This document shows, piece by piece, positions 1 through 64,000 of a stretch of 64,000 nt of DNA (position 1 is the first letter of the stretch; each line of letters begins with the position of its first letter). The notes under the pieces are model-generated. The model was given only the letters and a program-made list of their open reading frames with translations, ran no database searches and was not told the DNA's origin. Both the position numbers and the translations under genes were made by a program. The stretch is from Terriglobia bacterium (GTDB lineage: Bacteria; Acidobacteriota; Terriglobia; JAIQFV01): positions 186,001 through 250,000 of the forward strand of contig JAIQFV010000008.1 of NCBI GenBank assembly GCA_020073085.1, written 5' to 3'.

Positions 1-138
1 CCTGAAGTATTCCTCGACGCGATCTCGAATCTCCATCTGAAAACTATTGTCCTTGCCGAATTTCAGATTCCGGCCGGTGTCCAGCTCTTGAATCGTGACG
101 TCCTTAACAATGGCTCCAATATCAGCCTTCTGTATCAT
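1..138 (-). CDS. Partial hypothetical protein, N-terminal 46 residues
   Basis: A reading frame starts with ATG at 138 on the minus strand and stays open to the window edge, so only the first 46 residues are visible (MIQKADIGAIVKDVTIQEL and onward, ending near VEEYFR). An in-frame TGA lies five codons before the ATG, which fixes the start region. The residues have normal coding composition with alternating charged and hydrophobic positions, but I recognise no family. The rest of the gene lies outside the window. Confidence 0.55.
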   Translation of the reverse strand, partial: MIQKADIGAIVKDVTIQELDTGRNLKFGKDNSFQMEIRDRVEEYFR

Positions 139-369
139 GACGACGCCTTTCAATCATTCGCGGATTTCGAGCGCGCGACTCTTATTTCCATCTACTGCAA
201 CAGGAATCAATACAACTTCATTGAACCTTCCAATCAGATTACCACGGTCAAGGGACGTCCAATTTGTTACTTTCCTTCGAACATCCAGCCGCCGACCAAC
301 TTAAATGCTGCCCCTCTTTTGAATAGTCCGGGAGGATATCCTGGCCGAAGGTAGAATCTGTTGTCCTCG

Positions 370-939
370 TTATAATACACCCGGAAGAAGACGCTTTGTC
401 CTGGCGCAATAGGCTGCATATGAATCGCCCAGCGCCTGACAAAGGGCGTCTTCCTCCTTTGAGATGCGATTCAGAACAGCGAGTGTGATGGGCACAACGA
501 TTGTACCTAGGCTAAGCCAGTTTGCAAAGGAAACTCCTAAACCAAGGAAAGCCATGAGCAATCCCGCGTATGAGGGGTGCCGGATGTACTTGTAGAGACC
601 ACGATCCACCAGGGCATGATCACGGTGTATGGCGACATCGACGGTAAATAATCGGCCTAGAGTGACAATCGATGACCAGCGTATCGCCAGTCCGCTGAGG
701 AGAAGGACCAGGGCCAATACACGGTAAATCGTCAGCGATCCATGAAGGCGCCCGATCCCGATCGACTGGAAAACGATGGCCAGGCCGACCGATACCCCGA
801 TGACAAACCAGAGAAGGCGCAGCGAGCCCCGGTCTTCTGACCGCGTCGAGCCCCGGTCGGCCCGCTTCCAGAATCCCAGGCTGATCTCTGAAACCGGAAA
901 AAGTATAGCGATGATCCAAAGAAGTGCTGTCAAACCCAT
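370..939 (-). CDS. Isoprenylcysteine carboxylmethyltransferase-family membrane protein
   Basis: A 189-residue integral membrane protein with about four hydrophobic segments (near residues 1-20, 42-62, 70-95 and 127-157). The SAM-binding signature of the ICMT/phospholipid methyltransferase superfamily is visible as RHPSY at 120-124, followed by an acidic pair near 162 and a GDSYAAY segment at 171-177, which is the usual order in this fold. The family methylates small thiols, lipids or prenylcysteines at the membrane; the substrate here cannot be told. A second, unrelated-in-detail member of the same superfamily lies at 1802-2527 on the same strand. The ATG sits just after a GGGGGTAGG stretch that could act as ribosome binding site. 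Confidence 0.8.
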   Translation of the reverse strand: MGLTALLWIIAILFPVSEISLGFWKRADRGSTRSEDRGSLRLLWFVIGVSVGLAIVFQSIGIGRLHGSLTIYRVLALVLLLSGLAIRWSSIVTLGRLFTVDVAIHRDHALVDRGLYKYIRHPSYAGLLMAFLGLGVSFANWLSLGTIVVPITLAVLNRISKEEDALCQALGDSYAAYCARTKRLLPGVL

Positions 940-940
940 C

Positions 941-1057
941 CTACCCCCAACTCCCCGTCAGCCCCTCCGCGTTGCCGTAGCCTTTCACGAAAGCCGCGTC
1001 CAGAGTATAGCCCTGGACGGGGTTCCGAACAAGATTCGCTCGACCCGCTTTATTCAT
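941..1057 (-). CDS. Possible 38-residue small ORF directly upstream of the ICMT-like gene
   Basis: ATG at 1057 opens a 38-codon frame whose TAG stop is one base before the ATG of the downstream methyltransferase-like gene, so translation could be coupled. The peptide has a plausible composition (for example the segment NPVQGYTLDAAF) but no recognised family, no clear ribosome binding site and no conservation data. It may equally be chance or the tail of a decayed gene. Confidence 0.18.
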   Translation of the reverse strand: MNKAGRANLVRNPVQGYTLDAAFVKGYGNAEGLTGSWG

Positions 1058-1181
1058 CCCGACTACCCAACGGCCGGCACGGCACACCGCCGCGCGCTCT
1101 CTACCCTCCCCCAAAACGGACCGGATTCAAGCACGGTTAGAATTCCCCCGGCCCGGGATCTGCTATCAGTCGAACTTCTCA

Positions 1182-1601
1182 TCAATTCGCCATTTTGATG
1201 ACGGAAAGCTTTTCAATGTTACGAACATCCTCCGCACTTCTCACTTTAAGCCGCACTCCCCTGCCCTCCGCATACTTCGTTGCGCTGTCAATGACCTTCA
1301 GAACAGAGACAGGCAAATCATTGTGATGCGAGGCCTCCACGGCCCTTTCACCCAGGGCGAAGGAGGCCAGGAAGTACCCCTTGCAGGGTGTCATGTAGAG
1401 CACAGTTCTCATCTCTTGCCGGAGCCGGAGCCCCCATCCCGATTTCTTGCTCGAGAATCCCCAGTCAACTGAGAGCGGGGAAAATCGAGCTCCGATGCGT
1501 TTCTTCAATTCATTCCAATGGACAAACGCCTTTCCGAGTGTTGTCCTGAGTTGATCCTCTTGGGGCAGTTTGGACTTGTCGTCAAATGCGCTCAATGCCA
1601 T
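1182..1601 (-). CDS. DUF3788 family protein
   Basis: A 139-residue soluble protein that matches what I know of the DUF3788 family: small size, an early W-x-E-L segment (residues 29-32), a conserved central SVDWGFSSKKSGW block and the following CKGYFLASFALGERA segment. The biochemical role of the family is unknown; members often sit near small stress or antibiotic-resistance-like genes. The start is well supported because a perfect AAGGAGGT lies five bases before the ATG at 1601. It stands alone, with about 200 bp on its upstream side, and is part of the minus-strand accessory run at the left of the window. Confidence 0.75.
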   Translation of the reverse strand: MALSAFDDKSKLPQEDQLRTTLGKAFVHWNELKKRIGARFSPLSVDWGFSSKKSGWGLRLRQEMRTVLYMTPCKGYFLASFALGERAVEASHHNDLPVSVLKVIDSATKYAEGRGVRLKVRSAEDVRNIEKLSVIKMAN

Positions 1602-1801
1602 TTTCTACCTCCTTGAGTTTTTTCCCCATATTTGTGGTGGTAACTTTCGGAACGGGGTTTGATGGAGACCCAATGGAAGATGCAGCGACTAATACTCATC
1701 AAGAATATTGGAAGCTTCGATGGGTCGGGTAAGGGTATGCTGTTTTGCCGTCCATGGTTACGGCAAGCCTCCGGTCGCCCGTCGCGGACCATTTCCCCTC
1801 T

Positions 1802-2527
1802 TCATGGGACCGCTGGCGGCCCCTGCCAAGCTGTCAAGCGGGGTATCAGCATGGGCACATGAGCGCAATAAAGGCCATAATCCGCTCCGAGCTCCCGGCG
1901 GAGGTTTCCTTCTTCGAACCTGACCCCAATGAGGAGATACAGAGTTCCGAGAAATGCAAATTCCAGGTGTCCGAAGGTCATCACGGGTCCGATCCAAAAA
2001 ACGGCGAGCAAGGCGAAGTACATCGGGTGTCGACAGTAACCATAAGGCCCTTTCACCGACAACGCTGGAGGGCTCTTGGGTCTTCCGGCGATCGATCTCT
2101 CAATCTGCCGTAACCCCAGGAATTCAAGGTAATCAAAGCATGAAGCGACGTAGAACAGTCCAAGGATTGAGGCGAAGTAGACCCCCGTCAAAAACCAGGA
2201 GACCGGGCCCCTGGCATGCCAAAGTTCTCCCGTCACAGGACGCCAGAAGAGGAGCAGCAGGGCGAGCGTTACCCCACTAAGAATAACGTAGGCGATCCGG
2301 ATGAATGCCTCTCCCACGACCCGTGAGAGGATCTTCTTGGGGCCCTCCCTGGCGAGAAGGCTATGTATGCCGGCGAAGGCGGCAAAGAGAACGGCGTTCG
2401 ACAAGGCATCCCCTGCATCGCCATGACCGCGCATTCCAAAATGGATGAAACAGAACATCAACAGCAAAGGTACGTCAGTCAACACCCGCGTCATCACAGC
2501 CAGGATGTAATAACTCCCTCGAGTCAT
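1802..2527 (-). CDS. NnrU/methanethiol S-methyltransferase-like membrane methyltransferase
   Basis: A 241-residue membrane protein with about six hydrophobic segments. Two signatures place it in the NnrU/MddA branch of the isoprenylcysteine methyltransferase superfamily: a GIHSLLAR segment at 53-60 and the SAM-binding RHPMY at 166-170, with a C-terminal E-x-x-L-x-x-x-x-G-x-x-Y segment. MddA enzymes methylate methanethiol to dimethyl sulfide, but the superfamily is broad and I do not assign that reaction. The frame is open for 111 further codons upstream, but I place the start at the ATG at 2527 because GGAGG lies eight bases before it and the upstream stretch overlaps the LysE gene and looks non-coding. 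Confidence 0.75.
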   Translation of the reverse strand: MTRGSYYILAVMTRVLTDVPLLLMFCFIHFGMRGHGDAGDALSNAVLFAAFAGIHSLLAREGPKKILSRVVGEAFIRIAYVILSGVTLALLLLFWRPVTGELWHARGPVSWFLTGVYFASILGLFYVASCFDYLEFLGLRQIERSIAGRPKSPPALSVKGPYGYCRHPMYFALLAVFWIGPVMTFGHLEFAFLGTLYLLIGVRFEEGNLRRELGADYGLYCAHVPMLIPRLTAWQGPPAVP

Positions 2528-2718
2528 TCGCCATGCCTCCGCAAGCCACCCCACCACGAGCAGCACATCAACTGGCAGGAGCGACGGGCTCCGACCCCGA
2601 CCTGGGTTCGCGCCCAATTGACGACCACAACAAGGTGCATATCCGAAATCAAACCGGTCGAATTCCAGAGAGGCAGCGTTTGTGGTCAGCTCCGACCCAT
2701 GCCGGAGCATCGCATGTC

Positions 2719-3336
2719 TCACTTGAAGAACGCAGTCGAAAGTGAGTAAAGCCCGAAAATGAAGATGACACCCCCTGATACTCGATTCACGATCTGCATC
2801 CAGCCGGAACTGACTCGTGTCTGAAACAGGGCGACACCGCTGCTCAACATCAGCCACCAAAAAGCCGACCCGATGAACACCCCGGCAACCAACGCCCCCG
2901 CAGCGAAGTAATCGGGGGATGCTCCCAACCCGAAACCGGCAAACACGGCCACGAACGACAGAATGGTCATCGGGTTGGTGAGCGTGAGGAACAGCGTGGA
3001 ACCGTATGCTGAAACTATCCCGCTCCCGCGAGCCTCCACAGCCTGTCCCTCCGGCTTACTGGTGAAAGTACGAACGCCGAGGTAGCAGAGGAAGAAGCCG
3101 CCCAAAAGCCCCAGCCACACCCTTTGGCCGACAAGAAAGCTCGAAATTGCAGTGAGACCGAAACCTGCAATTGCGCCGTAGGCCGCGTCGGCAGTCGCTG
3201 CGCCCAAACCCGTGGCCAACCCAATCAAACGACCTTCGGCCAAAGAGCGCCGGATGCAGAGCACACCAATCGGACCCACGGGCGCCGCGATAGAGAACCC
3301 GATGGCCATTCCTTTGAGCATGAAATGGAACGTCAT
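2719..3336 (-). CDS. LysE/RhtB family amino-acid exporter
   Basis: A 205-residue inner-membrane protein of usual family length with about six membrane segments. The N-terminal block GMAIGFSIAAPVGPIG contains the P-x-G-P signature of LysE/RhtB translocators, and the next segment with G-L-G-A-A-x-A-D is also typical. The family exports amino acids such as lysine, threonine, homoserine lactones or leucine; the substrate cannot be read from sequence. A possible partner regulator of the LysG type is not present nearby. The ATG at 3336 has no strong ribosome binding site. Confidence 0.85.
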   Translation of the reverse strand: MTFHFMLKGMAIGFSIAAPVGPIGVLCIRRSLAEGRLIGLATGLGAATADAAYGAIAGFGLTAISSFLVGQRVWLGLLGGFFLCYLGVRTFTSKPEGQAVEARGSGIVSAYGSTLFLTLTNPMTILSFVAVFAGFGLGASPDYFAAGALVAGVFIGSAFWWLMLSSGVALFQTRVSSGWMQIVNRVSGGVIFIFGLYSLSTAFFK

Positions 3337-3413
3337 GATTCAGTGCCGTCAGCCGAGATAGAATTCAGCAGAAAGTAAAGCGAGTTGCCGGAGTCGTCAG
3401 GATTGCATGCCGG

Positions 3414-3857
3414 TCAGGCGATCTCATCTGCAGTGCTGCCCACGATCTTGACCGCCCCGATGGCGAGTAACGCCTCCAACATATTGGCAGCACCGCCATG
3501 CTCCACGATGCGTCCATTCATGACCCGATCGAGGTTGACCCCGGTGATCGTCACCGCCTTGCCGGTCGGAGCTATCCCCAGCCAGACTCCCCGATGCGTT
3601 CCCCGGGCGGTGATCCGCGTCGCAACCCAATCCCCCTCGGCAATTTGTTGCTCCACGGTGAGAATCAGGTCGGGGTAGGTCTGCCGCACGCCGAGCACGT
3701 GAGCGCGCATCGAATCCAACCCCACCGCTTTGCCTGTCGGGTCGTTCGATTCGCGGCAAGCGGACGAGACAAAATCTTCAAGGGCGTCGACCTTTCCGGT
3801 GTTGATGACTTCCTCAATGAACCGGCGGACGACCCGCTTGTTGTCTTCGACGGTCAC
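3414..3857 (-). CDS. SnoaL-like ester cyclase family protein
   Basis: A 147-residue protein of the NTF2-like SnoaL polyketide-cyclase group, annotated in most genomes as ester cyclase. The evidence is the start NKRVVRRFIEEVINTGK, the central D-P-x-G region, DLILTVEQQIAEGDWVATR, and the GTHRGVWLGIAPTGK block that is nearly diagnostic. These stand-alone domains bind small ligands or catalyse aldol-type reactions; the substrate is unknown. The start is GTG at 3857, which overlaps the TGA of a broken DUF1697 frame and uses the GGAGG inside that fragment as its ribosome binding site (four bases spacing). This gene therefore now depends on the remnant for its translation signal. Confidence 0.8.
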   Translation of the reverse strand: MTVEDNKRVVRRFIEEVINTGKVDALEDFVSSACRESNDPTGKAVGLDSMRAHVLGVRQTYPDLILTVEQQIAEGDWVATRITARGTHRGVWLGIAPTGKAVTITGVNLDRVMNGRIVEHGGAANMLEALLAIGAVKIVGSTADEIA

Positions 3858-3964
3858 TGTGCCTCCGAAGATTGGACCCGCTCGAAGAGTCGGCCCAGTT
3901 GGTCCATCTGGACGGTGTGACCGCCGACATTAACCGCTCCAAGGAATGCAATATATCGCGGCAT
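3854..3964 (-). pseudogene. DUF1697 N-terminal fragment (truncated)
   Basis: ATG at 3964 opens 36 codons that read MPRYIAFLGAVNVGGHTVQM and then DQLGRLFERVQSSEAQ before TGA at 3856-3854. The start, with its A-F-L-x-A-x-N-V-G-G motif, is characteristic of DUF1697 proteins, which are normally about 180 residues long; only the first fifth is left here. An AGGA lies eight bases before the ATG. No further DUF1697 residues were found downstream, where the ester cyclase begins at once, so the likely history is deletion or recombination that joined a cyclase gene to the stub. Confidence 0.7.
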
Positions 3965-4016
3965 GGTGGTGATCCTCTTGGGGGGGAAAGCTGCAGTTTG
4001 ACGAACGCGTCACCCG

Positions 4017-4175
4017 TCAGAACGACCGACTCGCCCGGCAGCCTGTTACGCCGCCCCCCTTCGCTTGGTAGAACCAGGTTGAAAAAGGCAGGAAGGCAAC
4101 GATTAGAGCTAGCAAAGTTCGCCACGGGCGCACCCAAGATTGAGAAAAGGTCGCCATTTCGAATGTCCTTCTCAT
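4017..4175 (-). CDS. Possible 52-residue membrane peptide
   Basis: In the 300-bp gap between the DinB-like gene and the DUF1697 stub, ATG at 4175 opens 52 codons with one hydrophobic stretch (TLLALIVAFLPFSTWFY) after a basic start. This has the look of a single-pass membrane peptide, but there is no good ribosome binding site and no known relative. The rest of the gap shows nothing recognisable. Confidence 0.15.
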   Translation of the reverse strand: MRRTFEMATFSQSWVRPWRTLLALIVAFLPFSTWFYQAKGGGVTGCRASRSF

Positions 4176-4268
4176 GAAGCGAAGCCTTACGGACACAAAG
4201 ACTCAGCCGACGGGCATCCCGGCCCACGATGGGTAGCGTCGGCCCGGTAACCGGCGCAAGTGCATGCA

Positions 4269-4805
4269 CTACTGCGGTGCTTCTGCGGCAGGGACGTCGG
4301 GCCAATTCGCCGCCGGCCGACCGAGCCACACCCACGCGATGTAGTCCACCAAGGGTGGTTCGCCTCCAATCTGCCGGAGGCGCGCGTTGATTTGTCCCCG
4401 GTGATAAAGGCTGTGCAGGGCGACCTGCAGCATCGTCTCCGCGATCGTCGTCGTTTCCGCCGGGCGGCCAAGGACCCGCTCGACCATCGTCGCCCAAGGG
4501 ACCGGCATCGGCTCTGAAATCTTATCGTCGCTCAAAGTTCCAAGATGGGCGAAAGCCTCGCTGTAATAGCCCTGTCCCCAGAACATGAGTGATTGTACCT
4601 CATCGAACGTTGGATAGGGAGTCTCGCGGGGCTCACCTCGCCATGTGCGCAGGAACGCCCTCTGAACCATGTGCAGGTGATAAAAGTACTCTTTGAGTTT
4701 TGTGTCCGCTGGCCCGCCTCCGGATTTGAACACCGATGTCCACACCGCGGCATCTGCCCATTCCATGTGTTGGTAGAGATCAATAAGCGTACTTAGATTC
4801 ACCAT
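4269..4805 (-). CDS. DinB/DfsB-fold family protein
   Basis: A 178-residue protein of the DinB/YfiT four-helix-bundle superfamily. The N-terminal helix LYQHMEWADAAVWTSV, the middle FYHLHMVQRAFLRTW segment and the later LHSLYHRGQINARLR segment supply the three histidines (in H-M-E-W, H-L-H-x-V and S-L-Y-H-R-G-Q) that usually bind a divalent metal. Family members include mycothiol- and bacillithiol-linked transferases and DNA-damage-induced proteins; no specific reaction is assigned. I start at ATG 4805, where GGGAG lies six bases upstream; an earlier ATG at 4910 adds 35 low-complexity residues without a binding site. Confidence 0.8.
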   Translation of the reverse strand: MVNLSTLIDLYQHMEWADAAVWTSVFKSGGGPADTKLKEYFYHLHMVQRAFLRTWRGEPRETPYPTFDEVQSLMFWGQGYYSEAFAHLGTLSDDKISEPMPVPWATMVERVLGRPAETTTIAETMLQVALHSLYHRGQINARLRQIGGEPPLVDYIAWVWLGRPAANWPDVPAAEAPQ

Positions 4806-5042
4806 GACTGTCTCCCCATGGAGGTTTTTATATAGAGATCCTGGCCCCGTTTTCGCTCTTCCTGGATACCGAGGTCCTGGCTCGTGCGTCCGCAACCTCG
4901 TTATTCCCACTCTTCAAGTCACTGTTACGTTCAAGCGGTCGAAAAACTGGCAGTCGCGTTGAACTGTGTGAGTGGGTCAAGGCCGGATGGGGGTTAGCCG
5001 AAACGTGAGGTCGGGAAGCTCCTTGGAGCCCCTGCATCCCAT

Positions 5043-5858
5043 TCATGCCAGGAGATGGAACCGCATAAACGCCAGTATTTGTCTGATGATCTCGCGCGAT
5101 GTTTCGCTGTCATCCACCAAGTCGAAGGCATGGGGAGCTTGGGGATGATTCACGAAGGTGAGGGGCAGATTGCGAACCAACGCCCTTGCCAAAAAAAGGT
5201 CCATCGTTTCGTTCAGGTGAGGAGATTCGTCCTGGCCTGCTCTCACCAGGAACAGAGGCGTATCGTGTGGAAGGTCATCAACTGATTTCCCCATGCACGG
5301 GTTGACGAATCCAAATCTTCTGGCCGCCTCCGATACGCCGGCAAACCCTTCGAGGTCGAGGGTGAGCCCATAGCACAACACGGCGCATTTCAGGGAGTGC
5401 CCGGCATCCTGCATTAGAAGCGACAGTGCCATCGGAACATTACCAGAACATGCCCACAAGCCGATCCTGTCTTCGTTGATTCTCAACGATGCGGCATTCT
5501 GCTGAATATATTGAAGCAACGACTGGGCATCTGCTACGGGCTCTCTAGTCGTGTAGGTGATGGCCACCAACCCCGAGGCAGCCGCCAGTTGTGCCCAGGA
5601 GATGTACGATCCCATCTCTTTGAGTTTGCAGCCCAGCATCTTCTGAAATCCCAGATCAGAATATCCGGACACAAAGACGACAGCCGGCGTCCGGGCCGCA
5701 TTTGTCCCATCCGGTGGAGAATAGATATCCATTGTGAGTACGCCCGCCTCAGCGGCTCGATATACCACGTCCCGTCGAATGGTCACGGCGTCCATGCCGG
5801 GTATCCGGTAAATCACCTTCTTCTTCGCTATGTCACCTGCTCGAACGTCCTGACTCAT
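5043..5858 (-). CDS. Alpha/beta hydrolase, dienelactone-hydrolase-like
   Basis: A 271-residue protein with an alpha/beta hydrolase layout: an oxyanion-loop region FVSGYSDLGF, a nucleophile elbow IGLWACSGNVPMAL, an acid AGQDE and a histidine in HPQAPHAFDL near the C-terminus. The PHAF segment is typical of dienelactone hydrolase and related carboxyl esterases. The elbow is A-C-S-G-N rather than the usual G-x-S-x-G. There is no signal peptide, so the protein is probably cytoplasmic. The ATG at 5858 is preferred over a TTG eight codons earlier because AAAGGTG lies eight bases upstream of it. Confidence 0.78.
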   Translation of the reverse strand: MSQDVRAGDIAKKKVIYRIPGMDAVTIRRDVVYRAAEAGVLTMDIYSPPDGTNAARTPAVVFVSGYSDLGFQKMLGCKLKEMGSYISWAQLAAASGLVAITYTTREPVADAQSLLQYIQQNAASLRINEDRIGLWACSGNVPMALSLLMQDAGHSLKCAVLCYGLTLDLEGFAGVSEAARRFGFVNPCMGKSVDDLPHDTPLFLVRAGQDESPHLNETMDLFLARALVRNLPLTFVNHPQAPHAFDLVDDSETSREIIRQILAFMRFHLLA

Positions 5859-5882
5859 GTGTGCTTCACCTTTTCCCGACAA

Positions 5883-6419
5883 TGATCACGTTTCAGCAGC
5901 GGCGCGCCACATGTTCCGCCTCGCGGAATCTGGCGCTCGCGCAGATGGAGTCATCTCTTCTTACTCTCGTCAGCGTGCCGTTGTCACGGCCATCAGAAGT
6001 CGACCTTCTTCGCCGATGCGCTTCCCGCGGTCGAGCCTCGGAACCCACATCCCATACCGCCCTGAATGACGAGATGAACGGTCAGGCCTCAGCCACCGTC
6101 GGCTGCACACCGGTCTAGCTACCGCCCTACGCCCGCACTCGACAAAGAGGAGCACCGTGCAACTGAACTTCTTTACTTGTGGCGGACGATGCCATCGGCC
6201 GCGTCCATCGGATTCCTGTCAATGTCCAAAAGTCCCGGTCTTTGAGGAGAAACCAATTCAGAAGAAGTCGTCATCCCTGCCAAGCTGGCCGAACCGAGAA
6301 CCGTCCCTGAATCGTGCCGATCCTCGTTCAGTCTTCCAACGGCTGGCATGGTACGGGTGAATCTGCTTCTCTCCGAATGAGATGCACGCTCGGGTAGTGC
6401 GCTCCCAAACCCCAGCAAA
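5883..6419. other. Gap of about 540 bp without a supported gene
   Basis: All frames on both strands were examined. Open frames of 60-80 codons exist but have no ribosome binding site, no recognisable motif and GC-rich shadow-like composition. The region follows the 3' end of a membrane gene that looks truncated (6420-6707), so it may contain decayed coding DNA, although no zinc-protease motif or other missing domain could be read here. Confidence 0.4.
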
Positions 6420-6707
6420 TCACCTTTCGGTGGCTAGTGCATCGATCTTCAAGGTCCAGAGATCGTGGACCAACGCAGTCACCGGGCTGACGCGCGTCAC
6501 CGACAGCAACCCCCTCTTCCATTCGAGCAGGAAGATCGCCGACATGGCCACGGCGCTGATGAGGGTGCCAACGGCAAGATTGATGAACGGACGACGATCC
6601 AGGCCAAACCCCAGCGCCGTCCCGATCGAAACGCCGCGTCTGCGCAGAGACCACACGCGATAACCCGCGAGCAGTACAGCGCCAACAATGATCATTAGTT
6701 TCCACAT
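6420..6707 (-). CDS. Small two-TM membrane protein, possibly a truncated CPBP-type protein
   Basis: Ninety-five residues with one N-terminal hydrophobic segment, a basic linker and a second segment (FINLAVGTLISAVAMSAIF). The block FGLDRRPFINLAVG followed by a long hydrophobic helix is reminiscent of the N-terminal part of CPBP-family intramembrane proteases, which are usually 250-300 residues long and carry E-E-x-x-x-R further on; those residues are absent here and not found downstream. It could therefore be a broken gene, or simply a small unknown membrane protein. Three consecutive start codons (TTG, ATG, ATG) exist; ATG 6707 is seven bases from GAGG. Confidence 0.5.
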   Translation of the reverse strand: MWKLMIIVGAVLLAGYRVWSLRRRGVSIGTALGFGLDRRPFINLAVGTLISAVAMSAIFLLEWKRGLLSVTRVSPVTALVHDLWTLKIDALATER

Positions 6708-6820
6708 CATCAAACCTCAGGAGGATCCGCCCGGGGCCTGAGGCTCCCCCGCGGGGCCCCCCCGCACGGGTTCCAAAGCAGTTCAGGCCCAGCGTGGCTG
6801 CCGCCGGATCCAGCCGGCCG

Positions 6821-7195
6821 TCAGACAGCTCCGATCCTCGCCCTGCGAGACCAATACCACAACAGAAGAAACAGGAATCCGGGTGCTGCGAACGCCAACC
6901 ATGCCCAGCCCTTTGGGAACGCGCCCGCGGTTGTCCAGTGAACCATGTAGAACGCCAGCAGGCTTCCGACCGTTATGCCCCCCCCGAGGCCCTCCCTCCA
7001 CCACGCCAGGATCATCCCCACCGAGATCCCGATCGGGAACAACAGAACCCCGAGCCACTCGCTATACCCGGAGGGGTTGAAGCCTTCTCCGATAATGAAG
7101 GCCAATACCAGGGCAACGCTGACAACACTCCACGCCCTTGCGGTCCATCGCAATGCCAGAACCCAGCTCTGGTGTCCGTTGATCCACTCGTTCAT
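6821..7195 (-). CDS. Four-TM membrane protein of unknown function
   Basis: A 124-residue protein with four clear hydrophobic helices (about 20-38, 46-66, 72-92 and 97-116). The loop EGFNPSGYSEWLGVLLFPIG and the following MILAWWREGLGGGITVGSLL segment occur in a widespread group of short uncharacterised membrane proteins in Acidobacteriota and Bacteroidota, as far as I remember. The function is unknown. It lies about 110 bp from the truncated membrane protein on the same strand and may share its transcript. Confidence 0.72.
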   Translation of the reverse strand: MNEWINGHQSWVLALRWTARAWSVVSVALVLAFIIGEGFNPSGYSEWLGVLLFPIGISVGMILAWWREGLGGGITVGSLLAFYMVHWTTAGAFPKGWAWLAFAAPGFLFLLLWYWSRRARIGAV

Positions 7196-7289
7196 GGATC
7201 ACCTCCGAGCAATCAAAGATGTCCCACGCTCCGCCTCTCCGCATTCTCGTTTCCATCACTTCCACGGCCAGGCGCGATCCCAAGCTTTC

Positions 7290-7922
7290 TCACTTGTTGG
7301 ACATTAGCAATTGCTGCACCCAGTGTGGGGCCTCTTTCTTCGTTTTCGAAGAGAATTGGGCGATGACGCGTCCCGTGTCGGTATCGTACAGCGCGAATGC
7401 TCCCGTCTCGTCCCCATGAGGAAATCCGTACTGCATGGCAAGGCATTTACCACCCTTCAAAAACGTCCAGCTCCATATGACGCCATACGAGGAGAAGAGG
7501 TACGTCAGCTTGTGTCCCGCCTGATATACGACGAGCTCCATAGGGCAGGGGTAGGACTGCGAACACATCATGTATTCCGCAAGCCAGCCGAGGTGTTGTC
7601 GATCATCGGCCAACTGAATGTTCGAAAAGTTGTCTTGCGTCAGAGGGTGTTCGGGGTCCCCGAAACGTCCTCTTTCCTTCGGGATCTCAACTTGGCTTCC
7701 ATCGCTGTATATGATATGAAGCGGTCCCGGACCGGATGGTGCGTCGGATTTGGAACTCTCATCCTCACTGGTGGCATAAAACCTAACGATATGCGCACCC
7801 TTCCCCGGCGTTGCGAGTCGCGTATGGACGTTTGGTGGCTTTGCAGTCGGGGTAGTTTGCGCAACGACAAATGACGGGAGCGTGTTTCCGAGAAGCAACA
7901 AAAGCAGGACGCCAGATCTCAT
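7290..7922 (-). CDS. Secreted protein of unknown function
   Basis: A 210-residue protein that begins with a classical signal peptide (MRSGVLLLLLLGNTLPSFVVA, cleavage near residue 21) and continues with a soluble domain rich in aromatic residues. The central part has LHIIYSDGSQVEIP, MMCSQSYPCPMELVVY with two cysteines close together, and FLKGGKCLAMQYGFPHGDETGAFALYD, which resembles beta-strand repeats in secreted sensor-like proteins. No family is assigned. ATG 7922 has GGAGG eight bases upstream; the longer frame from 7997 lacks such a site and would bury the signal peptide. Confidence 0.7.
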   Translation of the reverse strand: MRSGVLLLLLLGNTLPSFVVAQTTPTAKPPNVHTRLATPGKGAHIVRFYATSEDESSKSDAPSGPGPLHIIYSDGSQVEIPKERGRFGDPEHPLTQDNFSNIQLADDRQHLGWLAEYMMCSQSYPCPMELVVYQAGHKLTYLFSSYGVIWSWTFLKGGKCLAMQYGFPHGDETGAFALYDTDTGRVIAQFSSKTKKEAPHWVQQLLMSNK

Positions 7923-8325
7923 TTTGTGCGCCTCCAAATAATCACCCGTAAGCGGCTTCTTGCGGAGGGTCGGCAGTGCACTTTCGCGGCTGACCAATGT
8001 CTGGCGTATCGCCCGACGCCACGCGCTTGCTAATTCTGCTCAAGTCCCTGAGAATGCCGCTTCACCTTCCGAGCGGCTGGGCCATTTGTCTTCTTCGAGC
8101 GCCATAAACGGAGGAAGCATTCGCCCCCAAGAATAGAGGAAGACCTATTATCCCAGAATTCCGTTTCGAAGATACCATTGATAATAATCCGTCAAGCGAG
8201 GCCCTGGTTTCTGTGACCCCCGCCGCCCTGCCCGCCCGCAAAGAACGCGGACTCCCTGGTTAAGCGGGCCCTCCGGGCTTGGGACTTGGCGAAAAACATT
8301 ATCCTGGGGCATAATAGCTCGACCC
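7923..8325. other. Divergent intergenic region between secreted protein and AraC regulator
   Basis: About 400 bp separates the two divergently read genes. Apart from the sigma-70-like promoter at 8286-8315 and the ribosome binding site of the secreted protein, no gene, repeat or strong hairpin was seen. Confidence 0.5.
8286..8315 (+). promoter_or_regulatory. Sigma-70-like promoter of the AraC-type gene
   Basis: TTGGCG at 8286-8291 and CATAAT at 8310-8315 are separated by 18 bases. The ATG of the regulator is at 8326, so transcription from this promoter would start only about four or five bases before the start codon. Confidence 0.5.
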
Positions 8326-9129
8326 ATGACGAATGTCGTCCCCCTTTATCACGAATATCGACCCTGCGCGGCCCTGCGGCCTTACGTCCAATGCTTTTGG
8401 ACACGGGTCTCTGGCGGTCCGCATTTCTCTGCACCCGACGTCCATCGCGTCCTTCCGGATGGGTGTATCGACATCGTGTTCAATTTCGGAGAACCCTGGA
8501 TCGAGGGGAGTGGTTCTGGCCCCCGCGCGCATCCTGGACGCAGCTACGTGGTGGGGACGATGACACGCTCCCTGCTCGTCGAGCGCGTCAATCGCACTCA
8601 GTTTCTCGGCGTCCGGTTCCAGCCCGGCAAAGCGCGCGCCTTTCTGGATTTGATCGCCGCCGAGGTCACCGACCGGAATACCGGGCTCGAGAATATGTGG
8701 GGAAATGAGGCCCGGCGGCTCGAAGAAAGATTGGCCGAACTCCCCTCCATTCAGGACCGGCTTGCCTTGCTTGAGGGGGAGCTGCAGCGCCGTTTGCGAC
8801 CCCGGGCCGTCGAAGACTTCCGGGTTCATTCGGCCGTCGATCTCATTCTCCGTTCACAGGGTTCGATTCCTGTTGAGGAGGTCAGCGCCTCGGTCGGCAT
8901 CAGCCGCCAACACCTCGCTCGCAGGTTTGAAGAGCATGTGGGCATCCGCCCCAAACTCTTTGCCCGCGTGATTCGATTTAAGAACCTCATCGAACGCGCC
9001 CGTCAGCCGAAGTCGTTGGAGTGGGCCACGGCCGCTTTGGAGCTGGGCTATTATGACCAGCCCCACATGATTGCCGACTTCCGGGAATTCACCGGCCTTA
9101 CCCCCGCCGCCTTTCATCCGGATTCTTAA
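8326..9129 (+). CDS. AraC-family transcriptional regulator
   Basis: A 267-residue regulator with an N-terminal ligand-sensing domain (YRPCAALRPYVQCFW, then VLPDGCIDIVFNFG and VGTMTRSLLV, the pattern of the DUF6597-type sensor) and a C-terminal AraC/XylS DNA-binding domain. The two helix-turn-helix units are visible at about 180-205 (VEEVSASVGISRQHLARRF) and 225-262 (WATAALELGYYDQPHMIADF followed by REFTGLTPAAF). Such proteins usually activate a nearby operon; the VOC gene 80 bp downstream is the obvious candidate target. No ribosome binding site precedes the ATG, and the likely promoter leaves almost no 5' leader. Confidence 0.88.
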   Translation: MTNVVPLYHEYRPCAALRPYVQCFWTRVSGGPHFSAPDVHRVLPDGCIDIVFNFGEPWIEGSGSGPRAHPGRSYVVGTMTRSLLVERVNRTQFLGVRFQPGKARAFLDLIAAEVTDRNTGLENMWGNEARRLEERLAELPSIQDRLALLEGELQRRLRPRAVEDFRVHSAVDLILRSQGSIPVEEVSASVGISRQHLARRFEEHVGIRPKLFARVIRFKNLIERARQPKSLEWATAALELGYYDQPHMIADFREFTGLTPAAFHPDS

Positions 9130-9209
9130 TCCAGGTTCCATTTTTCCAATACAATCGCTGCCCCCTCGTTTAGACTGCCCTCCGTCAAATCAACTGGAGG
9201 AGGACAGAA

Positions 9210-9707
9210 GTGAATCGACTGGGAATTCGTCTTGCCCTGTTCGCCGTTCTCATGGCCCTGCTCACATGGAATGCCTCGGCCCAACCCATCAACGCAAACT
9301 GCCAGGAGGGAATACACGTGAAAATTGTTCGTTCAACGCCGATTATGATTGTCGACCACATTGAACCCAGCCTCGATTTCTGGATGAAACGGCTTGGCTA
9401 TCAGAAAACCGCCGAAGTGCCGCACGGCAACGAGTTGGGTTTCATCCTGCTTGAAAAAGACGGCAACCAGGTGATGATGCAGACCCGGAAGAGCATCGCT
9501 GATGACTCGCCGGCAACCCTGGAGCATGCGGCCGAACACACCGTCGTGCAATACATCGACGTCGACTCGCTGGACGAGGTGCTCAAGTGTCTCGAGGGGA
9601 TGAAGCTGCTCATGGGACCCCGCGAAACCTTCTATGGCGCGCGGGAAATCCTTCTTCGCGATCCGGCCGGTTACGTGATCATGTTCGCCGAACAAAAGAA
9701 AAAGTAG
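9210..9707 (+). CDS. Secreted VOC-superfamily (glyoxalase-like) protein
   Basis: A 165-residue protein made of a signal peptide (residues 1-24, ending NASA) and a single vicinal-oxygen-chelate domain. The domain reads TPIMIVDHIEPSLDFWMKRLGY at its start, where H or D normally provides the first metal ligand, and ends with ILLRDPAGYVIMFAEQ, where the E is the usual last ligand. VOC proteins are normally cytoplasmic glyoxalases, dioxygenases or antibiotic-binding proteins, so the exported form is unusual. The GTG start at 9210 has GGAGGAGG eight bases upstream. It follows the AraC regulator on the same strand. Confidence 0.82.
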   Translation: MNRLGIRLALFAVLMALLTWNASAQPINANCQEGIHVKIVRSTPIMIVDHIEPSLDFWMKRLGYQKTAEVPHGNELGFILLEKDGNQVMMQTRKSIADDSPATLEHAAEHTVVQYIDVDSLDEVLKCLEGMKLLMGPRETFYGAREILLRDPAGYVIMFAEQKKK

Positions 9708-9926
9708 GCGCGCTGGATGGACGGGTCCGTCGGAAGCAGACGGACCCGGGGTCGTCAGTGAATAGGGTCCCGTGGGATTCGACATCAGGAACCGGTTATC
9801 CCAGCTCCAGCCGGACGCCCGCAAGCAGGGCGTTGATTTCCTTCCTCGTCCTTTTCCAAGTTTCCGAATTCAGGGTACAAATTTTGCCGGATTCAAACTT
9901 TTGGATTTTAAGTGTAAGATCTAGCA

Positions 9927-10802
9927 ATGATCAGAACCTTGCGATGGGGCGTATTCCTGGCGCTGCTCGTTTGCTCGTTTCACACTACTCCGGCGCAGAC
10001 GCCCGCGACCATCGAACTTGTCGCCTACAATAAAGAGAATCAGACTGTCAAAGACCTCAGCACCAGTGATATTGAATTGAGGGTCGATGGGCGTATGGTC
10101 ACCTTGGATTCCCTCAAGTGGGAAACCAAACGGCCTCCGCGGATGATTCTTCTGGTCGATACCAGCTACACCGCCATGAATAACCGAACCCTGATGAAGG
10201 ATCTGGTGACGGCCTTCATCGATATCAAGCCGCCCCAACTCGAAATGGCCATCGCCACCATCAACGTGAGCCAGCAGTTCCTGAGTTCTTACCAGAGATC
10301 TCCCGACGAACTCGTCAGTACCCTTCAACAAATCAAGTTTGGAGGCATCGCCCCCCTGTCACAAGATATCCTGGCCTCCCTCTCACAGTTCGATTCAAAA
10401 ACGTCTGGAACGTCGAAAGAAATCCGGAAGGTGCTCGTCGCTTTTTCCGATGGAACGGACGACTCGCCCTCCAACCTGTGGGGCGAGGTCCAGAGAACTC
10501 TGGTCAGTCGTGGTTATGCATTCTATGCAATCAATCATATCAAGGCGCTGAAAACCATATTTGATTTTAAGTATCTGGACAAGGAACTGATTCGCCTGAC
10601 AGAGGAGACCGGAGGGCGGGCATTCCGCCTGAATGGATTGGAAGATGTTGGACGGGTCGCCCGGGAAATATACGATCGCGAAACCAATACTTATCTGGCA
10701 ACCCTCAACAGTGATGCCAAGGTTTCATCGGCGGATCTGAATCGATTCAAAATCAAATCTCGACGGAAGGATGTTCGTATCGATGTGGTGGCGGTGCATT
10801 GA
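9927..10802 (+). CDS. Secreted VWFA-related acidobacterial-type protein
   Basis: A 291-residue protein with a signal peptide (1-23, ending TTPA) followed by a von Willebrand factor A-like domain of the TIGR03436 type that is expanded in Acidobacteriota. After a short strand with IELRVDGRMVTLDSL, the domain core starts at PPRMILLVDTSYT (75-82) with the D-x-S part of the metal-dependent adhesion site, and continues through LVAFSDGTDDSPSN. The last residues RKDVRIDVVAVH match the usual family ending, in which the end of the protein is a predicted strand. The function is unknown, likely extracytoplasmic binding. An array of 7-bp repeats starts directly after the stop codon. Confidence 0.85.
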   Translation: MIRTLRWGVFLALLVCSFHTTPAQTPATIELVAYNKENQTVKDLSTSDIELRVDGRMVTLDSLKWETKRPPRMILLVDTSYTAMNNRTLMKDLVTAFIDIKPPQLEMAIATINVSQQFLSSYQRSPDELVSTLQQIKFGGIAPLSQDILASLSQFDSKTSGTSKEIRKVLVAFSDGTDDSPSNLWGEVQRTLVSRGYAFYAINHIKALKTIFDFKYLDKELIRLTEETGGRAFRLNGLEDVGRVAREIYDRETNTYLATLNSDAKVSSADLNRFKIKSRRKDVRIDVVAVH

Positions 10803-10803
10803 G

Positions 10804-10866
10804 AACAGGGAACAGGTGTCAGGTGCCGGGTGCCAGGTGGTAGGTTATAGGGAATAGGTGATAGGT
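10804..10866. repeat. Degenerate heptamer array, nine 7-bp units
   Basis: Starting two bases after the VWFA stop codon, nine consecutive 7-mers follow the consensus NNNAGGT: AACAGGG, AACAGGT, GTCAGGT, GCCGGGT, GCCAGGT, GGTAGGT, TATAGGG, AATAGGT and GATAGGT. The AGGT core holds its 7-bp phase throughout while the first three bases vary. Similar phased tracts occur at 38033-38060 and in the arms of the element at 47521-47733. Confidence 0.8.
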
Positions 10867-10978
10867 AACAATGACTGCAGGCCAGACCTCAAATCCCAGT
10901 CCGGGGGTGGTATTTCGCGCTTAACGCGACGAAACTGCTGCAGGGCTCAGTCGCAAGCAAAAACTGAGTGGTGAAGGC

Positions 10979-11146
10979 ATGACGGTCAAAGAGATCATCC
11001 GGATTAACAAGACCGATCTCAAGAAACCTCGCCGGAGCTGGCCCCGGAAGCCACAGACACAGGTCCTGCCCCGCAAAACCAGAGCCTCTCGCAAAAAAGA
11101 AAAGCAGAACATCCAGGAACAGTGGAGATCAGGGAACCTTGAATAG
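10979..11146 (+). CDS. Possible small basic protein, 55 residues
   Basis: The 500-bp gap between the VWFA gene and the dehydrogenase contains one frame with plausible coding character. ATG 10979 encodes 55 residues that are rich in lysine and arginine (start MTVKEIIRINKTDLKKPRR). The frame is open back to 10925 without another ATG. Reading upstream gives LSRKQKLSGEG, which also looks protein-like, so this could be the end of a decayed gene rather than a whole small protein. GTGAAGG close to the ATG is only a weak binding site. Confidence 0.25.
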   Translation: MTVKEIIRINKTDLKKPRRSWPRKPQTQVLPRKTRASRKKEKQNIQEQWRSGNLE

Positions 11147-11297
11147 GGCGCCTAATCCAACTGTTCGAAGGAATGCCTGAATCCACACTTCTCCTCGTCA
11201 ATCCGAATTCCGCAATCTGAAATTGATTCCGGCGCCAAGGAAGATGGCGAGGCTCCTGCTCGAATGATTCAGATCAGGGGGCTCGCTGGGCGGGTCT

Positions 11298-12314
11298 TTA
11301 ACCCGATTTCTTGGCGACAATCTCGTCAGCAATGACGTTGGACGGGACGTTCTTTCTCTTGGCCATGGCCAGGATGGTAAGCGTGCGGTCGTAAATTTTT
11401 CGAATCTCTTTGGTGTTATCTTTTTTCCCTTCCAATGTAAATCGGGCGCCGTGGATGATAGCCCCGGCATTGACAATGTAGTCCGGGGCATACACAATTC
11501 CGCGATTGACGAGTTCCTGACCCATCTCCGGTGAGGCGAGTTGGTTGTTGGCGGATCCGACGACCGCCTTGGCACGGAGTCGTTTCACATGGACCTCGTC
11601 TAGAACTCCCCCGAGGGCGCAGGGCGCAAAGATATCACTGCGAATCGTGAAGATCTCCTCAGGTTCGACCACCGTGGCCTTATACTTCTTCGCCAGCGAA
11701 TGGGCCAGGCGTCGATCCAAATCCGTTATAATCAACTTGGCCTTTTCTTTCGCCAGCAGCCGGGTGAGGGCGGAGCCTACTTCCCCTACCCCCTGGATAC
11801 TCACCGACCGCCCTTCGAGCGAGTCTCGGCCCGTGGTGAACTTGAGTGTGGCGCGCATCGCTTCGAGCAGTCCCAGGGCGGTCAGATAACTCAAGTCACC
11901 TGCCTTCTTCTCATTGAAGACGAACTCCGATTCCTTGGCCATGGCGGCGAGATCGATCGGCGTAATGCCGAGGTCTCTGGCCGCGAGAAAAGTGCCGTGC
12001 ATGGATTCAATGATTTCGGCCAGATGAACGAGAGCCAGCTTTCGCTTAAGTCCCTCGTGGTTCCACACGACGCACTTGGCCCCTCCACACGGGAGATCTG
12101 CCATGACCACCTTTCGGGTCATCGCTGCCGCCAGACGCAGGGCGTCGTCCATGGCAGCATCTTCGTTGGGATAGTTCCAGAGACGAATGCCACCCAGCGC
12201 CCGGCCTTTCCTGAGGGTATGGATCGCCACAAAACCGCGCATCCCGCTCGGTTCGTGCTGAAAGGAAATTAGCCGTTCACAGTTCTCTCTCTGCAGTTTT
12301 TCAAAAATGCTCAT
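11298..12314 (-). CDS. Leucine/valine/phenylalanine dehydrogenase family
   Basis: A 338-residue NAD-dependent amino-acid dehydrogenase of the Glu/Leu/Phe/Val family. The catalytic domain shows GRALGGIRLWNY and VVMADLPCGGAKCVVW, where the lysine after GGA is the substrate/catalytic lysine; further on ARDLGITPIDLAAM contains the second catalytic acid region. The Rossmann domain follows with IQGVGEVGSALTRLLAKE (G-x-G-x-x-G) and ends with the PDYIVNAGAIIHG block typical of leucine dehydrogenase. The reaction is reversible oxidative deamination of a branched-chain or aromatic amino acid to the 2-oxo acid and ammonia. Length fits leucine dehydrogenase (about 350). A promoter-like pair lies at 12485-12512. 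Confidence 0.88.
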   Translation of the reverse strand: MSIFEKLQRENCERLISFQHEPSGMRGFVAIHTLRKGRALGGIRLWNYPNEDAAMDDALRLAAAMTRKVVMADLPCGGAKCVVWNHEGLKRKLALVHLAEIIESMHGTFLAARDLGITPIDLAAMAKESEFVFNEKKAGDLSYLTALGLLEAMRATLKFTTGRDSLEGRSVSIQGVGEVGSALTRLLAKEKAKLIITDLDRRLAHSLAKKYKATVVEPEEIFTIRSDIFAPCALGGVLDEVHVKRLRAKAVVGSANNQLASPEMGQELVNRGIVYAPDYIVNAGAIIHGARFTLEGKKDNTKEIRKIYDRTLTILAMAKRKNVPSNVIADEIVAKKSG

Positions 12315-12461
12315 CGCAGTGATTTAGGAAACAGACCGCACCAGACTGTGTTCTAAGAACTTTCAATCTTGTGGCGCAAGAAAACGGGTTGGGATCGATG
12401 ACTCCGCAGACACAAATCTACGATCGAATTGGAGACCTAATCATTCGCCTCTAGGACCACA

Positions 12462-12487
12462 AATAGCCCGAGACTTTCGGGACTATT
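12462..12487. other. Inverted repeat overlapping the dehydrogenase promoter
   Basis: AATAG-CCCGA and TCGGG-A-CTATT form a ten-pair stem with one bulged base and a five-base loop. It overlaps the -10 element of the promoter read toward the dehydrogenase, and it also lies 160 bp beyond the stop of the glycosidase. It could be an operator, a 5' leader hairpin or a weak terminator; there is no T-tract in either direction. Confidence 0.45.
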
Positions 12488-12512
12488 ATTTACAGTTTTC
12501 ATGATTTGTCAA
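12485..12512 (-). promoter_or_regulatory. Sigma-70-like promoter reading toward the dehydrogenase
   Basis: On the minus strand a perfect TTGACA (12512-12507) is followed after 16 bases by AATAAT (12490-12485), five of six matches to the -10 consensus. The dehydrogenase start codon is about 170 bp downstream. The remaining sequence of this 335-bp gap is AT-rich and shows no gene. Confidence 0.55.
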
Positions 12513-12649
12513 AAAATTGGAGTGAAAAACCCCAGATATGGCCGGAATATAGCGATAAGATGTCACCATAAGCTATTTATTATCAATGCAGTGCGAAGAT
12601 CCCCGGGGGTGAAAAAAATAATTTTTGAGAGGACGCCTTCCATCCGGGG

Positions 12650-15600
12650 TTACTGAGGGAGACGGTAACGGATTCTGTAACTGAAAGTTGAGGTCGCCGA
12701 GTCGAACGGCTTGAAATAATTGACAATTTCTCCAGAAAATTCCTTCGGAATCCGCTCGGTGCGGTCAATCAATTGGGCGGTCTCTCCGACGAGGTCCAAA
12801 ACCAGGGCTGCGGGTCCGCCCAGGTTCGCTTTGTCCACGGAATTTGCCGAAGCAAAGCACTGGGGTGGATTGAGTGATGAAGCATGAGGCGTCACTTGAA
12901 ATTCGACCTCGAAATATCCGTCGCTTCCGTGAAGCGTGATGGTTTTCTGAATCAGCGCTCCCCCCGGTGTCACATCCGGGGCGTCGTAGTAAAACCGGGC
13001 AATTGCCGTCGTCCCGCCGGAGGCCAGGATCTCAAAGCGGTACGAACGATTGTGAAGGCCGAAGTAGCCTCGGATCTGGCGAGGTGCCTTTGACGAGGGT
13101 AACTCATTCCGGCATGAAACCTTGTCGCGCAGAGCCCCGACACTTGAAAAAATATTCTTCCGCGTGCGTTTATCAAACAATACGAAAGCGCGCGCCCCTG
13201 CGCCCGGTGTTTCAATCAATCTCAATTCGGAATTCTCAAGGACCACTTCCGGGTATCCGTCGCGATCCAGATCCGTGGCATAAGCGACGGCCGTCCCCGG
13301 ATCGATCGTCACCATGTAGAAGGGCTTCTCAATTGTCTTCTGGCCTCCCTTGAGCACAAACTTCCCCTCAGCAAATTTTGTGGAGGGATTGATCACGCCC
13401 TTAAGAAAGAGATAGAGGTTGAACTCATATTCTTCCACGGAACGCGGGTCAACGCTGATCTTCTTCAAAGACGCCCTTAACTGATACCCGTTGACATGGA
13501 TCTCGACGGTGAGTCTTGCGGGGCGGGACGTCAGATTCTGTACTTCCAGCAATAATTTGGCAGGGGCTGAGCTATTCAGAACGAGGATCGGGGGATCCAA
13601 CGGGAGATCAAGGCCTTCCCGGACCGGGAGGTGATATGCCGAGCGCAGGTTGACATGAAGTTCGTCGTCCACGGGGACCTGGAGCGGGTGAGTCATGCGA
13701 GAGCTCGTGGCCCCGCGATTGTCTTTGTTGTGTTCCGCAACAGGAAACGGTCCTGTTCTGCCGGTCTTCTCGACATCAATAAACTGGAGAGGGATCGGGC
13801 CTCCGCTGGCCGGAACTGGCACACGAACCCAACCGCGACTGGCGTCCACACTCGTCGCGAGGGGTTGTCCCTGCACCTCAAACTTCCATTCTTCAGCATC
13901 CGAAAGCCTCAGTATGATCACCGCATTCGACGGAGCATAGAGGCCCAGTAGAAAATGCTGCGGCTCGCCTTCCACGGAAAGCAGCTCGGTGTTGGCGGCG
14001 ACAATTTCATCCTGAGTCTCACCCGCTATAAAATGTCTCAACGGAAGATGGAGGGGAAGAACCAGGGCATCTCTCGGCAACAAGTGGACCTCCGGCACCT
14101 CGACGGGTTTGAGGCAGGGATTAGAGGCAGGAAGGGACACCTTCAGGTCACGGGGTGATACGGTGGAGAAGTTTACCAAGCTGATAAACCCGGATCCGGT
14201 GCATGCGTGTGTGGTGGCGAGTTCAACCGTCACATCCCGGTCTTCACCGGGAGCCGACTGGAGGGACCACTCCAGGGCCCTGGTCACAGAACCCCGGGCG
14301 ATCAATTCATTCATAACGGCATTGAGATCGATCGGAGGCCCACCATTCTTTGAAGGCTGCTCACGATTGGGTTGGGGGCCTATCATCGTCATCTCCCCGG
14401 GGGACTTCTTTTTCGCTTTCTCCCCCGTCCAACTGTAAAAATCCATCCCCAGAACCATGACCCGGCCCGATCCGACCTTGCGCTCCAATCCCACGGCGGT
14501 GGCGCCATCATTGCCAGGGTAGCGTGCAAAAATTTGAAATTCCCGCTCGAACTCCTCCACGGGGCCCATACCCTGGTACAGCTCAATCTCGCCCCGGGGG
14601 ACCACCTGGGACGCGCTCTTCGACAGGAAGGAGACCTGCCGGCTCTCGTCATTTTGAACCCGGGTCCTCTTCAAGCCCGCGAACCAGTCCCCCAGCTTTC
14701 CACTTTGAGGCGCCCTTGGAAAGAAGACCAGGGTTCCGCCCCCTTCCACAAATTCGATCAGCCTCTTTTCAGCGGTTGGGCTGAGCGCCAGACCCCGCTC
14801 CGGATCGAACGTGAACACCGGCATCAGCAGCAGCTTGTGGCGGCGCAGTTGTTCAGTGGATTGGTATTCGGGATCCAGATATTCGCTACTGACCTGATTC
14901 AGCATGCAGTACCGTTGCAATGCCATCGTCCCGGACGAGATGCGGAGAATCTCCTCCTTAGTCAGTTTCTCCTGGGGCTGGACGGCGCCAAGCGAATATA
15001 CAATCCCGACATCGGCATGTTTGTGGGTCTGCGCCAGTAGATCACCCATGCCCTGAATGAGGAGCCCATTCCGTCTGACCGGAATCCCCCGCGGCTGGGC
15101 ATTGGAATTGATGTCCAGGGCCGCCTCCCAGGCGTAGTAGTGGTTGGTCCATGGAACCTCGTAGCCCGCCGGATAGAGCGTGTCCTGAAGAGGAAAATAA
15201 TTCAACCCTCGCAGCCCGTTGGCAAACAAAGTGCGAGAAGCCAGCAGAGTGTTTTCGGGATCAGAGGGCCGGGCGGAAGTATCATCACCGGGAGCGTACC
15301 AGCCAGCCTGAAATTCGATGATCATGGGGGGGAAACGTGGCTGGGTTTTCAACTCCTCGACGAAGAACTGCAAATTCGTCGAATCATCGAACGACAGTGC
15401 ATTGGCTCCCGGATACATATACCATTGCCCCAAAGCCGCAATCGGTTGGGGGAGCCCGGCGCCAAATCCAGCCGCGCTCACCCGCATATCCGTGGGATTG
15501 ATGAACGGGATAATGTCATCGGAGCGCCCCCCCGAGTTGACTGCGGCATCCGCGAGGTCCTGCCGAAGCGTGTCCATGTACCGCCAGAAGTTCGGTCCGC

Positions 15601-16279
15601 TGTAATTAGTGCGATTGATCGCCTGATCATCGTCCAACTGGAAGAACAGGATATTCCCCTGGTGAGAAGAAAGGTACGGCGTGAGAATTTTCATAACGTC
15701 AAAGAACCACTTCCGCGTGTAACGAAGGTGGGTCTCATTTTCCAGCCACTGCCGTGAAGCCTCATCGGACTGCGTCGTCGAAAGACCGGAAAGGCTCGGA
15801 TAACGTCCCTCCAGGATGTCTTGCGGCGATTCTTTATACTCGGGACGCCGGAGCAGCCAGTCAGGATAGCCCCCGTTCTTCCATTCATTCAGAATCACCG
15901 GCCCCGGTCGAACGATCAGCTTGAGCCCCAGCTTGGAGATCAATTGCAGCAGCCCCTTCAAATCCCTGCGAGGATTGGAATGCCCATCAAAGTCAAGTTG
16001 TCCCTCTTCCGGTTCGTGCCAGTTCCATTGAATATAGAGATCAATGGTATTGATCCCCAGCTCGGCATGACGTCGAAGCGATTTCTCCCACTGGTCCCTC
16101 GGTAATCGGGAGTAAAAAAATGCGGCGCTGTGGACAAAGAAAGGCTTGTTGTCGACGCGCAGCTCGGGGTAGGAGCGCACCAGTTCGATCTGAACACGGG
16201 CATTCTCTGCATGGGATGGCGAACTGACACCGAAGCAACCGAGGGCACAACAAACCAGAAATGACAGGCAGGTCTTCAT
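12650..16279 (-). CDS. Large secreted GH35-like beta-galactosidase-type glycosidase
   Basis: A 1209-residue exported protein. Residues 1-24 are a signal peptide. Residues 30-420 form a GH35-type TIM barrel: FFVHSAAFFYSRLPRDQW, then GINTIDLYIQWNWHEPEEGQ and LIVRPGPVILNEWKNGGYPDWL are classic. The nucleophile position is kept in IEFQAGWY (E322). The acid/base segment, normally Q-V-E-N-E-Y-G, reads QLDDDQA at 214-220, with Asp where Glu is expected. Residues 445-620 resemble the GATase-like beta-galactosidase trimerisation domain (LLMPVFTFDPERG, IEFVEGGGTLVFFPRAP). The C-terminal 350 residues are beta-rich and unassigned, including a YATDLDRDGYPEVVLENSEL segment like a calcium-binding or FG-GAP-type turn. 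It is encoded alone and likely degrades galactosides outside the cytoplasm if active. Confidence 0.82.
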   Translation of the reverse strand: MKTCLSFLVCCALGCFGVSSPSHAENARVQIELVRSYPELRVDNKPFFVHSAAFFYSRLPRDQWEKSLRRHAELGINTIDLYIQWNWHEPEEGQLDFDGHSNPRRDLKGLLQLISKLGLKLIVRPGPVILNEWKNGGYPDWLLRRPEYKESPQDILEGRYPSLSGLSTTQSDEASRQWLENETHLRYTRKWFFDVMKILTPYLSSHQGNILFFQLDDDQAINRTNYSGPNFWRYMDTLRQDLADAAVNSGGRSDDIIPFINPTDMRVSAAGFGAGLPQPIAALGQWYMYPGANALSFDDSTNLQFFVEELKTQPRFPPMIIEFQAGWYAPGDDTSARPSDPENTLLASRTLFANGLRGLNYFPLQDTLYPAGYEVPWTNHYYAWEAALDINSNAQPRGIPVRRNGLLIQGMGDLLAQTHKHADVGIVYSLGAVQPQEKLTKEEILRISSGTMALQRYCMLNQVSSEYLDPEYQSTEQLRRHKLLLMPVFTFDPERGLALSPTAEKRLIEFVEGGGTLVFFPRAPQSGKLGDWFAGLKRTRVQNDESRQVSFLSKSASQVVPRGEIELYQGMGPVEEFEREFQIFARYPGNDGATAVGLERKVGSGRVMVLGMDFYSWTGEKAKKKSPGEMTMIGPQPNREQPSKNGGPPIDLNAVMNELIARGSVTRALEWSLQSAPGEDRDVTVELATTHACTGSGFISLVNFSTVSPRDLKVSLPASNPCLKPVEVPEVHLLPRDALVLPLHLPLRHFIAGETQDEIVAANTELLSVEGEPQHFLLGLYAPSNAVIILRLSDAEEWKFEVQGQPLATSVDASRGWVRVPVPASGGPIPLQFIDVEKTGRTGPFPVAEHNKDNRGATSSRMTHPLQVPVDDELHVNLRSAYHLPVREGLDLPLDPPILVLNSSAPAKLLLEVQNLTSRPARLTVEIHVNGYQLRASLKKISVDPRSVEEYEFNLYLFLKGVINPSTKFAEGKFVLKGGQKTIEKPFYMVTIDPGTAVAYATDLDRDGYPEVVLENSELRLIETPGAGARAFVLFDKRTRKNIFSSVGALRDKVSCRNELPSSKAPRQIRGYFGLHNRSYRFEILASGGTTAIARFYYDAPDVTPGGALIQKTITLHGSDGYFEVEFQVTPHASSLNPPQCFASANSVDKANLGGPAALVLDLVGETAQLIDRTERIPKEFSGEIVNYFKPFDSATSTFSYRIRYRLPQ

Positions 16280-16573
16280 AATTGCTCAACCCTGAGGAGG
16301 AATTTGAAACTCAATGAAGGCATTTTCTCGAATAGCGGGGCGGAGGCCGGCTAGATTCTCGAAGTGAACCTCGCACGGCTATTCAATCAAACCGGGGGCG
16401 GTGTGGCAAGAGAAAACTGAATCGTGCGGCACCAGGGGCCAACCTTGGCCTCGCGGTCTTAACCCGAAACAGAAACTGAAAAGAATGCCGGCGAACCCGC
16501 AGCCGAGGGGCGGATCCCCTCGGATCAATGAAAGCTAGAAAGAACAGCAGCGACCATCCCGAGGGTGCTCGAT
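16280..16573. other. Intergenic stretch with hairpin downstream of tag
   Basis: About 290 bp between the start of the glycosidase and the stop of the glycosylase gene. It holds a perfect 8-bp stem (CCGAGGGG at 16503-16510 with CCCCTCGG at 16516-16523), 50 bases beyond the tag stop. This would suit transcription termination or mRNA end protection, but no T-tract follows. A short GGCCAACCTTGGCC palindrome lies near 16436. No gene is seen. Confidence 0.5.
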
Positions 16574-17185
16574 CTATCGGCCAGTGGGGCCTTTCTTCAC
16601 TCCGCCGATCTCGCGGTAACGGAAGCAATCGATCAGATGATCATTCACCATCCCCGTGGCCTGCATGTGAGCATAGCAGATGGTTGGACCCACGAACCTG
16701 AATCCCCTCCGGATAAGATCCTTGCTCATGGCCTCCGATTCTGCAGTCTTCGCGGGAATTTCTCTCAAAGATTTCCAGGCGTTCCGGATCGGTTTATCCC
16801 CCACGAACTGCCACAAGTAAGCATCAAAGCTTTCAAACTCCTTTTGAACAGCCAAAAACGCCTTCGCGTTCTGGATCGACGCCAGGATCTTGAGCCGGTT
16901 CCGGATGATCCCCTTGTCGGAGAGAAGTGATTTCACCTTCCTCGCGCCGTACCTTGCAATCTTCCCGGCATCAAATTGATCAAACGCCCTGCAGTAATTG
17001 GCGCGTCTCTTGAGGATGGTCAGCCAGCTCAATCCCGCCTGGGCGCCCTCCAGAACCAGAAACTCAAACAGCTTTGCATCGTCGTGCTCCGGCACGCCCC
17101 ACTCCCGGTCATGATACTCGATATACACGGCATCAGAATTGGCCCACGCGCATCGAGTCTTGACTTCATTCTCCAGCCGCACCAT
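16574..17185 (-). CDS. tag: DNA-3-methyladenine glycosylase I
   Basis: A 203-residue base-excision repair enzyme that removes 3-methyladenine from alkylated DNA. The alignment with E. coli Tag is clear along the whole length: RCAWANSDAVYIEYHDREWG near the start, EGAQAGLSWLTILKRR, GIIRNRLKI, and RGFRFVGPTICYAHMQATGMVNDH near the end. The zinc-snap residues are intact (C12, H25, H183 and C187). The gene is monocistronic and convergent with nothing; it reads away from the TPR gene, sharing a 136-bp divergent gap. Confidence 0.95.
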   Translation of the reverse strand: MVRLENEVKTRCAWANSDAVYIEYHDREWGVPEHDDAKLFEFLVLEGAQAGLSWLTILKRRANYCRAFDQFDAGKIARYGARKVKSLLSDKGIIRNRLKILASIQNAKAFLAVQKEFESFDAYLWQFVGDKPIRNAWKSLREIPAKTAESEAMSKDLIRRGFRFVGPTICYAHMQATGMVNDHLIDCFRYREIGGVKKGPTGR

Positions 17186-17321
17186 GAACTTCCCCCTTTC
17201 AAAAGAAACCTCTGCATTCGAGTCGGGCTCGATTTTTGTATGGACTTTTACCCCCCGAAGGATTAGCCTATCGATCTTCCCTTATTCTCGACGGCGTCCT
17301 TAAAGGGAAAGGGTGCTTGGA

Positions 17322-18395
17322 ATGACACTGAATCATGCTCAGGCTCGCCTGGCGATGGGTGCTCTGTTTTTGTTGCTTGTTCCCCTGACCGCGGAAGCGC
17401 AGGCGGTCGGAAATCGAGGGTCGTCAAGCTCAGGCTCCGGTCAAAGTCCCGTCTATACCATCCGCGGAAAAGTCTACAGCGAATATACCAACATCGTCCC
17501 GGAAATTCTCGAGGTGAGGCTTGAGAAGAACTTCACCCCCATCACTCAGGCTTATCTCAGGTCCGACCACGGGTTTGAGTTTTCACGTATCCCCGCGGGC
17601 AATTACAACGTGGTCATTAAAGACACCCGGTTTGAGGATATCAACGTTCCAGTGGAAGTCTTCGGGCAGAGTTCCCAAACCTTCTATGTAAACGTCGCAT
17701 TGACGCTTCGGAAAAACGACAAGAACCAATCCCCGGGGCTCGAGGCCGATGACGATTTGGGAGACACCGTCTCGGTGACGCTCCTCTCCAGCAAGGTCCC
17801 TCCCAAGGCGCTGAAACTGTATCGCAAGGCGCTGGAGTTGGATCGACAAAAGAAATATCCGGAAGCGATTGAGGATTTGAAGCTGGCGGTTTCGATTTTT
17901 TCTGATTTTTATTCAGCACAGCGAAATCTTGGGGTCCTCGAGTTTACTGACGGAAAGTACCCGGAGTCGATGGCCGCCCTTCAAACCGCTTCAAGGCTGA
18001 ACCCCGGCTCCGCCAAGGTTCAATACTTTCTCGGCCTGGACTGTCTCAACCTGAACGACTTGGGCACGGCCCTGGGTCACTTTGACAAAGTTATCACGCT
18101 CGCGCCCCAGAGAGCGGGGGCCTATTATTTCCAGGGGTATATTTTCTACAAGCAGAATCGGCTCGATCAGGCCGAGAAGAGCTTGAAGAGGGCCCTGGAA
18201 CTCGATGATAAGTTCAGCAGCTATTCCCGTTTGCAACTCGCCAACGTGTACATGAAGGAATCGCAACTTGCAGCGGCCTATCACCAGATGGAAGTTTTTC
18301 TGAAAGAGACCCCGAATGCCCAGGAAGTTTCCCAGGTGATGACGAATCTCAAGATTTTAAAGGAAATTCTGGGCCAACCTCCCAATCAACCCTGA
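17322..18395 (+). CDS. Secreted tetratricopeptide-repeat protein
   Basis: A 357-residue protein with a signal peptide (residues 1-27, ending AEAQA), a short serine/glycine-rich linker and a domain at about 45-120 that reads like a carboxypeptidase-regulatory-type beta-sandwich (YTIRGKVYSEY, GFEFSRIPAGNYNVVIKD). Residues 165-345 contain about five TPR units (for example ALKLYRKALELDRQKKYPEA and AGAYYFQGYIFYKQNRLDQA). Proteins of this build are common in Acidobacteriota and probably scaffold envelope complexes. I choose ATG 17322, eight bases after an AAAGGG; a GTG at 17313 would place the site on top of the start. Confidence 0.8.
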   Translation: MTLNHAQARLAMGALFLLLVPLTAEAQAVGNRGSSSSGSGQSPVYTIRGKVYSEYTNIVPEILEVRLEKNFTPITQAYLRSDHGFEFSRIPAGNYNVVIKDTRFEDINVPVEVFGQSSQTFYVNVALTLRKNDKNQSPGLEADDDLGDTVSVTLLSSKVPPKALKLYRKALELDRQKKYPEAIEDLKLAVSIFSDFYSAQRNLGVLEFTDGKYPESMAALQTASRLNPGSAKVQYFLGLDCLNLNDLGTALGHFDKVITLAPQRAGAYYFQGYIFYKQNRLDQAEKSLKRALELDDKFSSYSRLQLANVYMKESQLAAAYHQMEVFLKETPNAQEVSQVMTNLKILKEILGQPPNQP

Positions 18396-18498
18396 CGGTT
18401 CTCCGTTCCCCCCTCCAGACGAGTCCCTCCGCCAATCACGAGCATTTGCTGAGATTTCGCGTGCCATCCGGTTCGAGGAAAGTGATGCCATTGGCAGA

Positions 18499-18520
18499 GC
18501 GCGGGTGTAAATACCCCGCT
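18499..18520. terminator. Hairpin between convergent TPR and purF genes
   Basis: AGCG-C-GGGT and ACCC-CGCT form an eight-pair stem with one bulge around a GTAAAT loop. It lies 100 bp after the TPR stop and 40 bp after the purF stop, so it could end both transcripts. No T-tract is present, hence the low confidence. Confidence 0.3.
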
Positions 18521-18557
18521 GCGAGAGAATCTGCAAACCCGGGAGGGCAACACGATC

Positions 18558-19973
18558 TTAGGGGGAGTGCACTGATTCTGGGACCGGGGAAGCCAGCTTA
18601 AGCAGAGTACTCTCGGGCAACCGGGTGGGGTACTTTCCGGTAAAACAGGCGGTGCAATAGTGGGGGGCATCAGCTTCCACCGAGCTCTTCAAACCGGCGA
18701 AGGACAAGTACGCCAGAGAATCCGCGCCGATGAATTCCCGAATCTCTTCAATGGACCGGTTGGCCGCAATCAGCTCTTTCCTGGTGGGAGTGTCAATCCC
18801 ATAAAAACAGGGGGAGAGGGTGGGCGGGCAGCTGATGCGCACGTGCACCTCACGGGCGCCTGCCGAGCGCACCATACGCACGATCTTCTGGCTGGTTGTC
18901 CCCCGGACGATGGAATCGTCGATTAGAACCACCCGCTTCCCCTCCAGGATCTCCCGCACAGGGTTCAGTTTCACCTTCACACCAAAGTGGCGAATCGTCT
19001 GCTTCGGCTCGATGAACGTGCGTCCCACATAATGGTTTCGAATCAGGCCGAACTGAAAAGGCAGTCCGGATTCAAGAGAAAAGCCGATGGCGGCGGACAC
19101 GCCCGAGTCCGGAACGGGGACAATGATATCTGCGTCCGCGGGCGCCTCCCGGGCGAGGTGCCGGCCAAGCAGTTCGCGGCTGCGTTGGACCGACCGCCCA
19201 AACACGATGCTATCCGGGCGGGAGAAATACACATGCTCAAAGATGCAAAAGGAATGCGGGTGATCCTTGACCCAGGGAAGGGTCCTTGTCCCCCCGGATT
19301 CCACAACAAAAATTTCACCCGGCGCAACGTCACGAACGTAGGAAGCCTCAATCAGGTCAAAGGCGCAGGTTTCGGAGGCAAAGACCGTCGAGTCTCCCTG
19401 CCTTCCCATACACAGCGGCCGGAACCCATGGGGATCGCGAACCGCATAGAGTCGATCCTGCGTCAGGATCAGAACAGAATAGGCCCCCTCGATCTGTCGC
19501 AGCGCATCCACCAGGGCCTCTTCGAGGGTGGGAGCCGAAGACCTGGCCATCAGGTGGACGAGGACCTCGCTATCGCTCGTGGTTTGAAAAATGGAGCCCT
19601 CTCTTTCCAGCTGAGCGCGAAGTTCCACGGCATTGGTCAAGTTCCCGTTATGACAGAGGGCAATCTGTCCCCGATGACAATCAACCATGATCGGCTGTGC
19701 GTTCAATATATCGCTGTCGCCGGCGGTGGAATAGCGCGTATGCCCGATGGCCTGTGAGCCCGCCAGTTGATCCAACTTATCGCGCGAAAAAATGTCCGCG
19801 ACATAGCCCATGCCTTTTTCACAGAGCATCCGATCGTTCCGGTAGGAGGCAATCCCCGCGCTTTCTTGCCCCCGGTGCTGCAAGGCGTACAAACCCAAAT
19901 AGGTGAATCGGGCCGCGTCGGGATGGCCAAACACACCAAAAATGCCACACTCGTCATGGAACTTGTCATCCAT
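18558..19973 (-). CDS. purF: Amidophosphoribosyltransferase
   Basis: A 471-residue enzyme catalysing the first committed step of purine synthesis, PRPP plus glutamine to phosphoribosylamine. The N-terminal Ntn glutaminase domain begins MDDKFHDECGIFG, so an eight-residue propeptide would be removed to expose catalytic Cys9. ALQHRGQESAGIA and GHTRYSTAG follow as expected. The phosphoribosyltransferase domain has the PRPP loop VVLIDDSIVRGTTSQKIV. C-terminal cysteines in ISCPPTLSPCFYGIDTP and YCTACFTGKYP fit the iron-sulfur (Bacillus-type) enzymes. It is the last gene of the purS-Q-L-F run, 48 bp after purL. Confidence 0.97.
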   Translation of the reverse strand: MDDKFHDECGIFGVFGHPDAARFTYLGLYALQHRGQESAGIASYRNDRMLCEKGMGYVADIFSRDKLDQLAGSQAIGHTRYSTAGDSDILNAQPIMVDCHRGQIALCHNGNLTNAVELRAQLEREGSIFQTTSDSEVLVHLMARSSAPTLEEALVDALRQIEGAYSVLILTQDRLYAVRDPHGFRPLCMGRQGDSTVFASETCAFDLIEASYVRDVAPGEIFVVESGGTRTLPWVKDHPHSFCIFEHVYFSRPDSIVFGRSVQRSRELLGRHLAREAPADADIIVPVPDSGVSAAIGFSLESGLPFQFGLIRNHYVGRTFIEPKQTIRHFGVKVKLNPVREILEGKRVVLIDDSIVRGTTSQKIVRMVRSAGAREVHVRISCPPTLSPCFYGIDTPTRKELIAANRSIEEIREFIGADSLAYLSFAGLKSSVEADAPHYCTACFTGKYPTRLPESTLLKLASPVPESVHSP

Positions 19974-20021
19974 TCGCGTCGCCTCGCCGATCCTTCCTTT
20001 TCCGGCGGCCCGGATCGTGCC

Positions 20022-22421
20022 TCACCGGACCATCGACAACAATTGCTCCAGTTCATGATCCCAGAGATCAAAAAACGCCTTCAAGGGGGTCTGAATGAGA
20101 ATCTGTTTTTCGGTTCGCAGGAGCCAGTCTTCTTGTATCACACGCCCCAGGACTTGGAAAGGAATTTTGTGTCGTCCGCAGATCTCGCTCACCGAAGAAT
20201 GATTCTCCCTGGAAAAAGACACCAGCACCCGGGAGGGTTTCTCATTGAACAGCAGCGCATACAACTCGCGATCCGCATCCGCCGGGAGTTTGATCTCCCA
20301 CCCCAGGATCCTCTGGCGGCTTGCAAACGACGATTCGGCCAGCGCGATCGCCAGGCCCCCCTCGGAGAGATCATGACAGGATCGCAGGAGTCCGTGTTGG
20401 TGGAGATCCAACAAGGCCCGGTGCAACAGGTGCTCAAAATTCAGGTCCACGCACGACACCGTCGATCCCAATTTACCCGTCTCGATTTTTAAAAACTCTG
20501 AAGCACATTCCAGAAAGTTCAGCGGGGATAGTGGGGCCACGTCTCCCAGCATAGCGATGAGGTCCCCTCTTTGTTGAAAACCCATGGGAACCAATTGAGC
20601 CACGTCTTCGATGACTCCGACCATCCCGATGACCGGGGTCGGAAAGATTCCTTTTCCAAACGTTTCATTATAGAAGCTGACATTCCCGCCGGTGATCGGG
20701 GTCCCAAAGATCTCGCAAGCCTCCTTGATTCCGTCAATGACTTCGCTGAACGCCCACATCACCTCGGGTTTCTCGGGGTTCCCGAAATTCAAGCAATTGG
20801 TGGCGGCCAGGGGACGGGCGCCTACACTCACCAGGTTCCGGCATGACTCCGCGACCGCCAGTTTCGCCGCTTCCCGCGGATCGATCTGGGCATATCTTCC
20901 GTTGCCGTCGAGTGAGAGCGCGATTCCACGGGTCGTGTTTTTGATTCGGATCACTGCGGCGTCGCTGCCCGGCAGGACGCAGGTATTGGTCCGGACCATG
21001 TGATCATACTGTTGATAGACCCAACGTCGGCTGCACAGGTTCTCGCTCGATAAGAGACAGCGCAGAACCGTTTCAACCCGGGAAGGGTCACTCCACGACG
21101 GGGATCCCGCAAGGGATTCCGAGCGCATCCCATCGATCCCGGGGGTGCGTCCATTCCTGCCCGAAATTTTCTTCGGCGCCTTCTTGGGCCGGCGATACAC
21201 CGGGGCGTCATTCGCCAGGGACTTTGCCGGGATCTCGGCCACCACCTTGCCATGGTCGCGAACCCGCAACACGCCATCCCGCGTCACCACACCGATTTTG
21301 ACCGCTTCCAGCCCCCACTTTGAAAAAATGGTTTGCAGTTCTTCCACTCGCCCGCGCTTGGCCACCAGCAACATCCGCTCCTGGGATTCGCTGAGCATGA
21401 TTTCGTATGGGGTCATGCCCGTCTCGCGCTGGGGGACAAACTTCAGGTCAATCTCAATTCCGGTGCCACCCCGTGCCGCCATCTCACAGGTCGAACACGT
21501 CAGCCCCGCAGCCCCCATGTCCTGGATCCCCAGGATACCGCCACTCTCCATCGCTTCCAGACAGGCCTCCAGCAGACACTTCTCAAGAAAGGGATCCCCC
21601 ACCTGAACATTGGGGCGCTTGGAGGCGGTCGTCTCATCAAACTCGGAGGAGGCCAACAGAGAGGCGCCGTGAATGCCATCGCGGCCGGTCTTGGCGCCTA
21701 CGTAAATAACGGAATTTCCTATCCCGCCGGCTCGACCCAGAAAGATCTTGGGCTTTTGGGTCCGTGGATCCTTCTTGAAGATTCCGAGGGCAAAAGCGTT
21801 GACCAGCGGATTCTGTGCGTAACAATCTTCAAAATAGATCTCCCCGCCCAGGGTGGGAACCCCGAAGCAGTTTCCATAAAAGGCAATCCCTCCTACCACA
21901 CCCCGCAGAATTCTGCGATTCCGGGCAGCGGTTTCGGAGGGCCCGTCACTTGCTGGAGGGGGAGGATGAATTTGCGCTTTCTCGGCCTCAGGATGGGAGG
22001 CGCCCTTGCGAGGATGAAGGGACCCAAAGCGGAGACTGTTCATCGCGGCAATGGGACGTGCCCCCATTGTAAAGATGTCGCGCAGGATTCCGCCCACCCC
22101 GGTTGCAGCACCCTGAAACGGTTCGACGAAACTGGGGTGGTTATGCGATTCAATCTTGAAGGCAATGGCGATGCCATCCCCCAGCGTGATAACGCCGGCA
22201 TTCTCGCCCGGACCCTGCAGCACAGAGGGGCCCCGTGTCGGCAGGCGCTTCAGATGCACCCGCGAGCTTTTGTAGGAGCAATGCTCGCTCCACATGACCG
22301 AAAATATCCCCAGTTCAGTGAGTGTGGGCTTTCGACCCAGGATGGAGAGAATTCTGGTGTACTCCTGCCGGGTGATCCCGTGCTGCCGGATTACTTCTGA
22401 AGAAATACTGGAGTCAGCCAT
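20022..22421 (-). CDS. purL: Phosphoribosylformylglycinamidine synthase subunit PurL
   Basis: A 799-residue small-type PurL, the ATP-dependent subunit that works with PurQ and PurS to make FGAM. Core motifs are visible: [12 protein letters not shown] (43-54), [13 protein letters not shown] (89-101), [18 protein letters not shown] (108-125) and TCEMAARGG further on. Two segments exceed the family norm: about 30 residues at 136-165, rich in Pro, Ala and His (for example [14 protein letters not shown]), and a basic, glycine-rich linker at about 405-445. Both lie between conserved blocks and read as codons without stops, so they are genuine insertions. No ribosome binding site precedes the ATG; the gap from purQ is 89 bp. 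Confidence 0.96.
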
Positions 22422-22510
22422 AAGAGTTATGTGCGTGGCGGGAATGCTGGGCAGGCCCCGGCCAGGGGGCTCGATTCAAGAAGATCGCGGGGATCCCGAT
22501 GACTCGGACC

Positions 22511-23206
22511 TTACCGGGCCAACAGACTGCCGACCATGGATTCAAAAATTCCCCGGCCATCCTCGGACCCGAGCAGCAACTCACTGGCCCGTTCCGGATG
22601 CGGCATCATGCCCATCACATTTCCCGCCCGATTGCAGATGCCGGCAATATTTCTCGCCGCGCCGTTGGGATTGCACTCCTCGGTGGGATCTCCCTCCGCC
22701 GTCGAATACCGGAACACCACCTGCTGGTTCGCTTCTAAATCGTCCAGGGTCCCGGAATCGGCATAGTAGTTTCCTTCCATGTGGGCGATGGGGACCCTCA
22801 GGACCTGCCCGAGGGCAAGATTCTGGGTGAAAGGAAGGCCGTTGTTTTCCGTTCGAACATGGACATGTTTACAAATGAATTCCAGTCCCCGGTTCCGCAT
22901 GAGCGCTCCCGGCAACAATCCCGCTTCGCACAGGATCTGAAATCCGTTGCAAATGCCGAGCACCAACCCTCCGGCATCGGCAAACAATCGGACGGCCTTC
23001 ATCACCGGGGAGAACTTGGCGATGGCGCCTGTTCGCAGGTAATCGCCATAGGCAAAGCCTCCGGGCAAGACAATGGCGTCATAGCCCTGCAGTCTATCGC
23101 TTTCGTGCCAGATGAAATCCACAGGCTGTCCAATGACCCGATGAATCACGTGGTAGGCATCGTGGTCACAATTGCTTCCCGGAAAAACCACTACACCCCA
23201 ATGCAT
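22511..23206 (-). CDS. purQ: Phosphoribosylformylglycinamidine synthase glutaminase subunit
   Basis: A 231-residue class I glutamine amidotransferase that supplies ammonia to PurL. The start [19 protein letters not shown] is typical of PurQ. The nucleophile Cys lies in [13 protein letters not shown], and the catalytic His-Glu pair in [12 protein letters not shown] near the C-terminus. I start at ATG 23206, preceded by AAGGACGG, rather than 12 codons earlier. The gene sits between purS and purL and all three products form one complex. Confidence 0.96.
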
Positions 23207-23257
23207 ATCAACCGTCCTTGCCCGCGTTCTTGGATCTCGCAACGAGGCATCCCATTT

Positions 23258-23503
23258 TTAGTTCTTGAGGATAAAGGAGAATTCTTCAATCACCGGGTTG
23301 GTCAGGACCTCCCGCGCAATGCGTTCGACCTCTTCCCGCGCGGCGGCTTCGTCCTGAATCCCATTCAGCTGAATTTCAAAAAGTTTTCCCTGCCGGACCT
23401 CGGTCACCGACCTGAAGCCGAGACTCTCGATGGCATGGTGGATCGCCTTGCCCTGGGGGTCCAGAACGGTTTTCTTCAAGCTGACAATCACTTCGGCCTT
23501 CAT
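23258..23503 (-). CDS. purS: Phosphoribosylformylglycinamidine synthase subunit PurS
   Basis: An 81-residue protein of typical PurS length. It reads KAEVIVSLKKTVLDPQGKAI followed by HHAIESLGFRSVTEVRQGK and ends with a conserved acidic helix and NPVIEEFSF. PurS bridges PurQ and PurL and helps channel ammonia. AAGGA lies eight bases before the ATG. It is the first purine gene of the run; the gap to the preceding AAA-associated domain gene is only 50 bp, and no separate promoter is visible, so purine genes may be co-transcribed with the transporter genes. Confidence 0.95.
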   Translation of the reverse strand: MKAEVIVSLKKTVLDPQGKAIHHAIESLGFRSVTEVRQGKLFEIQLNGIQDEAAAREEVERIAREVLTNPVIEEFSFILKN

Positions 23504-23553
23504 TGCCGGTTCCTTCCAGTCGGGGTTGAGACGCGCCCGAATTTCTTCAGCGT

Positions 23554-24093
23554 TTATGCTTCCCCCTCCACGGCGTTCCCCTCCGATTTTTCGGGTCGCA
23601 AAAAGAATTCCTCTGCATCCCGATCATATTCGAACAACTCGGCATAGCGACCCCAATCCAGCGCGGTGGCGAATTGCCGGTTCGCCTCCGATGAAGAGAA
23701 ATATTTCTTCAGTATCTCAATCAGGAATTCTTTTCCCACCCGGTGGTCCTCCTGGGATTTCAACTTTTCCACAACCCGGTGAATAATGGGCAGGTGTTCA
23801 ATCTGCTTCCGAAAGATGGCTTTCCTCAGATTCTCATCGCCGTCGTTCAACTGGATTCCGAGAGGCGTTGGCTCGATATCCCCCGATTCAATCTTTACAA
23901 ACCCGAGGATCTCTGCGGCCTCCGTGATAGGGAGCAAGTCGTCGAGTTCGAAATGCAGCTTCTGACTGAGCTTGTAAACATCATCCGGCCCTTCGGTCTC
24001 CTGGATCACCTTGATCAGCCCCATGATCGGACCAATCCGTGCATGGGGCAAGGGTTCGAGGCCTTCGGCATTTTTCACTTTCGTCATTGCCAT
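23554..24093 (-). CDS. ABC-transporter AAA-associated domain protein
   Basis: A 179-residue protein matching the C-terminal AAA-associated domain (PF09821) that usually forms the tail of nitrate/sulfonate/taurine-type ABC ATPases. The characteristic parts are IGPIMGLIKVIQETEGPDDVYKL, a helical core with LLPITEAAEILGFVKIESGDIEPTPLG, and the terminal RYAELFEYDRDAEEFFL. Here the domain is a separate gene, 133 bp beyond the ATPase stop, with its own AAAAGGAG four bases before the ATG. It probably regulates or stabilises the ATPase encoded just upstream. Confidence 0.88.
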   Translation of the reverse strand: MAMTKVKNAEGLEPLPHARIGPIMGLIKVIQETEGPDDVYKLSQKLHFELDDLLPITEAAEILGFVKIESGDIEPTPLGIQLNDGDENLRKAIFRKQIEHLPIIHRVVEKLKSQEDHRVGKEFLIEILKKYFSSSEANRQFATALDWGRYAELFEYDRDAEEFFLRPEKSEGNAVEGEA

Positions 24094-24226
24094 GGTTCTC
24101 CTTTTACACGATGAATTCGGGAGCGCGTGTTCCCAAATTCAGCACCCCTCAACGGTTCCCAACCTTCTCTCCAGCAACCTCGGACGGCCGGGGTCAAATT
24201 CCATGTCAAAAATCCTTATGAGCTCT

Positions 24227-25027
24227 TCACACGATGAGCGAGTAAAAATGGTCAACGACCTCTTCAACCTCTTTCGACTTCATCTTACGCGGGCGGGGCA
24301 AGGTGATGAGTTCATCGGCCACTATTCGACCGGGTTTGTTCGCATAAACCAGAATGCGGTCCGACATGAAGACCGCCTCCTCCACGCTGTGCGTAACCAG
24401 AATGATCGTTTTCGTGACGATCTTCTTCGACTGCCAGATGTCGAGCACCTGCTCCCGCAAGTTGGCCGCCGTCAGCACATCCAGGGCGGAAAAAGGTTCG
24501 TCCATACACAAGAGTTCCGGTTCGAGGGTCAGGGATCGCGCCAGCCCGACGCGTTGTTTCATCCCACCCGAGAGTTCCTTGGGATAGGCGCGTTCGTAAC
24601 CATCCAAGCCCACCATGTCGATATACTTGTTGGCCCGACGCAAGCGCTGCCGGGGAGGGACTCCCTGGGCTTCCAGGCCCAGGGCTACGTTTTCTGCGAC
24701 GGTCAGCCAAGGGAAAAGCGCAAAGCTTTGAAAAACCATCGCCGTTTTCGTGTTCACCCCGTGAACTTCCTGGCCCCGATAGAGAACCCGACCTGACGAA
24801 GGAGGAATCAATCCGGTGATAATTCGAAGCAAGCTTGATTTCCCACAGCCGGAGGGCCCGATGAAAGAAACGAACGTGTTCTCCTCGATGCGCGTCGAGA
24901 TGGCATCCAGAATTACAATCCCGTTCGCGAAGGATTTGGCCACTCCCTCCAGTTCCAGCAAGTGGGAAGAGGATGGGCGGAGATGTAACGATCCTGAGGT
25001 CTGGTCCTGAACTAACGGTGTCGTCAT
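24227..25027 (-). CDS. NitT/TauT-type ABC transporter ATP-binding protein
   Basis: A 266-residue ATPase with an intact nucleotide-binding domain: Walker [14 protein letters not shown]-loop [18 protein letters not shown], signature [15 protein letters not shown], Walker [13 protein letters not shown] and switch histidine in [10 protein letters not shown]. The [13 protein letters not shown] block and the C-terminal [16 protein letters not shown] are typical of nitrate/sulfonate/bicarbonate importers. The substrate is unknown. No permease or binding protein is adjacent; a tandem permease of the matching class is at 42995-44677. The ATG at 25027 is preferred over GTG 25039, which overlaps the AAGGTG binding site. 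Confidence 0.9.
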
Positions 25028-25390
25028 GATCGGATGCACCTTCGGACTTCATTTGACCAATCCACGGGTGGGGTTTCATGCCCGTTTTCTGAAAACAGTC
25101 GCCACTGACAAGGTTGAATTATCGCACACTTGAGCCCCTTTCGCTTGCATCATCCTGGAAGCGGTTTCAATCTGAATCGCTTCCTCCGAAACCGGCGCTC
25201 AAGGCGGGAGAAACGATGAAATTCTAGCTCAGGCAAATTATCGGCGTCAACACGCCCTTCCACCGGAGAACGATGCACTTGGGGATCCGACCTTGCGACA
25301 CGGTCAACCCGATAATTGTGCTTTGTTCATGGGGAAATCCTGCTATAATCTGCCGCTTACGTCAGCTTAGAAAAGAATGGTGGAGGGAAG
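25028..25390. other. Divergent region between ABC ATPase and lepB
   Basis: About 360 bp. It holds a possible lepB promoter (25322-25349) and a 7-bp stem (CGGTTTC with GAAACCG, near 25162-25194). No small gene was found. Confidence 0.4.
25322..25349 (+). promoter_or_regulatory. Sigma-70-like promoter of lepB
   Basis: TTTGTT at 25322-25327 is followed after 16 bases by a perfect TATAAT at 25344-25349. The lepB ATG is 41 bases downstream of the -10 element. Confidence 0.55.
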
Positions 25391-26155
25391 ATGGAAGAAC
25401 CAAAGGAAACCATTGCCGATCCGGAGTCATCGCCACCGGCGGCGACGGAGCCGGCCAGATCCAGGAAGTGGGAACTGATTGTCTGGGAAAACATCAAATC
25501 TTTGCTTTTCGTCCTGATCGCCGTCTTTTTCATCCGCTCTTTTGTGGTGGAGGCGACGGTGGTTCCCACCGGATCGATGGAACGCACCATCCTGATTGGC
25601 GATCATCTCTTCCTGAGCAAACTGCCCTACGGACCCCGCATCCCTTTCACCAACGTCCGGTTTCCAGCCATTAAAAACATCAAGCACGGGGACATCGTTG
25701 CATTCCGATTTCCGCTCGATCCCACGCTCACCTATGTGAAGCGCGTGATTGCAATGCCCGGAGATGTTATTGAGATCCGGCGAAAACAAGTCTTCCTCAA
25801 CGGACGGGCCCTCGAGGAGCCTTACGCTGTCCACTCCGACTCCCAGGTTTACGGTGACCTTGAGTACCTTCCGGGCGACGTCCGCCTGCGGGACAATATG
25901 GCACCGGTAACCGTGCCTCCTCAAAGTTTCTTTGCGATGGGGGACAACCGGGATCTAAGCTATGACAGCCGCTTCTGGGGATTTGTGCCGTTTGATAACG
26001 TCGTCGGCGAACCTCTGATCGTCTTCTGGTCGTACGATGCCCCCACGCAGGATTGGCTCAGCCCGGGGATCACAAGCCGGGTAGAGTTCTATACCTCCGT
26101 ATTGGTACACTTCCTTGACAGGACCCGTTGGGGTCGCACTGGCAAGATATTCTAA
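25391..26155 (+). CDS. lepB: Signal peptidase I
   Basis: A 254-residue type I signal peptidase that cleaves signal peptides of exported proteins at the outer face of the inner membrane. After a 26-residue cytoplasmic tail, one membrane anchor spans about 30-52. The catalytic serine is S62 in VPTGSMERTILIGD and the general-base lysine is K117 in LTYVKRVIAMPGD. The late box MGDNRDLSYDSRFWGFVP is also intact. A GGAGG lies just before the ATG. The window encodes several exported proteins (glycosidases, TPR, VWFA, LolA-like) that would be its substrates. Confidence 0.95.
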   Translation: MEEPKETIADPESSPPAATEPARSRKWELIVWENIKSLLFVLIAVFFIRSFVVEATVVPTGSMERTILIGDHLFLSKLPYGPRIPFTNVRFPAIKNIKHGDIVAFRFPLDPTLTYVKRVIAMPGDVIEIRRKQVFLNGRALEEPYAVHSDSQVYGDLEYLPGDVRLRDNMAPVTVPPQSFFAMGDNRDLSYDSRFWGFVPFDNVVGEPLIVFWSYDAPTQDWLSPGITSRVEFYTSVLVHFLDRTRWGRTGKIF

Positions 26156-26302
26156 AAGCCGGGAAACCGTTTTTTCGACGATGCGAACCGGAGAACTGCG
26201 GGGGAAAGCACTGTCCCCAAAGGGGAGCAGGAGGGTCGGGACGGATAAACTTGAAGCAGCCAGTTATGAGTCGTGATCGGGGGCTCCTGGTCAACCCGGG
26301 CC

Positions 26303-26506
26303 TTAGGCATGAATCTTATACTCTGAGATTTTCTTGCTGAGCGTGTTGCGGTGAATCCCCAAAACCCGCGCCGCCTTGCACTGATTCCATTGGTTCCGTT
26401 CGAGAACCTTTCGAATGAACTTCTTTTCAAACTCCGTCAGGGCCTCGTCGTACAAAATCCCCCTATCCACCATCTGGTTAACCAGGTACTCTAACTGTTC
26501 TTTCAC
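26303..26506 (-). CDS. Fis-type helix-turn-helix protein
   Basis: A short protein (67 residues from GTG 26506, 75 from TTG 26530) whose second half is a Fis-type helix-turn-helix: FEKKFIRKVLERNQWNQCKAARVLGIHRNTLSKKI. This is the DNA-binding end of NtrC-type activators and of Fis itself. The first half (LVNQMVDRGILYDEALTEFE) matches stand-alone acidobacterial Fis-like regulators. The inner GTG is favoured because GGGAGG lies eight bases before it and inside the longer form. It lies 82 bp downstream of cvpA on the same strand. Confidence 0.8.
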   Translation of the reverse strand: MKEQLEYLVNQMVDRGILYDEALTEFEKKFIRKVLERNQWNQCKAARVLGIHRNTLSKKISEYKIHA

Positions 26507-26587
26507 GGCCACTGCCTCCCGATGATCCAAAGGATATTGTGATGAGCCCAGGGACTGAATGACCCCGTGAAGATCGGCCCCGTCCGG

Positions 26588-27130
26588 TTAGGTGCTACCC
26601 GATTCTTTCCATATCGTGCGCAATTTATTGAGCCCGTCGTCAAAGCGGGTCTTGACTTCGGGTGGAGTCAGGGTAGAGATGAAACGGGCCCCCTCCATCA
26701 AATAGGGGGCCATCTTTGCGTTCTTCACCCACTTGAGTTCGAACGGAAAAGCGAGAAGTCCCAGGAATAACACCGCGCTCAGCAGAAAGCCTTTCGCAAA
26801 TCCGAAGAAGCCGCCCAGGACACGATCAAACCATCTCAATTCAACCGCCGCCAAAAGCTTCCCCAAGAGAAACCCCACGCCGGCCCCGATCAATTTGACC
26901 AAGATAAATATGATGATAAAGGCGAGAAAAGCAGCGATTTCGTAAGTCCGGAAATAAGGCATCAGCATCGGGGCCAATCGGGGATAGTACCAGGCCGCCA
27001 TCAACAAACCGAGAACCAGGGCGCCAATCGAAATGAATTGATGGGTCATTCCATAGAGGATCCCCTGGACGACCGAATAGATCAGGATGGCCCACACGAT
27101 CACGTCGAGTGCATTCAAGGAAATCCCCAC
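26588..27130 (-). CDS. CvpA family membrane protein
   Basis: A 180-residue protein of the CvpA family, named for colicin V production but widespread and of uncertain role. Four hydrophobic segments are visible (about 7-27, 33-52, 62-88 and 105-127) with the typical LDVIVWAILIYSVVQGILYG start and the RWFDRVLGGFFGFAKGFLL loop. The C-terminal 50 residues are a soluble tail. It starts with GTG at 27130, five bases after GAGGGG. purC lies upstream on the same strand, 91 bp away; cvpA near purine genes (as with purF in E. coli) is a known association. Confidence 0.85.
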   Translation of the reverse strand: MGISLNALDVIVWAILIYSVVQGILYGMTHQFISIGALVLGLLMAAWYYPRLAPMLMPYFRTYEIAAFLAFIIIFILVKLIGAGVGFLLGKLLAAVELRWFDRVLGGFFGFAKGFLLSAVLFLGLLAFPFELKWVKNAKMAPYLMEGARFISTLTPPEVKTRFDDGLNKLRTIWKESGST

Positions 27131-27221
27131 AGTCCCCTCAACAATCTAATAATTGGCCCGCCGTCGTGCTTCTGTTCATTCGCTGCTCTATCGGTCACAA
27201 GAATCGTGTGACCGGCCTTCG

Positions 27222-28133
27222 TCAAGGAGTCGCGGTTCTCGCCAGTTCCCCGCCCGTCAGGAGCCGAAACGCCTCCAGGTACTTCTCACGGGTGGCGAGC
27301 GCTACCTCTTCCGGGAGCGCCGGCGCGGGAGGCTGCTTGTTCCATCGGATGGACTCCAGGTAGTCCCGGACGTACTGCTTGTCGAAGGACGCCTGCGGTC
27401 CCCCCTCGCAATAGTCACGTTTCGGCCAGAACCGGGACGAATCGGGTGTCAGGCATTCATCGATCAAAATGACCTGGTCATGAAGCAGTCCAAACTCAAA
27501 TTTAGTATCGGCAATGAGGATGCCGCGCGATTCGGCATACGCGGCGGCTGTCCCGTACAGTTTCAACGTGAGATCGCGCAACAACCCGGCGCGTGGACGG
27601 TCTCCCACGATCGATGCGAAGCGGTCAAACGCGATGTTCTCATCATGCCCGCTCTTCGCTTTAACGGCCGGAGTAAAAATAGGCGCCGGCAATTTGGATG
27701 ATTCTTTCAACTGCGCGGGCAGCCGGATTCCGCAGACGGAGCCGGAGGCTTGATATTCCTTCCATCCGGAACCGGAGAGATACCCGCGCGCGACGCACTC
27801 GACCGGGATCATTTCGGTCCGGCGAACCAACATCGAGCGCCCGGTCAGCTGGTCCCGGAACGGTTTCACCTGATCCGGAAAATCGTCCACCTCGGTCGAG
27901 ATGAGGTGATGATCGACGATGGGCCGGAGGTGCTCGAACCAGAATCGCGACAGCTGGGTCAGCACCCGGCCTTTATCGGGAACCCCCGAGCCCAGGACAT
28001 AATCGAATGCGGAGATGCGATCCGTGGCAACGATGAGCAACTTGTCCCCCAGCCCGTACACGTCACGCACCTTGCCGCGAACGAAGAGTTCAATGCCCGG
28101 AAGATCGGTAGACAGTAAAATGGAATTGTTCAT
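27222..28133 (-). CDS. purC: SAICAR synthase
   Basis: A 303-residue phosphoribosylaminoimidazole-succinocarboxamide synthase, which joins CAIR and aspartate with ATP. Motifs include FVRGKVRDVYGLGDKLLIVATD (ATP-binding), DRISAFDYVLGSGVPDKG, VDDFPDQVKPF, PVECVARGYLSGSGWKEY and GILIADTKFEFGLL near the C-terminus. It is of the longer bacterial type. I use ATG 28133; 16 further codons upstream lie beyond the likely transcription start. A strong promoter is visible at 28166-28194. It is separated from the purF-purL group by 3.7 kb. Confidence 0.96.
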   Translation of the reverse strand: MNNSILLSTDLPGIELFVRGKVRDVYGLGDKLLIVATDRISAFDYVLGSGVPDKGRVLTQLSRFWFEHLRPIVDHHLISTEVDDFPDQVKPFRDQLTGRSMLVRRTEMIPVECVARGYLSGSGWKEYQASGSVCGIRLPAQLKESSKLPAPIFTPAVKAKSGHDENIAFDRFASIVGDRPRAGLLRDLTLKLYGTAAAYAESRGILIADTKFEFGLLHDQVILIDECLTPDSSRFWPKRDYCEGGPQASFDKQYVRDYLESIRWNKQPPAPALPEEVALATREKYLEAFRLLTGGELARTATP

Positions 28134-28165
28134 ACAGGTGACAGGGCAAAGCGCGGAGCCTAAGC

Positions 28166-28194
28166 AATCTATTTCGAGCAAATCATTTTGTCAA
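28166..28194 (-). promoter_or_regulatory. Promoter of purC
   Basis: On the minus strand TTGACA (28194-28189), a 17-base spacer and TAGATT (28171-28166) form a good sigma-70-like promoter. The expected transcript start is about 25 bases before the purC ATG. The same -35 and -10 hexamers with the same spacing occur before larE. Confidence 0.7.
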
Positions 28195-28343
28195 GCGCTG
28201 GGTCTGAATTTTTTTTCTTCACAATTGAAAAAAATATTTGACAGATGTGCAGAAAGAGAATGGGGAGAAATGGAGCGGCCGAAATGTCGAGAGGGGGAGA
28301 GACGATGGAGGGCCCGTCGGCCAGATCTTCGGCCGGAGAGGGC

Positions 28344-31300
28344 TCAATCAAATTTCACAGAGACAAGCTTGGAGACGCCGGCCTCCTGCATGGTGACCCC
28401 GTACATGGAACGGGCAATCTCCATGGTCTTCTTGTTGTGGGTGATCACAATGAAATGGGTGTCTCCGCTCAGTTGTCCAATCATGCGGGTGAACCGTTCG
28501 ATGTTGGCTTCATCGAGCGGCGCATCGACCTCATCCATCACGCAGAATGGGCTGGGCTGGTAACGGAAAATCGCCAGCAACAGCGCGATCGCGGTGAGGG
28601 CCTTTTCGCCTCCCGAAAGGAGCAGAACGTTTTGCAGTTTCTTTCCGGGCGGCTGGACGTGAAGGTCAATGCCGCTCTGCTGCAGGTCATTCTCGTCCGT
28701 CAGTTTCATCGAACCGAAACCTCCTCCGAACAGCTGCTTGAAGGTTTCCTGAAAATTCTCGTTGATGGAATTGAAAGCCTCTTCAAACTGTCGCCGCGAG
28801 ACCTCATCGATCTCCAGGATGGTTTGAGTGGTGTCCGCAATGGAGTCCAGCAGATCTTTGCGCTGAGCCTCGAGGAAAGTGTGGCGCTGCTCGCACTCGG
28901 CGTATTCCTCGAGGGCCATCATATTGATGGCTCCCATGCTATCGATCCGTTGCCGCAACTGGGACCGGGCGCTGCTCGCCTCTTCGAGAGCTTCCCCCTC
29001 GAGGCGGGCGACTTGTAAAAGACGAACTTCCTCCCAGGGCCGGTCGAGCTCCCGCTCACAATCCTCGCGCACATGCGCCAACTCCGACTCCAGTTTAGCC
29101 GCTGTGACTTCAATGACGGAGCGGGCCTCCATCAACTGCGAGAGCGTTTCCCGTTGAGTTTTCAACTGCTCATCGATTTCAACGAGTTTTGCCCGGAAAG
29201 CCTCCGCCTCGCGGGTCGAAGCGGCGATCGCTTCTTCCAGTTCTGCCTTGACCCGGGAAAGGCGGTTCACCTCGGCCTCCAGTTGAACCCAGGAAGACCG
29301 CATCGCTTCCTGTTCTTCCAAGGCGGCTGTCTTTTGCTGATTCAACCGGTCCTGGCGTTGTTGAACCTCTTCCTGCTGCTGCACCAGGCGCTCCAGCGTC
29401 TCGCGGCTGGATTGCTTCCGCTCCGTGAGGGTCGCCAGCCGGGACCTCATCTCGGAAATCTCGAGGTTCAAGGCGTCTTTCAAGGCCTTCAGCTCCCGCG
29501 TCTGGTCCAACTGTCTCAGTATCTTTTCTTCAATCGCCTGTTTCCCGGACTCCAGAACCTCCAAATCGTTTCGTGACGCCGCCTGCGCCTCACGGGCGAG
29601 TTGCCGCTCCAGGTCAAGCCTCGACAGTTCTCCGCGGAGGACGGTGATCTTCTGCTCAGCCCTCGAAATCTCCCCATCGAGTTGCTGCATTCGATGATCG
29701 GAGCCCACTTGCCTCTTCTCAAGGTCGATTTTGTGCCCGCTTAAGGTCTGGACTGTCGCCTCGATCTGGGCCTTTCTCAGGCGCAACTCTTCCTGTCGGG
29801 AGATCCGCTCGGTGAGTTCCTTCTCGAAGCCGGACAACTTCGTTGCGAGGGCGCGCAACTCACGCTTTAACGCCAGAGGGCCCGCCCCACTCTTGCGGCC
29901 ACCCCGGATCCAGCATCCCCGGAATACTTCCCCATCGCGGGTCACAAAGGCGGCTTCCGGAAACCGCTGCGCGAGCCGGTCCGCGGTCTCAAAGGAATCG
30001 ACCACGTACGCACGCGACAGCAGCGGGAGAACCTGGTCGATGGCCTCGGCGAGCCGTCCTTGAAGCCGGACCAGCGAACGAACCGCTCCGTAAACCCCCG
30101 GCAGCGCCAGAATGGCCGCATCCGGCTGAAGCTTCTCTTCTCCAAAGGGTCGGGCAGGCCGGTCGACCACAAAGGTCGAACGCCCTCCTGTTTGGGTCCG
30201 CAGGACGGCAATTCCCTGTTGTGCCACTGCACTGGACTCGACCACCAGAAATTCCAATTCATCCTTGAGATACTCTTCGATGGCTTGCTCGAATTCGGAC
30301 TCGACCTCGATGAAGTCGGCCAGTACACCCATCGTTTGGAACCCCGGATACAATGCCGTCAAATCAGATGTCAGGAGTTTCTTCACGCCCTCATCGACAT
30401 AAGCGTGGTGAAGGATCACTTCCTCAATGGAGTGCCGACGTGCCTGGGCATCGGCCTGCTGACGCTTCAATTCCTCGAGGGCGGCCTCGAGGGCAGCATC
30501 ACGGGTGCGACAGGACTCCAGTTCCGCCGCCTGTTCCGCCTGCTCCGTGGACACTCGCTCCAGCTCCGTCTGCTCTTCACCGGCGGTCTGCGTCAACTGT
30601 CGGCGGGACTCCCCAAACGCTTGTGCCTCCCTCCCCGCCTGATCCAGTTCGCGTTCCAGCCGTTCCCGCTGCGCTCCCAGCCGCGCATCCGCTTCGTCAA
30701 TCTGCAAAATCTGATTATTCAAGGTCGCCGCCTGCTGAACAGCGTCGATCAGGTCGGTTCGCAACCGCTCCAAGTCGTCTTCGAGCGCCTGCAATTGGCC
30801 GCCGGAATCATTCGCGAGTGCGACTCGATCCGCCTCCTCCGTCTCGAGGCCCTGGACTTCCCGCTGCAGCCGATCATCCTCTGCCCGTTTGGTCCTGACT
30901 TCACCTCCGAGCGACCCGATCAAACCCGCCACAGTGGCGGATTCATTTTCCAGTTCCTGGAGTCTTTGCTCCAGCGCCTCCAGTTGCTGGCGTGTGTACT
31001 CAATGCGATTCTGGGCCCGGTCCTGCTCCAGGTTGGCTTGCGAAAGACCTCCTTGGCTCTGGCGAAGCAGGTCTTCCAATTCAAAGCTGCGTTGCTGCGA
31101 GGTCTCCTGCTCGAGTTCGAGGGCGCGCATTCCCTGCTGGGCGGACTCCGCTTGCGCCGCCGCCTGACTCAATTCGGATTGAGTCCGGGTGATGGTTTCT
31201 TCAAACCCCACCAGCTGGTTGAAGAGGATGGTCGTTTCTTTTTCACGGAGCTCTTCGCGCAGTTCCTTGTACCGCCGCGCCTTTGAGGCCTGCCGCTTAA

Positions 31301-32054
31301 GGGAGTTCAACTGGCGCGTGACTTCTTCGATAATATCGCTAATCCGCGAGAGGTTCAGCTTCGCGGACTCCAGTTTCGCTTCCGCCAGCTTCCTCTTGGC
31401 CTTGTATTTGGTCGTCCCGGCGGCCTCTTCAATCAGGATCCGCCGATCGCTCGGTTTGCTGCTGAGGATTTGTCCCACGCGCCCCTGTTCAATGATGGCA
31501 TACGAATTGGGTCCCAGCCCCGTTCCCATGAACAATTCCTGAATATCCCGCAAACGACACTGTCTCCCATTGAGGTAGTATTCGCTTTCCCCGGAACGAT
31601 AAAGCTTGCGGGTGACAACAATCTCTCCCGGTCGCGGTTCCATCCTCCTCCGGGCCCGGGTCCTGCGAGCGGGGGTGGGGCCGGAGTCTTTGTCGGACGA
31701 CGTTTCCTGGACGGGCTGCTCTTCCTGAAATAGATCCTCTTGCCTCACCTCCGGCGTCATCTCTCCGGACTCACGACCGAATTCAGGATCCACCAGCGTC
31801 AGAGAAACCTGCGCCAGTCCCAAGGGCTGCCGGTCCCGGGTCCCATTGAAGATCACATCCTCCATCGATGAACCCCGCAAACTCTTAACGCTCTGCTCTC
31901 CCAGCACCCAGGCAATAGCATCCGCGATGTTGGACTTCCCGCAACCATTCGGCCCGACAATCGCAGTGACACCACTCGCCTCGGAAAACATCAGCTCGGC
32001 CTTATCGCAAAAAGATTTAAACCCGATCATTTCAATGCGCGTTAACTTCAGCAC
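28344..32054 (-). CDS. smc: Chromosome segregation protein SMC
   Basis: A 1236-residue condensin ATPase. The N-terminal head has Walker A IVGPNGCGKSN (32-42) and FMGTGLGPNSYAIIEQGRVGQIL. Two long coiled coils (about 210-530 and 700-1060) flank a hinge with the glycine-rich ALPGVYGAVRSLV region. The C-terminal head supplies the signature LLSGGEKALTAIALLLAIF and Walker B PFCVMDEVDAPLDEANIERF. Residues 93-143 form an extra charged insertion (acidic, then Arg-rich) in the head, absent from the Bacillus protein. Start is GTG 32054, eight bases from AGGG. It is transcribed alone, and no scpA or scpB lies in the window. Confidence 0.96.
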   Translation of the reverse strand: MLKLTRIEMIGFKSFCDKAELMFSEASGVTAIVGPNGCGKSNIADAIAWVLGEQSVKSLRGSSMEDVIFNGTRDRQPLGLAQVSLTLVDPEFGRESGEMTPEVRQEDLFQEEQPVQETSSDKDSGPTPARRTRARRRMEPRPGEIVVTRKLYRSGESEYYLNGRQCRLRDIQELFMGTGLGPNSYAIIEQGRVGQILSSKPSDRRILIEEAAGTTKYKAKRKLAEAKLESAKLNLSRISDIIEEVTRQLNSLKRQASKARRYKELREELREKETTILFNQLVGFEETITRTQSELSQAAAQAESAQQGMRALELEQETSQQRSFELEDLLRQSQGGLSQANLEQDRAQNRIEYTRQQLEALEQRLQELENESATVAGLIGSLGGEVRTKRAEDDRLQREVQGLETEEADRVALANDSGGQLQALEDDLERLRTDLIDAVQQAATLNNQILQIDEADARLGAQRERLERELDQAGREAQAFGESRRQLTQTAGEEQTELERVSTEQAEQAAELESCRTRDAALEAALEELKRQQADAQARRHSIEEVILHHAYVDEGVKKLLTSDLTALYPGFQTMGVLADFIEVESEFEQAIEEYLKDELEFLVVESSAVAQQGIAVLRTQTGGRSTFVVDRPARPFGEEKLQPDAAILALPGVYGAVRSLVRLQGRLAEAIDQVLPLLSRAYVVDSFETADRLAQRFPEAAFVTRDGEVFRGCWIRGGRKSGAGPLALKRELRALATKLSGFEKELTERISRQEELRLRKAQIEATVQTLSGHKIDLEKRQVGSDHRMQQLDGEISRAEQKITVLRGELSRLDLERQLAREAQAASRNDLEVLESGKQAIEEKILRQLDQTRELKALKDALNLEISEMRSRLATLTERKQSSRETLERLVQQQEEVQQRQDRLNQQKTAALEEQEAMRSSWVQLEAEVNRLSRVKAELEEAIAASTREAEAFRAKLVEIDEQLKTQRETLSQLMEARSVIEVTAAKLESELAHVREDCERELDRPWEEVRLLQVARLEGEALEEASSARSQLRQRIDSMGAINMMALEEYAECEQRHTFLEAQRKDLLDSIADTTQTILEIDEVSRRQFEEAFNSINENFQETFKQLFGGGFGSMKLTDENDLQQSGIDLHVQPPGKKLQNVLLLSGGEKALTAIALLLAIFRYQPSPFCVMDEVDAPLDEANIERFTRMIGQLSGDTHFIVITHNKKTMEIARSMYGVTMQEAGVSKLVSVKFD

Positions 32055-32521
32055 AAGTTCACCCTCTGGATATTAGTTGGAATGAGATTCGCGGCGCGGG
32101 TCGGTCCATGGACAGGCTAAAAGATACAACCTATGGAATCCCGCGGAGTGTACCACACTACATCTTGAATTGCAAAGGACTCTCACACCTCTGTCAAAAC
32201 TCTTTAGAAATGTCCCCTGGTTTAGGTTTTAGTTCTCAGCTTCTCCGGGGTAGAACGGAGGGAGCCCGCTGGGCGACTGGAGTGGCTCCCGGAGAAGCTC
32301 TCCGCGCCGGGGATTTCTCCCCCTAAGCAGCCTGGGAGGCTTTGTCCCTCGATAGGATTCCTGCTAGCAGGGATCGCGCGCCCCGGACCCAAAAATGAAA
32401 CCGAATCTGCGCCACGGCGTCCTTTACATGTAACAAGTCAAGGGAACATCGGAAATGGATGGTTCCCTTTCGAAGAGTCAGTGCTGAGCGAATCTTCTTG
32501 AATAGAGGCCCGGAGGCTGGG
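32055..32521. other. Divergent 467-bp region upstream of smc
   Basis: No supported gene. The region holds the structured element at 32238-32299 and a short GCCT-GGG-AGGC hairpin followed by TTTGT near 32330-32345. The translation start of the plus-strand hydrolase at 32522 has GGAGG five bases upstream. Confidence 0.45.
32238..32299. ncRNA. Candidate structured RNA or regulatory hairpin
   Basis: AGCTTCTCC (32238-32246) pairs perfectly with GGAGAAGCT (32291-32299), and inside it GGGAGCC (32260-32266) pairs with GGCTCCC (32284-32290). The second half-stems abut each other, so the two helices could stack, with a 13-base bulge on the 5' side and a 17-base loop that itself can form GCCC-GCT-GGGC. 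No known RNA family was recognised and the strand is undecided. Confidence 0.35.
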
Positions 32522-33514
32522 ATGTCCGCCACATCGCGGAAGGTCTGCTGGATTATTCTTGTGATGTTGGTCGGCGGCTTCAGGCCGATGACATGGGCCT
32601 GGGGGCCTGACGGCCATATGTTCATCAATCGGGTGGCCCTCAAACATCTCCCTTCGTCCTTGCCCCCATTCACCAGGTCAGATCCCGCGTGGATTGAATA
32701 TCTCGCCAGTGAACCGGATCGCTGGGGCGGTCCGGCACTGGGACTCGCGCAATCTCCGGATCACTTTATTGATCTTGAAAGCGTAAACTTTCTGAAGGAG
32801 TTTCCCGGAAACCGTTTCGAATACATCCATGCGCTGGAGGCGCAGCGGGTGAAACTTCTGGCGAAAGGTAAGACGAGGGAAGCCGATGAATTGTTGCCGG
32901 AACGAGTGGGTTTCCAGCCCTATGCGACCTGTGAAGTCTATGAGAGGCTGGTCGTGGCTTTCCGTCAGTATCGCTTGGCGGTCGCCAGGCAACTGCCTAC
33001 CGTGGCTGCGGAAAAAACGGCCTTATTCTATATGGGTTGGTTGGGACATTACGTCGGAGATGGCTCAAATCCCTTACACACCACCGTCAATTACAACGGC
33101 TGGGTAGAACCAAACGAGAATGGCTTCACCGTGGAGCAGAACACGCATTTCAAATTCGAATCCCAGTTCGTCCACGATCGTCTCACACCGGCCGACTTTG
33201 AGGCGAAGGTCCACGATCCCTCGGTCATTCGAGATGTGTTTAAAGATTATCTGGAGTATCTGAAGAATTCTTATGCCCTGGTGGTGCCTCTTTACAAACT
33301 CGAGAAAGAGGGCGCATTCAACGGGGCTGGCAATGAGCGCGGCAAGCAGTTTGTTGTGAATCGGCTTGCTGCCGGGGCCCAAAAGCTTGTGGACCTGTGG
33401 TATTCCGCCTGGCTAGCCAGCGCCGAGACGCCGCTGCATCCGGCACGCCCCCGGGGTCGTGAACGCGGGACGGGCTCCGGTCCCCGTGAGGCCGACAAAC
33501 CCGGGACCTATTGA
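32522..33514 (+). CDS. Secreted S1/P1 nuclease-phospholipase C-type zinc hydrolase
   Basis: A 330-residue exported protein. The signal peptide ends ...MTWA so that the mature protein would begin WGPDGH; in S1/P1 nucleases and zinc phospholipase C the amino-terminal Trp itself binds zinc, and W-G-x-x-G-H is their hallmark. Other expected ligands are visible: DHFIDLE, the block FYMGWLGHYVGDGSNPLHT (H-x-x-x-D and the PLH), and NTHFKFESQFV with H and E. Substrate choice (single-stranded nucleic acid or phospholipid) cannot be told. GGAGG lies five bases before ATG 32522. The last 40 residues are Arg/Pro-rich and overlap the end of the convergent gene by seven bases. Confidence 0.82.
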   Translation: MSATSRKVCWIILVMLVGGFRPMTWAWGPDGHMFINRVALKHLPSSLPPFTRSDPAWIEYLASEPDRWGGPALGLAQSPDHFIDLESVNFLKEFPGNRFEYIHALEAQRVKLLAKGKTREADELLPERVGFQPYATCEVYERLVVAFRQYRLAVARQLPTVAAEKTALFYMGWLGHYVGDGSNPLHTTVNYNGWVEPNENGFTVEQNTHFKFESQFVHDRLTPADFEAKVHDPSVIRDVFKDYLEYLKNSYALVVPLYKLEKEGAFNGAGNERGKQFVVNRLAAGAQKLVDLWYSAWLASAETPLHPARPRGRERGTGSGPREADKPGTY

Positions 33515-34470
33515 CGGATCAGCAGATAAATCCTCCGGGCAAACGCGGTCATCGCCTCATGGTGCTCCAGGGCGTCCAACCACCGGGTGGGGATTCCCTC
33601 GAGGCCATAGTGGGCCCCGGCAAGTGCACCGGTAACCGCCGCCAGGGCATAAACATCCTCGCCGCGGTTGACCGCCGTGATGAGCGCCTCTTCCAGACTT
33701 CCAGTCTTCATAAAACACCACAAGGCGGACTGGACGGTATCCACGACAAATCCTGAAGCGATGAGATCCTCTTCCCCCAGATAATCGATTTCATCCAAGA
33801 TGTTTTTCCACAAATTGTTCTTTTTCCCGAACAGATATTCGATGCTGGGAGCGCGAGGGTCTTTCTCGTCACTTTGGATAAGTTGCGAAATCATCAGGTT
33901 CAGCAGCACCGCCCCCGTGGTGACGATCGGGTCCGCGTGAGTCATCATGGCGGAGTTGGAAGAGTGGGTGACCAGGGCCGCAGAGTCGGAGCAGTACCGC
34001 AAGGCGACGGGAAGGGAGCGAACCAGAGCACCGTTTCCGGCGCTTGAATGAAGGCGCTTGGAGTAAACCTTCTGGGATGCGGTCCTCCAGTTCTCTCCTT
34101 TGCTCAAGCGCTTGAAGGAGGCCACCGTGGTGTTCCCGATTCCCTTCGGTTTCGTCTTGTACCACTGCAACAATTTCATCGCGGCCCGGTCCACGTCAAA
34201 GGTTCCCTCTTCGAGGATGGACTCCAACACACAGATCATCATCTGCGTATCGTCTGAAAACTGCCCGGGCCGAAGACGCAGCCAGCCTCCACCGAGCATT
34301 TCCCGAATTTCAACATATTGGTCCCGGATTTCATCGCGGGAAAGGAATTGAACCGGTGCGGTTAGCGCGTCGCCTACCGCTGCCCCAAGGATCACACCCT
34401 GAAACTTTGAGATCATTCCGCTCATCTTCTTTAACGCAGGACTTCCCCCGGAATATGTCTGGACCATCAT
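33508..34470 (-). CDS. ADP-ribosylglycohydrolase-family protein
   Basis: A 320-residue protein of the DraG/ARH fold. After FQGVILGAAVGDALTAPVQF the first metal motif is intact (FSDDTQMMI), as are GNGALVRSLPVA and THSSNSAMMTHAD. In the C-terminal motif, usually G-G-D-T-D-T-x-A-A, this protein has RGEDVYALAA followed by VTGALAGAHYG, so one of the two metal-binding Asp residues is replaced by Tyr. It may hydrolyse ADP-ribose linkages with reduced metal binding, or have another role. The ATG ATG start lies one base after the pgeF stop, indicating coupling; ATG codons at 34425 and 34416 are alternatives. Confidence 0.82.
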   Translation of the reverse strand: MMVQTYSGGSPALKKMSGMISKFQGVILGAAVGDALTAPVQFLSRDEIRDQYVEIREMLGGGWLRLRPGQFSDDTQMMICVLESILEEGTFDVDRAAMKLLQWYKTKPKGIGNTTVASFKRLSKGENWRTASQKVYSKRLHSSAGNGALVRSLPVALRYCSDSAALVTHSSNSAMMTHADPIVTTGAVLLNLMISQLIQSDEKDPRAPSIEYLFGKKNNLWKNILDEIDYLGEEDLIASGFVVDTVQSALWCFMKTGSLEEALITAVNRGEDVYALAAVTGALAGAHYGLEGIPTRWLDALEHHEAMTAFARRIYLLIRQ

Positions 34471-34471
34471 C

Positions 34472-35359
34472 TTACCCGATTGAAGCGATGGCCGACATCA
34501 TTCGGCCGGTTCGGCCGTTCTCCTTTCGATGTGAAAAGAACAGCTCCGGATGGCACCCCGTACACGCCGGACTCACGGATATGTTCTCGCCCCGCACGCC
34601 GGCATCCATCAACTGATCCCGATTGGCGGCGATGAGATCGAGAAAGAACTTCTCCCTCCGCCCGGCGCCGCTCGCCGGGTTCCTGTCCGACTGTGTCGTC
34701 TCCCCGCCGGGCGGTAGCACGGAAAAATATTTGTCCGGTCCGGGGACTGTTTTCCGGAACGCCGCAAGAACCTCATCGCCCACTTCGTAACAACACGCCC
34801 GGATGGACGGCCCGATGGCGGCCTTTAGGTTCGAGGCGGGGCCAGCTCCCTTCCGAACGAGGGTCTCGACGGTCTTTGCGGCAATTCCCTGTGTCGTCCC
34901 TCGCCATCCTGCGTGCACGACGCCCACGGCATGAGAATTGGAATCCACCATAAGGATCGGGAGACAATCCGCAGTGACGACTGTTAGAACTACCTGCGAG
35001 ACCTCTGTGACCGCAGCGTCCGCGTCGATGATAGGATGCGAGAGCACCCTGGATGCGATGAGTGCAACCCGATCAGAATGGCTCTGCCGCAAGCGGACCA
35101 CGGAGAAACCTTCCATTCCGATCGCCTCGAAGAAGGCCACGCGATTAGCTTCGACGGCCCTTCGTGAGTCAAACTCGGTGAAACCCAGGTTAAGCGAACC
35201 GGATGGGAAGACACTCTGTCCCCCCACCCGGGTCGAAAATCCATGCCGCAGCCAGGGAATGGCCGCCAGGGCTGGAGACTTCAGGATGTGGAGGTCTTTT
35301 TCCTTGAGTTCTACAAATTTCTCGCTAGAATTTCGAGCAGTGAGGATTGGTTCTTTCAT
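34472..35359 (-). CDS. pgeF: Peptidoglycan editing factor PgeF / multicopper polyphenol oxidase family
   Basis: A 295-residue YfiH-type protein. PgeF removes wrongly incorporated amino acids from UDP-MurNAc precursors in E. coli, and homologues have purine nucleoside phosphorylase or laccase-like activity. Family motifs are present: HGFSTRVGG near the start, LRQSHSDRV, VTADCLPILMVD, VGVVHAGWRGT, AIGPSIRACCYEVG and the final CTGCHPELFFSHRKENGRTGRM. The zinc-site residues H (in QSHS), C (in ADCLP) and H (in VHAGW) are retained. ATG 35359 is used; a TTG precedes it. acpS is divergent, 18 bp away. Confidence 0.88.
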   Translation of the reverse strand: MKEPILTARNSSEKFVELKEKDLHILKSPALAAIPWLRHGFSTRVGGQSVFPSGSLNLGFTEFDSRRAVEANRVAFFEAIGMEGFSVVRLRQSHSDRVALIASRVLSHPIIDADAAVTEVSQVVLTVVTADCLPILMVDSNSHAVGVVHAGWRGTTQGIAAKTVETLVRKGAGPASNLKAAIGPSIRACCYEVGDEVLAAFRKTVPGPDKYFSVLPPGGETTQSDRNPASGAGRREKFFLDLIAANRDQLMDAGVRGENISVSPACTGCHPELFFSHRKENGRTGRMMSAIASIG

Positions 35360-35377
35360 CAAAGAAAGGCCCCGCTC

Positions 35378-35758
35378 GTGACCATTGGAATCGGCATTGA
35401 TCTCATTGAACTGAATCGCGTTCGATCGTCATTGAAACGACATGGAAATCGCTTCAAGCAACGGCTTTTTACGGAAGGTGAGATCGAGTATTGTGAGGCC
35501 AAAGGGTCAAATGCCTTTCGACATTATGCCGCCCGCTTTTCAGCCAAGGAAGCTGTTATGAAAGCCCTCGGCCTGGGTTGGCAAAAAGGAATCTCCTGGA
35601 AGGAGATCGAAGTTTACCGAAGCGAAACGGGTCAGCCCCAAATCCGGCTAGCAGGATCGACTGCCCGAACCGCCCTCAAGCTCAAATCCAAACGAATCCT
35701 GCTCTCCCTCACTCATTCCGAGCATTACGCGGCGGCGTTTGTCATCATCGAGGGATGA
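35378..35758 (+). CDS. acpS: Holo-[acyl-carrier-protein] synthase
   Basis: A 126-residue trimeric-type phosphopantetheinyl transferase that converts apo-ACP to holo-ACP with CoA. The start TIGIGIDLIELNRVRSSL carries the catalytic Asp, and ARFSAKEAVMKALGLG the Glu/Lys part of the Mg and CoA site; LSLTHSEHYAAAFVI is the usual end. The GTG start at 35378 is well placed after AAAGG (eight bases); an open frame continues 45 codons upstream but overlaps pgeF. Confidence 0.93.
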   Translation: MTIGIGIDLIELNRVRSSLKRHGNRFKQRLFTEGEIEYCEAKGSNAFRHYAARFSAKEAVMKALGLGWQKGISWKEIEVYRSETGQPQIRLAGSTARTALKLKSKRILLSLTHSEHYAAAFVIIEG

Positions 35759-35885
35759 CCCTCTCACACATCCGTGAACATGAACTGATTCCTCGGCCGC
35801 AGGAATGGGATGGGGTCGGACTATGTTCAGCCCATCTCGCGCAAAAACCCCTCGGCGCCAGACGAGAACTCGTCCCTGGACGCGC

Positions 35886-37277
35886 TCAATCAAAAGTCTC
35901 TTGCGTTCGCCGGACGAATTCACCGATCAACATTCCCTGGACAATGCCTTCAATCTTCACGTCTACGATCTGGTTCGGCTCAATCGCCTCGCCGGCAACA
36001 TTGACCTCAAGGAAGTTGTCACTCATGGACCCGGTGAATTCGCCGCCCCGCGGCTCCAGCGTTACCACTGAAAGAATCTTGCCCAGCATCTGTTGCTGAA
36101 ACTTGAATTTCTTCCTTTTCCCAAGATCTCGCAACTCCGCACTGCGACGTTTGATCGCCAGAGGGCTGACCTCACCGCGCATTTCCGCCGCCGGGGTCCC
36201 CGGCCTGGGGGAAAAAGAAAAGACATGGAGGTAAGTGAGGGGCGAGCGCTCAATGAACGCCATCGTGGCTCGATGCTCTTCCTCGGTTTCTCCAGGAAAT
36301 CCTGTAATCACATCGGCGCCGATGGCCGCGTCAGGGACCTTCCGGCGGATGGAGTGAACCACTTGAGCGTACTGATCGGCGGTGTAGGGGCGCCGCATCA
36401 AGCGCAGGATGCGATCGACGCCGCTTTGTAACGGGACGTGCAAATGCTTCGCAAACCTCCGGGAGCGGGCGACATGGTCGATGACTCCCTCGCTCACTTC
36501 CAAGGGTTCAATGGAGCTGAGTCGAATCCGGCAGAGGTCCCGGACGTTCTCCAGCGCCTCCAGCAGGCTCAAAAGGCTCGTGCGCTCCTCGAGATCCCGA
36601 CCATAGCTGCCGAGGTGAATCCCGGAAAGGACGAGTTCTTTATATCCCCCGGCCGCCAGGGCTTCGACCTGTTCCAGCACTTCACTCGGAGCCAGACTGC
36701 GGCTTCGACCGCGAACCGCCGGGATGATGCAGAATGAACAATTGGCATCGCAGCCATCCTGGATCTTCAATGAGGGCCGCGTCCGCTCCGTCGACGCAAA
36801 GAGCGCCTGTCCGACAAAAGGGGTTCTTTCGAGGCGAGTAAACTGATCAAGGTAAACTTCGGCGGTACAGGAGGGCGCCAGCGGTCTTTGGTCCGTGCCG
36901 GCAGGGTCGACCTCGGGCGTGTTTTGGAGTCCCGAGGCCAACTTCTCAATCATAATCTGGGCCAGCAGGTGTTTGTGTGAATTGCCGACGACACAATAGA
37001 CGCCGGGAATTTGCCGGATCTCCTCCGAGGCGCGCTGTGCGTAACACCCTGTGACCACAATTTTCGCCCGGGGGTTTTCGCGCCGCACCCTGCGGACGGT
37101 TTGCCGCGCATCCCGGTCCGCCGCTGCCGTCACCGTACAAGTATTCAAAATGACAATGTGGGCCTCCGCCATGGATGGCGCCTTCTCAAAAGAGCAAGCA
37201 AGCATCTCCCGTTCGATCTCGCCGCCATCCGCCTGCGTGGCCCGGCACCCAAAATTGATGATGTGGAAGTTGGACAA
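35886..37277 (-). CDS. mtaB: tRNA (N6-threonylcarbamoyladenosine(37)-C2)-methylthiotransferase
   Basis: A 463-residue radical-SAM methylthiotransferase of the MtaB type, which adds a methylthio group to t6A37 of tRNAs reading ANN codons. The N-terminal UPF0004 domain begins FHIINFGCRATQADG and has NTCTVTAAADRDARQ and VVTGCYAQRA, giving its three cluster cysteines. The radical-SAM motif is DGCDANCSFC, and IQDGC through AVRGRSRS is typical. HVPLQSGVDRILRLMRR and ADVITGFPGETEEE follow, and a C-terminal TRAM domain ends the protein. The start is TTG 37277. Confidence 0.95.
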   Translation of the reverse strand: MSNFHIINFGCRATQADGGEIEREMLACSFEKAPSMAEAHIVILNTCTVTAAADRDARQTVRRVRRENPRAKIVVTGCYAQRASEEIRQIPGVYCVVGNSHKHLLAQIMIEKLASGLQNTPEVDPAGTDQRPLAPSCTAEVYLDQFTRLERTPFVGQALFASTERTRPSLKIQDGCDANCSFCIIPAVRGRSRSLAPSEVLEQVEALAAGGYKELVLSGIHLGSYGRDLEERTSLLSLLEALENVRDLCRIRLSSIEPLEVSEGVIDHVARSRRFAKHLHVPLQSGVDRILRLMRRPYTADQYAQVVHSIRRKVPDAAIGADVITGFPGETEEEHRATMAFIERSPLTYLHVFSFSPRPGTPAAEMRGEVSPLAIKRRSAELRDLGKRKKFKFQQQMLGKILSVVTLEPRGGEFTGSMSDNFLEVNVAGEAIEPNQIVDVKIEGIVQGMLIGEFVRRTQETFD

Positions 37278-37583
37278 TCCTGTCTGTCCCTTTCAAGAAT
37301 GGACCGCTTGAGGCGTGCTATCTTATCTCACGAGAGGGAGACTTGTATAGGCAGGTGCGCGCCTTCTTGCCTTTGAGCAACGTTCGCATCATTTCATCAG
37401 TCCACGTATTGGAAGGTCTTGCCCGAGGGTCCTTGACCCCGGGGAGACCTGGTTCGGCAAAGTCGGGCCTCTGGAACCGACAGCGTTTCCGTAAGCCCTG
37501 CTGGGGTCTCATCGAAACCTCACGAATCCCCCCTGTGTTCCGGCCGGGCGCGCAGACTTCTGTTCTCGAGATTCGCGCCATCG
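37278..37583. other. 306-bp gap without recognisable feature
   Basis: It lies upstream of mtaB and beyond the stop of the rhodanese gene. One 99-codon frame exists on the minus strand but has arginine- and proline-rich shadow-like composition and no binding site. Confidence 0.4.
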
Positions 37584-37952
37584 CTAGGCTTCTTCCGGCA
37601 ATCCCAGCTCGCGCCAACGCCGCATGCCCCCGTCCATTGAGATCACATTCTTATAACCCATTTTCTGAAGGGTATCGGCGGCCAACGCAGATCGAAATCC
37701 TCCTCCGCAATACAGAATGATCTCCGCGTCAGGGTCGGGGATTGCATTCTCGATGTCTCGTTCAATGATACCTTTCCCGAGGTGGATGGCACCTTTCGCA
37801 CGACCGGCCTCCCATTCACCGTCCTCGCGGGTGTCAACAAAGAAGAACCTGTCCCCGCGCTTGATCTTTTCCGCCACCTCTTCAACCGTCATTTGTTTTA
37901 TCCGCGACTTGGCCTCGTTCACCAAAGCAAGAAAAGCCGGAGAATGTTTCAT
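37584..37952 (-). CDS. Single-domain rhodanese-like sulfurtransferase
   Basis: A 122-residue cytoplasmic protein. After a 20-residue N-terminal helix the rhodanese domain reads MTVEEVAEKIKRGDRFFFVD, TREDGEWEAGRAKGAIHLG and IILYCGGGFRSALAADTL. The catalytic cysteine is in the YCGGGFRS loop, the length expected for sulfur (not phosphate) substrates. Such proteins carry persulfide sulfur for detoxification, molybdopterin or thio-tRNA synthesis. GGGAGGG lies five bases before the ATG. It neighbours two radical-SAM RNA-modifying enzymes, one of which (MtaB) needs sulfur, but a functional link is only a guess. Confidence 0.9.
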   Translation of the reverse strand: MKHSPAFLALVNEAKSRIKQMTVEEVAEKIKRGDRFFFVDTREDGEWEAGRAKGAIHLGKGIIERDIENAIPDPDAEIILYCGGGFRSALAADTLQKMGYKNVISMDGGMRRWRELGLPEEA

Positions 37953-38010
37953 CAGACCCTCCCGGAATCATTTGTAAAATTGAGCGTAAGAAACGCCCGG
38001 CGATGATCGT

Positions 38011-38082
38011 GGGTGCACAGCCGAGCATCCCCGCATTCAGGATTCAAGATTCAAGTGGTAGGGGTGCACCGCTGAGCACCCC
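38011..38082. repeat. Pair of hairpin repeats joined by heptamer units
   Basis: Two similar 21-22-base units (38011-38031 and 38061-38082) each form a stem of GGGTGC/GCAYCC type around an eight-base loop; the second is perfect (GGGGTGC with GCACCCC). Between them ATTCAGG, ATTCAAG, ATTCAAG and TGGTAGG continue in 7-bp phase. The block lies between the rhodanese start and the rlmN stop. Confidence 0.65.
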
Positions 38083-38101
38083 TGATTTCAGTATCAGAAT
38101 T

Positions 38102-39169
38102 TCATCGCACTACACCCACCGGGTCAACTTCCCGTTTAAGCTGGCCGCAAGCGGCCAGGATATCCAGTCCTCGGGGCTTTCGAACAAAGACCGAGAGGTT
38201 TTTCGAGGCCAGGTATTCCTGGAACCTGAAAATGCGATGCGCGGGCGACGAATGAAAAGGCAGTTCAGCCGCTTCATTCAGTGCCAGCAGGTTGATCTTG
38301 GCCCGGATGCCATTCAGCAACTTGACGAGGCGGCGTGCATCGGCGTCGCTATCGTTGATGCCGTCGAGCAGGACGTATTCAAAGGTCAAGCGTTCGCGCG
38401 GGTGCAGGGGATAATCCTGGCACGCCTGCATTAAGCTGGCCAATGAATACTTTTTATTGTGGGGCATCAGCGCTGTGCGTTGCTCTTCGGTAGTTGCGCT
38501 CAACGAAATAGCGAGATGCGGGCGCACCGGCTCCTGTCCCAGATCATAGATCCTGGGGACCATGCCGGCTGTGGAAAGGGTCATGCGGCGAGGAGAAATG
38601 GCCAGACCGTTCGGATCGGCCAGTAGACGGATCGCCGCCATCACATGGTCATAATTCAGCAAAGGCTCGCCCATGCCCATGAACACGAGGTTCAGGCGCG
38701 AACTCGCCCCGAGACTCCGCGGGGCATCCTTCACAATTCCCATCACTTGCCCAACGATTTCCCCCGAGCTCAAGTTGCGTTTAAAGCCCAGGGTGGCCGT
38801 AAGGCAAAACTTGCAATGAAAGGAGCAGCCCACCTGGGTCGACAAGCACAGGGTCGTTCGATGCTCCTCCGGAATAAAGACCGCTTCCACGGTCTCGCCC
38901 CCATCGACTTCGAAAAGGTATTTGACTGTCGCATCCGCCGACTGCGTCCGGCGAACGACCCGTGGCAGGGTAATCGAGAATTGCCCCGACAGTGCACGCC
39001 GCAGGTCCATCCGGAGATCGGTCATGGCGTGAAAGTCGCCGATCAACCGTCCATAGAGATTATGGAACACCTGGCGGGCGCGATAAGGCTCCAGCGCCGA
39101 GCCCATGAACAGCTCTTCAAGGCGGGACGGTTCGATCCCGATTAATTCCAGCTTCTCTCGAGGAGACAT
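38102..39169 (-). CDS. rlmN: 23S rRNA (adenine(2503)-C2)-methyltransferase
   Basis: A 355-residue radical-SAM enzyme that methylates A2503 of 23S rRNA and A37 of some tRNAs. Evidence is the RARQVFHNLYGR entry helix, VEAVFIPEEHRTTLCLSTQVG, the cluster cysteines C115, C119 and C122 (CSFHCKFC), LVFMGMGEPLLNYDHV, and the catalytic loop RPHLAISLSATTEEQR. The second catalytic cysteine near the end is in DILAACGQL. The start is uncertain: ATG 39169 is chosen, while GTG 39187 adds six residues; neither has a clear ribosome binding site. Confidence 0.94.
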   Translation of the reverse strand: MSPREKLELIGIEPSRLEELFMGSALEPYRARQVFHNLYGRLIGDFHAMTDLRMDLRRALSGQFSITLPRVVRRTQSADATVKYLFEVDGGETVEAVFIPEEHRTTLCLSTQVGCSFHCKFCLTATLGFKRNLSSGEIVGQVMGIVKDAPRSLGASSRLNLVFMGMGEPLLNYDHVMAAIRLLADPNGLAISPRRMTLSTAGMVPRIYDLGQEPVRPHLAISLSATTEEQRTALMPHNKKYSLASLMQACQDYPLHPRERLTFEYVLLDGINDSDADARRLVKLLNGIRAKINLLALNEAAELPFHSSPAHRIFRFQEYLASKNLSVFVRKPRGLDILAACGQLKREVDPVGVVR

Positions 39170-39335
39170 GCACGAAAAGTCTAACACGCGGAACGAGGCC
39201 CCACAAGCGGGGGAAGGCCTAATCAGCCATTGGAGGGGTGAGAGAGCTCAGTCCAGCGTCATCAAAGGGGACGGCCTGAGCCTTTCGATTGTCATCCCCA
39301 GTCCTCTATGTTACAGTTTGAATGACCTTTGCCCA

Positions 39336-40601
39336 ATGGAAAAAATCAAGAAAACCACTTTGGAGAATGGGCTGACGATAGTGACGGAGCAGCTCCCGCA
39401 CGTGCGATCGGTCTCCCTGGGGGTGTGGCTTCGCAGCGGATCGCGGCGCGAAACCCGGGAGCAAAATGGCATTGCCCATTTCATTGAGCACATGCTTTTC
39501 AAAGGAACCCGGAATCGATCTGCGGAAGAGATCGCCCGGGCGGTCGACTCCATCGGGGGAAACCTCGACGCCTTCACCGCCAAGGAGTGCACCAGCTTCA
39601 GTATCAAGGTGTTGGACGAGCACCTGAAATTTGCCATCGATCTGGTGTCGGATCTGGTGTTGAATCCCCGGCTCGATCCCAAGGCGATCGACAAGGAACG
39701 AGGCGTTGTTCTTGAAGAAATCAAGATGGTTGAGGATACGCCCGATGACCTGGTCCATGAACTGTTGGTCCAGAACTTTTGGAAGAACCACCCCTTGGGA
39801 TGGCCGATTCTTGGCACCGAAAAGACCATTGCCCGGATCGAGCGTCGGCAGCTGGAGAAATATTTCCGCGAATGCTACGTTCCCAAGAACATGATTGTCG
39901 CCGCGGCCGGGTGTCTGGACCATCTCCGGCTGGTAGGATGGATCGAAAGAAAGTTTGGTCGGCTCAATCACTCCCCCGCTCCCCCCAAGAGTCCGGCCCC
40001 GCAGAGCTTTGCCGAGATCATTACGCGGAACAAGCGTTCGCTGGAGCAGGTCCACCTCTGTCTGGGAATGCCCTCTTATCCCCTGACGCACCCGAACCGG
40101 CACGCCACCTATGTCCTCAACACGATCCTGGGAGGGGGGATGAGCTCCCGGCTGTTTCAGAACATTCGCGAGCGGCGCGGGCTTGCCTACACCGTCTTCT
40201 CGAACCTCGATCCGTACAGCGACACCGGCTGCCTTTCGATTTACGCCGCCACCGCTCCCAAGTCGACAAAACAGACGATCGCGCTCATCCTTCAAGAGAT
40301 GAAAAAGATGACAGCCTCCAGGGTTTCGAAAGAGGAGCTGGTGCGGGCGAAAGAACACCTCAAGGGCGGTTTGGTCCTGGGGCTGGAGTCGACAGGCAGT
40401 CGAATGGCCAATCTGGCGCGACAGGAACTCTACTTCGGGACCTATTCTTCAATCAGCCAGATGATGCGGAGCATCGACCGGGTCTCGGCGGATGAGGTCC
40501 GGGAGGTGGCCCGCGATTCCTTCAACCCGCGAAAAATCGCACTCTCCCTGGTTGGAAAACTGAATGGAATTCAGGTCCGGCGTTCCCAGCTGGGAAGCTG
40601 A
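39336..40601 (+). CDS. M16-family zinc protease (processing-peptidase-like)
   Basis: A 421-residue insulinase-family protease. The inverted zinc motif H-x-x-E-H is at 48-52 (GIAHFIEHMLFKGT), with the third ligand glutamate in KERGVVLEEIKMVEDTP. The second half repeats the fold, with GGGMSSRLFQNIRERRGLAYTV as the conserved R/Y substrate-binding block. There is no signal peptide, so it is a cytoplasmic YmxG/PqqL-like peptidase. The frame is open for 77 codons before ATG 39336, but these overlap rlmN. The gene is followed 15 bp later by the MBL hydrolase, suggesting an operon. Confidence 0.92.
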   Translation: MEKIKKTTLENGLTIVTEQLPHVRSVSLGVWLRSGSRRETREQNGIAHFIEHMLFKGTRNRSAEEIARAVDSIGGNLDAFTAKECTSFSIKVLDEHLKFAIDLVSDLVLNPRLDPKAIDKERGVVLEEIKMVEDTPDDLVHELLVQNFWKNHPLGWPILGTEKTIARIERRQLEKYFRECYVPKNMIVAAAGCLDHLRLVGWIERKFGRLNHSPAPPKSPAPQSFAEIITRNKRSLEQVHLCLGMPSYPLTHPNRHATYVLNTILGGGMSSRLFQNIRERRGLAYTVFSNLDPYSDTGCLSIYAATAPKSTKQTIALILQEMKKMTASRVSKEELVRAKEHLKGGLVLGLESTGSRMANLARQELYFGTYSSISQMMRSIDRVSADEVREVARDSFNPRKIALSLVGKLNGIQVRRSQLGS

Positions 40602-40616
40602 ATCGGGCGAGCCTCT

Positions 40617-41393
40617 ATGAGTGTTGAGATCTGCGTGTTGGGGAGCGGCAGTGGAGGCAATTGTACTTATCTGGGGACCTCAAAGACCCGGCTGCTGGTC
40701 GATGCCGGATTCAGCATGAAGGAAACGGCAAGACGATTGGCGACCATCAACGTCCCGCTCGATTCCATCCAGGCCCTGGTCATCTCGCACGAACACTCCG
40801 ACCACATCCACGGCGTTGAGACCCTGACCAAGAATTTGAACATCCCGGTTTATATCGCTCCCGCGGCGCTCGATGCCATGCGGATCGACGCGGCAAAATA
40901 CCCTTTCGAGTTCATCCGGGCGGGCACTTCGTTCACCATTGGTGATATTGAAGTCCATCCCTTTTCCATCCCTCATGATTCGATTGAGCCCCTGGCCTTT
41001 CGGTTCGACACGTCGGGCATCAGGACGAGCGTGGTCACCGATCTGGGCTACATTCCCGAGCTGGTCAAGCAACGGGTCGCCGGAAGTCATTGCCTGATCT
41101 TTGAAGCCAACCACGATCTGGACATGTTGAAGGTGGGCCCGTACCCCTGGTTTGTCAAACAGCGGGTGATGAGCCGGCATGGGCATCTCTCCAACGAGGC
41201 GACGGCCCGATTTTTTGAGGAGGACTACGACGGGGGGGCTGAGCATGTGTTGCTGGCCCACATCAGCCAAAAGAACAACCACCCCGAGATTGTTCGCATG
41301 TCCATGGTCCAGGCCTTCGAGAAACGCGGCCTTGCTACGCAGACCATTCAACTGACCTCGCAGACCGAGCCTTCTCCGCTGATTCGATTGTGA
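40617..41393 (+). CDS. YycJ/WalJ-like metallo-beta-lactamase-fold hydrolase
   Basis: A 258-residue MBL-fold protein. The start MSVEICVLGSGSGGNCTYL is typical of the YycJ branch, and the metal site H-x-H-x-D-H is at 58-63 (ISHEHSDHIHGV), with further ligands in SIPHDSIEP, VVTDLGYI and SRHGHLSNE. Homologues are exonucleases implicated in coordinating cell division and replication or in DNA repair. It sits between the M16 protease and purB on one strand. Confidence 0.9.
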   Translation: MSVEICVLGSGSGGNCTYLGTSKTRLLVDAGFSMKETARRLATINVPLDSIQALVISHEHSDHIHGVETLTKNLNIPVYIAPAALDAMRIDAAKYPFEFIRAGTSFTIGDIEVHPFSIPHDSIEPLAFRFDTSGIRTSVVTDLGYIPELVKQRVAGSHCLIFEANHDLDMLKVGPYPWFVKQRVMSRHGHLSNEATARFFEEDYDGGAEHVLLAHISQKNNHPEIVRMSMVQAFEKRGLATQTIQLTSQTEPSPLIRL

Positions 41394-41554
41394 ACTCCTG
41401 CCGGCCCCCGCGACCCGACAATTTCTTTTTCCTAATTGTTTTTGTAATGCTAGTATTTGACCGCCGAACGGCGATTGAAGAGAGATTCGCAGGCGTCAGC
41501 ATTGGCCCGAGATGGAGATCCTCCGGATCCCGGAGAGCGGAGAGAGCTCCGCGT

Positions 41555-41568
41555 GGAGGCGAACATTG
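41555..41568 (+). promoter_or_regulatory. Ribosome binding site that fixes a TTG start for purB
   Basis: GGAGG at 41555-41559 lies six bases before TTG at 41566-41568. The protein from this TTG starts (M)IPRYTRPEMGRIW, which is the canonical start of adenylosuccinate lyase; the ATG at 41512 would add 18 residues with no binding site. Confidence 0.8.
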
Positions 41569-42873
41569 ATCCCGCGCTATACGCGCCCTGAAATGGGGCG
41601 CATCTGGACCGAAGAAAACAAGTTTCAGAAGTGGTTGGACGTGGAAATTGCGGTGGCCGAGGTCCAGGCGGCGCGGGGGCTGATCCCGAAGTCCGCGGCA
41701 CTGGCCATCCGTCGCCGGGGGCGATTCAAGGTCGCGCGCATCAATGAAATTGAGGCCGAGGTCAAGCACGATGTCATCGCATTCACCACGGCGGTCTCGG
41801 AACAGGTGGGCCGCCCCGCCCGCTATCTGCACTATGGTTTGACCTCCTCGGATGTTGTGGATACCGCGAACGCCCTCCTGGTCCGGGATGCATCCCGGAT
41901 CATCGCCGAGGATCTGAAGCAGCTGATGGTGGTTTTGGAACGGCGAGCCTTCGAGTTCAAGCACACTCCGATGGTGGGGCGCACCCATGGAATTCATGCG
42001 GAGCCCACCACGTTTGGTCTGAAGCTGGCAGTCTGGTTCGATGAAATGCGGCGTCAGGTGGAGCGGTTTGAGCTCGCGCGAGAGCAGATGCGAGTGGGAA
42101 AGATCTCCGGCGCCGTGGGAACCTCGGCCCACCTGCATCCTTCCATCGAGGAGGCGGTATGCAGGAAACTGGGGTTGAAGACCGCTCCCGTCTCTTCTCA
42201 AATCATCCAGCGAGATCGGTACGCCTTCTTCCTGAGCACGCTGGCCGTGATTGCCTCCTCGCTTGAGAAATTCGCCCTCGAAATCCGCAACCTGCAGCGG
42301 ACTGAGGTTCGGGAAGTCGAGGAGTATTTTGCCAGGGGTCAGAAGGGCTCCTCGGCGATGCCGCACAAGCGAAACCCAATCACCGGTGAACAGATCTGCG
42401 GCCTTGCCCGGCTGCTGCGATCCAATGCGATGGCCGCCCTGGAGAACGTCGCTCTCTGGCACGAGCGCGACATCTCACATTCTTCGGTGGAGCGTGTCAT
42501 CCTCCCGGATTCCACGATTCTGATGGACTATCTTCTGGCACGAACCGCATCCCTCATCGAACGCCTGTTCGTCTATCCGGAACGCATGAAACAGAATCTG
42601 GAATTGACGCGCGGCCTGCTATTTTCGGGTGAACTCCTGTTGAAACTTACGGAAAAAGGGGTTTCCCGTGAGACGGCCTACGAATGGGTCCAACGAAATG
42701 CCATGCAGGTGTGGGCGAATGAATCGCTGAATTTCAAAACCGCGGTGCTCCAGGACGAGGAGATACGCAGGCATCTTTCTCCCCGGGAAATCGGGGGTGT
42801 TTTTGATGTTCGCGCTTCTTTGAGGAACGTCGATCGGATCTTCCAAAGGGTGTTCGCACCCAAGAAAACCTAA
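41566..42873 (+). CDS. purB: Adenylosuccinate lyase
   Basis: A 435-residue enzyme that releases fumarate from SAICAR and from adenylosuccinate, acting twice in AMP synthesis. Family blocks: IPRYTRPEMGRIWTEENKF, VKHDVIAFTTAVSEQVG, HYGLTSSDVVDTANAL, the catalytic-His region MVGRTHGIHAEPTTFG, and the signature GSSAMPHKRNPITGEQICGL with the mobile catalytic Ser. The start is TTG with a strong GGAGG. It stands 170 bp after the MBL gene and far from the other purine genes. Confidence 0.96.
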   Translation: MIPRYTRPEMGRIWTEENKFQKWLDVEIAVAEVQAARGLIPKSAALAIRRRGRFKVARINEIEAEVKHDVIAFTTAVSEQVGRPARYLHYGLTSSDVVDTANALLVRDASRIIAEDLKQLMVVLERRAFEFKHTPMVGRTHGIHAEPTTFGLKLAVWFDEMRRQVERFELAREQMRVGKISGAVGTSAHLHPSIEEAVCRKLGLKTAPVSSQIIQRDRYAFFLSTLAVIASSLEKFALEIRNLQRTEVREVEEYFARGQKGSSAMPHKRNPITGEQICGLARLLRSNAMAALENVALWHERDISHSSVERVILPDSTILMDYLLARTASLIERLFVYPERMKQNLELTRGLLFSGELLLKLTEKGVSRETAYEWVQRNAMQVWANESLNFKTAVLQDEEIRRHLSPREIGGVFDVRASLRNVDRIFQRVFAPKKT

Positions 42874-42994
42874 GAATCAACAGACACGGACACAAAAGGC
42901 ACCCCAAGCACAAGGGCCTCTACGAAGTGGAGGGAGAAATCCCCTTTTGTGATTGCGGTGTCACGGTGCGGTTTCCGACAAAGCGGGCCGGGAC

Positions 42995-44677
42995 ATGAAG
43001 CTCACGAAGTTTACCTGGGTGGATCTGGTTCTCCTCATGACGGTCGCGGTTCTCCTTGTCTTCATTTTTGCTGAGAAACCGCGGGTTTACCCGCGCACCC
43101 AGACGCAGTTGAATCTCTCGCTGGCCCTGTTGCCGCTTTACGCCTTGTATTCCCTGCTGCGGATGATCGTCGCCTATGTCCTCTCGCTGGGGTTTTCGAT
43201 CTGGGCCGGTTATCAAGCCTCGACCTCCATCCGGGCGAGAAGAATCATCCTGCCGGCGCTCGATATTCTTCAATCCGTCCCGATTCTAGGCTTTTTCCCC
43301 GCAGCCGTTTATTTCTTCATTCGACTGGCGCATGGCAGCCCCATCGGGGCCGAGGCGGCAGCCGTCTTTCTGATCTTCACCTCGCAGGCCTGGAACATGG
43401 CCTTTGCTGCGTATGAATCTTTGACGACCATTCCCGAAGATTTGCTGCTGGCCAGCCGCCAATTTCGCCTCACGGGCATTCAGCGGTGGATCCGACTGCT
43501 GCTCCCTTCCTGCGTCCCCAAACTTTCCTACAATTCCATGCTGTCCTGGGCGGCAGGATGGTTCTTTCTCATTGCCAGCGAAATCATTGCCATCGGAAAT
43601 GCCAGTTACACGCTGCCGGGCCTGGGGAGCTACCTCCAACAATCGCTCGAGCGGGGACGGAATTCCAACTTCCTCCTTGGACTGCTGACCCTGATCGGCG
43701 TGGTCACCCTGCTTCATTTTGTTCTTTGGTCTCCCCTGCTCGAGTGGTCGAAGCGCTTCCGATACGAAATGACGGCCGCAGGTTCAAGCGAAGGGGGCAG
43801 TTCATGGATCCTGAAGTTGGTCAAGCGCTCTGAAGTCTTCCGCTACCTCCAGAAAAGGATCCTGGGCCCGGCCCTCGAGGAGGGACCCCGGATGCTCGAA
43901 GGGGCTTTCAACCGAGTGCCCCGAAGCACGATCCGAGTGAGCTCCATCTTGTTGCTTGGGATCGTCCTGATCGGGTTTGGATATGGGGCGATTCAAATCG
44001 GCAGGATCGTTATGCGGCCTTGGCCTCAAGAAGCCCTGACCATCCCTTTGGCGCTGCTTTACAGCTTCCTTCGCCTTCTGCTGGCTTATGCGATCTCCAT
44101 CGCGTGGACCCTGCCGGTGGCCGCGTTGATCAGTCGCAGCCCGCGGTGGTCGCGGACGCTGCTCCCCATCGCCGAGATCCTCGCCAGCGTTCCCGCGACC
44201 GCGTTCTTTCCTCTCATCGTCGTCCTCGTGTTGCGCCAGGGAGCAAACTCCAACCTGCCGTCGGTCCTGCTGGTGCTGACCGGGATGCAGTGGTACCTGC
44301 TTTTCAATTTGATCGGGGGCATCCAGAATATTCCCGAGGACATGCGCGAGGTGGCCCAGGCGCTTCGCTTGCGGGGGTGGCGTTACATGCGACGTGTCCT
44401 GATCCCGGCCGTCATTCCGAGCCTCATTACGGGGTCCATCACGGCATGGGGAGGCGGGTGGAATGCGCTGGTCTTGAGCGAGTTTGTCAAGTACGGCGAG
44501 CAGACTTACGGAGTCACGGGCATCGGGGCCATGCTGGTCAAGGCCAACGATAACGGGAACATTCAAATGGTCCTGGCGACGGTCCTCTCGATGGTGATCG
44601 TAGTCACTTCCTTGAATCGCTTCTTTTGGAGACGCGCCTACGACTATGCCACCCGGAAGTTCACGCTGGAATACTGA
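42995..44677 (+). CDS. Tandem NitT/TauT-type ABC permease (two permease domains fused)
   Basis: A 560-residue inner-membrane protein made of two BPD_transp_1 permease domains in one chain. Each half has about six membrane helices and an EAA-type coupling loop: TTIPEDLLLASRQFRLTGIQ followed by RWIRLLLPSCVPKL in the first half, and IQNIPEDMREVAQALRLRGW followed by RYMRRVLIPAVIPSL in the second. The halves are joined by a soluble linker at about 255-315. This fits the nitrate/sulfonate/taurine class served by the ATPase at 24227-25027. No substrate-binding protein is nearby. ATG 42995 starts just before the first helix. Confidence 0.9.
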   Translation: MKLTKFTWVDLVLLMTVAVLLVFIFAEKPRVYPRTQTQLNLSLALLPLYALYSLLRMIVAYVLSLGFSIWAGYQASTSIRARRIILPALDILQSVPILGFFPAAVYFFIRLAHGSPIGAEAAAVFLIFTSQAWNMAFAAYESLTTIPEDLLLASRQFRLTGIQRWIRLLLPSCVPKLSYNSMLSWAAGWFFLIASEIIAIGNASYTLPGLGSYLQQSLERGRNSNFLLGLLTLIGVVTLLHFVLWSPLLEWSKRFRYEMTAAGSSEGGSSWILKLVKRSEVFRYLQKRILGPALEEGPRMLEGAFNRVPRSTIRVSSILLLGIVLIGFGYGAIQIGRIVMRPWPQEALTIPLALLYSFLRLLLAYAISIAWTLPVAALISRSPRWSRTLLPIAEILASVPATAFFPLIVVLVLRQGANSNLPSVLLVLTGMQWYLLFNLIGGIQNIPEDMREVAQALRLRGWRYMRRVLIPAVIPSLITGSITAWGGGWNALVLSEFVKYGEQTYGVTGIGAMLVKANDNGNIQMVLATVLSMVIVVTSLNRFFWRRAYDYATRKFTLEY

Positions 44678-44990
44678 GCGGGGGGACAACCCACATCGGG
44701 CTGTCGCTCGAATCAAATCGCCGCGTCAGCCCCGAGGGCGATCGGGGTAGCCGACAACACAGCATCCCCTGGACATGTTGAAGCCCCACCAGCGGGTGTT
44801 CCCCGAGATCCCGCTCCGCCGGGTGCCCCCCCATTGGAAATCTCAGATCTCTTGAGCAAGGAAGGAGGAGCCGACCGGTTTCCGCCCTCGGGGGGTTTCC
44901 TCAAAAATAAAAGCACCGAATGCCGAGGGATCACTCGGCTTCCGGTGCTTCAACAAAAGGAGAACCATCAGTCTTCGCCAGGATCAACGC
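44678..44990. other. Convergent 313-bp gap with terminator
   Basis: It separates the permease and the STAS gene, which point at each other. Apart from the intrinsic terminator at 44903-44952 there is only GC-rich sequence without a gene; a 73-codon minus-strand frame through the terminator is not credible. Confidence 0.5.
44903..44952 (-). terminator. Intrinsic terminator of the STAS-RsbW genes
   Basis: On the minus strand AAGCACCGG-AA-GCCGAG pairs with CTCGGC-ATT-CGGTGCTT around a TGATCC loop, and the stem is followed by TTTTATTTTTG. Stem plus T-tract lies about 40 bases beyond the STAS stop codon. The stem could also stop plus-strand transcription from the permease. Confidence 0.88.
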
Positions 44991-45329
44991 CTACTTAAAA
45001 CTTTGCAATGCCTCCGCCTCATTGGTGAACACTTCAAATACTGTCAACAGCTTTGTGATTTGAAGCAGGTCCTGAACTTTCTTCGTCAGGTTGAGAAGTT
45101 TAAGCTGCCCCCCCTGGTTCGTGGTGGTCGTAAAGCTGGAGACCAACTCGCCGATCCCCGAGCTGTCAATGTAAGTCACATCGCCCAGGTTGAGCAGAAT
45201 CTTCTTCTCCCCTCGCGCCAGGAGGTTGCGGATGGTATCCCGCAAAATCACGTTCCCTTCTCCCAGTGTGATCTTTCCATTGATGTCCACGACATTCACG
45301 ATGTCGACTTTCCGAGTCTTCAATTGCAT
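44991..45329 (-). CDS. STAS-domain anti-sigma-factor antagonist (SpoIIAA/RsbV-like)
   Basis: A 112-residue single STAS domain. It starts [20 protein letters not shown] and contains the phosphorylation site DSSGIGEL with Ser57 as the probable target; [14 protein letters not shown] near the end is typical. Such proteins bind an RsbW-type kinase when unphosphorylated and so free a sigma factor or partner. The kinase gene lies 28 bp upstream on the same strand, so the pair is almost surely one operon. ATG 45329 is chosen; a GTG two codons earlier is possible. Confidence 0.9.
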
Positions 45330-45357
45330 AGTCACAGTCTCTTCCCCTCCTCAGGTT

Positions 45358-45804
45358 CTAACTTGCATTCGAATTTGAATTGGAAGACAACCGCTTCACC
45401 ATCATTACCTCGCTGCCGTCGTTGTTACGGCGGCGAACACTGAATTCATCCATAAATGAGCGGATGATAAAAATGCCGCGCCCGGAGGTTTTCAGGATAT
45501 TATTTTCTTCCAAAGGATTTGCGATGGAAGCCGGATCGAACCCCTGACCCTCATCCCGCACAAAAATGGTGAGCTTGGCCGGGGTCAAACTGATCTCAAG
45601 TTCGACCTTCTTGGATTCATCGCAACGATTCCCGTGCTGGATGGCATTGATGACCGACTCTCGTACTGCCATCTCGACACGGTGAGACTCCGCCTCCTCG
45701 AGCCGGAACCGATCCATCACCGAATGGACGAATTTTTCAGCCACTTCAACGCTCTGGAAATTGCTATCCAGAGTTACAGAAACCTTGGTTTCGGTGGCAT
45801 TCAT
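45358..45804 (-). CDS. RsbW-like serine kinase / anti-sigma regulatory factor
   Basis: A 148-residue GHKL-type ATP-binding protein. The N box is in EMAVRESVINAIQHGNRCDE, the G1 box is FVRDEGQGFDP and the G2 box is in TSGRGIFIIRSFMDEF. Proteins of this type phosphorylate the paired STAS protein, here encoded immediately downstream, and in the free state inhibit a partner. The start ATG 45804 is preceded by GGAGG only at 16 bases, which is longer than usual. The open frame upstream (37 codons) has no protein-like sequence. Confidence 0.88.
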   Translation of the reverse strand: MNATETKVSVTLDSNFQSVEVAEKFVHSVMDRFRLEEAESHRVEMAVRESVINAIQHGNRCDESKKVELEISLTPAKLTIFVRDEGQGFDPASIANPLEENNILKTSGRGIFIIRSFMDEFSVRRRNNDGSEVMMVKRLSSNSNSNAS

Positions 45805-46005
45805 CCCGCGCGGTGGGAACCTCCTCGAGGTTTGACCCTGCTTTAGCGCACTAGAACTACCATAGCGTCCAAGCTTTGTCAACGTTTGTTTTCCCGCAAG
45901 TATGTGAAAAATCAATACGTCTGGACCCTGTGGAGGAGGACACAGAACCCCCCTGCGGATTCCCTCGTCAGCACAATCTTTGGGGAGGAAACTGGCCTGA
46001 TTTGA

Positions 46006-46671
46006 TTATCCCAGGACCCTGACGGTTCGAAAGGAGAGAATCGCTTTTCCGCCCGTAGGCCGGCCAAAAGATGTGGCAGGATCAAATACGGTGAAATAGA
46101 GAACCCTCTCAAGACTCTCGACAACCGGAGGGCTGTCGGGTCCACTGAGAATCTTGAAATCGTACACACGCCCGTGAGGATCCACGCTGGTCTCCACGAG
46201 AATGGGCTCATCCGGGAGACTGCTGCTTCCGTCCGTGGCGATCGGAAGGAAACTGTTCGGCCGGGACCGGGGAGACGTGTGAATGGAGAGCTGAACATCC
46301 CCGGGGGCATTGGGCAAGGCCGGGGTCATCCACAAGGTGCTGAACATGACGGTGAAACAGACAATCGCGAGCAGCACCCCCGCCAGTGCGGGCACCGCCA
46401 TGGGACGCAACAAGTTTTCAATTCTCATCCAAAACCGATCGCTGAATGAGAAGGACGCGCGCTTGGAATATTCCGCGCGAATCGCCAGCCCCAACTCGCG
46501 GGGCGCCGCATGATGGGGCAGATTTTGCATCCACTGCTTGACCCGGGTCAGCTCTTCGAAGTCACGCCGACAGGAGGGACAGGTTGCAAAATGGGCCTGC
46601 ATGGCCTGCTGCGCTCCACGGTCCCCCTCGACTGAATCCAAAATACGTTCTTTGTATTCTTGGCAATTCAT
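46006..46671 (-). CDS. Zinc-finger anti-sigma factor with TonB-like C-terminal domain
   Basis: A 221-residue transmembrane anti-sigma factor. The N-terminal zf-HC2 domain has HFATCPSCRRDFEEL with the H-x-x-x-C-x-x-C zinc motif and an early Cys in NCQEY. One membrane helix lies at about 90-115. The periplasmic part (about 150-221) reads ILVETSVDPHGRVYDFKILS and VLYFTVFDPATSFGRPTGGK, which is the pattern of a TonB C-terminal-type domain. It would bind and hold the ECF sigma factor encoded 31 bp upstream in the same operon. GAGG lies five bases before the ATG. Confidence 0.85.
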   Translation of the reverse strand: MNCQEYKERILDSVEGDRGAQQAMQAHFATCPSCRRDFEELTRVKQWMQNLPHHAAPRELGLAIRAEYSKRASFSFSDRFWMRIENLLRPMAVPALAGVLLAIVCFTVMFSTLWMTPALPNAPGDVQLSIHTSPRSRPNSFLPIATDGSSSLPDEPILVETSVDPHGRVYDFKILSGPDSPPVVESLERVLYFTVFDPATSFGRPTGGKAILSFRTVRVLG

Positions 46672-46702
46672 AACCGCCTCTTTCTAAGCTTGCGAGAACC
46701 TC

Positions 46703-47353
46703 CTAGACCCGCTGCTCCGCATCGAGCAAAGTCCGCACCTTGTCGCGAAGAAGTTCTCGCCCGCGCAAAATGCGCGATTTAACCGTTCCGATGGAGATAT
46801 GGAGCGTGGAGGCAATCTCCTCGTAAGAGAATTCTTCCACATCCCTCAGGAGAACTGCCATCCGATACTTCATGGGCAACGTCCGTAAGGCCGACTGCAA
46901 CCGTGCTTCCAGTTCCAATTGAATGACCCGCTCGGAGGGAGTCGGGGCATGATCCCTCAGCACATTCTCAAAAACTCGTGTCTCCCCGTCATCAGGGTCG
47001 ACCAGATCCAGGGATACCGTTCGATTGTAACGGCGCCGCAGCCACCAGCGATGCCAGTTGGCGGCCTCCCGAATGGCGATCCGATAGATCCAGGTCCGCA
47101 AATTGGAGTCGCCGTTGAATCGCCCGATCCCACGATAAATCTTGATGAAAACTTCCTGGGTGACATCCGCGGCATCGTGCGGATTTCCCAGGAGACGATA
47201 CAGCAAGTTATAGATCGAATGCTCGAATTGCCCGACCAAGTGTACATAGGCCGCTTGCGAGCCCGCCCGCAACTGCTCGACGAGTTGACCCTCCACCGGG
47301 GGAGCCCAACGGGATGCTTCACCCATCTTCTCAACGGCCATTTCACTGGACAT
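46703..47353 (-). CDS. ECF-family RNA polymerase sigma factor (RpoE-like)
   Basis: A 216-residue sigma factor. Region 2 is visible as FEHSIYNLLYRLLGNPHDAA, DVTQEVFIKIYRGIGRF and the -10-binding RTWIYRIAIREAANWHR. Region 4 is MKYRMAVLLRDVEEFSYEEI followed by ASTLHISIGTVKSRILRGRE, a standard helix-turn-helix. AGGA lies seven bases before the ATG. With the downstream zinc anti-sigma factor it forms a typical envelope-stress regulatory pair. Its own -35/-10 target motif was not identified. Confidence 0.93.
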   Translation of the reverse strand: MSSEMAVEKMGEASRWAPPVEGQLVEQLRAGSQAAYVHLVGQFEHSIYNLLYRLLGNPHDAADVTQEVFIKIYRGIGRFNGDSNLRTWIYRIAIREAANWHRWWLRRRYNRTVSLDLVDPDDGETRVFENVLRDHAPTPSERVIQLELEARLQSALRTLPMKYRMAVLLRDVEEFSYEEIASTLHISIGTVKSRILRGRELLRDKVRTLLDAEQRV

Positions 47354-47812
47354 CGGAATCCTCGCAGCTCCAACACTTCACCGCATAGGTCCAACCTTCA
47401 TGTGCACATGCGTCCAGCCTCAGTCTATCTTATTAGACGCCAAAAATGAAAAAAAGTTCCACTTCGGGGCAAATTTCAGACAAGTTCAAGGGGATGATCG
47501 CCTTAGAGAGCAAGGAAAACCCAAATCCCAAAGTCCAAATTCCCAATAAAACCCAAATCCCAATTGAGCATCTTCAAATTATTAGCTCCACAGCGCCAGG
47601 ATTGCTCGACCTGCGATTACCGTCGACAAGGCTACACTCACTCGTTAAGGCTTGCGACTTCGCTAGATCCATATTCGCAGCCGTAGGTCTTTGGCGTTTG
47701 GGTTTTATTGGGAACTTGGATTTTGGGATTTGGAATTTACCTTGTGTTGTGATAATGTTCCGTGCCGCGTCAGGTACCGCCCCTCAAGGGTGGTCGGTCC
47801 GATGAAGCCCGT
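47354..47812. other. Intergenic region with inverted-repeat element before tRNA-Phe
   Basis: No gene is supported in the 459 bp between the ECF sigma gene and the tRNA. It is AT-rich by local standards and contains the 213-bp element at 47521-47733. GATAAT at 47751-47756, with a weak upstream TTTGGA at 16 bases, may be the tRNA promoter. Confidence 0.5.
47521..47733. repeat. 213-bp element with 37-nt inverted arms (MITE-like)
   Basis: The left arm (47521-47557, starting CCAAATCCCAAAGTCC) and the right arm (47697-47733, starting TTTGGGTTTTATTGGG) are inverted copies with 35 of 37 matches. Between them lie 139 bases of unrelated sequence without a gene. The arms themselves show a loose 7-bp period (CCCAAAT, CCCAAAG, TCCAAAT and on the other side ATTGGGA, ACTTGGA, TTTTGGG, ATTTGGA). 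No target-site duplication was recognised. Confidence 0.75.
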
Positions 47813-47888
47813 GCCGAGGTAGCTCAGGTGGTAGAGCGCAGCCCTGAAAAGGCTGGCGTCGGCGGTTCAACTCCGTCCCTCGGCACCA
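47813..47888 (+). tRNA. tRNA-Phe (GAA)
   Basis: The 76-base cloverleaf has an acceptor stem GCCGAGG/CCTCGGC, a D arm with AGCTCAGGTGGTAGAGC, an anticodon stem CAGCC/GGCTG with loop CTGAAAA (anticodon GAA), and a T arm with GGTTCAACTCC. The CCA end is encoded. Confidence 0.95.
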
Positions 47889-48093
47889 CCACTCTTTCTA
47901 TCCACTTACCACATTATTTCTTTCAGTCACACAGGCCCGCTTCACCCAGGGGGAAGAACCTGGAATGCGGGGGCCTGCTGCCGCTTTCACAGGGCGAAGC
48001 CTGCTTCGCGGACAATTCCCCCAGGGCAGGAAACCGCGTCAAAGCAGGGCGCGAGCATGTTTGCGCACCCCAAGTGCTTTCATTCCGGATCGC

Positions 48094-48789
48094 TCAGCTC
48101 ACCCACCTTGCAATGGCAAAAGCCACTGCCGCGGCCACGCCTCCAACACCTGCCGTCTGAAAGGCGGCGCGCAAGGGGGTCTTCACGGTGAAACGTCCTT
48201 TGATGTAGCCAAACACCAGGAGCGCCAGGAGGGTCACCCCGATGGATCCCGCCAGGGCGGTGTGCACCGAGGAGAGGAACAGATAAGGACTCAAAGGAAT
48301 CAACCCGCCAAAGACATAGGCTAAGGCAATCGTGAGGGCGCTCGTCCGGGCCCGGCCGGGGTCGGGGGCCTCAATGCCCAGTTCAAACCTCATCATGAAA
48401 TCCACCCACCGGGTTCGGTCGCTTCGGATCGCCTCCACGACTGCATGGACATGATCCTCATTCAGGCCGTAAGACCGGAAGATGCCCGCCACCTCCCGGG
48501 CTTCCTCCTCGGGTAGCTCCACGGTCTCGCGGTCTTCCCGGGCCTTTTCCGCAGCGTAATGCTCTTCGTCGGTGCGGGCTGCCAGGTAACCTCCCAGCCC
48601 CATGGCAATGGCTCCTGCCGCGATTTCTGCAAAGCCTGCGGTGATGATAATGGAGGTGGCGGCCACTGCGCCGGAGAGGCCCGCAGCCAAGGCAAAGGGA
48701 ACGGTCAACCCATCGGACATGCCAATCACAATATCGCGAATGAGGGCCGAGGCGGTGAAGTGCTTTTCAACGTGGGGGGTCTGTGGCAT
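48094..48789 (-). CDS. VIT1/CCC1-family iron or manganese transporter
   Basis: A 231-residue membrane protein with five predicted helices. The first helix region IRDIVIGMSDGLTVPFALAAGLSG and the ITAGFAEIAAGAIAMGLGGYLAARTDEEHY block are diagnostic of the VIT/CCC1 family, whose metal-binding cytoplasmic loop follows (here the Glu-rich DRETVELPEEEAREVAG). The family exports Fe2+ or Mn2+ from the cytosol. GGAGG lies five bases before the ATG. It is divergent from an FTR1 iron permease, 183 bp apart, so export and import of iron appear to be controlled from one region. Confidence 0.9.
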   Translation of the reverse strand: MPQTPHVEKHFTASALIRDIVIGMSDGLTVPFALAAGLSGAVAATSIIITAGFAEIAAGAIAMGLGGYLAARTDEEHYAAEKAREDRETVELPEEEAREVAGIFRSYGLNEDHVHAVVEAIRSDRTRWVDFMMRFELGIEAPDPGRARTSALTIALAYVFGGLIPLSPYLFLSSVHTALAGSIGVTLLALLVFGYIKGRFTVKTPLRAAFQTAGVGGVAAAVAFAIARWVS

Positions 48790-48862
48790 GAATCCCTCCT
48801 GGCAGGAGCCGGGTGCCCGGCCCCCGAGAGGAACGGAGGGGCGGGGCGCTCCCGACGCATAT

Positions 48863-48877
48863 TGAAATTGAATTTCA
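48863..48877. promoter_or_regulatory. Perfect 7-1-7 palindrome, candidate iron-regulator box
   Basis: TGAAATTGAATTTCA is a perfect inverted repeat of 7-1-7 form, the geometry used by Fur-family proteins, and lies in the AT-rich part of an otherwise GC-rich gap between two iron-transport genes. It ends one base before the -35 region of the FTR1 promoter candidate. Confidence 0.55.
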
Positions 48878-48878
48878 C

Positions 48879-48907
48879 TTTCATTCCGAGTTTTTTTGAT
48901 CTATAAT
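48879..48907 (+). promoter_or_regulatory. Promoter of the FTR1 permease gene
   Basis: A perfect TATAAT at 48902-48907 is 17 bases after TTTCAT (48879-48884), a poor -35 match. The FTR1 start codon is 65 bases downstream. A short hairpin (CCGGGG with CCCCGG) lies in the leader. Confidence 0.55.
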
Positions 48908-48972
48908 CCCGGAGAGAGGATAAATCAAAAACGCCGGGGTGACCATCCCCCGGACAGGAGGAGATCGGGTCC

Positions 48973-49776
48973 ATGTTCCAGGCCTTCATCATCACGCTTC
49001 GGGAAGGCGTCGAGGCCTTCCTGATCGTCGCTATCAGCATCGCTTTTCTGAAAAAAAGCGGCCGGGCCAAGTTGCTGGGGGCGGTCTACTGGGGAACCGC
49101 TGTCTCCGTGGCCCTGAGCATCGGCTTCGGAATGCTGTTGCGTCAAGGGGTGAACCAGTCCCTATGGGAAGGGATCCTGGCGGCGATTGCCGCCGTCCTG
49201 GTGGGAACGTTGATTCTATACATGTGGCGGGCCGCACGAACCATGAAACGGGACATCGAAACCCGGCTCGAAGCCGCTACCCACAACGCCGGCCGGATTG
49301 CGTCCTTTGCGGCCGTCTTCTTCTTTACCCTTCTCATGATCACCCGGGAAGGGATGGAAGCCGCTCTCCTGCTGATCAGCATGTCGTTCCAGCTGGCGTC
49401 GCTCCCCTTCCTCGCCGGGGCCATCCTGGGATTGTTTATGGCGGCCGCTATCGCCCTGCTCTGGGCCCGGTATGGCCATCGTGTCAACCTTGGATTATTT
49501 TTCCAGACGACCGCCATCTTCCTGCTGGTCTTCGTGGTGCAGCTGTTCATCTATTCATTTCACGAACTCTGTGAGGCTGGGGTCTTTCCCAATAGTGAGG
49601 CCCTCCATGCGGCCACTGAACCCTATGGGCCCGATGGCCACTACGGCCGGCTCCTCAGCTACAGCCTGGTGTTCCTGCCGGTGGCTTGGCTTCTCTTTTC
49701 GTCGCTGCTGCATAAGATGAAGCAGGCGCCTCATCCGGCGTTGACTCCCCGGACGGTTCAAGAACACCGCGATTAA
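48973..49776 (+). CDS. FTR1-family iron permease
   Basis: A 267-residue membrane protein with seven predicted helices. Both R-E-G-x-E iron-binding motifs of the FTR1/EfeU family are present: REGVEAFLI at 10-18 and REGMEAALL at about 124-132. The family takes up Fe3+ or Fe2+ coupled to an oxidase or periplasmic EfeO-like partner; no partner is encoded nearby. GGAGGAG lies nine bases before the ATG. A short spacer separates it from the convergent HAD gene, whose stop is 31 bp away. Confidence 0.92.
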   Translation: MFQAFIITLREGVEAFLIVAISIAFLKKSGRAKLLGAVYWGTAVSVALSIGFGMLLRQGVNQSLWEGILAAIAAVLVGTLILYMWRAARTMKRDIETRLEAATHNAGRIASFAAVFFFTLLMITREGMEAALLLISMSFQLASLPFLAGAILGLFMAAAIALLWARYGHRVNLGLFFQTTAIFLLVFVVQLFIYSFHELCEAGVFPNSEALHAATEPYGPDGHYGRLLSYSLVFLPVAWLLFSSLLHKMKQAPHPALTPRTVQEHRD

Positions 49777-49807
49777 GCACCTAGGCGAGGGTCTAGCATG
49801 GGCCGGA

Positions 49808-50491
49808 TCAGGGTGAGGGTGTCTTCCCCTCGAACTGGAGAAGAAACGATCGGAGATCGATCTCGGCCAAGGAGTCAACCCGCAAATCGATACGAGCTCC
49901 GTTAAAGGAAAGGCGGGAGGTAATCGGGTTAGTGGCGACTACGCAAAAAATGCCGGCGCGGTTGGCGGCAATGACGCCGTTGGGTGAATCCTCGAAGACG
50001 ATGGCCTGCGAGGCTCGGACCCGAAGGTCGGCCAGGGTGGATTGAAAAAGTTCGGGATCGGGCTTGGTGTGCGCCACGTCTTCGGCGCACTTCACCGCCT
50101 CCAGCCGGCTGAACAGATGGAGCCGGCGGAGATGTCCCTCCACCCAATTTCTGGGCGAGCTGGAAGCCACCCCCAGTTTCAAATTCAAGCGCCCGGCATC
50201 ATCAAAAATCTTCTGTACTCCCGGAAGCAGTGGTTGGGATTCAACCGCTTCGCGCACTTCAGCTTGGCGCTCCATTCGAAGGGTTTCCCGTTCCAGAGTT
50301 CTTCCCGTTAGCTTCTCCAGGTGCGCGTGCGGATCGAAAACCATCCCCCGCCCCACACACATCGCCCACTCCTCAAAGGGAAGGTCCACACCGAATCGTC
50401 GGTAGACCCTTCTCCACGATTCAAAGGCCGGGGTCTCGGTGTCGAGAATCAGGCCGTCAAAATCCAGGATTAGAGCCTCGATTCCTGCCAA
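49808..50491 (-). CDS. HAD-superfamily hydrolase, beta-phosphoglucomutase-like
   Basis: A 227-residue HAD phosphatase/phosphomutase. Motif I is LILDFDGLILDTE with the nucleophile Asp and the second Asp, motif II is LGVASSSPRNWVE, the motif III lysine is in AHTKPDPELFQ, and motif IV is VFEDSPNGVIAANRAG. The helical cap between motif I and II is of class I type, as in beta-phosphoglucomutase and 2-deoxyglucose-6-phosphatase. The substrate is not known. The start is TTG 50491, about eight bases after AAGGGG. Confidence 0.88.
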   Translation of the reverse strand: MAGIEALILDFDGLILDTETPAFESWRRVYRRFGVDLPFEEWAMCVGRGMVFDPHAHLEKLTGRTLERETLRMERQAEVREAVESQPLLPGVQKIFDDAGRLNLKLGVASSSPRNWVEGHLRRLHLFSRLEAVKCAEDVAHTKPDPELFQSTLADLRVRASQAIVFEDSPNGVIAANRAGIFCVVATNPITSRLSFNGARIDLRVDSLAEIDLRSFLLQFEGKTPSP

Positions 50492-50627
50492 TCAGCGATC
50501 CCCTTTCACTCTTAGTCCTGGCATGCCGGCATTGAGTGGTTGTTCATGCCGGAAGAGGGCGTCACGAATTCTCCTCATCACTGGTAATTCACACCTCAAA
50601 ACCACCACGACACGTGGGACGGAAGAT

Positions 50628-51677
50628 TCATCTTCCAGTGTTCTTCTGACTGAGCAGGGTGTGACCGATCATCTTGTAGAGCAGGCGCGCCCCCACATTG
50701 GCGTCCCACTGGTTACCCTCCGGCCCTGGAGCCACTTCGTTGAGATCAAAGCCAACGATGCGGCGCCCCGACTTCGCCACTGCCGCAATCACATAAACGG
50801 CCTCCTCAAAGGAGAGACCCCCGGGAACCGGCGTCCCGGTGTGTGGACACAAAGAGGGATTCAAGCCATCAATATCGAAAGAGACATAAACCTGTTTCGG
50901 CAGGTGAGCGAGAAATTCCGCGACGACAGTCTTCCAGGGCCGCCCTTCGAATTTCTGCGATTGCAAGTCCTCATCACAGTAAAGGCGAACGCGCCCCCTT
51001 GATTTCTGGACGACTTCCAATTCCTGTTCACAGAAATCGCGGATGCCGACCTGAACAAGTTTCTTGATTTGTGGAATCCGGGAGACGACGTTGTACATGA
51101 TGGAAGCATGCGACCAGGTGAACCCTTCATAAGCGATCCGAAGATCGCAATGCGCATCAAAGTGGAGTATCCCCAAACCAGGAAACCGTTCGGCATAGGC
51201 CCGAATCAACCCGAAGGGTGTCGAGTGGTCCCCGCCCACTACACCGACAATTTTATTCTTCGAAATCAATCGGGTGGCCGCCTTGTAGACCACCTCATTC
51301 ACCTGGCTGGAAATGGCATTCACGCGGGCCACCATTCGCCCCCATTTCGTTGAGGCTTCAGGGTTGCCCCCTCGCCGGATGATTTGCCGGGCCAACCGCC
51401 TGCCCTCCCGGTTCAGTCTCCGAATCTGAAGCGATTCCGGCATCATGTAGAGGCCCGCTTCATAGATCCGGCCTGCCGAGACATCGAATAAGTCCACTTG
51501 TTTCGAGGCTTTGAGGATGGCAGCCGGACCCGACGCCGTCCCTTCCCCGTACGATGTGGTAATCTCCACGGGCACCGGGAGCAAGATCACCTTGCTCTCT
51601 TCAAGCGTGCAGGAAAGCCCGTAGATGCCACTCGACGGACTGGCCGCTGCATTCGGGTCAAAATTCTTCTGAGTCAT
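50628..51677 (-). CDS. Agmatinase/arginase-family ureohydrolase
   Basis: A 349-residue manganese ureohydrolase. The metal-binding motifs are complete: VVGGDHSTPFGL with His151, LHFDAHCDLRIAYEG with D174, H176 and D178, and YVSFDIDGLNPSLCPHTGTP with two Asp. The family splits guanidino compounds (agmatine, arginine, guanidinobutyrate or formiminoglutamate) to urea or formamide. The protein is longer than typical SpeB by about 40 residues, with an extra helical segment around 80-125 (LNREGRRLARQIIRRGG). The exact substrate cannot be told. GGGG lies seven bases before the ATG. Confidence 0.9.
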   Translation of the reverse strand: MTQKNFDPNAAASPSSGIYGLSCTLEESKVILLPVPVEITTSYGEGTASGPAAILKASKQVDLFDVSAGRIYEAGLYMMPESLQIRRLNREGRRLARQIIRRGGNPEASTKWGRMVARVNAISSQVNEVVYKAATRLISKNKIVGVVGGDHSTPFGLIRAYAERFPGLGILHFDAHCDLRIAYEGFTWSHASIMYNVVSRIPQIKKLVQVGIRDFCEQELEVVQKSRGRVRLYCDEDLQSQKFEGRPWKTVVAEFLAHLPKQVYVSFDIDGLNPSLCPHTGTPVPGGLSFEEAVYVIAAVAKSGRRIVGFDLNEVAPGPEGNQWDANVGARLLYKMIGHTLLSQKNTGR

Positions 51678-51859
51678 TTATAGCCCCTGGAATTTGTGGC
51701 CCCTCTCTCAACTGCTGGGAACTGGCAGGAAGGTCGTTTGTGACAGGGTGGGGGGATCCATCAACCGTCGCTGAGTACCCCATGGAAAGGAGTGATTCGC
51801 TCCATCTCAAATCGGAAACGGCTCTGTCACGCAATGGCGTCGCGCAGGGATTCAAATCA

Positions 51860-51949
51860 TGGCGGAGAGACAGGGATTCGAACCCTGGTTACCCTTTCGA
51901 GTAAACACGCTTTCCAAGCGTGCGCCTTCAGCCACTCGGCCATCTCTCC
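51860..51949 (-). tRNA. tRNA-Ser (GGA)
   Basis: A 90-base type II tRNA with acceptor stem GGAGAGA/TCTCTCC, discriminator G and encoded CCA. The anticodon stem CACGC/GCGTG encloses TTGGAAA, giving anticodon GGA. The long variable arm and the T arm GGTTCGAATCCC are clear. Confidence 0.96.
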
Positions 51950-51971
51950 GTCTCGCTTCCGACGAGCCGAG

Positions 51972-52001
51972 AGTGTACCACTGAACAGAAAAGTTCATCA
52001 A
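51972..52001 (-). promoter_or_regulatory. Promoter of tRNA-Ser
   Basis: On the minus strand TTGATG (52001-51996), 18 bases and TACACT (51977-51972) precede the tRNA 5' end by 22 bases. Confidence 0.5.
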
Positions 52002-52139
52002 GGTGGAAAGACCCGTCGAAGACTGGGCCGCGCCACTCATTTGCATTCCGGGGGGTGGCCCACGGATTCTTCTCCCGGGGAATCGAACCCATCCAGTATG
52101 AAGAAGGATGACTCCTCAGGACGCCGCGAAACCGCGGGC

Positions 52140-52568
52140 TCAACCATTTCTGACCGCGATCCCCTGCATTTCGAAGTGCCCGCCACGCAGCAACGGCCCG
52201 GAGCCTATGAAAGCGCGCGCCGGAAAATCCTCCGAGAAGTAGCTGCGGTACCCGCGATTGAACTGGTCATAAAGAGAAAGATCGGGACAAAAGACCTGGA
52301 CATACACAAGGTCGTCCATCGTCATCCCCGCCTCGGCCAAAGTGGCCTTGAACCCATCGAGCATCAAGCGGATCTCCTCGTTGATCCTTGAGGGAGGCTC
52401 ACCGGTTTTGGGATCAATTCCTATCCGGCCGGCGAGATAAACAGTATTCCCTACCTGAACCCCGTCGCTGAACGGCGCCTGGACGGGGCGACGGGGAAGG
52501 TTGATGGTGCGGCGGCCCAGAACGGGGCGAGCAGGTTTTCTTCGACTCATGACCGCTTTACGAACCAT
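52140..52568 (-). CDS. RidA family reactive-intermediate deaminase
   Basis: A 142-residue RidA/YjgF/UK114 protein with a 28-residue basic N-terminal extension. The core shows APFSDGVQVGNTVYLAGRIG, then MLDGFKATLAEAGMTMDDLV and the active-site Arg in FPARAFIGSGPLL, with Glu in HFEMQGIAV at the end. RidA hydrolyses 2-aminoacrylate and other enamine/imine intermediates. The start at 52568 is supported by GGAGG seven bases upstream, so the basic extension is probably real. Confidence 0.9.
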   Translation of the reverse strand: MVRKAVMSRRKPARPVLGRRTINLPRRPVQAPFSDGVQVGNTVYLAGRIGIDPKTGEPPSRINEEIRLMLDGFKATLAEAGMTMDDLVYVQVFCPDLSLYDQFNRGYRSYFSEDFPARAFIGSGPLLRGGHFEMQGIAVRNG

Positions 52569-52733
52569 GTTATTCCTCCATGGAAGATGGTAGTGGGGGC
52601 ATTCAGGTTCAAAGGAGCCATGACATTTTACTTGGCTCCGGTCCTCTGGGGCACGATTATTTTGGACTCAGGAAATCACCGGAAGTTTGTGGCAATGAGG
52701 GAGGGAAATCAGCGGGAGAAAGAAGAGCGGGGG

Positions 52734-53423
52734 TTATTGGGCCGGCCCGGCCTCGGGCAGGGTGAGGGATTGCTTGATGGTAATTTGGCCGTCATTCACG
52801 GCGATCAAGCCCTTCTTCTGGAATTGTGTCAAGAAGCGGGTGACCGTCTCTCGGGACGCCACCACCATATTGGCGAGGTCCTTGTGCTTCAGTCTTAAAT
52901 TGATCAGGACGCCCTCTCGGGTTCGGACCCCGTGTTTCAAACTCAACTCACTGAGCACGTACATGATTTTCCGCTCTGTGCTGAGCATGGTCAGCGCATG
53001 CAGGCGGCTCCATGACGTGCGGATTTGATCACACAGACTCTCGACGATCTTCATAAATATGGCGTGGTTTGCCACAATCCAGTTCACAAAGTCCGCTTTC
53101 GACATTGAATAGATCGTGGTTGAGTTGATCGCAGTCACACTGGCTGGTGTGGACTTTCCATCGATCAGCGACAACTCTCCAAAGGATTGCCCCGCCCCGT
53201 GCACCGCAAGGATCTGTTCCCGCCCGTCCTCGGTCATCTTCCAAACCTTAACCAGCCCGCGCTTGATCACATACATGTACTGCCCGGCCTCTTCCTCGCC
53301 GAAGATGATTTGGTTCCGGCCAAAGGTTCGCTCCTGCATGACGAACCCGATTCGCTCCAACTCCTTCGGATCGAGGTTTGCAAACATGGGACACTTCCGC
53401 AATGCCGATAGATCACTTATCAT
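52734..53423 (-). CDS. Crp/Fnr-family transcriptional regulator
   Basis: A 229-residue regulator with a cyclic-nucleotide-binding fold (residues 10-125; GEEEAGQYMYVIKRGLVKVW, GQSFGELSLIDGKSTPASV), a dimer helix and a winged helix-turn-helix at about 165-215 (LKHKDLANMVVASRETVTRF). The GELSL loop with S instead of the R-S/T pair of cAMP-binding sites leaves the ligand open. No Cys cluster of the Fnr type is present, so it is not an oxygen-sensing Fnr. The upstream gap contains a G/C palindrome overlapping the ribosome binding area. Confidence 0.9.
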   Translation of the reverse strand: MISDLSALRKCPMFANLDPKELERIGFVMQERTFGRNQIIFGEEEAGQYMYVIKRGLVKVWKMTEDGREQILAVHGAGQSFGELSLIDGKSTPASVTAINSTTIYSMSKADFVNWIVANHAIFMKIVESLCDQIRTSWSRLHALTMLSTERKIMYVLSELSLKHGVRTREGVLINLRLKHKDLANMVVASRETVTRFLTQFQKKGLIAVNDGQITIKQSLTLPEAGPAQ

Positions 53424-53651
53424 TTTGGGGGCCCCCCCGAAACGTGCGCTTGCATGGATCTTATCGGCCTTAGAAAAGATAACTTTAACGAAAATCTCAG
53501 CGGGGGGCGGATCGGAAAGATAGATCCAACCATCGAAATGGAGGGAACAACCTTAGCCGAAAATGAAGAATGGCAAAGAGGGGATTGAATTGAAGTCTCG
53601 GACTGGCACACAGCGTGGGTGCTGATCAGGATTGACTGAGAGGACGGTGTA

Positions 53652-54230
53652 CTAGGCGCCATGGTCGGCTGTGGTCTTCACACTCGAAATCTGGGAGCCG
53701 ACCTTATCTTCGATCTTGCGGATGCGGGAACTCAATTGCTTGACTTGAGCCTTGGGGAAGGAATTTCCGTCGCTGTGGAGAACCACCCGGAGCATCTCGG
53801 CCAGGCAAGTGGGGTTGTACCGCGCCTTCTTGAGCACTTGAATTGCAAGAGTGTCTGCTGTGAACTCGTCATCGCCGGTCGCGGCAAAGGCCTGGGTTTT
53901 GGTTGATTTCACTTCTGTGATTTGGTGCCCCATCTCGTGAGCGATGGCTGCGGCCAATTGCTCCTCGCTGGAGATCGTGCGCAACAAACCCTGGGTGACG
54001 ATAATCCGTCCATCACTCACTGAGAATGCATTCACTTGTTCCAGCGGGAGGATGACTGCTTGAAAGTGGATCTTTAGATTCGAACCGTCCGTCAATCGGT
54101 CGATGAGTCGGTTCATGGTCGCAAGGGCTTCTGAATCGTTGGTGTAATCAAAATCCGCTGCTCTACTGGTGGATGCGAATCCCCCCATCAGCATCGCGAT
54201 TAACAGGATTTGAATTAACTTTATCTTCAT
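53652..54230 (-). CDS. Secreted M48-family metalloprotease
   Basis: A 192-residue exported protease domain. Residues 1-24 are a signal peptide (ending TSRA). The zinc motif H-E-x-x-H is in AAAIAHEMGHQITEV, preceded by INAFSVSDG-like residues (VNAFSVSDGRIIVTQGLL), and the third ligand Glu is in DDEFTADTLAIQVLKK. It lacks the TPR half of BepA-type proteins and is thus a short form. Likely role is quality control of outer-membrane or periplasmic proteins. ATG 54230 has AAGG five bases upstream. Confidence 0.88.
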   Translation of the reverse strand: MKIKLIQILLIAMLMGGFASTSRAADFDYTNDSEALATMNRLIDRLTDGSNLKIHFQAVILPLEQVNAFSVSDGRIIVTQGLLRTISSEEQLAAAIAHEMGHQITEVKSTKTQAFAATGDDEFTADTLAIQVLKKARYNPTCLAEMLRVVLHSDGNSFPKAQVKQLSSRIRKIEDKVGSQISSVKTTADHGA

Positions 54231-54299
54231 AAGCCCTTCCTTAATGCACCCATAGAGTAAGCGATTGGGCTTTAATGGCAGGTGATTTGAATGACACAA

Positions 54300-54650
54300 C
54301 CCTCGATTCCAGGGTGGATCCCGATTTCAATCTAACCGGTTTAGTTTCAATCTGTTGGTGAGGTTCCACGTCCAGATCAGGTGATTCGGATCACCGGTTT
54401 TGGGGGCTTTAAGGAGGAGTTTAAAATGCCCTTGAAATGATAGGAAGAGAGGAACCGGGAGGACAGATAGAGAGGATGGCGAGAGGGTCGGATCCCAAGA
54501 GAGATTTCCTGGGATTTCACGACGGCAAGGACAAAGAGCTTACGTTCACAGTTCGTGGAAGGGGCCCACCGGGACGATATCCCGGTGAGCCTCTTCGAAA
54601 AGGAGAATTTCAGACCATCCCCACCGGCTCAATCTTCAGCTTCCGGGGAC
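54300..54650. other. Gap of 350 bp with a strong orphan ribosome binding site
   Basis: AAGGAGGAGTTTAAAATG near 54411-54428 is an excellent translation start, but it opens only four codons (M-P-L-K) before TGA; that TGA overlaps the ATG of the 73-codon frame at 54437. A GGTGAT-TCGG-ATCACC palindrome lies near 54380. The 8-bp hairpin at 54567-54587 (CACCGGGA with TCCCGGTG) may end the GH20 transcript. Confidence 0.4.
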
Positions 54651-54658
54651 TCATCTGA
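54437..54658 (+). CDS. Possible 73-residue small ORF
   Basis: It starts in an ATGA overlap with the four-codon leader frame that carries a strong ribosome binding site, so re-initiation is possible. The peptide (MIGREEPGGQIERMARGSD and onward) is charged and shows no family, and its last codons overlap the 3' end of the GH20 gene. Coding status is doubtful. Confidence 0.2.
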   Translation: MIGREEPGGQIERMARGSDPKRDFLGFHDGKDKELTFTVRGRGPPGRYPGEPLRKGEFQTIPTGSIFSFRGLI

Positions 54659-56738
54659 GGAAGAATCCCAGTTCGTCCGGAGCAGGCAAGGTGGAGGTTT
54701 CACTGAAATGGCGCTGCAATTCCGCAAGCTTCTGCTGCAACTTTGCCCAGCGATCCAGTTCTAGATCATACCGGACGAGAACATTGTCCATCCAGTAAGG
54801 TCGATTTTCAGCAAGCCAGAGCTGTTGATAACTCGTCCGAAGGGATGAGGCGGTGTCGCGCAGGTCCCCCACCAAGCCGTCCACATAATCCAGAGCGCGC
54901 AGATTGCGGTTGACCCGGCCACGCTCACTGAGATGGAGATATCCATCCCAATAAGTTTTGCTCATCTGCTCCGCGTAGAGAATCTTCATCCCCAGGTAAT
55001 CCAGCCGGCGCGCAGCAAAGATGAGATCCGGAAGCGTGTCTTGATTTCGATGCACCTGGCCTGCATTCTTGTAGAGCAACTCAAGGGAGTCTTCGGCCAG
55101 GAGGCGAATCGATCGGGCGGAGGGGAGGATTTTCTTGAGGGCGGCGGCCCCGTCGGCCGAGAGGTAGTTTGCCCACACAAGCGTGTTATTGGCGTCCCCC
55201 AGCCCCGCTTTGACGATTGCTTCATGAATCTTTGCAAAGTTGTCGATGGCCGAGGCAAAGGCATGATCGTTGTTACGGTAGAAGGCCCAATCAAAATTTG
55301 CCTGGAACTGCTCGATGGAAGATTCTCCGGGTTGCCAAGCGGCCGCCGCCCCGAAGACGAGGCCGTACCAAGTCATCTTGAACAGGGCCTCTCCGTCATC
55401 GTCCCAGGTGGTATTGAACATCCCGATGGCCCCCAACCTTTGCCCGTCGCGGACAAAATTGCGGATATTCTTAAGCGCCATGTTGTTATTAGGGAAAATG
55501 CGATTCCAGTTGTTGACGCCGGGACAGACCATCACGTCCAGACCGGTATCGCGGAAGGGCTTGATCAACGATTCAAAATCGTCCCTTGGATTGTAATTCC
55601 AGGTCATCACGACCATGTCTTTGGGCAATTCCTTCAGCAGTTCCGGATAATGCAGGGCGATGTCTCCCCAGAACATGAGCCTCTTGTGATACGGATTCAT
55701 CAACTCCCGGACCTTCACGATGTGGTCGAAATACACCTTCCCCAGTCCTTCCTTCTCCTTCAATGCCTTGGTCTGACCTTCGCCCAGTTCAAAAGTTTCA
55801 TCCGCCCCGATGTGAAAGAACTTTGAAGGGAAGAGTGGAACCAACTCCGCGTAGAGCCGCTGAATAAACTCGTAAGTTTTTGGGTTGGTTGGGGTCAGGA
55901 CATTCCCGTAAGGCAATTCGGCGATGCCGCTGTATTTCTCCCATTTCAAAACGTGGTGGAGGTGTCCGAACGCCTGTTGCTCCGGCACGACATCCACATG
56001 ATAACGTCGTGCATACTCCACCAGGTCTTTCACCTCAGCGGCGGTGAGGGAGCCCTCCCGGGGTCCGATCAGGGGCTCAGATTGGTACTGGAAGGGATAC
56101 TCCAGATACACCGACCACATGTTCAGCTTGAACTCGGCAGCCGTGCGCACCTGGCGCTTCATAAACTCTAATGTAGGAACCGGGCCGCGGCTGATGTCGT
56201 CATGAACCCCCCGGTAGCGCATGGCCGGCCAGTCCCGGATGTGAGCACCTTGAACATGCGCACCCCGCTCTTCACCGCGAACGATCATCTGTTTCAGCGT
56301 CTGCACTGCATAGAAGATGCCCTCCGCCGTATTGGCAGCGGCCACCACGCCGCTCCCGTCGACATCGAGCGCATAACCCTCCGGATCGAATTTTTCGTCG
56401 AGATCCAGACGCCGCTCCTGGAGGAGGCGATGGAATGGACGATTGGGGACATTGGCACGAATCAGAGCGATGACATTCCGGGATTTGCCCTTGAAGGAAC
56501 CAATCACGGGTTTGAATCCGCTGGCCTGTTGGACTTCCTCTGCCAACTGTTCCGCGGCGAACCGGTCGTCAGCATCTTTGAGATCACTGATCTCTATTCG
56601 GGTCGCTTTGTCCGGGATGAAGTCCTTGTTCGCCAATTGCACTTCCCGCGGATGAGGGATAACGCGAAGTTCTCCGGCGGTCGCCGGACCCACAGCAATT
56701 AACAAAAATAGAAGTCCAATACTCCACCAACGAACCAT
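54651..56738 (-). CDS. Secreted GH20 beta-N-acetylhexosaminidase-type glycosidase
   Basis: A 695-residue exported enzyme. A signal peptide (1-21, ending PATA) is followed by the GH20b non-catalytic domain (about 25-165; EGYALDVDGSGVVAAANTAE and GIFYAVQTLKQMI are typical) and the catalytic TIM barrel (170-520), with the D-E acid/base pair in FHIGADETFELG (D313, E314). The Trp-rich VMTWNYNPRDDF and MFNTTWDDDGEALF segments line the pocket. A helical C-terminal domain of about 150 residues follows. It likely cleaves GlcNAc or GalNAc from chitin, peptidoglycan or glycans. ATG 56738 is five bases after GGAGG; the earlier TTG contains that site. Confidence 0.9.
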   Translation of the reverse strand: MVRWWSIGLLFLLIAVGPATAGELRVIPHPREVQLANKDFIPDKATRIEISDLKDADDRFAAEQLAEEVQQASGFKPVIGSFKGKSRNVIALIRANVPNRPFHRLLQERRLDLDEKFDPEGYALDVDGSGVVAAANTAEGIFYAVQTLKQMIVRGEERGAHVQGAHIRDWPAMRYRGVHDDISRGPVPTLEFMKRQVRTAAEFKLNMWSVYLEYPFQYQSEPLIGPREGSLTAAEVKDLVEYARRYHVDVVPEQQAFGHLHHVLKWEKYSGIAELPYGNVLTPTNPKTYEFIQRLYAELVPLFPSKFFHIGADETFELGEGQTKALKEKEGLGKVYFDHIVKVRELMNPYHKRLMFWGDIALHYPELLKELPKDMVVMTWNYNPRDDFESLIKPFRDTGLDVMVCPGVNNWNRIFPNNNMALKNIRNFVRDGQRLGAIGMFNTTWDDDGEALFKMTWYGLVFGAAAAWQPGESSIEQFQANFDWAFYRNNDHAFASAIDNFAKIHEAIVKAGLGDANNTLVWANYLSADGAAALKKILPSARSIRLLAEDSLELLYKNAGQVHRNQDTLPDLIFAARRLDYLGMKILYAEQMSKTYWDGYLHLSERGRVNRNLRALDYVDGLVGDLRDTASSLRTSYQQLWLAENRPYWMDNVLVRYDLELDRWAKLQQKLAELQRHFSETSTLPAPDELGFFLR

Positions 56739-56905
56739 GATTGCCTCCAATTCGGAATGAAAAATTAGGGTGCAGCGGAAGTGTTAAAAATGAAACCGCG
56801 AGCGACACTGCTGACAGGCACAAAGCCTATTTAACATTCCCCAGGATCGGTGTCAACGAAGCCTCGTCGCGCCAAGTGCCGGACATTCATTTAAGGAGAG
56901 AAAAA

Positions 56906-57115
56906 ATGAATTTCCGGCAGGAGGGTTTCCAGCCTGAAGGATCAGGGAGAGATCCCCAACCGAGGTTCGATGGCGAGTCGAGTGGACTCGCCATCTTGAT
57001 CAAAGCCCCCTGTCCAGTCAAAAGAACAAAGGGGAGGCCAGCCGACCTCCTCTCGCCCTTCGGTGCAGCCGCATTATTTTCTGGGACAGGTTTCCTCTGC
57101 GGAGTCACATCGTAA
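56906..57115 (+). CDS. Possible 69-residue small ORF with good ribosome binding site
   Basis: ATG 56906 is seven bases after AAGGAG in an AT-rich spacer, an unusually good translation start for a region otherwise free of genes. The peptide begins MNFRQEGFQPEGSGRDPQ and ends in a short hydrophobic stretch with GTGFLCGVTS. No family is recognised. A perfect 11-bp hairpin sits inside the frame, which argues that the DNA may instead be a transcript end. Confidence 0.3.
   Translation: MNFRQEGFQPEGSGRDPQPRFDGESSGLAILIKAPCPVKRTKGRPADLLSPFGAAALFSGTGFLCGVTS
56969..56995. other. Perfect 11-bp hairpin
   Basis: GATGGCGAGTC and GACTCGCCATC are exact inverse complements around GAGTG. On the minus strand this is about 150 bp beyond the LolA-like gene's stop. 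No T-tract is present. Confidence 0.6.
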
Positions 57116-57146
57116 ATCTACGGCCTGCCCGCGAGGAAACCAGCCC

Positions 57147-57983
57147 TTAGGGATTCTTCTTCTTGTCCTTGTCTTCGACAGCGTCACCGTAAGTAATCTT
57201 GGTTTCGGACCGGAACTGCCTGTAATTCTTGTAAAGGACGACCTCTCGCACATGTACGCTGCCGCCATTGGGGAAATCCAGGACGTCATCGGCACGTGTG
57301 TAGGTCGGAAACCAGTACTTTGCGTCGACCTGCTCGCGATAGGTTTCGAACTTGGGGAAACGCTGGCCTTTGGTCCGCTTGGTGACATTATAGGCGGGCC
57401 GGCCATCAGTCTTGACGATCTGCAAATCCTGATCGTCGACCCAGATTTCTCCTTCGAAATACCGCTCATCGCCAATCATCTGTTTGGGTTTCACTGAGAA
57501 ATGATAGGCGGTGATCTCATCCAGCTTCTCATGACCAACATACTGGATGTCATACTTCTCCAAGTCTTCTGTGGTCAGCACGAATGGGTTGAGATGGACA
57601 ATATCATCCAAGTCTTCTTTGGTAATCATGATGCGCTGGAGGGTGCTGGGAGGTGCATAGGTCACATTTTCAATCCGCTTGTTGTCCCGGCCGAAGGTCA
57701 CATCCGACACCATCTGGTACTCCCCGTCGACATGGTTCCCTTCCAGCGTCTGAATCTTTACGGTTTGTTGATAGTTGTACAATTCACGGGCCTTCTTGAA
57801 TTCCGCTTCCTTTGCAGCAAATTTCCGAATGATTTCCTGAATTCTCTCGGGCGACGGGTGATCCATCGTGGCACTCGTCGAAGGTGCCGCCGGAGTGGGT
57901 GCTTGAGCACGAAGCGAACTCGGCAGACCGACCCCCATGATCACCACCAATGCGGCAACAAAACATCCTTTGATTCTCCACAT
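57147..57983 (-). CDS. Exported LolA-fold outer-membrane lipoprotein-sorting-like protein
   Basis: A 278-residue protein with a signal peptide (1-27, ending LRAQA) and a domain of the LolA/LolB-like beta-sheet cradle type seen in many acidobacterial 'outer membrane lipoprotein-sorting' proteins. The pattern includes YNYQQTVKIQTLEG, a long strand set with YDIQYVGHEKLDEITAYHFS and VKPKQMIGDERYFEGEIWVD, and DDQDLQIVKTDGRP. The conserved KFETYREQVDAKYWFPTYTRADD follows. The function is probably binding of a hydrophobic ligand in the periplasm. AAAGGA lies seven bases before ATG 57983. The tail is Lys/Asp-rich. Confidence 0.8.
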   Translation of the reverse strand: MWRIKGCFVAALVVIMGVGLPSSLRAQAPTPAAPSTSATMDHPSPERIQEIIRKFAAKEAEFKKARELYNYQQTVKIQTLEGNHVDGEYQMVSDVTFGRDNKRIENVTYAPPSTLQRIMITKEDLDDIVHLNPFVLTTEDLEKYDIQYVGHEKLDEITAYHFSVKPKQMIGDERYFEGEIWVDDQDLQIVKTDGRPAYNVTKRTKGQRFPKFETYREQVDAKYWFPTYTRADDVLDFPNGGSVHVREVVLYKNYRQFRSETKITYGDAVEDKDKKKNP

Positions 57984-58215
57984 ATTTTTTCCTTTGCTCC
58001 CTGGGTTCACTACCCTGTTTCTCGTGATAAACGTCTCAATCCCAAAGTCCTTAGAAGCGTGACTCGCCATTAAGGTTGTGAAGAGCGACGTTCCTCCACC
58101 CCCACAACCCCGCCCCGAGGAGCACCTCTCTCAGCCTGGCTGGTCGTAATCCATCATGCCGACTCAGTCATCGGAAGTGAACGCCCCTCCTCGACGCCTT
58201 CGACTCGGGTGCCGG

Positions 58216-58244
58216 ATTGACACCCGCTTCAATTCAAGCTAGAT
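58216..58244 (+). promoter_or_regulatory. Promoter of larE
   Basis: TTGACA at 58216-58221, a 17-base spacer and TAGATT at 58239-58244. The predicted leader before the TTG start of larE is about 130 bases long. The hexamers equal those before purC. Confidence 0.68.
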
Positions 58245-58259
58245 TCTGGTGGTTATTAT

Positions 58260-58297
58260 CTCACGAAACCCGACTTGCCGAGAAATGCCCTCGTGAG
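58260..58297 (+). promoter_or_regulatory. Leader hairpin upstream of larE
   Basis: CTCACGA (58260-58266) pairs with TCGTGAG (58291-58297) around a 24-base loop, starting about ten bases after the expected transcript start. It resembles a 5' leader structure; no known riboswitch core was recognised. Confidence 0.4.
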
Positions 58298-58379
58298 GAA
58301 AAACTTGATGGCACTGCTGGAACCTGAAGTCCCCCGGGCTTAGGATGTCTCCAGGAGTGCCCAAGCGGGCGGTTGTCCT

Positions 58380-59207
58380 TTGAAACCCGAAGAGAAACAG
58401 ACGAAGCTGGAAAATATTCTGAATAACTACCAATCCACCATTGTGGCTTTCAGTGGTGGGGTCGATTCGGCTTATCTCGCATTTATGGCCCACCGGGTCC
58501 TCGGTGAATGCGCCCTGGCCATTACGGCCGTCAGCCCATCGCTCGCCTCTTTTCAGCGCGAGGATGCACTCAACTTTGCAAGGGAGTATGGATTCCGCCA
58601 TGAAGTCATCCAAACGGAGGAAATGGCCGATTCCAACTATGTCGCCAATCCCGCGAATCGCTGTTATTTTTGCAAGGACGAGTTGTTCGGCAAGCTGAAA
58701 ACACTGGCCGATCAACGGGGATTCCAGACGGTTTCCTATGGCGTGAACGTGGACGACCTGGGCGATTTCCGTCCCGGCCAGGAGGCTGCCAGAAAATTCG
58801 GAGTTCATGCTCCGCTCGTGGAAGCCGACTTGAAGAAGGCTGAAATCCGGTCGCTCTCCCGCACCCTCAACCTGAACACCTGGGACCACCCGGCCTCCGC
58901 CTGCTTGTCATCCCGTATCCCGTATGGCATGATGGTGACCGTGGACAAATTGGAAGCGATTGACCGGGGTGAAGATGCCCTGCACCGGCTCGGGTTTCGT
59001 CAGGTTCGAGTTCGACATCATGGCGAGATTGTCCGGATCGAAATCTCACCCGACGAGATGGCGCGAGCCCTCCAAATGGAGATGGCCGGTGAATTCACCC
59101 GGGTCTTCAAGTCGCTCGGATTTAAGTACGTAACCTTGGATTTGGAGGGTTATCGCCAGGGGGCGCTCAACGAAGTGTTGGACCTGCCTTCAGGGAAGCG
59201 TTCCTAG
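58380..59207 (+). CDS. larE: ATP-dependent sacrificial sulfur transferase LarE
   Basis: A 275-residue PP-loop enzyme. LarE adenylates and then sulfurates the pyridinium dicarboxylate precursor of the nickel-pincer cofactor, giving up its own cysteine sulfur. The PP-loop SGGVDSAYLA is at 25-34, the CYFCKDELF block at 95-103, and the sacrificial cysteine is C175 in PASACLSSRIPYG. No larA, larB or larC lies nearby, so the cofactor pathway would be encoded elsewhere or the protein serves another sulfur-transfer role. Start is TTG 58380; no in-frame ATG exists between the upstream stop at 58341 and the PP-loop. Confidence 0.93.
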   Translation: MKPEEKQTKLENILNNYQSTIVAFSGGVDSAYLAFMAHRVLGECALAITAVSPSLASFQREDALNFAREYGFRHEVIQTEEMADSNYVANPANRCYFCKDELFGKLKTLADQRGFQTVSYGVNVDDLGDFRPGQEAARKFGVHAPLVEADLKKAEIRSLSRTLNLNTWDHPASACLSSRIPYGMMVTVDKLEAIDRGEDALHRLGFRQVRVRHHGEIVRIEISPDEMARALQMEMAGEFTRVFKSLGFKYVTLDLEGYRQGALNEVLDLPSGKRS

Positions 59208-59208
59208 A

Positions 59209-59712
59209 ATGAATGCCATGAGTTCTTCTCGCCCTTCAGATCAAGACTCAGTTCCTGGGAAAGGTCTCGACGCACGTCAGCCCATGTTGTCATTGCGCAC
59301 CTTGAGGATCCTCTTTGTGGCCATGTTCCTCTCCGTGGTGGTGTATGCCGCGATTGGAACCTTCCTTCCTACGGATATTCCCCAGTCCCTCGACAACCTT
59401 CAACTGATTTATAAGATCATTTCTCTCGCCGGGGGGTTCTGTGTGGCCGGTCTTCTGCTCATCCGAAATCTGATGAATCGGGATCTGGTCACCCCTGGCC
59501 CGGAGGCCGAGGGGGCGAATCAAGCGGCCCCTTTAGCGCGCCGCGTCCGACGTAATCGCACTCTATCGTTCATTGCGTTCGTGATCAGTGAGATGATTGC
59601 GCTGCTCGGGCTGGTTTTTGTCTTCCTGGGCGGCCCGCGACGTACGCTTTATATTTTTTGCGCCATTTCCCTGGCATGTCTGATTCTTTTTTTCCCCAAA
59701 GAGACGAACTAA
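59209..59712 (+). CDS. Membrane protein of unknown function, coupled to larE
   Basis: A 167-residue protein with a 30-residue polar N-terminus and four hydrophobic helices (about 33-52, 66-86, 118-138 and 145-162), arranged as two hairpins joined by a basic loop (ARRVRRNRT). No family is recognised, though similar four-helix proteins of this length are common. The ATG follows the larE TAG by one base, so translation is probably coupled. It could also start at ATG 59218. Confidence 0.75.
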   Translation: MNAMSSSRPSDQDSVPGKGLDARQPMLSLRTLRILFVAMFLSVVVYAAIGTFLPTDIPQSLDNLQLIYKIISLAGGFCVAGLLLIRNLMNRDLVTPGPEAEGANQAAPLARRVRRNRTLSFIAFVISEMIALLGLVFVFLGGPRRTLYIFCAISLACLILFFPKETN

Positions 59713-59885
59713 CTCAAGGATGTACCTCTCCCAGATTTTTCTGAACCAGCGCCCGGGGAGTAGGGACCAGGAAATGGCCAGGATCCTGGATCCTGGACCC
59801 GAGGGGGCGGTGGCTTGGGCCGGATGTCAACCGTCCGGGATATATTTGATTTGCTTTCTTTCGACATAGACTGGACTTGTTCAAG

Positions 59886-61220
59886 ATGAAGATCCTTGTG
59901 ATTGGAAGTGGCGGACGGGAGCACGCGCTGGTTTGGAAGCTGGCTCAATCAAAGAGAGTCAACAAAATCCTCTGCGCCCCGGGAAATGCAGGAATCGCCG
60001 GAGAACCCAAGGCGCAGTGCCTGGCCCTGGACGCCGGTGGGGATCTTGTCGCCGTCCGTCAATTCGTGCTGAGGGAAGCAATCGACCTGGTTGTGGTGGG
60101 CCCCGAAGTGCCCCTTGCAGGAGGGATTGTCGACCTGTTTGACGGGACTCATGTAAAGATCATCGGCCCGCATCGTCAAGCCGCCCGGCTCGAATCCTCA
60201 AAGATTTTTGCCAAGCAGTTCATGTCGAGCCATGGCATTCCCACGGCTGACTATTTCGTGTGCGACAGCGCCGACCAAGCCCTGGATTTTGTCAAGAGAT
60301 GCAGTTATGGCTATCCGGTGGTCATCAAAGCGGACGGATTGGCGGCGGGAAAGGGAGTGGTGCTGGCAAAGGACTTTTCCCAAGCCGAGGCCACCATCCT
60401 CGAGTTTATGACGGAGAAGGTGTTTGGAGAGGCGGGTTCTCGTATTGTGGTTGAAGAATGTCTGCGAGGCCGGGAGTGCTCGTTCATGGTGTTTAGCGAT
60501 GGGGAGCACTACCAGCCGATGGTTCCCTCCCAGGACCACAAGCGCGTGTACGACAACGATGCCGGGCCGAACACCGGGGGCATGGGCGCCTTTAGTGACG
60601 ATGCCCTGCTCACGACAGAGATGAGGATGACAATCCTTCAGTCCATCGTCGAGCCTGCGCTTCGCGGCATGAGATCGGAGGGAACCCCTTTTCGCGGCAT
60701 TCTCTATTGCGGTCTGATGCTGACCGACCAGGGACCCAGGACTTTGGAGTTCAATTGCCGTTTTGGAGATCCCGAAACTCAACCTGTCCTGATGCGGATG
60801 AAGACGGATCTGCTCGACGTCTTTGAAGCCCTGCTTGAAAACCGCCTCCATCAAGTCTCGCTCCAGTGGGCGACCGATTCCGCTGTCTGCGTGGTGCTGG
60901 CCAGCGGCGGGTATCCCGGCAAGTTTGAAAAGGGGAAGCCCATTTCGGGACTGGCTGAAGTCAGCCGGATGGAGGACGTGAAGGTGTTTCACGCGGGCAC
61001 CCAGGCCGCCACCCTCTCCCATCAAACGGAAAGAGCGGGCCCGATCCAAACCGTGGGGGGTCGCGTGTTGGGAGTGACCGCCCTGGGACGGGACTTGCCC
61101 GTGGCGGCCGCCCGCGCTTATGAAGCCTGCTCAAGAATTCATTTCGAAGGGATGCATTACCGTCGCGACATCGGCGGGCGCCCGGCCACGCGAAACTCCG
61201 GACCCGTTGAGACGGCCTGA
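59886..61220 (+). CDS. purD: Phosphoribosylamine-glycine ligase
   Basis: A 444-residue GAR synthetase that joins phosphoribosylamine and glycine using ATP. It begins MKILVIGSGGREHALVWKLA, followed by VVVGPEVPLAGGIVD. The ATP-grasp domain shows GYPVVIKADGLAAGKGVVLA, VEECLRGRECSFMVFSDGEH, GPNTGGMGAF and LEFNCRFGDPETQPVL. The C-terminal AIRC-like part ends with GGRVLGVTALG and FEGMHYRRDIG. The ATG at 59886 is preferred over TTG 59877. ThyX follows 120 bp later on the same strand. Confidence 0.96.
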   Translation: MKILVIGSGGREHALVWKLAQSKRVNKILCAPGNAGIAGEPKAQCLALDAGGDLVAVRQFVLREAIDLVVVGPEVPLAGGIVDLFDGTHVKIIGPHRQAARLESSKIFAKQFMSSHGIPTADYFVCDSADQALDFVKRCSYGYPVVIKADGLAAGKGVVLAKDFSQAEATILEFMTEKVFGEAGSRIVVEECLRGRECSFMVFSDGEHYQPMVPSQDHKRVYDNDAGPNTGGMGAFSDDALLTTEMRMTILQSIVEPALRGMRSEGTPFRGILYCGLMLTDQGPRTLEFNCRFGDPETQPVLMRMKTDLLDVFEALLENRLHQVSLQWATDSAVCVVLASGGYPGKFEKGKPISGLAEVSRMEDVKVFHAGTQAATLSHQTERAGPIQTVGGRVLGVTALGRDLPVAAARAYEACSRIHFEGMHYRRDIGGRPATRNSGPVETA

Positions 61221-61340
61221 TCACCATCGACGAGGTGCTTGAACCGACCGATGCGCCTCTCAGGACGTCCCGGGGCCCGATTCGTGTTGCCAACCTTGAA
61301 ATGCTCCATTAAGATCCGGATGTTAAGTCCTCAATCCAGC

Positions 61341-62915
61341 ATGGAAGTTTTTACAGACAAACCCAAGGTGACGCTGAGAAATTACTTCCAGCGCCCGCTC
61401 GACTCCAGTGTGGCGGCGGCCCGCACGTGCTACTCCCCTCGCGTGATCGGAGCCGAGGAGATCAGCGAAGAGCAACGCACCAACATCTCCCAGCTCACCT
61501 TCGATGCGGGTCACCACACCGTCTATCAGCATCCGCATTTCGAGTTCGGGCTGGAGAATATCTCGCGGCAATTTGTGTGGAATTTCCTTCACAGCTACCC
61601 CTTTTACAACTCCGAGCAGTCTTCTCAACGCTTCGTGCGGCTGGATGAAATCCGCGCCTTTGTGCCGCCCCTGGACGAGTCAAACCGGCAGATCTATTAC
61701 CAGGCCGTCGCCCAAGCTTGGAACGCCTATCGCGAGTTGACTGCAATCCTTAGGAAGGACACCTTTGAGATTCTTGGCGAGGTTTTCAAGCTTCACGACA
61801 CCTCCAGCGACAAGAAGAAGAAGAAGGTAAAGCGGGAGTCCGAGAAAAAGGCCATCGAGGTGGCCCGCTATGTCATTCCCATCGCCGCCTTCACCTCCAT
61901 GGTGCACACCATTTCAGGGATTACCCTGCACCGGCTCAAACGCTTGATGCATTCCGGAGACACGCCGTTTGAAACCACCCAGATTATCAGTGAAATGGTG
62001 GAGTGCGTGAGGCAGGTGGACCCCGATTTTTTCGAAAAGATTGGCGATCCGCCGATTGACGCGCAGCAAATCCCCGAATTCAATTTCCGCTCCCTCAACC
62101 TGCCGGCCGGACCGATGGGGTTTGCCCGTACCCCCGTTGCCGTGGAAACGGCGATGAAGGAATTCGATGCGGATCTGGGCGAGAGAATTTCAAAACTGGT
62201 GGATCATACCCTCGATGCGGAGAAGACCGTGGCCAATGCCCTTCGATACGCCATGGGGATCTCCCGGCGCGAGATGAATGACGCCATGGCCATCGATGCC
62301 ATGCTCAACCCCGCCAAGAACCGGTACCGGCTGGACAAGCTGAACCTCACCTTCCAGGTCCCCCTGATGAAACCCCTGAACCACGCCGCATACACCTTCA
62401 TCAAGAAAATCTCGCATACCGCCGACTCCCAAGACCAGCGCCACCGCATGGTCCCGGCGTCGCGCCCGATGATGATGTTCACCGATACCCGTTCGTCGGA
62501 TTACCTCACCCCTCGTCTCATCGCCGCCAATCCCGAGGCGCGGGCGGTGTTCGAGCAGACGATGGAAATGCTGTGGTCCGCGAAAAACAAACTCCTCGAC
62601 AACGGGGTGCCCACCGAGTTCGCCATGTATCTGCTCCCCAATGCCAAGGCGCTCAGGTTCTCGGAGTCGGGATCGCTTCTCTATCTCCTCCACAAGTGGA
62701 CGATGCGCACTTGCTTCAATGCCCAGGATGAAATCTACGAAGCTTCGATGCAGGAGCTGGAGCAGGTCCGCAAGGTTCATCCGATGCTTGCCAAATACAT
62801 TGGCCCGCCCTGTGTGGTCCGGGTGGGCCAAATCCTCCCCATCTGCAGCGAAGGCGCCCATTTTTGCGGAGTCAAGGTCTGGGAAAAATTTCCGAACGTC
62901 CAAAGACGATTGTGA
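61341..62915 (+). CDS. thyX: Double-length FAD-dependent thymidylate synthase-like protein
   Basis: A 524-residue protein about twice the length of usual ThyX (about 220-250). Both halves read as ThyX folds. The first (1-235) has SEQSSQRF at 91-98 and ARYVIPIAAFTSMVHTISG, but the R-H-R motif is missing, with HSYPFYN in its place. The second (265-524) has the motif QRHRMVPASRP (366-376) and the typical C-terminal part FAMYLLPNAKALRF with NAQDEIYEAS. The two halves may thus complement each other in one active site. ThyX makes dTMP from dUMP with methylene-tetrahydrofolate and FAD. An ATG at 61320 would add seven residues. Confidence 0.82.
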   Translation: MEVFTDKPKVTLRNYFQRPLDSSVAAARTCYSPRVIGAEEISEEQRTNISQLTFDAGHHTVYQHPHFEFGLENISRQFVWNFLHSYPFYNSEQSSQRFVRLDEIRAFVPPLDESNRQIYYQAVAQAWNAYRELTAILRKDTFEILGEVFKLHDTSSDKKKKKVKRESEKKAIEVARYVIPIAAFTSMVHTISGITLHRLKRLMHSGDTPFETTQIISEMVECVRQVDPDFFEKIGDPPIDAQQIPEFNFRSLNLPAGPMGFARTPVAVETAMKEFDADLGERISKLVDHTLDAEKTVANALRYAMGISRREMNDAMAIDAMLNPAKNRYRLDKLNLTFQVPLMKPLNHAAYTFIKKISHTADSQDQRHRMVPASRPMMMFTDTRSSDYLTPRLIAANPEARAVFEQTMEMLWSAKNKLLDNGVPTEFAMYLLPNAKALRFSESGSLLYLLHKWTMRTCFNAQDEIYEASMQELEQVRKVHPMLAKYIGPPCVVRVGQILPICSEGAHFCGVKVWEKFPNVQRRL

Positions 62916-63118
62916 TTCGACCCCACCACGCTACCCCCGCCCTCTCTTTTCCGGGATCCATCTTCCCTGCTGCCTTCTTGGGAACATCCCGAGTTGCATG
63001 TTCCACCGCAAGAGCTTAGAATCTTTGTCGGTCATCACCAATACAAGCACGAGGTTCCGGTTGGAGCAAGATTGTCCGGCCTCCCGATCCGCGTGCCGAT
63101 TCCATCCCAGGAGCATCT

Positions 63119-63805
63119 ATGAAGAAGAACGTGTTACTCCTCTCCCCAATGACTGTGCTTACATCATTGATCATCCTGACTGTCGTGTCATGGGCGGCAG
63201 AAGCGTGGAAAGCAAAAAAGTACACGGAGTGGACTGACCCGGAGGCAATGCAGGTTTTGGAGCGGTCACCTTGGGGAAGTATCGTTTCTGTGGTCACGGG
63301 AGCCAGCCCGGTGGCGTCCGATCCCGGAACGGCTCCGGGCGGAAGAGATACAAGTCCTATCAGCGATACCGGCCGAACCGAAGAATACACAGTGGCCTGG
63401 TATTCGGCCCTGCCGGTTCGACAGGCTCATGCGCGATTGGCTGAATTGCGCGGCCGGGCCACAAAGGAACAACTCGAGCAGTTTTTGCAGCCGGTCACCG
63501 ATGTCTGCCTGATTGCGGTCAGAGGCCGAAACCAGGACCGGCTGATTAAGGCGAACAAGGACCAGCTGTTGAAGAAGACCTATCTTCAAGTCAAAGGAAA
63601 GGAGAAGGTTTTCGCAAGCGACTACACTGCTCCTTCCACTCCAACGGCTCAGGCCATTTTCCAGTTCCCACGGACGGTGAACGGCACTCCTATTCTCAGT
63701 GAGGACGACAAAGACGTCGAGTTTGTGACGGATCTGGGGGAATACCGGGTTCGTTCCCATTTCACCCCGAAGAAGATGATTTTCGACGGGAGGTTCACCT
63801 TTTAG
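63119..63805 (+). CDS. Exported GWxTD-like protein of unknown function
   Basis: A 228-residue protein with an N-terminal signal sequence (1-27, ending SWAAEA). Immediately after it, WKAKKYTEWTDPEAMQVLER followed by SPWG matches the short W-x-x-x-x-Y-x-x-W-T plus S-P-W pattern found in secreted acidobacterial proteins of the GWxTD-like type. The remainder has HARLAELRGRATKEQLEQFL and a beta-rich end with FPRTVNGTPILSEDDKDVEF. Function is unknown. AGGAG lies six bases before the ATG. A strong intrinsic terminator follows 40 bp after the stop. Confidence 0.72.
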   Translation: MKKNVLLLSPMTVLTSLIILTVVSWAAEAWKAKKYTEWTDPEAMQVLERSPWGSIVSVVTGASPVASDPGTAPGGRDTSPISDTGRTEEYTVAWYSALPVRQAHARLAELRGRATKEQLEQFLQPVTDVCLIAVRGRNQDRLIKANKDQLLKKTYLQVKGKEKVFASDYTAPSTPTAQAIFQFPRTVNGTPILSEDDKDVEFVTDLGEYRVRSHFTPKKMIFDGRFTF

Positions 63806-63844
63806 CTCACATCGCCCCTTTGCGCCGATCATTCCGCACAAGCG

Positions 63845-63875
63845 AAAAGCTCGAGCCTTCTCGCTCGAGCTTTTT
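63845..63875 (+). terminator. Intrinsic terminator of the last gene
   Basis: AAAAGCTCGAGC (63845-63856) pairs perfectly with GCTCGAGCTTTT (63863-63874) around CTTCTC, followed by TTTTTG. The final 125 bases of the window hold no recognisable gene. Confidence 0.9.
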
Positions 63876-64000
63876 GACAAGACCAAACGTTCTTCCCTCG
63901 CCTGCCATCTGACTCCAATCCCCTATTCGACCGACGCAAGATCAAATGGTGGGGTCTATCGCCGGCTCTCCCGTAAAGGGTGTTGCCGGAGTCGTGGAGG

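What the first reader, a model, noticed from the sequence alone, without database searches (positions are those of the whole stretch)
61341..62915. Tandem ThyX whose two halves carry complementary parts of the active site
The protein is about 524 residues with two ThyX-like halves. The first half keeps the EQSxxR-type strand (SEQSSQRF) but lacks the RHR motif; the second keeps RHRMVPAS. In known ThyX homotetramers each active site is built from several subunits, so a fused dimer with divided motifs would be a different way to build the enzyme, or a regulatory pseudo-half plus catalytic half.
Basis: partly seen in the sequence, partly recalled or inferred. Interest (0 to 1): 0.55.

Follow-up and report, generated by a model that had tools for sequence, protein, structure and literature searches.

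The report
Fused ThyX with divided active site
A bacterium appears to make its DNA letter T with one double-length enzyme whose two halves have each kept a different, matching part of the catalytic pocket, an arrangement also found in its relatives and in several phages and plasmids.

Summary
ORF 61341-62915 encodes two ThyX (Pfam Thy1) domains in one 524-aa chain. It is the only thymidylate synthase gene found in a 98.7%-complete genome with no ThyA or DHFR_1 match. Half 1 keeps dUMP-side residues (GHHT, ISR, QxSxR, R176) and lacks RHR; half 2 keeps RHR and R456 and lacks the dUMP-side set. Against the published three-subunit ThyX site, residues of the RHR subunit (A) sit in half 2, and most of those from the other two (B, C) in half 1. 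SxR in half 1 with RHR in half 2 held in 80 of 80 close chains (window included), in 51 of 51 chains of four groups of the phylum, and in 18 of 18 other copies read (Thermomicrobium; Bacillus and Paenibacillus plasmids; phages such as Ma-LMM01). Of 297 phylum genomes, none of 155 with two or more Thy1 matches has a full-length ThyA. The tree favours, with modest support, one old duplication. Most likely it is a working ThyX: two chains form a pseudo-tetramer with two complete and two dead sites. That is inferred. I found no paper describing the division, but much literature was not searchable. New variant of a known kind.

The parts
61341..62915 (+). Tandem ThyX gene, 524 aa (start ATG 61341; alternatives ATG 61320, TTG 61239)
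61374..62024 (+). Half 1, Thy1 match 2-190 of 191; supplies the B- and C-type active-site residues
   Evidence: G000:C8:247374-248024
61509..61520 (+). GHHT, residues 57-60: H58 and T60 = Tm H53 and T55 / Mtb H69 and S71, subunit-B type
   Evidence: 80/80; subunit
61566..61568 (+). R76 = Mtb R87, dUMP, subunit-C type
   Evidence: 80/80
61611..61634 (+). SEQSSQRF, residues 91-98: Q93, S95, Q96, R97, F98 = Mtb Q103, S105, Q106, R107, Y108; subunit-C type (subunit of Q106 not stated in what I read). The RHR position upstream is S85-Y86-P87
61866..61868 (+). R176 = Mtb R172 (dUMP phosphate; its subunit was not stated in what I read)
   Evidence: 80/80; role
62193..62783 (+). Half 2, Thy1 match 1-190 of 191; supplies the A-type residues
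   Evidence: G000:C8:248193-248783
62430..62447 (+). QDQRHR, residues 364-369: Q364 = Tm Q75; R367-H368-R369 = RHR, subunit-A type (FAD)
   Evidence: 80/80; subunit
62706..62708 (+). R456 = Mtb R199 / Tm R174, subunit-A type (dUMP)
   Evidence: 80/80; subunit
62811..62867 (+). C-terminal Cys/His cluster C491, C502, H507, C509; possible metal site, function unknown
   Evidence: each 80/80; similar cluster in Thermomicrobium roseum by eye

Best explanation
This is a flavin-dependent thymidylate synthase in which an old duplication and fusion turned the homotetramer into a dimer of two-domain chains, with the active site shared out between the halves. Half 2 takes the place of subunit A: RHR for FAD, R456 for dUMP. 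Half 1 takes the places of subunits B and C: GHHT on the flavin and folate side, and R76, S95, Q96, R97 and R176 for dUMP. In a pseudo-222 tetramer of two chains, each half 2 can meet one half 1 across one two-fold axis and the other half 1 across a second axis. That gives two complete sites. The other two sites would need RHR from half 1 and dUMP residues from half 2, so they would be dead. Shown: the two domains, which residues are kept and lost, their conservation, no ThyA or DHFR_1 match in this genome, and a confident single-chain model. Inferred: activity, the dimer of chains, and which sites are live.
For: Subunit origin from the literature: Mtb ThyX site 1 takes RHR 95-97 and R199 from subunit A, S71 and R190 from B, and Q103, R87, S105, R107, Y108 from C (PMC6514825 section 9); H53 is on 'monomer-3' (PMC11940539 passages). 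dUMP phosphate is bound by R87, Q106, R172 and R107 (PMC9571937 passages; subunits of Q106 and R172 not stated there). In 80 of 80 group-A chains half 1 keeps H58, T60, R76, Q93, S95, Q96, R97, R176 and half 2 keeps Q364, RHR, R456; half 2 has none of the GHxS pair, R87, S105, Q106 or R172, and R107 in 1 of 80. In 51 tandem chains of four groups, half 1 versus half 2: S/T55 51 vs 0, H53 46 vs 0, R87 37 vs 0, S88 51 vs 2, R90 51 vs 2, R147 51 vs 0; R78 1 vs 51. SxR first and RHR second in 14 of 14 further copies and 4 of 4. Function: no ThyA and no DHFR_1 match in this genome. Of 297 phylum genomes (search limited to 90% completeness or more), 155 have two or more Thy1 matches and none of these a full-length ThyA; 70 have full-length ThyA without Thy1; 1 (G293) has both. 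Full-chain AlphaFold2 model pLDDT 87.0, pTM 0.86; half 2 aligns to Mtb ThyX 3gwc with Z 14.4, half 1 to ThyX-like PolB 4p5a with Z 12.2.
Against: No activity, FAD or dUMP binding, or oligomer state was tested. The partition is not clean for every residue. Over 51 chains the R174 equivalent is also in 26 half-1s, R80 in 13 and H79 in 24; Y/F91 is also in 26 half-2s; the other B residue, R165 (Mtb R190), is in only 17 half-1s and 13 half-2s, and by this alignment in neither half of the window, though two invariant Arg (R198, R201) lie nearby in half 1; H178 is in 9 and 5. In the 80-chain set the R199 position of half 1 is still R in 11. Group C half 1 has D at H53; groups B and C lack R87. Half 1 here has F98 where the usual Tyr sits (9 of 80 have F). 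Half 1 folded alone is low confidence (pLDDT 64.1, 41 sequences). No coordinates were available, so distances between the halves were not measured.
Confidence: 0.82

Rival explanations
1. Half 2 is the catalytic domain and half 1 is a regulatory or scaffolding pseudo-ThyX that supplies no catalytic residues.
For: Half 1 has lost RHR, the best-known ThyX motif. Pseudo-enzyme halves are common in duplicated proteins (general knowledge).
Against: Half 2 itself lacks the dUMP-phosphate residues (R87, Q106, R172 equivalents in 80 of 80; R107 in 79 of 80) and the GHxS pair (80 of 80). Half 1 keeps all of these in 80 of 80, which a mere scaffold need not do.
Confidence: 0.07
2. The complete site is formed inside one chain by half 1 plus half 2, so the monomer (a pseudo-dimer) is the active form and no second chain is needed.
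For: A and C residues are in different halves of one chain; the full-chain model has pTM 0.86, which implies a defined packing of the halves.
Against: Solved ThyX sites also take B-type residues from a third subunit; in the tandem the B-type GHHT is in half 1, which would then have to serve both B and C from one copy.
Confidence: 0.12
3. The protein is not the thymidylate synthase but a ThyX-like enzyme with another substrate, such as a UMP methylase like PolB.
For: The only listed ThyX-family row that falls on half 1 is PolB, a UMP/dUMP methylase; the protein is far from solved ThyX in sequence.
Against: It is the only Thy1 gene, with no ThyA match, in a 98.7%-complete genome, and full-length ThyA does not occur in any of 155 genomes with two or more Thy1 matches.
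Confidence: 0.04

Closest known systems
Homotetrameric ThyX (M. tuberculosis 3gwc, T. maritima TM0449, H. pylori 3n3y)
   Same: Same fold in both halves, same family profile, and the main catalytic motifs present once per chain.
   Different: Those have one domain with RHR and ExSxR in every subunit and four identical sites. Here the two motifs sit in different halves of a fused chain.
Other tandem ThyX annotated simply as thymidylate synthase: Ma-LMM01 gp020, Tunturiibacter phage Tunturi_5 gp50, Thermomicrobium roseum WP_012643046, Bacillus licheniformis WP_087635014
   Same: Two halves with SxR in the first and RHR in the second.
   Different: Distant in sequence (27.0% for Ma-LMM01 against a group B chain; 38.5% for T. 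roseum against the window). The Bacillus/Paenibacillus type reads RHNR in half 2. The record annotations name no tandem or division.
PolB, UMP/dUMP methylase of Streptomyces cacaoi (4p5a)
   Same: The only listed ThyX-family row aligned to half 1 (Z 12.2).
   Different: Single chain of 225 residues; different substrate range according to its title.
Chlamydia trachomatis ThyX (recalled, not tested here)
   Same: I recall it as about 530 aa and active in vitro; its use in an inhibitor study was seen in passages (PMC3498832). It may be tandem too.

Membership tests
ThyX / flavin-dependent thymidylate synthase (PF02511, TIGR02170) | Profile match above the curated cut-off | tested here: met
   Thy1 176.6 bits vs 24.8, two stretches; TIGR02170 91.6 vs 87.9
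ThyX / flavin-dependent thymidylate synthase (PF02511, TIGR02170) | ThyX fold | tested here: met
   Half 2 Z 14.4 to 3gwc_B, rmsd 1.9, 199 aligned; half 1 Z 12.2 to 4p5a_D, rmsd 2.9, 187 aligned
ThyX / flavin-dependent thymidylate synthase (PF02511, TIGR02170) | RHR and ExSxR together in one domain (the ThyX motif; recalled as the family's hallmark) | tested here: not met
   Neither half has both; the chain as a whole has both. So this is filed as a divided variant, not an ordinary ThyX
ThyX / flavin-dependent thymidylate synthase (PF02511, TIGR02170) | Genomic role as sole thymidylate synthase | tested here: met
   One Thy1 gene, no ThyA match, no DHFR_1 match; near-exclusion across the phylum
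ThyX / flavin-dependent thymidylate synthase (PF02511, TIGR02170) | Tetramer with active sites at three-subunit interfaces | not testable with these tools
   Only single chains could be predicted and no coordinates were given
ThyX / flavin-dependent thymidylate synthase (PF02511, TIGR02170) | FAD-dependent conversion of dUMP to dTMP | not testable with these tools
   Needs protein or complementation

The most novel reading that the evidence does not exclude
An obligate half-of-sites enzyme built by one ancient fusion: the tandem ThyX of bacteria and phages descend from a single duplicated chain in which the three-subunit active site was divided by subunit of origin. The two dead sites were kept because they changed job, for example as structural or allosteric pockets; a K or R at the FAD-contacting S/T55 position of half 2, in all 51 chains of the four groups of the phylum, would mark this.
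Probability: 0.3. Interest if true: 0.7.

Novelty: new variant of a known kind. Interest (0 to 1): 0.56.

Why it matters
Division of labour inside a fused oligomeric enzyme is usually argued case by case. Here one essential enzyme shows it across many families of a phylum and in several phages and plasmids, with single-domain ThyX in the same phylum for comparison. It makes a clean test possible: a catalytic mutation can be placed in one half only, so the three-subunit model of the ThyX site can be checked residue by residue. ThyX is also studied as a drug target, with four equal sites per tetramer in the solved enzymes.

Tried and rejected
A regulatory pseudo-half was considered and set low (see rivals). 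Assembly or frameshift artefact was rejected: a one-frame tandem gene occurs in 26 of 41 genomes searched, the window's own included; of the other 15, 9 have one single-domain gene, G038 has two on different contigs, G022 has its halves in two frames, and 4 have no match. Independent fusions in each group were considered. The trees put halves together by position, but support is modest (75 for all half-1s, 88 for all half-2s; quick method, long branches flagged). In the first tree single-domain rows fell on both sides, 6 with the half-1s and 4 with the half-2s. In the second, the Bacillus-type group and L141 sit at different places in the two halves. More than one origin is not excluded.

Led nowhere: viral contigs with the window protein, no relative, and with L141, none; half 1 folded alone, pLDDT 64.1, not searched further. 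No paper on tandem or divided ThyX was seen in the listings of searches; the library holds only openly licensed papers, so this is weak evidence of absence. PMC409905 (on the three-monomer active site; title seen in a reference list) is not held. PMC4913046 held none of the terms sought.

Limits of the counts. The genome-contig scan found 223 relatives and kept the best 80. I aligned 79 of these 80 with the window; L084 was left out because its frame was over-long, but it has both motifs in order. The 17 tandem loci come from 20 regions that I picked from the part's match list that was printed (best scores first), so families with weak Thy1 scores are under-sampled. No chain was dropped from the 51-chain set for lacking a motif. 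The ten single-domain ThyX of the table were picked by a pattern that requires RHR and SxRY, so their 10 of 10 for those positions is by construction; L131 and L132, which read KHR, were left out. Of 8 Bacillus and Paenibacillus plasmid records hit, 4 were read; L146 (98% identical to L142) was not. The first tree used 86 of 112 rows (16 of 29 group-A chains). The second used 95 rows: 12 group-A chains of the phylum plus T. roseum, 7 of the 12 Bacillus-type copies, and no L133. Genome tallies were typed by hand from the listings; genomes with two matches were not all checked for a single frame.

Full report
What is there. The + strand ORF ending at 62915 encodes 524 aa from ATG 61341. Pfam Thy1 matches twice, and the two matches are similar in strength (E 7.3e-26 and 2.1e-25). 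The NCBIfam thyX model is passed. A purD-type gene lies just upstream (59877-61220). The genome (5.79 Mb, 68 contigs, completeness 98.74) has no other Thy1 match, no ThyA match and no DHFR_1 match. Of the 80 best named relatives, all but 4 (L063, L069, L075, L098) carry titles that I read as Acidobacteriota taxa, so the window is very probably Acidobacteriota.

The division. A review gives the subunit of each active-site residue in M. tuberculosis ThyX (PMC6514825, section 9 read): RHR 95-97 and R199 from subunit A; S71 and R190 from B; Q103, R87, S105, R107 and Y108 from C. Passages of PMC11940539 put H53 on a third monomer. Passages of PMC9571937 name R87, Q106, R172 and R107 as binding the dUMP phosphate; they do not give the subunit of Q106 or R172. 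Passages of PMC3498832 describe the inhibitor pocket of PBCV-1 ThyX with Gln75 and Arg182 from monomer A and Ser88 and Gln89 from monomer B. Mapped by alignment, the window's half 1 has H58, T60, R76, Q93, S95, Q96, R97, F98 and R176, and S-Y-P in place of RHR. Half 2 has Q364, R367-H368-R369 and R456; it has L342 and K344 in place of GHxS, H359 for R87, and M377, M378, M379 and M429 for S105, Q106, R107 and R172. So A-type residues are in half 2, and B- and C-type residues in half 1, apart from R190, which by this alignment the window has in neither half.

How conserved. In 80 of 80 group-A chains the listed residues kept by each half are invariant, except F98 (Y in 71, F in 9). One chain of 80 has R at the R107 position of half 2, and 11 of 80 have R at the R199 position of half 1. 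The 26 one-frame tandem genes (aligned), 17 more (the other 3 of 20 loci are single-domain, two with an intein-like insert) and 8 make 51 chains in four groups: A (NSEQxSQR / QRHR), B (WDGQxxSxRYQ / HRHRR), C (EPIEKSTR / HRHRMM) and D (TEKSQRY / LKRHR). Half 1 versus half 2 over 51: H53 46 vs 0; S/T55 51 vs 0; R87 37 vs 0; R78 1 vs 51; H79 24 vs 51; R80 13 vs 51; S88 51 vs 2; R90 51 vs 2; Y/F91 51 vs 26; R147 51 vs 0; R165 17 vs 13; R174 26 vs 51; H178 9 vs 5. Of ten single-domain ThyX (picked by a pattern that already requires RHR and SxRY), all keep the other residues of this list except R87 and R165, each 6 of 10. R174, R165, H178, H79, R80 and Y/F91 are therefore not cleanly divided. The GHxS, SxR, R147 and R78 splits are.

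How widespread. T. roseum's large plasmid carries a group-A copy at 38.5% identity. Four Bacillus and Paenibacillus plasmids read, of 8 such records hit, and eight IMG/VR contigs carry a type with RHNR in half 2 (12 of 12). A faecal 'Bacteriophage sp.' contig, Tunturiibacter phage Tunturi_5, Microcystis phage Ma-LMM01 and two Vibrio phages carry others. In the 14 loci and the 4, SxR comes first and RHR (or RHNR) second in every one.

Function in the phylum. Of 297 genomes (search limited to 90% completeness or more), 212 have Thy1 matches (155 with two or more, 57 with one). A full-length ThyA match (E below 1e-90) occurs in 71, of which 70 lack Thy1 and one (G293) also has a single Thy1 match. 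No genome with two or more Thy1 matches has a full-length ThyA; 15 have neither. Weak, partial ThyA-like matches in 23 further genomes, 14 of them with Thy1, were not counted as ThyA.

Fold. The full-chain model has pLDDT 87.0 and pTM 0.86. Solved ThyX chains lead both PDB comparisons; the listed ThyX-family rows fall on half 2, except one, PolB, on half 1. Half 1 alone gave only pLDDT 64.1 with fewer sequences. This fits, but does not prove, that half 1 needs half 2 to fold. In the viral library the two top hits align over 487 and 547 columns (TM-score to the query 0.58 and 0.54); the second is the Ma-LMM01 enzyme.

Origin. With the motif columns removed, all half-1s lie on one side of a branch (support 75) and all half-2s on one side of another (88), with single-domain ThyX between. 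In the first tree the order of groups is the same in both halves: A, then D, then B with C; there 6 single-domain rows fell on the half-1 side and 4 on the half-2 side. In the second tree the Bacillus-type group and L141 do not sit alike in the two halves, with low support. This favours one duplication and fusion, but only modestly.

How it works, most likely. In a 222 tetramer each subunit has different neighbours that can supply B and C residues. If both are half 1, one live site needs one half 2 and two half-1s, and two chains give two such sites. The complementary sites would need residues that the halves have lost. This follows from the residue pattern and the published descriptions; no coordinates were available to measure it.

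Novelty. The family and fold are known, and the tandem genes whose annotation I saw are called thymidylate synthase or hypothetical protein. I found no paper stating that the halves divide the active site (searches listed under Tried and rejected). C. trachomatis ThyX, which I recall as double-length and active, could make the tandem form already studied. I rate it a new variant of a known kind.

Noticed in passing
window 62811-62867: C491, C502, H507 and C509 at the C-terminus are each invariant in 80 of 80 group-A chains; T. roseum has a similar cluster and the faecal contig L141 a related Cys motif. Possible metal site.
   Followed up: partly
L153 46-2772 (also L152): Tandem ThyX frames of about 900 aa in viral contigs; L153 carries a LAGLIDADG insert within half 1, probably an intein.
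   Followed up: partly
L131, L132: Single-domain ThyX interrupted between KHR and ExSGR by an intein-like insert; in L131 with an HNH domain.
   Followed up: partly
L037: Genome G015 has, besides the tandem gene, a second ThyX-like gene with THRMFSRNAASSRA in place of the usual motif.
   Followed up: no
window 62370-62372 (residue 344): Half 2 has K or R where canonical ThyX has S/T55, in all 51 chains of groups A-D and 80 of 80; T. roseum has Q there by eye.
   Followed up: partly
L024 about 1420-1440: In genome G022 the two halves lie in different frames, with the break seemingly in the poorly conserved linker; assembly error or real frameshift unknown.
   Followed up: no
window 61632-61634 (F98): Phe replaces the usual lid Tyr (Tm Y91) in the window and 8 others of 80 chains.
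   Followed up: no
G293; 15 genomes: One phylum genome has both a full-length ThyA and a single Thy1 match; 15 of 297 show neither (9 of these have a weak ThyA-like match).
   Followed up: no
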